DNA from: an uncultured Oscillospiraceae bacterium
GTDB taxonomy: Bacteria > Bacillota > Clostridia > Oscillospirales > Oscillospiraceae
Reading direction: 5' to 3'
Length of the DNA stretch: 16,753 nt
Assembly (NCBI GenBank): GCA_934565415.1
Contig: CAKTHQ010000043.1
Coordinates: forward strand, 1 to 16,753
The number at the start of each line of letters is the position of its first letter. The stretch's first letter is position 1. The position numbers were made by a program, and so were the translations under genes. Under the pieces are notes generated by a model that worked only from the letters and a program-made list of their open reading frames with translations, did not search any database and was not told where the DNA came from. Positions 1-16,753 of this stretch are shown here, piece after piece.

Positions 1-30
1 GAACCTACCGGCTTTCGTTAGGTGTCCCCT

Positions 31-129
31 CCACCCCCGGCCTGCGGGCCACCCCCTCCACGCAGGAGGGGGAAGGGGATTTTTCCCGCCCGCCGGTACC
101 TACCGTTTAACCCGTCAACTCCCCATTTG
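31..129 (+). repeat. Dispersed double-hairpin repeat, copy 1, with extended flank
   Basis: Two hairpins lie side by side: GGCC (39-42) with GGCC (47-50), and an 8-bp stem CCCCCTCC (52-59) with GGAGGGGG (65-72), followed by AAGGGGATTTTT. Positions 92-129 (starting GCCGGTACCTACCGTTTA) recur almost exactly, in inverted orientation, at 16681-16718. The two-hairpin core is related to those near 4731, 12187, 12331 and 16731. No coding role is visible. Confidence 0.7.
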
Positions 130-186
130 TCGGACTGCTCACCCATTTGCAATGTATGCAATCGCCCTGCAAGGGGGGAATGCCGG

Positions 187-214
187 TTGACATTCCCAAA
201 ATATCTGGTATACT
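187..214 (+). promoter_or_regulatory. Sigma-A promoter, extended -10, orphan
   Basis: TTGACA (187-192), a 16-base spacer and TATACT (209-214), with an extended TG at 206-207. It is among the best promoter matches in the window, yet no normal gene follows. Downstream lie only a very short ORF and a hairpin at 379-405, so the product may be a small RNA or the remnant of a lost gene. Confidence 0.6.
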
Positions 215-296
215 GCAGGTAATTGCATATAAATGAACCGTCGATGCGGAACGCATAGAAGGGCTTTTAAGTATTTTTACTGTGAGGTAAGCGATA

Positions 297-378
297 TGAA
301 GAAAGCCGCTTCTATTTTTTGCGCGCGGATATGGAGCAACGGGATGTGGAAATGCTGATCCGGGGGCTGCAAGCATAA
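297..378 (+). other. Tiny ORF, possibly frameshifted, behind the orphan promoter
   Basis: GAGGT at 290-294 precedes ATG at 297 with good spacing. The frame from this ATG ends after 20 codons at TGA (357-359); it is also open upstream to another ATG at 234. The neighbouring frame reads FLRADMEQRDVEMLIRGLQA to TAA at 376-378 and has codon use like the real genes. One extra T in the T6 run (315-320) would join the two into a 27-residue peptide. It may be a short real protein, a decayed gene or chance. No family was recognised. Confidence 0.25.
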
Positions 379-405
379 GGGACTGCCGCGGAATGCAGCA
401 GTCCC
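379..405. other. Stable hairpin between convergent units
   Basis: An 8-bp perfect stem GGGACTGC (379-386) with GCAGTCCC (398-405) starts directly after the stop codon at 376-378. There is no T-run, so it is not a textbook intrinsic terminator, but it could end or protect the transcript from the 187-214 promoter. A second GC-rich hairpin, CCCTCC (419-424) with GGAGGG (441-446), sits between it and the minus-strand gene ending at 457. Confidence 0.45.
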
Positions 406-456
406 AAGGGAATCGATGCCCTCCGAAACCGCCGCGGCGGGGAGGGCGGAGAGCTT

Positions 457-723
457 TTATTCGGGGCTTCCCAGCTTTTCCCGATAGGGGGCCAGGAAGG
501 CCTGCTGCCAGCCGGCAAATTCCGGGGAGGGATCCTTGGCCCGACGCTTCCATTGCTCCAGGTGCAGGGCAAACAGCTCCCGCTCCCCGCCCAGGGCATC
601 CAGCCGGACCCGCTCCGGCAGCTGGCTGCACTCGGTGCAAAGATGTACCGTGCCCCGATCGTTTTTCAGGGTGCAGAACATATCAAAGAGTTTTTTGGGC
701 TTTCCGCAGCAGTCACATTTCAT
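457..723 (-). CDS. Small protein with paired CxxC motifs, unknown function
   Basis: An 88-residue protein. Cysteines are arranged as CDCC near residues 3-6 and CTEC near 29-32, which together could bind one zinc ion in a ribbon-like fold. The rest is charged and probably helical, with a Trp-rich C-terminal half. The start is supported by AAGGAGG upstream of the ATG, and a good sigma-A promoter (TTGCAA, 17 bases, TATGAT) lies just before it, so this is very likely a real, independently transcribed gene. It follows tsf on the same strand but beyond the tsf terminator. No family is recognised. A nucleic-acid-binding or regulatory role is only a guess from the zinc-ribbon-like pattern. Confidence 0.75.
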   Translation of the reverse strand: MKCDCCGKPKKLFDMFCTLKNDRGTVHLCTECSQLPERVRLDALGGERELFALHLEQWKRRAKDPSPEFAGWQQAFLAPYREKLGSPE

Positions 724-747
724 AGAAATAGTCCTCCTTTTTGATTC

Positions 748-776
748 ATCATACCATAAGAAGCGGGAATTTGCAA
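748..776 (-). promoter_or_regulatory. Sigma-A promoter of the small CxxC protein gene
   Basis: Read on the minus strand: TTGCAA (771-776), a 17-base spacer and TATGAT (748-753). The ribosome binding site AAGGAGG and the ATG at 723 follow about 25 bases later. It lies between the tsf terminator and the gene, making the gene its own transcription unit. Confidence 0.7.
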
Positions 777-801
777 CCCGGTAATTTCCGTCCAGAACCG
801 T

Positions 802-839
802 AAAAAATCACCCCTCCGGTTTCCCGGAAGGGCGATTTT
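802..839 (-). terminator. Intrinsic terminator of rpsB-tsf
   Basis: On the minus strand, AATCGCCCTTCCGG pairs across a GAAA loop with CCGGAGGGGTGATT (14 pairs including G-U pairs), followed by a run of Ts. It lies about 17 bases after the tsf stop codon. Confidence 0.85.
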
Positions 840-855
840 GCTTATAAGGGTCAGC

Positions 856-1785
856 TTACTTGGCAGCACCGGCAATCTGGGCGGCGACTTCGGCGGCGAA
901 ATCGTCGGTCTTCTTCTCGATGCCTTCGCCCTTCACATAGTGAATGGCGTCAACGAAGGTCACCTTGCCGCCCAGCTTCTTGGCGGCGTCGGCGATGTAG
1001 CCTTCTACGCTGCCCTGGAACAGGTCGGAGCGGACGAACTCCTGCTGCAGCAGGCAGTTGTCCTTGAAGAAAGCGTTCATCTTACCGGCGGCGATCTTCT
1101 CCTTGACCTGAGCGGGCTTGGAGGCCATCTTGGGATCGTTGTCCATCAGGGCAACCTGAACCTGCAGCTCGTGGTCAACATCGGCCTGGGGAACCAGGGA
1201 CTTATCCCAGTACTTGGGGTTCATAGCGGCAATCTGCATGGCAACGTTCTTGCCGATTTCGGTGGCATCGATGCCGCCTTCCACAGCCAGGTTCACCAGA
1301 ACGCCGTGGGTGCCGCCGGCGTGAACGTAGGCGACGGAGGTGTTCTCGGGGAAGCGGGCAAAGCGGCGGATCTGCATATTCTCACCGATGGACATGACCT
1401 TCTCCTGCATGATCTCGGTGACGGTCAGGTTGGTGCCGGGGTAGGTGCAAGCCTTCAGGGCTTCCACATCGGCGGGGTTCTGCTCGGCAACGACCACGGC
1501 CAGGTTCTTCACCAGGTCCATGAAGGCGTCGGTCTTGGCGGCAAAGTCGGTCTCGGAGTTCACTTCGATGACGACACCCACGCCGTCCACTACGGTGGCG
1601 TAGGCAACGCCCTCGGCGGCAACCCGGTCAGCCTTCTTGGCAGCCTTGGCCAGGCCCTTTTCCCGGAGCCAGTCCACGGCCTTGTCCATATCGCCGTCGG
1701 TAGCCTGAAGGGCCTTCTTGCAGTCCATCATGCCAACGTTGGTCATTTCACGCAGCTTCTTAACATCCTGAGCGGTAAAAGCCAT
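856..1785 (-). CDS. tsf: Translation elongation factor Ts
   Basis: EF-Ts releases GDP from EF-Tu so that EF-Tu can rebind GTP and aminoacyl-tRNA in the cytoplasm. The protein has 309 residues, normal for the family. Its N-terminal UBA-like domain shows the hallmark LREMTNVGMMDCKKAL, and TDFAAKTDAF near residue 80 corresponds to the conserved TDFVA segment that contacts EF-Tu. The start ATG is preceded by TAGGAGG. It follows rpsB by 29 bases on the same strand, the classic rpsB-tsf order, and is followed by a strong terminator, so the pair is almost certainly one operon driven from the promoter upstream of rpsB. Nothing unusual was seen. Confidence 0.98.
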   Translation of the reverse strand: MAFTAQDVKKLREMTNVGMMDCKKALQATDGDMDKAVDWLREKGLAKAAKKADRVAAEGVAYATVVDGVGVVIEVNSETDFAAKTDAFMDLVKNLAVVVAEQNPADVEALKACTYPGTNLTVTEIMQEKVMSIGENMQIRRFARFPENTSVAYVHAGGTHGVLVNLAVEGGIDATEIGKNVAMQIAAMNPKYWDKSLVPQADVDHELQVQVALMDNDPKMASKPAQVKEKIAAGKMNAFFKDNCLLQQEFVRSDLFQGSVEGYIADAAKKLGGKVTFVDAIHYVKGEGIEKKTDDFAAEVAAQIAGAAK

Positions 1786-1814
1786 TTTGGTATCCTCCTA
1801 AAATCTTTGTGGGA

Positions 1815-2552
1815 TTATTCAGCGGCAGTCTCTTCGGCAGCGGGAGCAGCCTCTTCAGCGGCAGCGTCTTCACCCTGACGGCCCTCGATGGCGGCGTTGG
1901 CCATAGCGGCGGCAATCAGACGGATGGCGCGGATGGCGTCATCGTTGCCGGGGATCACATAGTCGATCTCGTCGGGATCGCAGTTGGTGTCCACGATGGC
2001 CACGATGGGGATGTTCAGCTTGCGGGCCTCGGCAATGGCGTTGCGCTCCTTGCGGGGGTCAACAATGAACAGAGCGGCGGGCAGCTTCTTCATTTCCTTC
2101 ACGCCGCCCAGGTACTTCTCCAGCTTCTCGATTTCGGCCTGGTGCTTGATGACTTCCTTCTTGGGCAGCATGGCGAAGGTGCCGTCCTCTTCCATCTTTC
2201 TCAGCTGAGCCAGACGGTCGATCCGGGTACGCATGGTGCGGAAGTTGGTCAGCATACCGCCCAGCCAACGGGCGTTGACATAGTAACCGCCGCAGCGGGC
2301 AGCCTCTTCCTTGATGGCGTCCTGGGCCTGCTTCTTGGTGCCTACGAACAGGATGTTGCCGCCGTTGGCAGAGGTGTCGCGGACGAAGTTGTAAGCCTCT
2401 TCCAGCTTCTTAACGGTCTTCTGCAGGTCAATGATATAAATACCATTGCGCTCGGTGTAGATGTAGGGGGCCATTTTGGGGTTCCAACGACGGGTCTGGT
2501 GACCGAAGTGAACGCCTGCCTCCAGCAGTTGCTTCATAGATACGACAGCCAT
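1815..2552 (-). CDS. rpsB: 30S ribosomal protein S2
   Basis: S2 is a late-assembling protein of the small ribosomal subunit. The 245-residue product begins [20 protein letters not shown], the family's signature N-terminus, and contains [20 protein letters not shown] and the conserved [10 protein letters not shown] region. The C-terminus is a Glu/Ala-rich tail ([13 protein letters not shown]) as in many Firmicutes. AAGGAG precedes the start. It heads the rpsB-tsf operon. The roughly 125-base 5' leader contains a long hairpin (2599-2628), so feedback control by S2 is possible; that is inferred from general ribosomal-protein biology and not shown here. Confidence 0.98.
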
Positions 2553-2598
2553 TTTTACAGTTCTCCTTTTGTTTTTCCTCCACCCCGATCATCCCGCT

Positions 2599-2628
2599 CT
2601 GCCCGCCTGAAAGCAGGCACCTGGGCAG
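2599..2628 (-). promoter_or_regulatory. Hairpin in the rpsB leader, possible autoregulatory element
   Basis: On the minus strand, CTGCCC pairs with GGGCAG and an inner GCCTG pairs with CAGGC across a 4-base loop, separated by an AGGT bulge. It lies mid-way in the leader between the promoter and the rpsB ribosome binding site. A second self-complementary patch, CCCGGG, lies just upstream in the transcript. Many r-protein operons are controlled through leader structures, but I cannot assign this one to a known class. Confidence 0.4.
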
Positions 2629-2683
2629 CCGGTCCCCGGGTGTGTGGTTTTTATAAGCTATGGGCGCAAACCCACGCTGAAAT

Positions 2684-2712
2684 ATTATACCCAAAGTGAG
2701 GCCATATTGCAA
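2684..2712 (-). promoter_or_regulatory. Sigma-A promoter of rpsB-tsf
   Basis: Minus strand: TTGCAA (2707-2712), a 17-base spacer and a perfect TATAAT (2684-2689). Transcription would start around 2677 and give a leader of about 125 bases before the rpsB ATG. Confidence 0.8.
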
Positions 2713-2782
2713 GAATTTTTTTCGTTTTTTCAAAGAAACTTCGGGGCACTTTCGGGGGCTTGGTTGTGGAAAGGGCACAAAA

Positions 2783-2990
2783 GAAAGAAATTCTTGCTGA
2801 CGCAAGGAAGAAATCCTTGCAGCGCAAGGGTGAAATCTGCTTCGCAGAAGAAATCCGCCAAGGCGGGTGAACTATGATCCATGCTCTCTCCCGCCGCAGC
2901 GGATTTCATCCCGCAGGGATTTCACCCACGACTGTGGATTTCACCCGTCCAAAGGACGGATTTCACTGGGGCCGCAGCCCCAATCTTCAC
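2783..2990. repeat. String of nine short hairpins with GAAAT/ATTTC spacers, inverted about its centre
   Basis: Nine small stem-loops occur in a row: 2793-2806, 2815-2829, 2837-2847, 2855-2866, 2891-2902, 2909-2919, 2926-2937, 2945-2959 and 2967-2982. Stems are 4 to 6 bp with 2- to 4-base loops. Stem sequences differ between units, but pairing is kept. The left four are separated by GAAGAAAT, GTGAAAT and AAGAAAT; the right five by ATTTCAT and ATTTCAC (three times). The two spacer types are reverse complements, so the halves mirror each other around 2880. The string fills the gap between the ylmC stop codon and the rpsB promoter; its last hairpin could also help to end sigG-ylmC transcripts. 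It is not coding and not a CRISPR. Confidence 0.8.
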
Positions 2991-3268
2991 CCCGGGAACT
3001 TCGGCTTGGGCCTGGGCACCCTACAGTCCTTGGGGTGCACATCCACCAGGACGATGTCCGGCCCTACCTTTTTGACGCAGCTCCAGGGAATTACATAGTC
3101 GTCCTTCCGCCCGGCTACGCCCAGGAGCTTACAGGGGCCGGGGACCACGATGGCGGCAATGACCCCCTCCGGCACCTCGGCCACAATATCGGAGATAAAC
3201 CCCAGCCGCGCCCCGTCGCAGACGCAGATGACCTCTTTACATTGTAATTGGGTAAATTTAACGCCCAT
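2987..3268 (-). CDS. ylmC: YlmC/YmxH family PRC-barrel sporulation protein
   Basis: A 93-residue protein with a PRC-barrel-like pattern: the early strand LQCKEVICVCDGARLGFISD, a central hydrophobic strand VIAAIVVPGP, then YVIPWSCVKKVGPDIVLVDV. Members of this family in Clostridia commonly sit beside sigG or sigE and are described as sporulation-linked; their biochemical role is not established. The start was set at 3268 because GGAGGGG lies 6 bases upstream of that ATG, while the ATGs further upstream overlap or precede the site. It follows sigG by 45 bases on the same strand, so co-expression with sigG is likely. The gene name is assigned by family, not by orthology testing. Confidence 0.85.
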   Translation of the reverse strand: MGVKFTQLQCKEVICVCDGARLGFISDIVAEVPEGVIAAIVVPGPCKLLGVAGRKDDYVIPWSCVKKVGPDIVLVDVHPKDCRVPRPKPKFPG

Positions 3269-3313
3269 GCACATCCCCTCCGGTGGGAACACTCTATGCG
3301 TTCCCCGGGGGGC

Positions 3314-4099
3314 TTATGACGGCAAAACGCTGAGGGCCCGTCGCAGGGAGGCAATGGCGCCCTTTTCCAGCCGGGATACCTGAGCCTGGCTGATGCCCAG
3401 ACGCCCGGCCACCTCCATCTGGGTTTTGCCGCTGTAAAACCGGAGGGAGAGGATCTCCTTTTCCCGGGGGCTCAGGCGGCCGTAGGCCATCCGCAGGGTG
3501 ATGTGCTCCATCCAGCTGGCCTCCGTATTCTTCCGGTCCGGCACCTGGTCCATGACCGTTAAGGGGTCCCCGCCGTCGGTATAGACGCTGTCGTACAGGC
3601 TCACCGGGGCGCAGACGGCGTCCAGGGCCTGGGCGACCTCCTGCCTGGGCAGGTCCAGCTCCCTGGCGATTTCCTCCAGAGCAGGTTCCCGGCCCAACCG
3701 GACGGTGAGGGCCTCCTTGCACTGGAGCACCCGGTAGGCCACATCTCGGATGCTGCGGGAGACCCGGATGGCGCTGTTGTCCCGCAGGTACCGGCGGACC
3801 TCCCCGGCAATCATGGGCACCCCATAGGTGGAAAACCGGACCTCCTTCTCCGTATCGAAGTTGGCGATGGCCTTCATGAGGCCGATGCAGCCCACCTGGA
3901 ACAGGTCGTCGGGGCTTTCTCCCTTTTTATCGAACCGCTGGATGACGGAAAGCACCAGCCGCAGGTTCCCCTCGATGAGCTTTTCCCGGGCCTGCCGGTT
4001 CCCTGCCCGGGAGGCCCGGAGTAGGGAACGGGTCTCTTCCGGAGACAGCACCTGCAGCTTTGCGGTGGAAATGCCGCAGATGTCTACTTTTCCCTGCAT
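3314..4099 (-). CDS. sigG: RNA polymerase sporulation sigma factor SigG
   Basis: SigG directs RNA polymerase to late forespore genes during endospore formation. The 261-residue protein starts MQGKVDICGISTAKLQVLSP, matching the distinctive SigG N-terminus that precedes region 2. Region 2 includes NLRLVLSVIQRF and DDLFQVGCIGLMKAIANFD (about residues 45-82), followed by RFSTYGVPMIAGEVRRYLRD. Region 3 spans about 110-190. Region 4 carries the helix-turn-helix GKTQMEVAGRLGISQAQVSR (about 224-243). The start at 4099 is favoured over upstream in-frame ATGs because AGGAGG lies a few bases before it and homology begins there. A possible SigF/SigG-type promoter lies about 30 bases upstream. The usual spoIIGA-sigE neighbours are not present in this window. 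Confidence 0.95.
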   Translation of the reverse strand: MQGKVDICGISTAKLQVLSPEETRSLLRASRAGNRQAREKLIEGNLRLVLSVIQRFDKKGESPDDLFQVGCIGLMKAIANFDTEKEVRFSTYGVPMIAGEVRRYLRDNSAIRVSRSIRDVAYRVLQCKEALTVRLGREPALEEIARELDLPRQEVAQALDAVCAPVSLYDSVYTDGGDPLTVMDQVPDRKNTEASWMEHITLRMAYGRLSPREKEILSLRFYSGKTQMEVAGRLGISQAQVSRLEKGAIASLRRALSVLPS

Positions 4100-4130
4100 A
4101 GCGTATCCTCCTGTTGGTTTCTGGTACCCA

Positions 4131-4159
4131 GTATTTCCCGGGACGGGGAAAATGATACG
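4131..4159 (-). promoter_or_regulatory. Possible forespore (SigF/SigG-type) promoter of sigG
   Basis: On the minus strand a GTATC element (4155-4159) is followed after 14 bases by GGGAAATACT (4131-4140). This resembles the GYATA and GGnnAnA-type elements recognised by SigF and SigG. A start near 4124 would leave a leader of about 25 bases ending in the AGGAGG site. The match is approximate, and no sigma-A promoter was seen closer. Confidence 0.4.
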
Positions 4160-4378
4160 CTGAAAATTTTGGAGGAATCTACAAAAATATTCCGGATCGG
4201 GCCTTGGGTGACAGATTGTCTTGTGGAGTCTGCCGGGAAAAGCCCAATCTTTTTTGGCTTTCTTCCCCTGGTTGCGTTTTGAAGGGCAGGGGGGAAGCCG
4301 TGCACCTTTGGCAGAACCATGACCGCCGGAGGCGGATTTTCTGCACAGGGCCGGAAACAGGCGGGCAGGAAAAATCGC

Positions 4379-4556
4379 TGTGGAAAAATCAAAGTTTTCC
4401 ACATTCTCCACAGGTTTTTCCACAAGGGTTTTCCACAGCTCCACAGCCTTGTGGGAAATTCCGGGAGATTGACATAACGTTTTTCCGGCCCGCCGCCGCT
4501 TCCCGAAGTTTCCCCGGAAACCGGCATTTTGCCGATGGGGAAAAAATTGTGGAAAA
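4379..4556. promoter_or_regulatory. Cluster of DnaA-box-like sites
   Basis: The 9-mer TTTTCCACA, one mismatch from the DnaA box TTATCCACA, occurs at 4395-4403, 4416-4424 and 4429-4437 on the plus strand and at 4379-4387 and 4548-4556 on the minus strand. TTCTCCACA abuts the first plus copy (4404-4412) and AGCTCCACA follows at 4437-4445. Seven related sites in under 180 bases is far more than expected by chance. The cluster could bind DnaA or another factor. No dnaA, dnaN or rpmH lies nearby, so this is not a standard origin. Confidence 0.5.
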
Positions 4557-4568
4557 TGTGGGGCTTGA

Positions 4569-4677
4569 CAGAGAAAATCTCTGCTCCCCTCGGGGTGGCG
4601 CTCCGCGCAGCGAATCAAAATAACGATGATTGCCGGTGGCAATCACACATTAAGAGTGGAGCTGGCGCCGCAGCGCC
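4569..4677. repeat. Run of five short hairpins in the sigG-rpsT gap
   Basis: Successive small stems: CAGAGA/TCTCTG (4569-4583), CCCC/GGGG (4586-4595), CGCT/AGCG (4599-4612), GATTGCC/GGCAATC (4628-4644) and GGCGC/GCGCC (4664-4677). The arrangement recalls the string at 2783-2990 but lacks its fixed spacers. Apart from these hairpins and the DnaA-like cluster, nothing was recognised in 4170-4726. Confidence 0.4.
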
Positions 4678-4730
4678 TGAGGAGGGCTGTACCGGCTCAG
4701 TTTGTGCTTTTTTACCCTTCTTCATGCCCT

Positions 4731-4784
4731 CATCCGGCCGCTGCGGCGGCCCCCTTCCCCCAAGGGAAGGGGAGTTTTTTCTCC
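4731..4784 (+). repeat. Dispersed double-hairpin repeat, copy 2, terminator-like
   Basis: Hairpin A pairs GGCC (4736-4739) with GGCC (4748-4751). Hairpin B is a 9-bp stem CCCCTTCCC (4751-4759) with GGGAAGGGG (4764-4772), then AGTTTTTT. The stem plus T-run has the form of an intrinsic terminator on the plus strand, although no plus-strand gene lies upstream. It belongs to the same family as the copies at 31, 12187, 12331 and 16731. Confidence 0.65.
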
Positions 4785-4808
4785 TGTGAACTTTTTTTCA
4801 AAAAAGGG

Positions 4809-4837
4809 TTGATTTTAGCTTTGCTTTCCGTTATAAT
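4809..4837 (+). promoter_or_regulatory. Sigma-A promoter of rpsT
   Basis: TTGATT (4809-4814), a 17-base spacer and a perfect TATAAT (4832-4837). The transcript would begin close to a small imperfect hairpin at 4839-4861 (CAGCA and GTAT paired with ATAC and TGCTG around GAA), directly before the ribosome binding site GAGGAGGTG. That hairpin could affect rpsT translation or transcript stability. Confidence 0.8.
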
Positions 4838-4879
4838 ACAGCACTGTATGAAATACTGCTGTGAGGAGGTGTAATTCAA

Positions 4880-5143
4880 ATGCCCAACATCAAGTCCTCT
4901 AAGAAGGATGTCATTTCTTCCAAGATTGCTTACGAGAAGAATAAGGCCGACAAGTCCGAGCTGAAGACCAACCTGAAGAAGTTTGAGGCTGCTGTGGAAG
5001 GCGGTGACAAGACCGCTGCTCAGAGCGCCTACACTGTCGCTGTGCGGTCCGTGGACAAGGCTGTGACCAAGGGTCTTCTGCACAAGAACAACGCTGCCCG
5101 GAAGAAGAGCAGCATGACCCTGAAGCTGAACAAGCTGGCCTGA
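4880..5143 (+). CDS. rpsT: 30S ribosomal protein S20
   Basis: S20 binds 16S rRNA early in small-subunit assembly. The 87-residue, Lys-rich protein begins MPNIKSSKKDVISSKIAYEK, equivalent to the family's MPNIKSAKKR-type start, and ends with the usual NNAARKKSSMTLKLNKLA helix. It is entirely helical in known structures. GGAGGTG lies 8 bases before the ATG. It has its own strong promoter and is followed by an intrinsic terminator, with recG 75 bases downstream. Confidence 0.97.
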   Translation: MPNIKSSKKDVISSKIAYEKNKADKSELKTNLKKFEAAVEGGDKTAAQSAYTVAVRSVDKAVTKGLLHKNNAARKKSSMTLKLNKLA

Positions 5144-5158
5144 GTTCTCTGAAAATAT

Positions 5159-5191
5159 CTCCTTCCGAGCGAAGCTTGGAGGGAGTTTTTT
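5159..5191 (+). terminator. Intrinsic terminator after rpsT
   Basis: CTCCTTCCGAGC (5159-5170) pairs with GCTTGGAGGGAG (5174-5185) across a GAA loop, followed by six Ts. Only 33 bases separate the stem from recG and no promoter is visible there, so recG is probably read by partial read-through of this terminator. Confidence 0.85.
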
Positions 5192-5218
5192 CATTTTACA
5201 AGGGAAAGGAGGTACCCC

Positions 5219-7267
5219 ATGGCCAAACTGACAGACCCGGTGAAAACCCTGAAGGGCGTGGGCCCGGCGAAGGAGAAGCAACTGGCGGCCTTGAATATTT
5301 TTACCCTGGGGGACCTGATTTGCCATTTCCCCCGGGGCTATGAGGACCGGAGCCAAATCAAACCCATCGGGGAAATGAACCTGGACGAGCCCGCCTGCTT
5401 CCGGGCGGTGGTCATGAGCCAGCCAAGGACGGCCCACATCCGGAAGGGGATGGATTTGACCCGGGTACAGGTGGCGGACCATTCCGGCCGGCTGAACCTG
5501 ACCTTTTTCAATTCCAAATACGCGGCGGAAAGCCTGCGGTATGGGGGAGAGTACTATTTCTACGGTACCGTTACCGGGGATTACGGCGGCTACGGTGTAA
5601 CAAACCCCGTGTTCGAAGCCCCGGATGCCCAGCCGGTGGCCACCAGAAGGGTGATGCCCATCTACCCCCTGACGGCGGGGCTCAATAATTCCGCCCTGTC
5701 CCGGCTGGTTGCCCAGGCCCTGGCGGTCTGCGATCCGCCGAAGGAGATTCTCCCCCCGGTAATCCGGCAAAGGTACCGTATTCTCCCGGCGGATACCGCC
5801 TATCACGCCATCCATGCCCCAAGGGATATGCAGCAGGCTCAGGACGCCAAGCGGCGGCTGATCTTTGAGGAGTTCTTTGTCTTCTCCGCCGGCCTGTCCC
5901 TCATGCGGGCGGCCCGGGCCATGAAGCAGGTGCCGGGGTACCGGGATACGGACCTGACGGCCTTTTACGGGGCCCTGCCCTTTGCCCTCACCGGCGCCCA
6001 GAGAAGGGCCCTGGAGGAAATTTTACAGGATTTCCGCAGGGGAACTCCCATGAACCGGCTGGTCCAGGGGGATGTGGGCAGCGGCAAGACCATGGTGGCC
6101 GCCGGAGCGGCTTTTTGCGCCGCCAGGAACGGGGCCCAGACGGCTCTGATGGCCCCTACGGAAATATTGGCCGAGCAGCACTACGCCTCTTTATCCAAAC
6201 TTTTTGCCCTCCTGGGCATCCGGGTGGGGCTGCTGACCGGCTCCCAGACGCCTAAAGAAAAGCGGGAAATACGGGAGGCCATTGCCTCCGGCAGCGTTTC
6301 CGTTGCCGTGGGCACCCATGCCCTGATTTCCGAAAGCACCGTGTTCCAAAACCTGGGCCTTGTCATCACCGACGAGCAGCACCGCTTCGGCGTAGGCCAG
6401 AGAAGCAGGCTTTCTGCCAAGGGGCAGGACCCCCATCTGCTGGTGATGTCGGCTACCCCCATTCCCAGGACCCTGGCGCTATTTATGTATGGGGACCTGG
6501 AGGTGTCCGTTCTGGATGAGCTGCCCCCGGGGCGGCAGAAGGTGGATACCTTTTTGGTAGGGGAGAGCTACCGGGCCCGGATCAATGCCTTTATCCGCAA
6601 GCAGGTGGCGGAGGGTCACCAGTGCTTTGTGGTCTGCCCGGCGGTGGAGGAAAACCAGGAGCTGGGGGTCAAGGCCGCCGCCGCTTGGGCGGAGACATTA
6701 CAGAAAACCGTCTTCCCGGACCTGCGGGTCAGCCTTCTCCACGGCCAGATGAAGGGGGCGGAGAAGGAGGAAGCCATGGCCGCCTTTGCCCGGAGGGAGG
6801 CGGATGTGCTGGTGGCCACCACGGTCATTGAGGTGGGGGTGGATGTGCCCAACGCCACCTTAATGGTCATCGAGGATGCGGACCGCTTCGGCCTGAGCCA
6901 GCTCCACCAGCTCCGGGGCCGGGTAGGCAGAGGCAGCGCCAAAAGCTACTGTATTTTAACCACCCACAACCGGAACCCGGAAACGGTCCAGCGGCTGAAG
7001 GCCCTGTGCAAAACCAACGACGGATTTCGCATTGCGGAAGAGGACCTGCGGCTCCGGGGCCCCGGGGATTTCTTCGGCTCCCGCCAGTCCGGCCTCCCCG
7101 CCTTCCGGGTGGCGGACCTTAGCATGGACATGGAAACCCTGAAGGACGCCCAGCAGGCATCGAAAGACTGGATCGAGCAGTTCGGTACCCAGGATACCCC
7201 GGAGGCAGAGGCCCTGCGGCAGCGGGTAAAGGTCCTCTTCGACCGGTCGGAGGGGACCATGAATTGA
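5219..7267 (+). CDS. recG: ATP-dependent DNA helicase RecG
   Basis: RecG is a branch-migrating helicase that reverses stalled replication forks and processes recombination intermediates. The 682-residue length is typical. The N-terminal wedge (OB-fold) domain starts with LKGVGPAKEKQLAALNIFTL and continues with HFPRGYEDRS. The helicase core has Walker A GDVGSGKT (about residues 283-290), the motif II variant DEQH within ITDEQHRFGVGQRSRL (about 385), MSATPIPRTL (about 410), then VIEVGVDVPNATLMVIEDADRFGLSQLHQLRGRVGRG and the C-terminal RecG region with LRLRGPGDFFGSRQSG. AAAGGAGG precedes the ATG. It follows rpsT and runs into a surface-protein gene 17 bases later. Confidence 0.98.
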   Translation: MAKLTDPVKTLKGVGPAKEKQLAALNIFTLGDLICHFPRGYEDRSQIKPIGEMNLDEPACFRAVVMSQPRTAHIRKGMDLTRVQVADHSGRLNLTFFNSKYAAESLRYGGEYYFYGTVTGDYGGYGVTNPVFEAPDAQPVATRRVMPIYPLTAGLNNSALSRLVAQALAVCDPPKEILPPVIRQRYRILPADTAYHAIHAPRDMQQAQDAKRRLIFEEFFVFSAGLSLMRAARAMKQVPGYRDTDLTAFYGALPFALTGAQRRALEEILQDFRRGTPMNRLVQGDVGSGKTMVAAGAAFCAARNGAQTALMAPTEILAEQHYASLSKLFALLGIRVGLLTGSQTPKEKREIREAIASGSVSVAVGTHALISESTVFQNLGLVITDEQHRFGVGQRSRLSAKGQDPHLLVMSATPIPRTLALFMYGDLEVSVLDELPPGRQKVDTFLVGESYRARINAFIRKQVAEGHQCFVVCPAVEENQELGVKAAAAWAETLQKTVFPDLRVSLLHGQMKGAEKEEAMAAFARREADVLVATTVIEVGVDVPNATLMVIEDADRFGLSQLHQLRGRVGRGSAKSYCILTTHNRNPETVQRLKALCKTNDGFRIAEEDLRLRGPGDFFGSRQSGLPAFRVADLSMDMETLKDAQQASKDWIEQFGTQDTPEAEALRQRVKVLFDRSEGTMN

Positions 7268-7284
7268 TCAGAAAGGAGCTTTTT

Positions 7285-8175
7285 ATGAAACGCTTGTTTG
7301 TAACCCTTGCAGCCTTCTGCGCTGCCATCTTGGTTTTCACCCTTCCCGCCCGGGCGGATACCGCCTCCGGCACCTGCGGGGACGGCATCGAATGGGGCCT
7401 GGAGGGCAGCACCCTGGTGATTTCCGGCAACGGGCCTATGGAGAACTTCGAGGAGGGCGCCGCCCCCTGGGGGGACTATAAGGACACCATCACCGCCGTG
7501 CGGATTTCCGGCAATGTCACTACCGTTGGGGACAATGCCTTTACAAATTACGACGGTATTACCGAGGTGGATTTCGGCACGGCCATGCATACCCTGGGCA
7601 AGCACAGCTTTCAGGGATGCCGGGGCCTGACCAGCATCCACCTGCCCGGCACCTTCCGGATTTTCGACGAAGAGTGCCTGCGGGACTGCGCCAATTTAAC
7701 CGCCATCCACTGCGAGGGAACCTTCCCGTCCTTCAAGCTGAACTGCCTGTGGGGCAGCAATGTGAAGATCTATTATCCGGCAAAAAGCCCCTGGCCCGTG
7801 AGCCTGGTGCAGCAGCTGGAGGAGGCCTTCCACGGCCGCATTGAATTCCTGGATTCCGACGGCAACGACCCCTATACCCCGGAGGAGGAGACCACGGAGG
7901 CCACCACCGAGGCAACCACCGCCCCCACTACGGAGCCCACTACGGCCCCCACCACTGAGGCCACTACCGCCCCCACTACGGAGGCTGCCACCGAGGCCAC
8001 CACCGAAGATACGACCTTCCCCGATACCGTCCCCGAAACGGAAGCCCCCGCCGAGGAGCCGAAGAAAAGCCACGCCGGGGTAGGCCTGGCCCTGATTGGC
8101 TTTGTGCTCTGCTTTGCGGGCCTGGGGATCCTGCTGGCCCATCGGCCGGGAAAGGGCGGCAAATACAGCAAATAA
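7285..8175 (+). CDS. Secreted BspA-like leucine-rich-repeat protein with Thr/Pro stalk
   Basis: A 296-residue surface protein. Residues 1-24 are a signal peptide (MKRLFVTLAAFCAAILVFTL, then PARA with likely cleavage before DT). Residues 30-190 resemble LRR_5/BspA-type repeats, with GTCGDGIEWGLEGSTLVISG typical of this family in gut Clostridia and repeat units such as VTTVGDNAF and MHTLGKHSFQGCRGLTSIHL. Residues about 203-260 are a low-complexity Thr/Pro/Glu stalk. A membrane segment (VGLALIGFVLCFAGLGILLA, about 266-285) and a basic tail follow; no LPxTG motif is present. The start at 7285 is chosen because AAAGGAG lies 8 bases upstream; an in-frame TTG at 7264 overlaps the recG end and is less likely. 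BspA-like proteins often mediate adhesion, but the ligand here is unknown. Confidence 0.88.
   Translation: MKRLFVTLAAFCAAILVFTLPARADTASGTCGDGIEWGLEGSTLVISGNGPMENFEEGAAPWGDYKDTITAVRISGNVTTVGDNAFTNYDGITEVDFGTAMHTLGKHSFQGCRGLTSIHLPGTFRIFDEECLRDCANLTAIHCEGTFPSFKLNCLWGSNVKIYYPAKSPWPVSLVQQLEEAFHGRIEFLDSDGNDPYTPEEETTEATTEATTAPTTEPTTAPTTEATTAPTTEAATEATTEDTTFPDTVPETEAPAEEPKKSHAGVGLALIGFVLCFAGLGILLAHRPGKGGKYSK
7891..8016 (+). repeat. In-gene tandem Thr/Glu/Ala/Pro-coding repeat
   Basis: Degenerate tandem units of about 12 bases coding TTEA, TTAP or TTEP run through the stalk of the LRR protein, with near-identical stretches such as GCCCCCACTACGGAG. Slippage could change the stalk length between strains. 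Confidence 0.7.
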
Positions 8176-8196
8176 TTTCACATCTTCTTAATACTT

Positions 8197-8240
8197 CCGG
8201 GAGAATTGCCCTTTTTGGCTGTTCTCCCGGGAGATTTTTT
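8197..8240 (+). terminator. Intrinsic terminator after recG-LRR protein unit
   Basis: CCGGGAGAA (8197-8205) pairs with TTCTCCCGG (8222-8230), with GCC/GGC extending the stem inside, followed by GAGATTTTTT. It lies about 20 bases after the LRR protein stop codon. Confidence 0.85.
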
Positions 8241-8268
8241 GTTTGGAATGGAAAAAATAAAAAAAGAG

Positions 8269-8297
8269 TTGTAAGTTTTTTGTTTCTGTTGTAAAAT
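8269..8297 (+). promoter_or_regulatory. Sigma-A promoter of gpmI
   Basis: TTGTAA (8269-8274), a 17-base spacer and TAAAAT (8292-8297) in an AT-rich stretch. The gpmI ribosome binding site and ATG follow about 45 bases later. Confidence 0.6.
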
Positions 8298-8344
8298 AAT
8301 ATGACTAGAAAAATGCTCTACAACTTCTTATGGAGGTACTACTT

Positions 8345-9907
8345 ATGGAAAAACCCATTGTACTGGTCATTATGGATGGTGTCGGCAAGGGCGACGGCGG
8401 CAGCGGCGACGCTGTGAAGAACGCCAATACCCCCAACCTGGATAAGCTGCTGGCTACCTGCCCCCATACCTACCTGAAGGCCCACGGCACCGCCGTCGGC
8501 CTGCCCACCGACGACGATATGGGCAACTCTGAAGTTGGCCACAACGCCCTGGGCTGCGGCCAGATTTATTCTCAGGGTGCCAAGCTGGTGTCGGAGTCCA
8601 TTGAGTCCGGCGCTTTGTACCAGTCCGAAACCTGGAAAAAGCTCCTTTCCAATGCCGTATCCGGCAAGGCCCTGCATTTTCTGGGCCTGCTGTCCGACGG
8701 CAATGTGCATTCCAACATTTCTCACCTCATCGCCATGCTGAAGGAGGCCCACAAAGAGGGCGCCAGGAAGGTCTACTGCCACATCCTGCTGGACGGCCGT
8801 GATGTGCCCGCTACCTCCGCTCTGGAGTATGTGGACCAGCTGGAGAAGGTGCTTGCCGAGCTGAATACGGAGGGCTGCGACTACGCCATCGCTTCCGGCG
8901 GCGGCCGTATGAAGATCACCATGGACCGGTACGAAGCCAACTGGCCTATGGTAGAGGCCGGCTGGCGGACCCATGTGGAGGGCCAGGGCCGTCAGTTTGC
9001 GTCCGCCAAGGAGGCCATCGAGACCTACCGGGCGGAAACCGGCTGCATCGACCAGGACCTGCCCGCCTTCGTGGTGGCAAGAAACGGCCAGCCCGTTGCC
9101 AAGATCGAAAACGGCGACAGCGTGATCCTCTTCAACTTCCGGGGCGACCGGGCCCAGGAAATCTCCCTGGCCTTCGACCGGAAGGACTTTGATAAGTTCG
9201 ACCGGGGCAGCTACACCGGCGTCCTCTTTGCCGGTATGCTCCAGTACGACGGAGACCTGAAGATCCCCACCGACTACCTGGTCCAGCCCCCCGTCATCAA
9301 GAACACCCTGACGGAGGTCCTCTGCGCCGCCGGCATCCACGAGTACGCCCTGTCCGAGACCCAGAAGTTCGGCCATGTAACCTACTTCTGGAACGGCAAC
9401 CGGTCCGGCAAGGTGGACGAAAATCTGGAGGTCTACGAGGAAGTGCCCTCCGATGTGATTCCCTTCGAGCAGGCCCCGGCCATGAAGTCCAAGGAAATCA
9501 CCGAGAAGATGGTGGAGAATATGGCGTCCCACAAGTTCCAGTTCCTGCGCTGCAACTACCCCAACGGCGATATGGTGGGCCACACCGGCGTGTATGATGC
9601 CGTCGTGTACGCCATGGAGTGCGTGGATAAGGGCGTAGGCGCCATCATCGAGGCTGCCGACAAGTACGGCTACACCGTGCTCATCACCGCCGACCACGGC
9701 AATGCCGACCAGATGACCGAAACCAAGAAGGGCAAGACTTCCGTGCGGACTGCCCATTCTCTGAACCCAGTGCCCTTTATCATCTACGATAAGGACCGCG
9801 ACTGGACCATTAAGGAAGGCCACTATGGCCTGGCCAACGTGGCCCCCACCGTGGTAAAGATGATGGGCCTCACCGCTCCTTCCTGCTGGGAAGAGAGCAT
9901 GGTGTGA
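8345..9907 (+). CDS. gpmI: 2,3-bisphosphoglycerate-independent phosphoglycerate mutase
   Basis: Interconverts 3- and 2-phosphoglycerate in glycolysis through a phosphoserine intermediate, using Mn ions. The protein has 520 residues. The alkaline-phosphatase-fold half begins VLVIMDGVG with metal ligand Asp11; the nucleophile is Ser62 in MGNSEVGHNALG. The phosphotransferase insert holds LLDGRDVPATSALEYVDQLE and SGGGRMKITMDRYEANWPMV. Later metal-binding motifs are NYPNGDMVGHTG and ITADHGNADQM. The start at 8345 is chosen because the ATG at 8330 overlaps the GGAGGT ribosome binding site. Several motifs (DDDMGNSEVGHNALG, SGGGRMKITMDRYE) look like the plant-type subgroup rather than the Bacillus GpmI. 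It has its own promoter; asp23 follows after about 150 bases. Confidence 0.95.
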   Translation: MEKPIVLVIMDGVGKGDGGSGDAVKNANTPNLDKLLATCPHTYLKAHGTAVGLPTDDDMGNSEVGHNALGCGQIYSQGAKLVSESIESGALYQSETWKKLLSNAVSGKALHFLGLLSDGNVHSNISHLIAMLKEAHKEGARKVYCHILLDGRDVPATSALEYVDQLEKVLAELNTEGCDYAIASGGGRMKITMDRYEANWPMVEAGWRTHVEGQGRQFASAKEAIETYRAETGCIDQDLPAFVVARNGQPVAKIENGDSVILFNFRGDRAQEISLAFDRKDFDKFDRGSYTGVLFAGMLQYDGDLKIPTDYLVQPPVIKNTLTEVLCAAGIHEYALSETQKFGHVTYFWNGNRSGKVDENLEVYEEVPSDVIPFEQAPAMKSKEITEKMVENMASHKFQFLRCNYPNGDMVGHTGVYDAVVYAMECVDKGVGAIIEAADKYGYTVLITADHGNADQMTETKKGKTSVRTAHSLNPVPFIIYDKDRDWTIKEGHYGLANVAPTVVKMMGLTAPSCWEESMV

Positions 9908-10058
9908 GTTTAGGGGATAACAAAAATACGACGTTTTAACGGGAGCGAAAATAAACGGGAATGGCAACGCCCCGGAGTGGCTTTGGGATGCCGCACTGCA
10001 AATCTTTTTTGCGGGAAAACGTTGTTCCTGATCCCATTATAACAGGAGGTACTGATTT

Positions 10059-10412
10059 ATGATCCGTCATGAAAATGAAAACGGCAGTGTGAATGTCAGC
10101 ACCGGCGTCTATACCGGCATTGTCGGTACGGCTGCTTCCAATTGCTTCGGCGTAAAGGGTATGGCCGCCCGCAGCATGAAGGATGATGTGTATCATCTTC
10201 TGCGCAAGGAGTCCGTAGACAAGGGCGTCCGGGTCACCTTTAACGACGACAATTCCATTTCCATCGACCTGCACATCATTGTGGATAACGGCGTGAACCT
10301 GTCCGCTGTGGGCAATTCCATTATTTCCGAGGTCCGCTATGTGGTCACCAAATGCACGGACACCGAGGTCCGGGCTGTCAACGTCTATATCGATTCCATG
10401 ATGATTGGATAA
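10059..10412 (+). CDS. Asp23/Gls24 family envelope stress response protein (YloU-like)
   Basis: A 117-residue protein of the Asp23 family, abundant in Gram-positive bacteria and usually linked to the cell envelope. The pattern GSVNVSTGVYTGIVGTAASN, CFGVKGMAAR and LHIIVDNGVNLSAVGNSIIS, with EVRAVNVYIDSM at the end, is characteristic. GGAGG lies upstream of the ATG. It sits directly before fakA with 19 bases between stop and start, the conserved yloU-yloV arrangement of Firmicutes. The 150-base gap before it shows no convincing promoter or terminator, so it may be transcribed with gpmI or from a weak local promoter. Confidence 0.92.
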   Translation: MIRHENENGSVNVSTGVYTGIVGTAASNCFGVKGMAARSMKDDVYHLLRKESVDKGVRVTFNDDNSISIDLHIIVDNGVNLSAVGNSIISEVRYVVTKCTDTEVRAVNVYIDSMMIG

Positions 10413-10431
10413 TTTCGGAGGTGTAAACAAT

Positions 10432-12063
10432 TTGAGGCAAACCATCAACGGGGCTGAGCTGAGAAGAATGATCATCAGCGCGGCCGCCTCGATCGAGATC
10501 CACAAGCAGGATCTGAACGAACTGAACGTATTCCCCGTGCCGGACGGCGACACGGGCACCAATATGTCCATGACCATCCACTCTGCCGCTGTGGACCTGC
10601 GGGGGACAGAGGACCCCGCGCTGTACGCCGCCTCCAAGGTGGCGGCTTCCGCCATGCTGCGGGGCGCCCGGGGCAACTCCGGCGTCATTCTCTCCCTGCT
10701 GTTCCGGGGCCTTTCCAAGCGCCTGAAGGGCAACGAGGAGTGCGACGGCGTGCTGTGGGCCCAGGCCCTGCAGGCCGGTGTGGACGCCGCCTACAAGGCC
10801 GTTATGAAGCCCGCCGAGGGCACCATCCTCACCGTCTCCCGGCTGGCTGCCGCCAAGGCCCTGGAGGCCGCCCAGGAAAACAACCACATTGAATTTGTCC
10901 AGGAGGCCGCCGTGGCCGAGGCCAAGATCGCTTTGGCCAATACCGTCAACCAGAACCCGGTGCTGAAAAAGGCCGGTGTGGTGGATGCCGGCGGCAAGGG
11001 TTGGCTGCTGGTGCTGGAGGCCATGCTGGCCGCCCTGCGGGGGGAGGACATCGTAGCCCCCGAGGAAACCGGCGACACTGCCCCCAAGGAGCAGGCGGAC
11101 TTCTCCGACTTTAAAACCGAGGATATTAAGTTCTCCTATTGCACGGAGTTCATTATCTCCCGGGAGAATAAGCGCGATCCCGAAGAGCTGCGGGCCTTCC
11201 TGAATGAGCTGGGCGACAGCCTGGTCCTGGTGGACGACGAGGAGATCATCAAGGTCCATGTCCACACCAACGACCCCGGCGCCGCTTTGCACGAGGCCGT
11301 GAACTACGGCTCCTTCGTCACCGTCAAGGTGGAGAATATGCGCCTGCAGCACACCGAGAAGGTGATGAACGAAAAGGACCTGGCCCCCAAAATCGCCGAG
11401 CCGGAAAAGGGCATCGGCGTGGTGTCCGTCTGCGCCGGTGCCGGCCTTGCGGATGTGTTTATGAACCTGGGCGTGGACCAGATCATTTCCGGTGGCCAGA
11501 CCATGAACCCCAGCACCCAGGACATTCTGGAGGCTGTGAACAAGGTCCCGGCGGAGACCGTCTTCGTGCTGCCCAACAATAAGAACATCATTATGGCCGC
11601 CCAGCAGGTGGATGCTCTGACCCCCAAGAACGTGGTGGTCATTGGGAGTAAAACCGTACCCCAGGGCGTTACCGCCATGCTGAACTTCGACCCCGAGGGG
11701 ACCGTAGAGGCCAACACCGAAACCATGACCCAGGTCCTGGGCAGCGTGGAAACCATGCAGATCACCTACGCCGCCCGGAACTCCGATTTCGACGGCTACG
11801 ACATCCACGAGGGGGACTACCTGGCCATGGACGGCAAGGGCCTCTTCGGCACCAGCAAGGACATTACCGTGCTCCTGAAGGGCCTGGCGGAAAAGGTCCG
11901 GGACGAGGGCCGGGAGTTCGTTACCATCTACTACGGTGCCGATACCAAGGAAAAGCACGCCCAGAAGGCGGCGGACCTGTTCGCGGACATCTGCACTGGC
12001 GCCGATGTGAACCTGATCAACGGCGGCCAGCCGGTATACTACTACATGATCTCCGCAGAATAA
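10432..12063 (+). CDS. fakA: Fatty acid kinase subunit FakA (DAK domain, YloV-like)
   Basis: FakA phosphorylates fatty acids presented by FakB (DegV) proteins to acyl-phosphates that feed phospholipid synthesis. The 543-residue protein has the DhaL/DAK ATP-binding domain at the N-terminus, with LNELNVFPVPDGDTGTNMSM (about residues 28-47; Asp38 and Asp40 ligate Mg) and MLRGARGNSGVILS. The middle and C-terminal parts, including ISGGQTMNPSTQDILEAVNK and PNNKNI, are typical of YloV. The start is TTG at 10432, supported by GGAGG ten bases before it and by the MRQTINGAELRRMI homology start; the in-frame TTG at 10405 would overlap asp23. No fakB lies in this window. A strong hairpin follows the stop. 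Confidence 0.94.
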   Translation: MRQTINGAELRRMIISAAASIEIHKQDLNELNVFPVPDGDTGTNMSMTIHSAAVDLRGTEDPALYAASKVAASAMLRGARGNSGVILSLLFRGLSKRLKGNEECDGVLWAQALQAGVDAAYKAVMKPAEGTILTVSRLAAAKALEAAQENNHIEFVQEAAVAEAKIALANTVNQNPVLKKAGVVDAGGKGWLLVLEAMLAALRGEDIVAPEETGDTAPKEQADFSDFKTEDIKFSYCTEFIISRENKRDPEELRAFLNELGDSLVLVDDEEIIKVHVHTNDPGAALHEAVNYGSFVTVKVENMRLQHTEKVMNEKDLAPKIAEPEKGIGVVSVCAGAGLADVFMNLGVDQIISGGQTMNPSTQDILEAVNKVPAETVFVLPNNKNIIMAAQQVDALTPKNVVVIGSKTVPQGVTAMLNFDPEGTVEANTETMTQVLGSVETMQITYAARNSDFDGYDIHEGDYLAMDGKGLFGTSKDITVLLKGLAEKVRDEGREFVTIYYGADTKEKHAQKAADLFADICTGADVNLINGGQPVYYYMISAE

Positions 12064-12074
12064 GCTTTGCAAAC

Positions 12075-12109
12075 AGGTGCGCCGCAAAACGCAATGCTGC
12101 GGCGCACCT
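12075..12109 (+). terminator. Probable terminator of asp23-fakA
   Basis: A perfect 12-bp stem AGGTGCGCCGCA (12075-12086) with TGCGGCGCACCT (12098-12109), followed only by ATTTATAAG. The stem is strong but the T-run is poor, so termination may be partial or the hairpin may serve mainly in 3'-end protection. Confidence 0.65.
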
Positions 12110-12180
12110 ATTTATAAGTCTCTATAGATGTTCCAGGGCGGAATTCCCCGGTTGAATGGTGCAGCCTGACAGACGGAAAT

Positions 12181-12381
12181 CCCTTTCCCTCTCCAAGCTT
12201 GGAGAGGGTGGCCCGCAGGCCGGGTGTGGTTGGAAACCCGGTACGATAAAATGTAGATTTGTTTTGATAATACAGACAAATTGGAATATTTCGTTCATCC
12301 AACAGCTTGAAATATCGTACTTTTTCAACCACACCCGCCTCTGCGGAGGCACCCTCTCCATTCTTGGAGAGGGGAGGGGCT
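12181..12381. mobile_element. MITE-like element with double-hairpin terminal inverted repeats
   Basis: A roughly 200-base non-coding block whose ends are inverted copies of about 60 bases. The left end (12187-12248) holds CCCTCTCC/GGAGAGGG, GGCC/GGCC, then GGGTGTGGTTGG and GTACGATA. The right end (12314-12373), read backwards, holds the same hairpins, GGGTGTGGTTG and GTACGATA. The AT-rich centre has no ORF. No clear target-site duplication was seen. The right end abuts the yihY ribosome binding site, so the element fills the whole fakA-yihY gap. Its ends are copies 3 and 4 of the dispersed repeat at 31, 4731 and 16731. It has no transposase and would depend on one elsewhere if it ever moved. 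Confidence 0.6.
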
Positions 12382-12403
12382 TTTTCAGAAAGGAGCGTTC
12401 CCC

Positions 12404-13240
12404 ATGAAGGACCTGCCAAAGGGCGGCATCATCGGCAAGGCGGTTTCCGCCGGGCAGATGATTTCCCGGATGAATATCTCCTTCCGGGGGGCCTATGCCG
12501 CCTATTTTATTGTTTTGGCCATGTTCCCAGCCCTGCTTCTGGTCCTCAGCTGCCTGCGGCTGACGGGGCTGACGGTGGAGGACCTGATGGGTCTGGTCAG
12601 CCAGCTTTTGCCGGAGGCCCTGGTGGATACGGCGGAGGGGCTCATTTATAATACCTACCGCAACGGCACTTCCGCCGTGGCGGGGCTGTCGGTGGTAACC
12701 CTCCTTTGGTCCTCCAGCAAGGGCATTTACGCCTTGCTTACGGGCCTGAATGCCATCTACGATGCGGAGGAGGACCGGGGCTATGTGTATACCCGGGGCA
12801 TCAGCGTGGTATACGCCCTGCTCTTTTTGGTGGTGGTAGTGCTGACGCTGGTTTTGCACGTTTTCGGAAACGCCCTGCTGGACCTGCTGTACGGCATCCA
12901 GAACCCGGTGGTCATGTTCCTGGTGGACCTGATTGATCTGCACGGCATTTTCCTGATTACCGTGCAGACCCTTCTCTTTACCGCCATCTATACGGTGCTG
13001 CCCAACAGGCGCAACGGCTTCTGGGACAGCTTGCCCGGGGCCCTGTTTTCCGCCGTGGGCTGGTCGGTGTTTTCTTCCCTGTATTCCGTATATGTTACCC
13101 ACTTTACAAGAATCTCCAATATCTACGGGTCCGTGTATTCCGTGGCCTTCAGTATGCTGTGGCTGTACTGCTGCATCTGCATCCTGTTCTACGGCGGTGC
13201 CTTGAATAAGTGGCTGATGACGGTAAGAAAAAAGGTGTAG
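12404..13240 (+). CDS. YihY/BrkB family inner membrane protein
   Basis: A 278-residue integral membrane protein of the YihY family (once misnamed ribonuclease BN). About six hydrophobic segments are visible: 29-51 (AYFIVLAMFPALLLVLSCL), 90-111, 131-154 (VVYALLFLVVVVLTLVLHVF), 168-196, 212-234 and 240-267. Family features include the LLWSSSKGIYALLTGLNAIY stretch, VLPNRRN and the ISNIYGSVYSVAFSMLWLYC C-terminal motif. The function is not established; transport or envelope roles have been suggested. AAAGGAG precedes the ATG and comes directly after the repeat element. DUF5685 follows after 46 bases, so the two plus the J-domain gene are probably one operon. Confidence 0.92.
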   Translation: MKDLPKGGIIGKAVSAGQMISRMNISFRGAYAAYFIVLAMFPALLLVLSCLRLTGLTVEDLMGLVSQLLPEALVDTAEGLIYNTYRNGTSAVAGLSVVTLLWSSSKGIYALLTGLNAIYDAEEDRGYVYTRGISVVYALLFLVVVVLTLVLHVFGNALLDLLYGIQNPVVMFLVDLIDLHGIFLITVQTLLFTAIYTVLPNRRNGFWDSLPGALFSAVGWSVFSSLYSVYVTHFTRISNIYGSVYSVAFSMLWLYCCICILFYGGALNKWLMTVRKKV

Positions 13241-13286
13241 GGGCGGCCGGCAGCTGCCCTACGAGAAGAAAAAAGGGGGCTGTACC

Positions 13287-14102
13287 ATGTTCGGATATGT
13301 GACCGCCAGCCTGGGGGAGCTTAGCCAGGAGCAGCGGGACCGGTATACGGAAGGCTACTGCGGCATATGCGCCGCCATCGGCAGGCGCAGCTCCCAGCTA
13401 AGCCGGGCGGGGCTGCAATATGATATGGTCTTCCTGGCCCTGACCCTGATGAGCCTGTACGAGCCGGAGGAGGAAAAGAGCCGGTTCCGGTGCCTGATGC
13501 ACCCGGGAAAAAGAAGGAGCCGCACCGGCGGCCCCGTCATCGATTACGCGGCGGATATGAACGTGGCCCTTTCTTACCTGAAAGCCTTGGACGACTGGCA
13601 GGACGAGGAGAAGACCTCCGCCAGGCTCCTGATTAAGGCCTTGAAGCCCCATTACGACCGCATTGAACGGGAATACCCCCGGCAGTGCAAGGCCATGGAG
13701 GAAAGCATGGCGGCCCTGGGCGCCCTGGAAAAGGAAAACATCCGGGACCCGGACCGGGCGGCCAATACCTTCGGGCAGCTGATGGGGGCCCTGTTTGTAT
13801 GGAAAGAGGACCTGTGGCAGGAGACGCTGTACCGGATGGGCTTTTACCTGGGCCGGTTTATCTATCTGATGGATGCCCAGCTGGACCTGCAGGAGGACCA
13901 AAAAAAGGGGAGCTACAACCCCCTTTTGGATACCCAAACGGAAGATCACCTGGAAAGCATCCTGGTGCTTACCATGAGCCGGTGTGCTTTCTTTTACGAA
14001 AAACTGCCCCTGGTCCAGGACAAGGGGCTGCTGGATAACATTCTCTACAGCGGCGTATGGGTCCGCTATCGGGAACACTACCGAAAGGAGCGGAACCAAT
14101 GA
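13287..14102 (+). CDS. DUF5685 family protein, possibly isoprenoid-synthase-like fold
   Basis: A 271-residue, mostly helical protein with no signal peptide. It matches DUF5685 of Clostridia by FGYV at the start, YCGICAAIG (about 24-32), [37 protein letters not shown] and [13 protein letters not shown]. Two acidic motifs stand out: LDDWQDEE (101-108, a DDxxDE pattern) and [18 protein letters not shown] (196-213), which resembles the second Asp-rich region of squalene/phytoene synthases. That suggests an isoprenoid-synthase-like helical fold, but no activity is known. Its stop overlaps the ATG of the J-domain gene by 4 bases (ATGA), implying coupled translation. AAGGGGG precedes the start. Confidence 0.85.
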
Positions 14103-14785
14103 TCGACGATCCCTATAAGGTACTGGGATTGGAACGGGGGGCCAGCGACGAGGAGGTCAAGCAGGCCTACCGGCGTCTGGCCAAAAAGTACCACCCGGAC
14201 CTGAACCCCGGCGACCAGGAGGCCGCCAAAAAGATGCAGGAGATCAACGAGGCCTACGACCGGATCAAGAATCCGGAGAAGTACGCCCGCCAGCAGTCTG
14301 CCGGCAATCCCGGTTCTCAGGGGGGTTACGATCCCTTCGGAGGCTACGGCCCCTTCGGCGGCTGGAGCTACTCCGGCTGGGAGGATACGGGGCGGCAGTA
14401 CCGGCAGCAGTCCAGCCAGGATGCCTACCAGCGTTCTGCCGAGCAATATATCCGCTTCAACCGGTTCCAGGAGGCCCTGAACGCCCTGCAGAACAGCACG
14501 GACCGGAACGCCAACTGGTACTACCTCAGCGCCCTGGCCAACGACGGCCTGGGCAACCAGGTTACGGCCCTGGAGCACATCCGCAAGGCCGTCAGCATGG
14601 AGCCGGACAACCAGCAGTACCTGTGGACCCTGCAGCAGCTGGAGCACGGCGGCGACGGCTACCGGAGGTCTGCCGGGAACTTCAAGGGCTTCTCCTTCGG
14701 CGGCGACCCCTGCACCAACCTGTGCTTGTGCTACGCCATCAACGCCTGCTGCTGCGGCGGCAGAGGCTGGTTCTGCTGTATTTAA
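14099..14785 (+). CDS. J-domain (DnaJ-like) protein with TPR-like middle and Cys-rich tail
   Basis: A 228-residue co-chaperone-like protein. Residues 4-60 are a J domain: [20 protein letters not shown], then [16 protein letters not shown] with the HPD triad at 32-34 that stimulates Hsp70 ATPase. Residues 65-105 are a Gly/Tyr/Gln-rich linker. Residues 111-182 look like TPR-type helical repeats ([18 protein letters not shown] and [20 protein letters not shown]). The last 24 residues contain eight cysteines ([20 protein letters not shown], then FCCI). The Cys-rich zinc-finger domain of true DnaJ is absent, so this is a specialised J-protein. The start at 14099 overlaps the DUF5685 stop by 4 bases, and GAAAGGAG lies just upstream. 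No Hsp70 gene is in the window. Confidence 0.9.
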
Positions 14786-14791
14786 CAAGAG

Positions 14792-14832
14792 AAATCCCGG
14801 GCTTATTTCCACACGGAAACAGCCCGGGATTT
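14792..14832. terminator. Bidirectional terminator between convergent operons
   Basis: A perfect 12-bp stem AAATCCCGGGCT (14792-14803) with AGCCCGGGATTT (14821-14832), with an inner TTTCC/GGAAA. It sits 6 bases after the J-domain stop and 1 base before the S4-protein stop on the other strand. T-runs are short on both sides, so the stem can serve both units. Confidence 0.75.
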
Positions 14833-14833
14833 G

Positions 14834-15073
14834 TTATACTTCCTTGTACATGGCGCTGGCATCGTCTTTTTTGACGGTTTCGGAAACCTGCAGCACCTCA
14901 ACTTTTAAGGTGCGGGTGCCCAGGGCGATTTCCAGCCGATCGCCCACTTTTACATCGTAGCTTGCCTTTACAACCCGGCCGTTGACACTGATGCGGCCGT
15001 TGTCGCAGGCCTCGTTGGCCACGGTGCGGCGCTTGATGAGCCGGGATACCTTGAGATATTTGTCCAGCCGCAT
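14834..15073 (-). CDS. rqcP: RNA-binding S4 domain protein, RqcP-like
   Basis: A 79-residue, single S4-domain protein: MRLDKYLKVSRLIKRRTVAN, then NGRISVNGRVVKASYDVKVGDRLEIALG. This matches the YabO/RqcP family, which binds 50S subunits with RqcH and helps to add C-terminal Ala tails to stalled peptides in ribosome quality control. The assignment is by family resemblance; other small S4 proteins exist. It begins 3 bases after the hup stop on the same strand, the hup-yabO pairing common in Firmicutes, so it is likely cotranscribed from the hup promoter. Confidence 0.88.
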   Translation of the reverse strand: MRLDKYLKVSRLIKRRTVANEACDNGRISVNGRVVKASYDVKVGDRLEIALGTRTLKVEVLQVSETVKKDDASAMYKEV

Positions 15074-15076
15074 TGC

Positions 15077-15352
15077 TTACTTCCGGATGGCGTCCTTCAG
15101 GACCTTGCTGGGCTTGAAGGAGGGGACTTTGGTTTCTTCGATCTGCATAGGCAGCTTGGTGTGGGGATCCCGTCCAATGCGGGCTTTGCGCAGCTTGGTT
15201 TCGAAAATGCCGAAACCGCTGAACTGGACCCGGTCTCCGGAGAGCAGGGCGGCGGCGATGGTGTCGAGCATGGCGTTTACGGTGCGTTCGGTATCCTTCC
15301 GGGACAGGCCGGTTTTCTCGGATACCGCGGCGACGAACTCTGGTTTATTCAT
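15077..15352 (-). CDS. hup: HU family DNA-binding protein
   Basis: HU bends and compacts DNA in the nucleoid as a dimer. The 91-residue product begins MNKPEFVAAVSEKTGLSRKD and contains the core FGIFETKLRKARIGRDPHTK, in which the arm normally holds RxGRNPxT, and ends PSFKPSKVLKDAIRK. The arm tip here is GRDPHTK, with Asp where Asn is most usual, a minor variant. The start was placed at 15352 because GAGAGGG lies 10 bases upstream and the first in-frame ATG (15361) sits too close to it. It has its own promoter and leads the hup-rqcP pair. Confidence 0.96.
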   Translation of the reverse strand: MNKPEFVAAVSEKTGLSRKDTERTVNAMLDTIAAALLSGDRVQFSGFGIFETKLRKARIGRDPHTKLPMQIEETKVPSFKPSKVLKDAIRK

Positions 15353-15393
15353 AAAAAGCATTCCCTCTCTTTTGCTTTGTTGGATTCCCTATA

Positions 15394-15422
15394 AGATTAA
15401 CATAATACTTCAAAAAATGCAA
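15394..15422 (-). promoter_or_regulatory. Sigma-A promoter of hup-rqcP
   Basis: Minus strand: TTGCAT (15417-15422), a 17-base spacer and TAATCT (15394-15399) in an AT-rich stretch, about 40 bases ahead of the hup start codon. Confidence 0.55.
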
Positions 15423-15463
15423 GAGGATGAAGAAAAAAATAAGGATTTTTTTTGCAAACGGAC

Positions 15464-15492
15464 TTGACATTTTTTTGAACCTCGGCTATACT
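15464..15492 (+). promoter_or_regulatory. Strong sigma-A promoter of the riboswitch-MATE unit
   Basis: A perfect TTGACA (15464-15469), a 17-base spacer and TATACT (15487-15492). The first transcribed bases begin the riboswitch. The promoter is apparently intact although the gene it serves is broken. Confidence 0.85.
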
Positions 15493-15497
15493 CGGCA

Positions 15498-15590
15498 CCG
15501 TCATCGGAGGGCAATTTGCTCAAGCGGAAGCAATAGCCGGATAAGATGGCGGGTTGAGACGCCCGCTTTCTTGTCCGGCTCTTATTTTTT
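15498..15590 (+). ncRNA. Guanidine-IV-like (mepA motif) riboswitch with intrinsic terminator
   Basis: The closing stem CCGTCATC (15498-15505) pairs with GATGGCGG (15545-15552), eight pairs with one G-U, and encloses an inner hairpin TTGCT (15516-15520) with AGCAA (15529-15533). A terminator forms from AGCCGGATAAG (15535-15545) with CTTGTCCGGCT (15570-15580), inner GCGGG (15549-15553) with CCCGC (15562-15566), and a T-run at 15584-15590. The two folds share 15535-15552, so ligand binding would block the terminator: an ON switch. The mepA motif, found ahead of MATE efflux genes in Clostridia, is the guanidine-IV class and works this way. The class call rests on gene context, layout and recalled consensus. 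Confidence 0.72.
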
Positions 15591-15604
15591 GTAAGGTGTA
15601 CCAT

Positions 15605-16678
15605 ATGAAAGAAAACAGCTCCTTTACGGAAGGAAAGATTTTGCGGCCCCTGATCCTGTTTGCGCTGCCGGTGCTGCTGGCGCTTTTTCTGCAGGCCATG
15701 TACGGGGCGGTGGATTTGCTGGTGGTGGGGAAATTTGCCTCCGCTACGGATGTATCCGCAGTATCTACCGGCAGCCAGATCATGACCTCTCTGACGAACC
15801 TCGTCAGCAGCTTTGCCATGGGGACCACCATTCTTCTGGGCCAGCAGCTGGGCAGCGGAAAAAAAGAAGAGGCCGGCCGGACCGTGGGCACCGCAATCGT
15901 GATGTTTGTGGGCATCGCGGTGGTGCTGTCCCTGCTGCTGCCGGTGTTTGCCACCCAAATCTGCAAGGTGATGAATGCCCCCCCGGAGGCCTTTGGGCAG
16001 ACCGTCAGCTAAGTGCGTATCTGCGGCGGGGGCATGGTGGTGATTGTGGCCTATAACCTGATCGGCTGCATCTTCCGGGGGCTGGGGGACTCCAGAACGC
16101 CCCTGATTACCGTGGCCATTGCCTGCGGTATGGGCGTGATTGCCTCCGCCGGTGTGGGGGTGGCGGAAAAGGTCTGCGCCTTTATTATGCTGATTTCCTC
16201 TGCGTTTATGCAGTCCATGTCTGCCTTTGTGGCCCAGAACTACGGCGCGGGGAAGCTGGACCGGGCGAAAAAGGCGCTGTACTATGGCATCGGCGTATCC
16301 TTTGTCATGGGCGTAGCCATGTTTGCCGTCACCTTCTTCCACGGGGATGTGCTGGCCGGGATTTTCTCCCCGGACAGGGAAGTCATTCTGGCGGCGGCGG
16401 ACTAACTGGAAGCCTACGCCATCGATTGCCTGTTTACGGCCGTGTTCTTCTGCTATGTGGGCTTTTACAATGGCATCGGTAAAACACGCTTTGTCATGCT
16501 CCAGGGCATCCTGGGCGCCTTCGGCGTCCGTGTGCCGGTGTCGTATCTCATGAGCAGGCTGCCGGGGGCTACCCTCTTCCGTATTGGGCTGGCTACCCCC
16601 ATGTCCTCTGTTTTGCAGCTCATTCTCTGCCTGGGGTATTTTGCGGTGGTGATGAAGAAGGAGAAGCGGGAAGGGTAA
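15605..16678 (+). pseudogene. MATE family efflux transporter (MepA-like), disrupted
   Basis: The reading frame runs 357 codons but is cut by two in-frame TAA codons, at 16010-16012 (after FGQTVS, before VRICGGGMVV) and 16403-16405 (after LAAAD, before LEAYAIDCLF). In MATE relatives both positions are normally Tyr (VSYVRICGGG; AADYLxAYAID), so single changes from TAC or TAT explain both. The part around 16115-16140 joins LITVAIACGM straight to GVIASAGVGVAEKV, skipping roughly 80-100 residues normally found there; MATE proteins usually have about 440-460. The intact product would export cations or drugs by Na or H antiport, here probably guanidinium given the riboswitch. The upstream promoter, riboswitch and AAGGTG site remain. 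No frameshift is seen, so decay looks recent. Confidence 0.88.
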
Positions 16679-16680
16679 GG

Positions 16681-16753
16681 CAAATGGGGATTTGACGGGG
16701 TAAACGGTAGGTACCGGCGGCAAGCTCTTCCCCCCTCCTGCATGGAGGGGGTG
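16681..16753 (-). repeat. Dispersed double-hairpin repeat, partial copy 5, inverted relative to copy 1
   Basis: Starting just after the MATE pseudogene stop, 16681-16718 is the near-exact reverse complement of 92-129. It is followed by hairpin B, CCCCCTCC (16731-16738) with GGAGGGGG (16744-16751). Hairpin A would lie beyond the end of the window. Confidence 0.7.

Follow-up and report, generated by a model that had tools for sequence, protein, structure and literature searches.

Between rpsB and a ylmC/ymxH-like gene in the genome of an uncultured Oscillospiraceae bacterium lies a string of small hairpins in mirror image, which raises the question of what built it and whether it serves the genes on either side. 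The string was analysed within a stretch of 16,753 nucleotides, here called the window, in which rpsB is an open reading frame at 1815–2552 and the ylmC/ymxH-like gene, recognized from its sequence and from relatives, lies at 2987–3274, both on the minus strand.

The hairpin array and its locus

The whole element occupies positions 2783–2990 and, as judged by direct reading, folding and hairpin statistics, is gene-less and consists of two strings that face each other and alternate hairpins with 7-nt spacers, nine hairpins being readable at 2793–2982. The left string (2793–2866, plus strand; sequence reading and stem count) contains hairpins at 2793–2806, 2815–2829, 2837–2847 and 2855–2866, separated by the spacers GAAGAAAT (2807–2814), GTGAAAT (2830–2836) and AAGAAAT (2848–2854), two of which are worn. 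In the right string (2891–2966, minus strand; sequence reading and exact spacer sites), the hairpins at 2891–2902, 2910–2918, 2926–2937 and 2945–2959 are accompanied by ATTTCAT (2903–2909) and three copies of ATTTCAC (2919–2925, 2938–2944 and 2960–2966), which read on the minus strand as ATGAAAT and three GTGAAAT; the unit on this strand, on which ylmC, rpsB and tsf are encoded, is GTGAAAT plus hairpin. A head hairpin (2967–2982, minus strand, by stem count) adjoins ylmC, a position that a terminator hairpin occupies, by eye, in relatives, and the TGA stop of ylmC (2987–2989) falls within the spacer-like GGTGAAGAT, where the element begins. The centre between the facing halves (2867–2890) is worn in the window; by-eye comparison with loci L226, L227 and L232 indicates that relatives retain a closing stem there, for example AAATCCGTCC..GGACGGATTT. 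GTGAAAT/ATTTCAC is present in four exact copies, inverted between the two sides of the array, and the spacers of the two halves are able to pair across the centre, as the first-pass annotation of this DNA had proposed.

The mirror-image string of nine hairpins described in that annotation also withstands comparison with shuffled sequence. Segment 2760–3010 folds 5.0 (plus strand) and 5.4 (minus strand) standard deviations below dinucleotide shuffles, none of 200 of which is as stable on either strand. Non-overlapping hairpin stems within 2783–2990 add up to 45 pairs; the highest total among 500 base-composition shuffles is 33, and the rest of the window averages 18.5. The hairpin array is thus beyond chance, although the strength of the nine hairpins is uneven and not all are strong, with stems of only 4 bp in about two of the nine (the class of 2855–2866, 2891–2902 and 2926–2937). 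Other hairpin-dense stretches of the window are 1–260 (40 pairs, peak at 1–53) and 12169–12380 (39 pairs, peak at 12169). Near the two window ends, the translations of 22–222 (plus strand) and 16465–16743 (minus strand) have a similar string in common (RRYLPFNPSTPHL / RRYLPFTPSNPHL), which from the sequence is probably another dispersed repeat.

The ylmC–rpsB interval of the window measures 434 nt (2553–2986), and the array ends before an rpsB promoter-like site read from the sequence (TTGCAA-17-TATAAT, 2684–2712, minus strand); relatives have, by eye, the same promoter layout. Thirty relatives were fetched for comparison and rpsB was located in 27, in which the interval is 159–217 nt in 17, 233 and 247 nt in two, and 292–562 nt in eight. 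The closest relatives by YlmC are Pseudoflavonifractor sp. MSJ-30 (87%, locus L121), in which a palindrome of a TTGACAA-like 7-mer lies at this site, and an Oscillospiraceae metagenome-assembled genome (89%, L122), from which the array is absent at this site. A measure of 7-mer repetition flags four of the 27 relatives: L164 (the MSJ-30 locus), L166, L174 and L192. In the first three of these, 7-mer palindromes of other sequence can be read directly after the ylmC stop, and no GTGAAAT string was read at this site in any of the four. The remaining long intervals (L167, L169, L173 and L184) appear to contain other repeats. In most relatives no array is present at the site that it occupies in the window.

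Gut-1 and its dispersed copies

The first-pass annotation knew of no repeat class for this array, a statement that the Rfam covariance models overturn: the right half matches Gut-1 (RF01706) at 2898–2968 on the minus strand with 58.3 bits, over the cut-off of 50, and a facing match of 37.4 bits, under that cut-off, covers 2806–2878 on the plus strand. Gut-1 is the sole Rfam match in the whole window. It was described as a noncoding RNA from human gut samples (Weinberg et al. 2010, PMC2864571), and its UGAAAU spacer and three successive hairpins, as given in the part of that paper available to us, are the same in the window. Unlike Gut-1 as presented there, the sequence analysed here is one arm of a facing pair, is dispersed and is linked to a protein gene; one arm has been named, yet the whole unit is the facing pair.

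Of 300 genomes of the family, 53 have Gut-1 matches at an E-value of 0.001 or better, 36 of them over the cut-off, and neither of the two nearest relatives has any; 14 control genomes gave a single match, in E. coli and under the cut-off. With the window array as a BLAST query, 25 of 400 genomes matched. Two genomes scanned more fully hold 33 (G063) and 23 (G074) Gut-1 matches, many as facing pairs, and Gut-1 is accordingly a dispersed, multi-copy repeat. The stems vary between genomes yet still pair, and unit numbers differ among copies. A loose triple-spacer pattern applied to viral contigs returned at least 120 stretches and was set aside, the pattern being, by eye, too loose.

The G063 copies, which measure about 309 nt except for one of 273 nt, lie at distant loci and are 81–95% identical to one reference copy. 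These elements lie in the loops of intrinsic terminators, the arms of which form their flanks: the pairing score of a copy's own flanks averages 25.8 for nine full copies, whereas 72 swapped pairs average 13.3, with a 95% point of 20 and a maximum of 28; seven of the nine exceed 20, the two others scoring 12.0 and 15.5. In every one of 11 copies, including two partial ones, an open frame stops 14–32 nt ahead of the same element end; all 11 share this orientation to the upstream gene, and about five also face a nearby convergent frame. All ten aligned copies have a central hairpin with A- and T-runs. For one G063 copy an empty site was sought and none was found, its genus holding one genome. 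In G074, the array beside the single PF05635 gene resembles the arrays at all 14 other fetched loci, which had been picked as Gut-1 matches, the best pieces being 83–98% identical and ending at the array's last spacer in L215, L217, L222 and L225. The G074 arrays (L211–L225) often adjoin another repeat, CACCGTAGGGGCGACCATCGGTCGCCC.

Within G063, 27 of 106 stem pairs vary, and the types of change comprise five double, 11 one-sided and 18 non-pairing. Of what the first-pass annotation expected, the recurrence of such strings in relatives is observed, whereas maintained pairing is not what the G063 stems display, as they break more often than they co-vary (18 against 5); compensatory change as the sole process is not supported in this genome. 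Alignment of L193–L203 further reveals loops inverted between near-identical G063 copies (GGGA/TCCC and CCTCGG/CCGAGG), which points to template switching or cruciform exchange.

PF05635 genes beside the strings

A four-helix protein used as query has relatives in eight of 109 whole-genome loci, mostly array loci, and all six relatives tested belong to PF05635 (S23, 23S_rRNA_IVP); the reading frames of the window include no four-helix or PF05635 relative. Among 30 genomes, namely 27 with Gut-1 matches and three (G309, G397 and G483) with window-array matches, PF05635 matches occur in 24 (over the cut-off in 23) and number 52 in total, and six that carry Gut-1 or window-like arrays have none. 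When coordinates were compared by hand, at least 13 of these 52 had a Gut-1 or window-array match no more than 500 nt away. Among the matches listed, other PF05635 genes lie at hairpin strings with the spacers TGATAT, CGATAT, TGATGT, TGATGC, TGAAGC, TGAATTG or TGAAGT, and others at plain tandem TTCACTA-like and other 7-mers. A string or 7-mer signal, defined as an exact 7-mer at least four times or a lag-7 identity of 0.70 over 28 nt, was found within 300 nt upstream of 45 of the 52 genes and in three of 210 windows of the same loci, in a genome set that had been selected for Gut-1 and whose main genomes are incomplete, and with thresholds set after looking: a first measure that allowed a mismatch had not distinguished genes (median 8) from controls (median 7) and was changed to exact 7-mers and then to exact 7-mers or lag-7 identity. 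With the same thresholds, a later Bacillota set gave a weaker result, 29 of 45 genes against 15 of 182 controls when either side is counted (24 upstream, 20 downstream).

The association may extend to plasmids, of which 27 records match PF05635. Nine of the 12 fetched have an exact 7-mer at least four times on one side, a count made without control windows and for which the 320 nt counted in L304 extend into annotated neighbours; in L307, L312 and L313 the 7-mers are, by eye, shorter or worn. These plasmid 7-mers occur in Spirochaetota, Bacteroidota, Cyanobacteriota and Chloroflexota and are often inverted on the two sides of the gene. In L307, L311 and L312, the four-helix gene and its 7-mers are situated amid restriction-modification or related genes, for example between hsdS and hsdR.

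The type of string follows the protein clade. When 47 of the 52 proteins are placed on a tree, hairpin-type (26) and tandem-type (16) strings require two changes, against 13 in shuffles, none of 500 of which is as low, and six spacer types on 30 proteins require five changes, the least possible, against an average of 17.5 and a minimum of 14 in 300 shuffles. Each of the ten TGAAAT proteins belongs to a different genome, and in G150, G189 and G283, which have several PF05635 genes each, a distinct spacer lies beside every gene that has one. Gene-less copies carry the gene-linked 7-mer in the tested genomes, with exceptions. Triple strings of TGAATTG give 13 matches at seven places in G230 and ten at six places in G189, the two genomes with a TGAATTG-linked PF05635 gene, one match in G283 and none in 13 others, counts that include overlapping matches and, in G230 and G189, the gene's own array as one of the places. 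Likewise, TGACAATTGACAATTG has 20 matches in G001, 24 in G002, three in G532, two in G551 and none in 12 others, with the reversed control pattern matching seven times in G063 and three times in G551. G001 is MSJ-30, whose only listed PF05635 gene is flanked by the TGACAATTGACAATTG 7-mer, and the same 7-mer builds the palindrome at the orthologous ylmC–rpsB site. G002 does not appear among the genomes with a listed PF05635 match; in G063, G180 and G195 the spacers at the PF05635 genes that were found are unlike those of the Gut-1 copies, a mismatch that is not decisive because these genomes are incomplete.

The insertion sites have hairpin loops as a common theme, the terminator loops of G063 among them. 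A tRNA gene lies just ahead of the array on the same strand in 26 of 52 PF05635 loci, with none on the other strand and none downstream, and in L353, L359, L364, L365 and L372 the element lies inside 23S rRNA. The RNase P RNA gene likewise contains a PF05635 element with inverted 7-mers in L362 (1229–2003), where the element sits between the two arms of a helix of that RNA, and in L367 (1207–1981). The usual position of the GTGAAAT type is, by eye, behind a terminator. Direct repeats of at least 14 nt flank array and gene in six of 50 loci against three of 600 swapped pairs, and inverted repeats of at least 12 nt in ten of 50 against 12 of 600, some of the flanking repeats being second arrays and not target duplications (L283, L326). 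In L301, L294 and L330, the 3' end of a tRNA together with terminator sequence is repeated on either side of array and four-helix gene, an arrangement that resembles a duplicated target.

Origin of the array

A probable explanation, on these data, is that the array is a gene-less, non-autonomous, REPIN-like satellite of a family of selfish elements of the IVS type that carry a PF05635 gene. Full members would consist of a gene for an S23 four-helix bundle and a body of facing strings of a 7-nt unit, with a small hairpin between units in the clade of the window (unit GTGAAAT, Gut-1). We infer that the PF05635 protein drives the copying: it would bind the string of its own 7-mer, in the form of RNA or single-stranded DNA, and assist in copying it into hairpin loops or behind terminators. 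To our knowledge, no catalytic activity of this protein has been described; the strand-joining enzyme may be the host's, and DNA could move without a known activity of the protein by template switching or through a host enzyme. A master array would stand beside the gene and gene-less satellites elsewhere, as in the REPIN-RAYT pair, in which facing palindromes depend on one master gene, although here the protein is different, not being a Y1 transposase, and the GTAG tag is absent. The copying mechanism that the first-pass annotation had considered gains support from the dispersal of the strings, their near-identity inside single genomes and their tie to a gene family. The copy in the window is probably near neutral, as it follows the stop codon of ylmC and ends short of the promoter-like site of rpsB, and its worn left spacers and worn centre suggest an old, inactive satellite.

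The intervening sequences (IVS) of 23S rRNA offer a close likeness in their PF05635 gene, inverted ends, insertion in a hairpin and 7-mers before the gene, as in Coxiella, where 7-mer repeats precede the S23 gene (PMC4990558, as far as its text was available). The window copy differs from them in being gene-less and situated between protein genes, not in rRNA, and the IVS literature available to us in part contains no mention of dispersed gene-less strings. Solved relatives of the PF05635 protein are 2RLD and 2GSC; the protein of 2GSC has been described as a ring of five four-helix bundles, and S23 proteins "have no known function" (PMC4990558, in the portion available). Bacterial heptamer repeats are described, in the accessible parts of two papers, as intergenic 7-mer arrays of unknown cause, and hairpins between units, as in the window array, are not mentioned in those parts (PMC4679880, PMC4692102); similar heptamer arrays flank PF05635 genes in the analysed loci, and words for four-helix or intervening do not occur in the main texts of the two papers. 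We found no statement of a link between PF05635 and the strings in the open-licence literature, accessible in part, in which PMC4990558 mentions both heptamers and the S23 gene.

Other explanations were weighed against that of a PF05635-linked satellite. That the array ends ylmC transcription, stabilizes the mRNA or forms a barrier before rpsB, the last akin to the RNA decay barrier suggested in the first-pass annotation, would suit its place directly after the ylmC stop, the T-rich tails that two of the nine hairpins have on the minus (coding) strand towards rpsB, and the three terminator-like sites of the region (0.8 expected); the short interval in 17 of 27 relatives and the other 7-mer palindromes in L164, L166 and L174, none of them of GTGAAAT, make this quite improbable, although the two tailed hairpins may still act as a weak terminator. 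It is also unlikely that Gut-1 is a functional noncoding RNA, one or two of which the window would hold, with pairing kept by selection on the RNA. Such an RNA would agree with the Rfam family, the mark "Y" for RNA in the part of PMC2864571 at hand, the strong folds and the stems that differ between genomes yet pair; it does not account for facing copies on both strands, many per genome and in terminator loops, for unpaired drift in the young family of G063, or for a spacer that follows the protein clade.

A REP/REPIN element moved by a Y1 (RAYT) transposase would likewise be made of small facing palindromes, extragenic and multi-copy, and Y1_Tnp is encoded in 20 of 28 genomes. The other eight lack it, however. 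Of 35 Y1_Tnp matches, just one shares a contig with a listed array match, and it is 12.6 kb off, which leaves none inside a distance of 12 kb; GTAG does not occur at 2467–3020 on either strand. With no Y1_Tnp gene beside the listed arrays and no GTAG tag, this mover was rejected as very improbable. A quasi-palindrome whose growth and self-rewriting are due to template switching during replication, with no mobilizing protein, would explain the G063 loop inversions, the five double changes among 27 variable pairs and the varying unit numbers. Local slippage is insufficient, because near-identical copies with shared ends occur at distant loci and spacer and protein are congruent, and as the whole explanation this one is as doubtful as that of a noncoding RNA; template switching may act on the element in addition.

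Beyond the PF05635-linked satellite, a wider proposal, to which we give a little under an even chance, is a new class of selfish element without a transposase, in which each S23-type protein would read one 7-mer, arranged in facing strings that are either tandem or spaced by hairpins, and copy these strings into loops, the targets being structured RNAs (23S rRNA and RNase P RNA), intrinsic terminators and tRNA-terminator junctions, with the window copy as a gene-less satellite. If this is true, Gut-1, rRNA intervening sequences and many orphan heptamer repeats are one system. The link between PF05635 and the strings would account for seven-base repeats that are widespread and so far unexplained, and a protein clade that predicts its 7-mer makes both S23 function and heptamer origin testable. 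Gut-1 itself is recast from a predicted RNA family to one arm of a DNA element.
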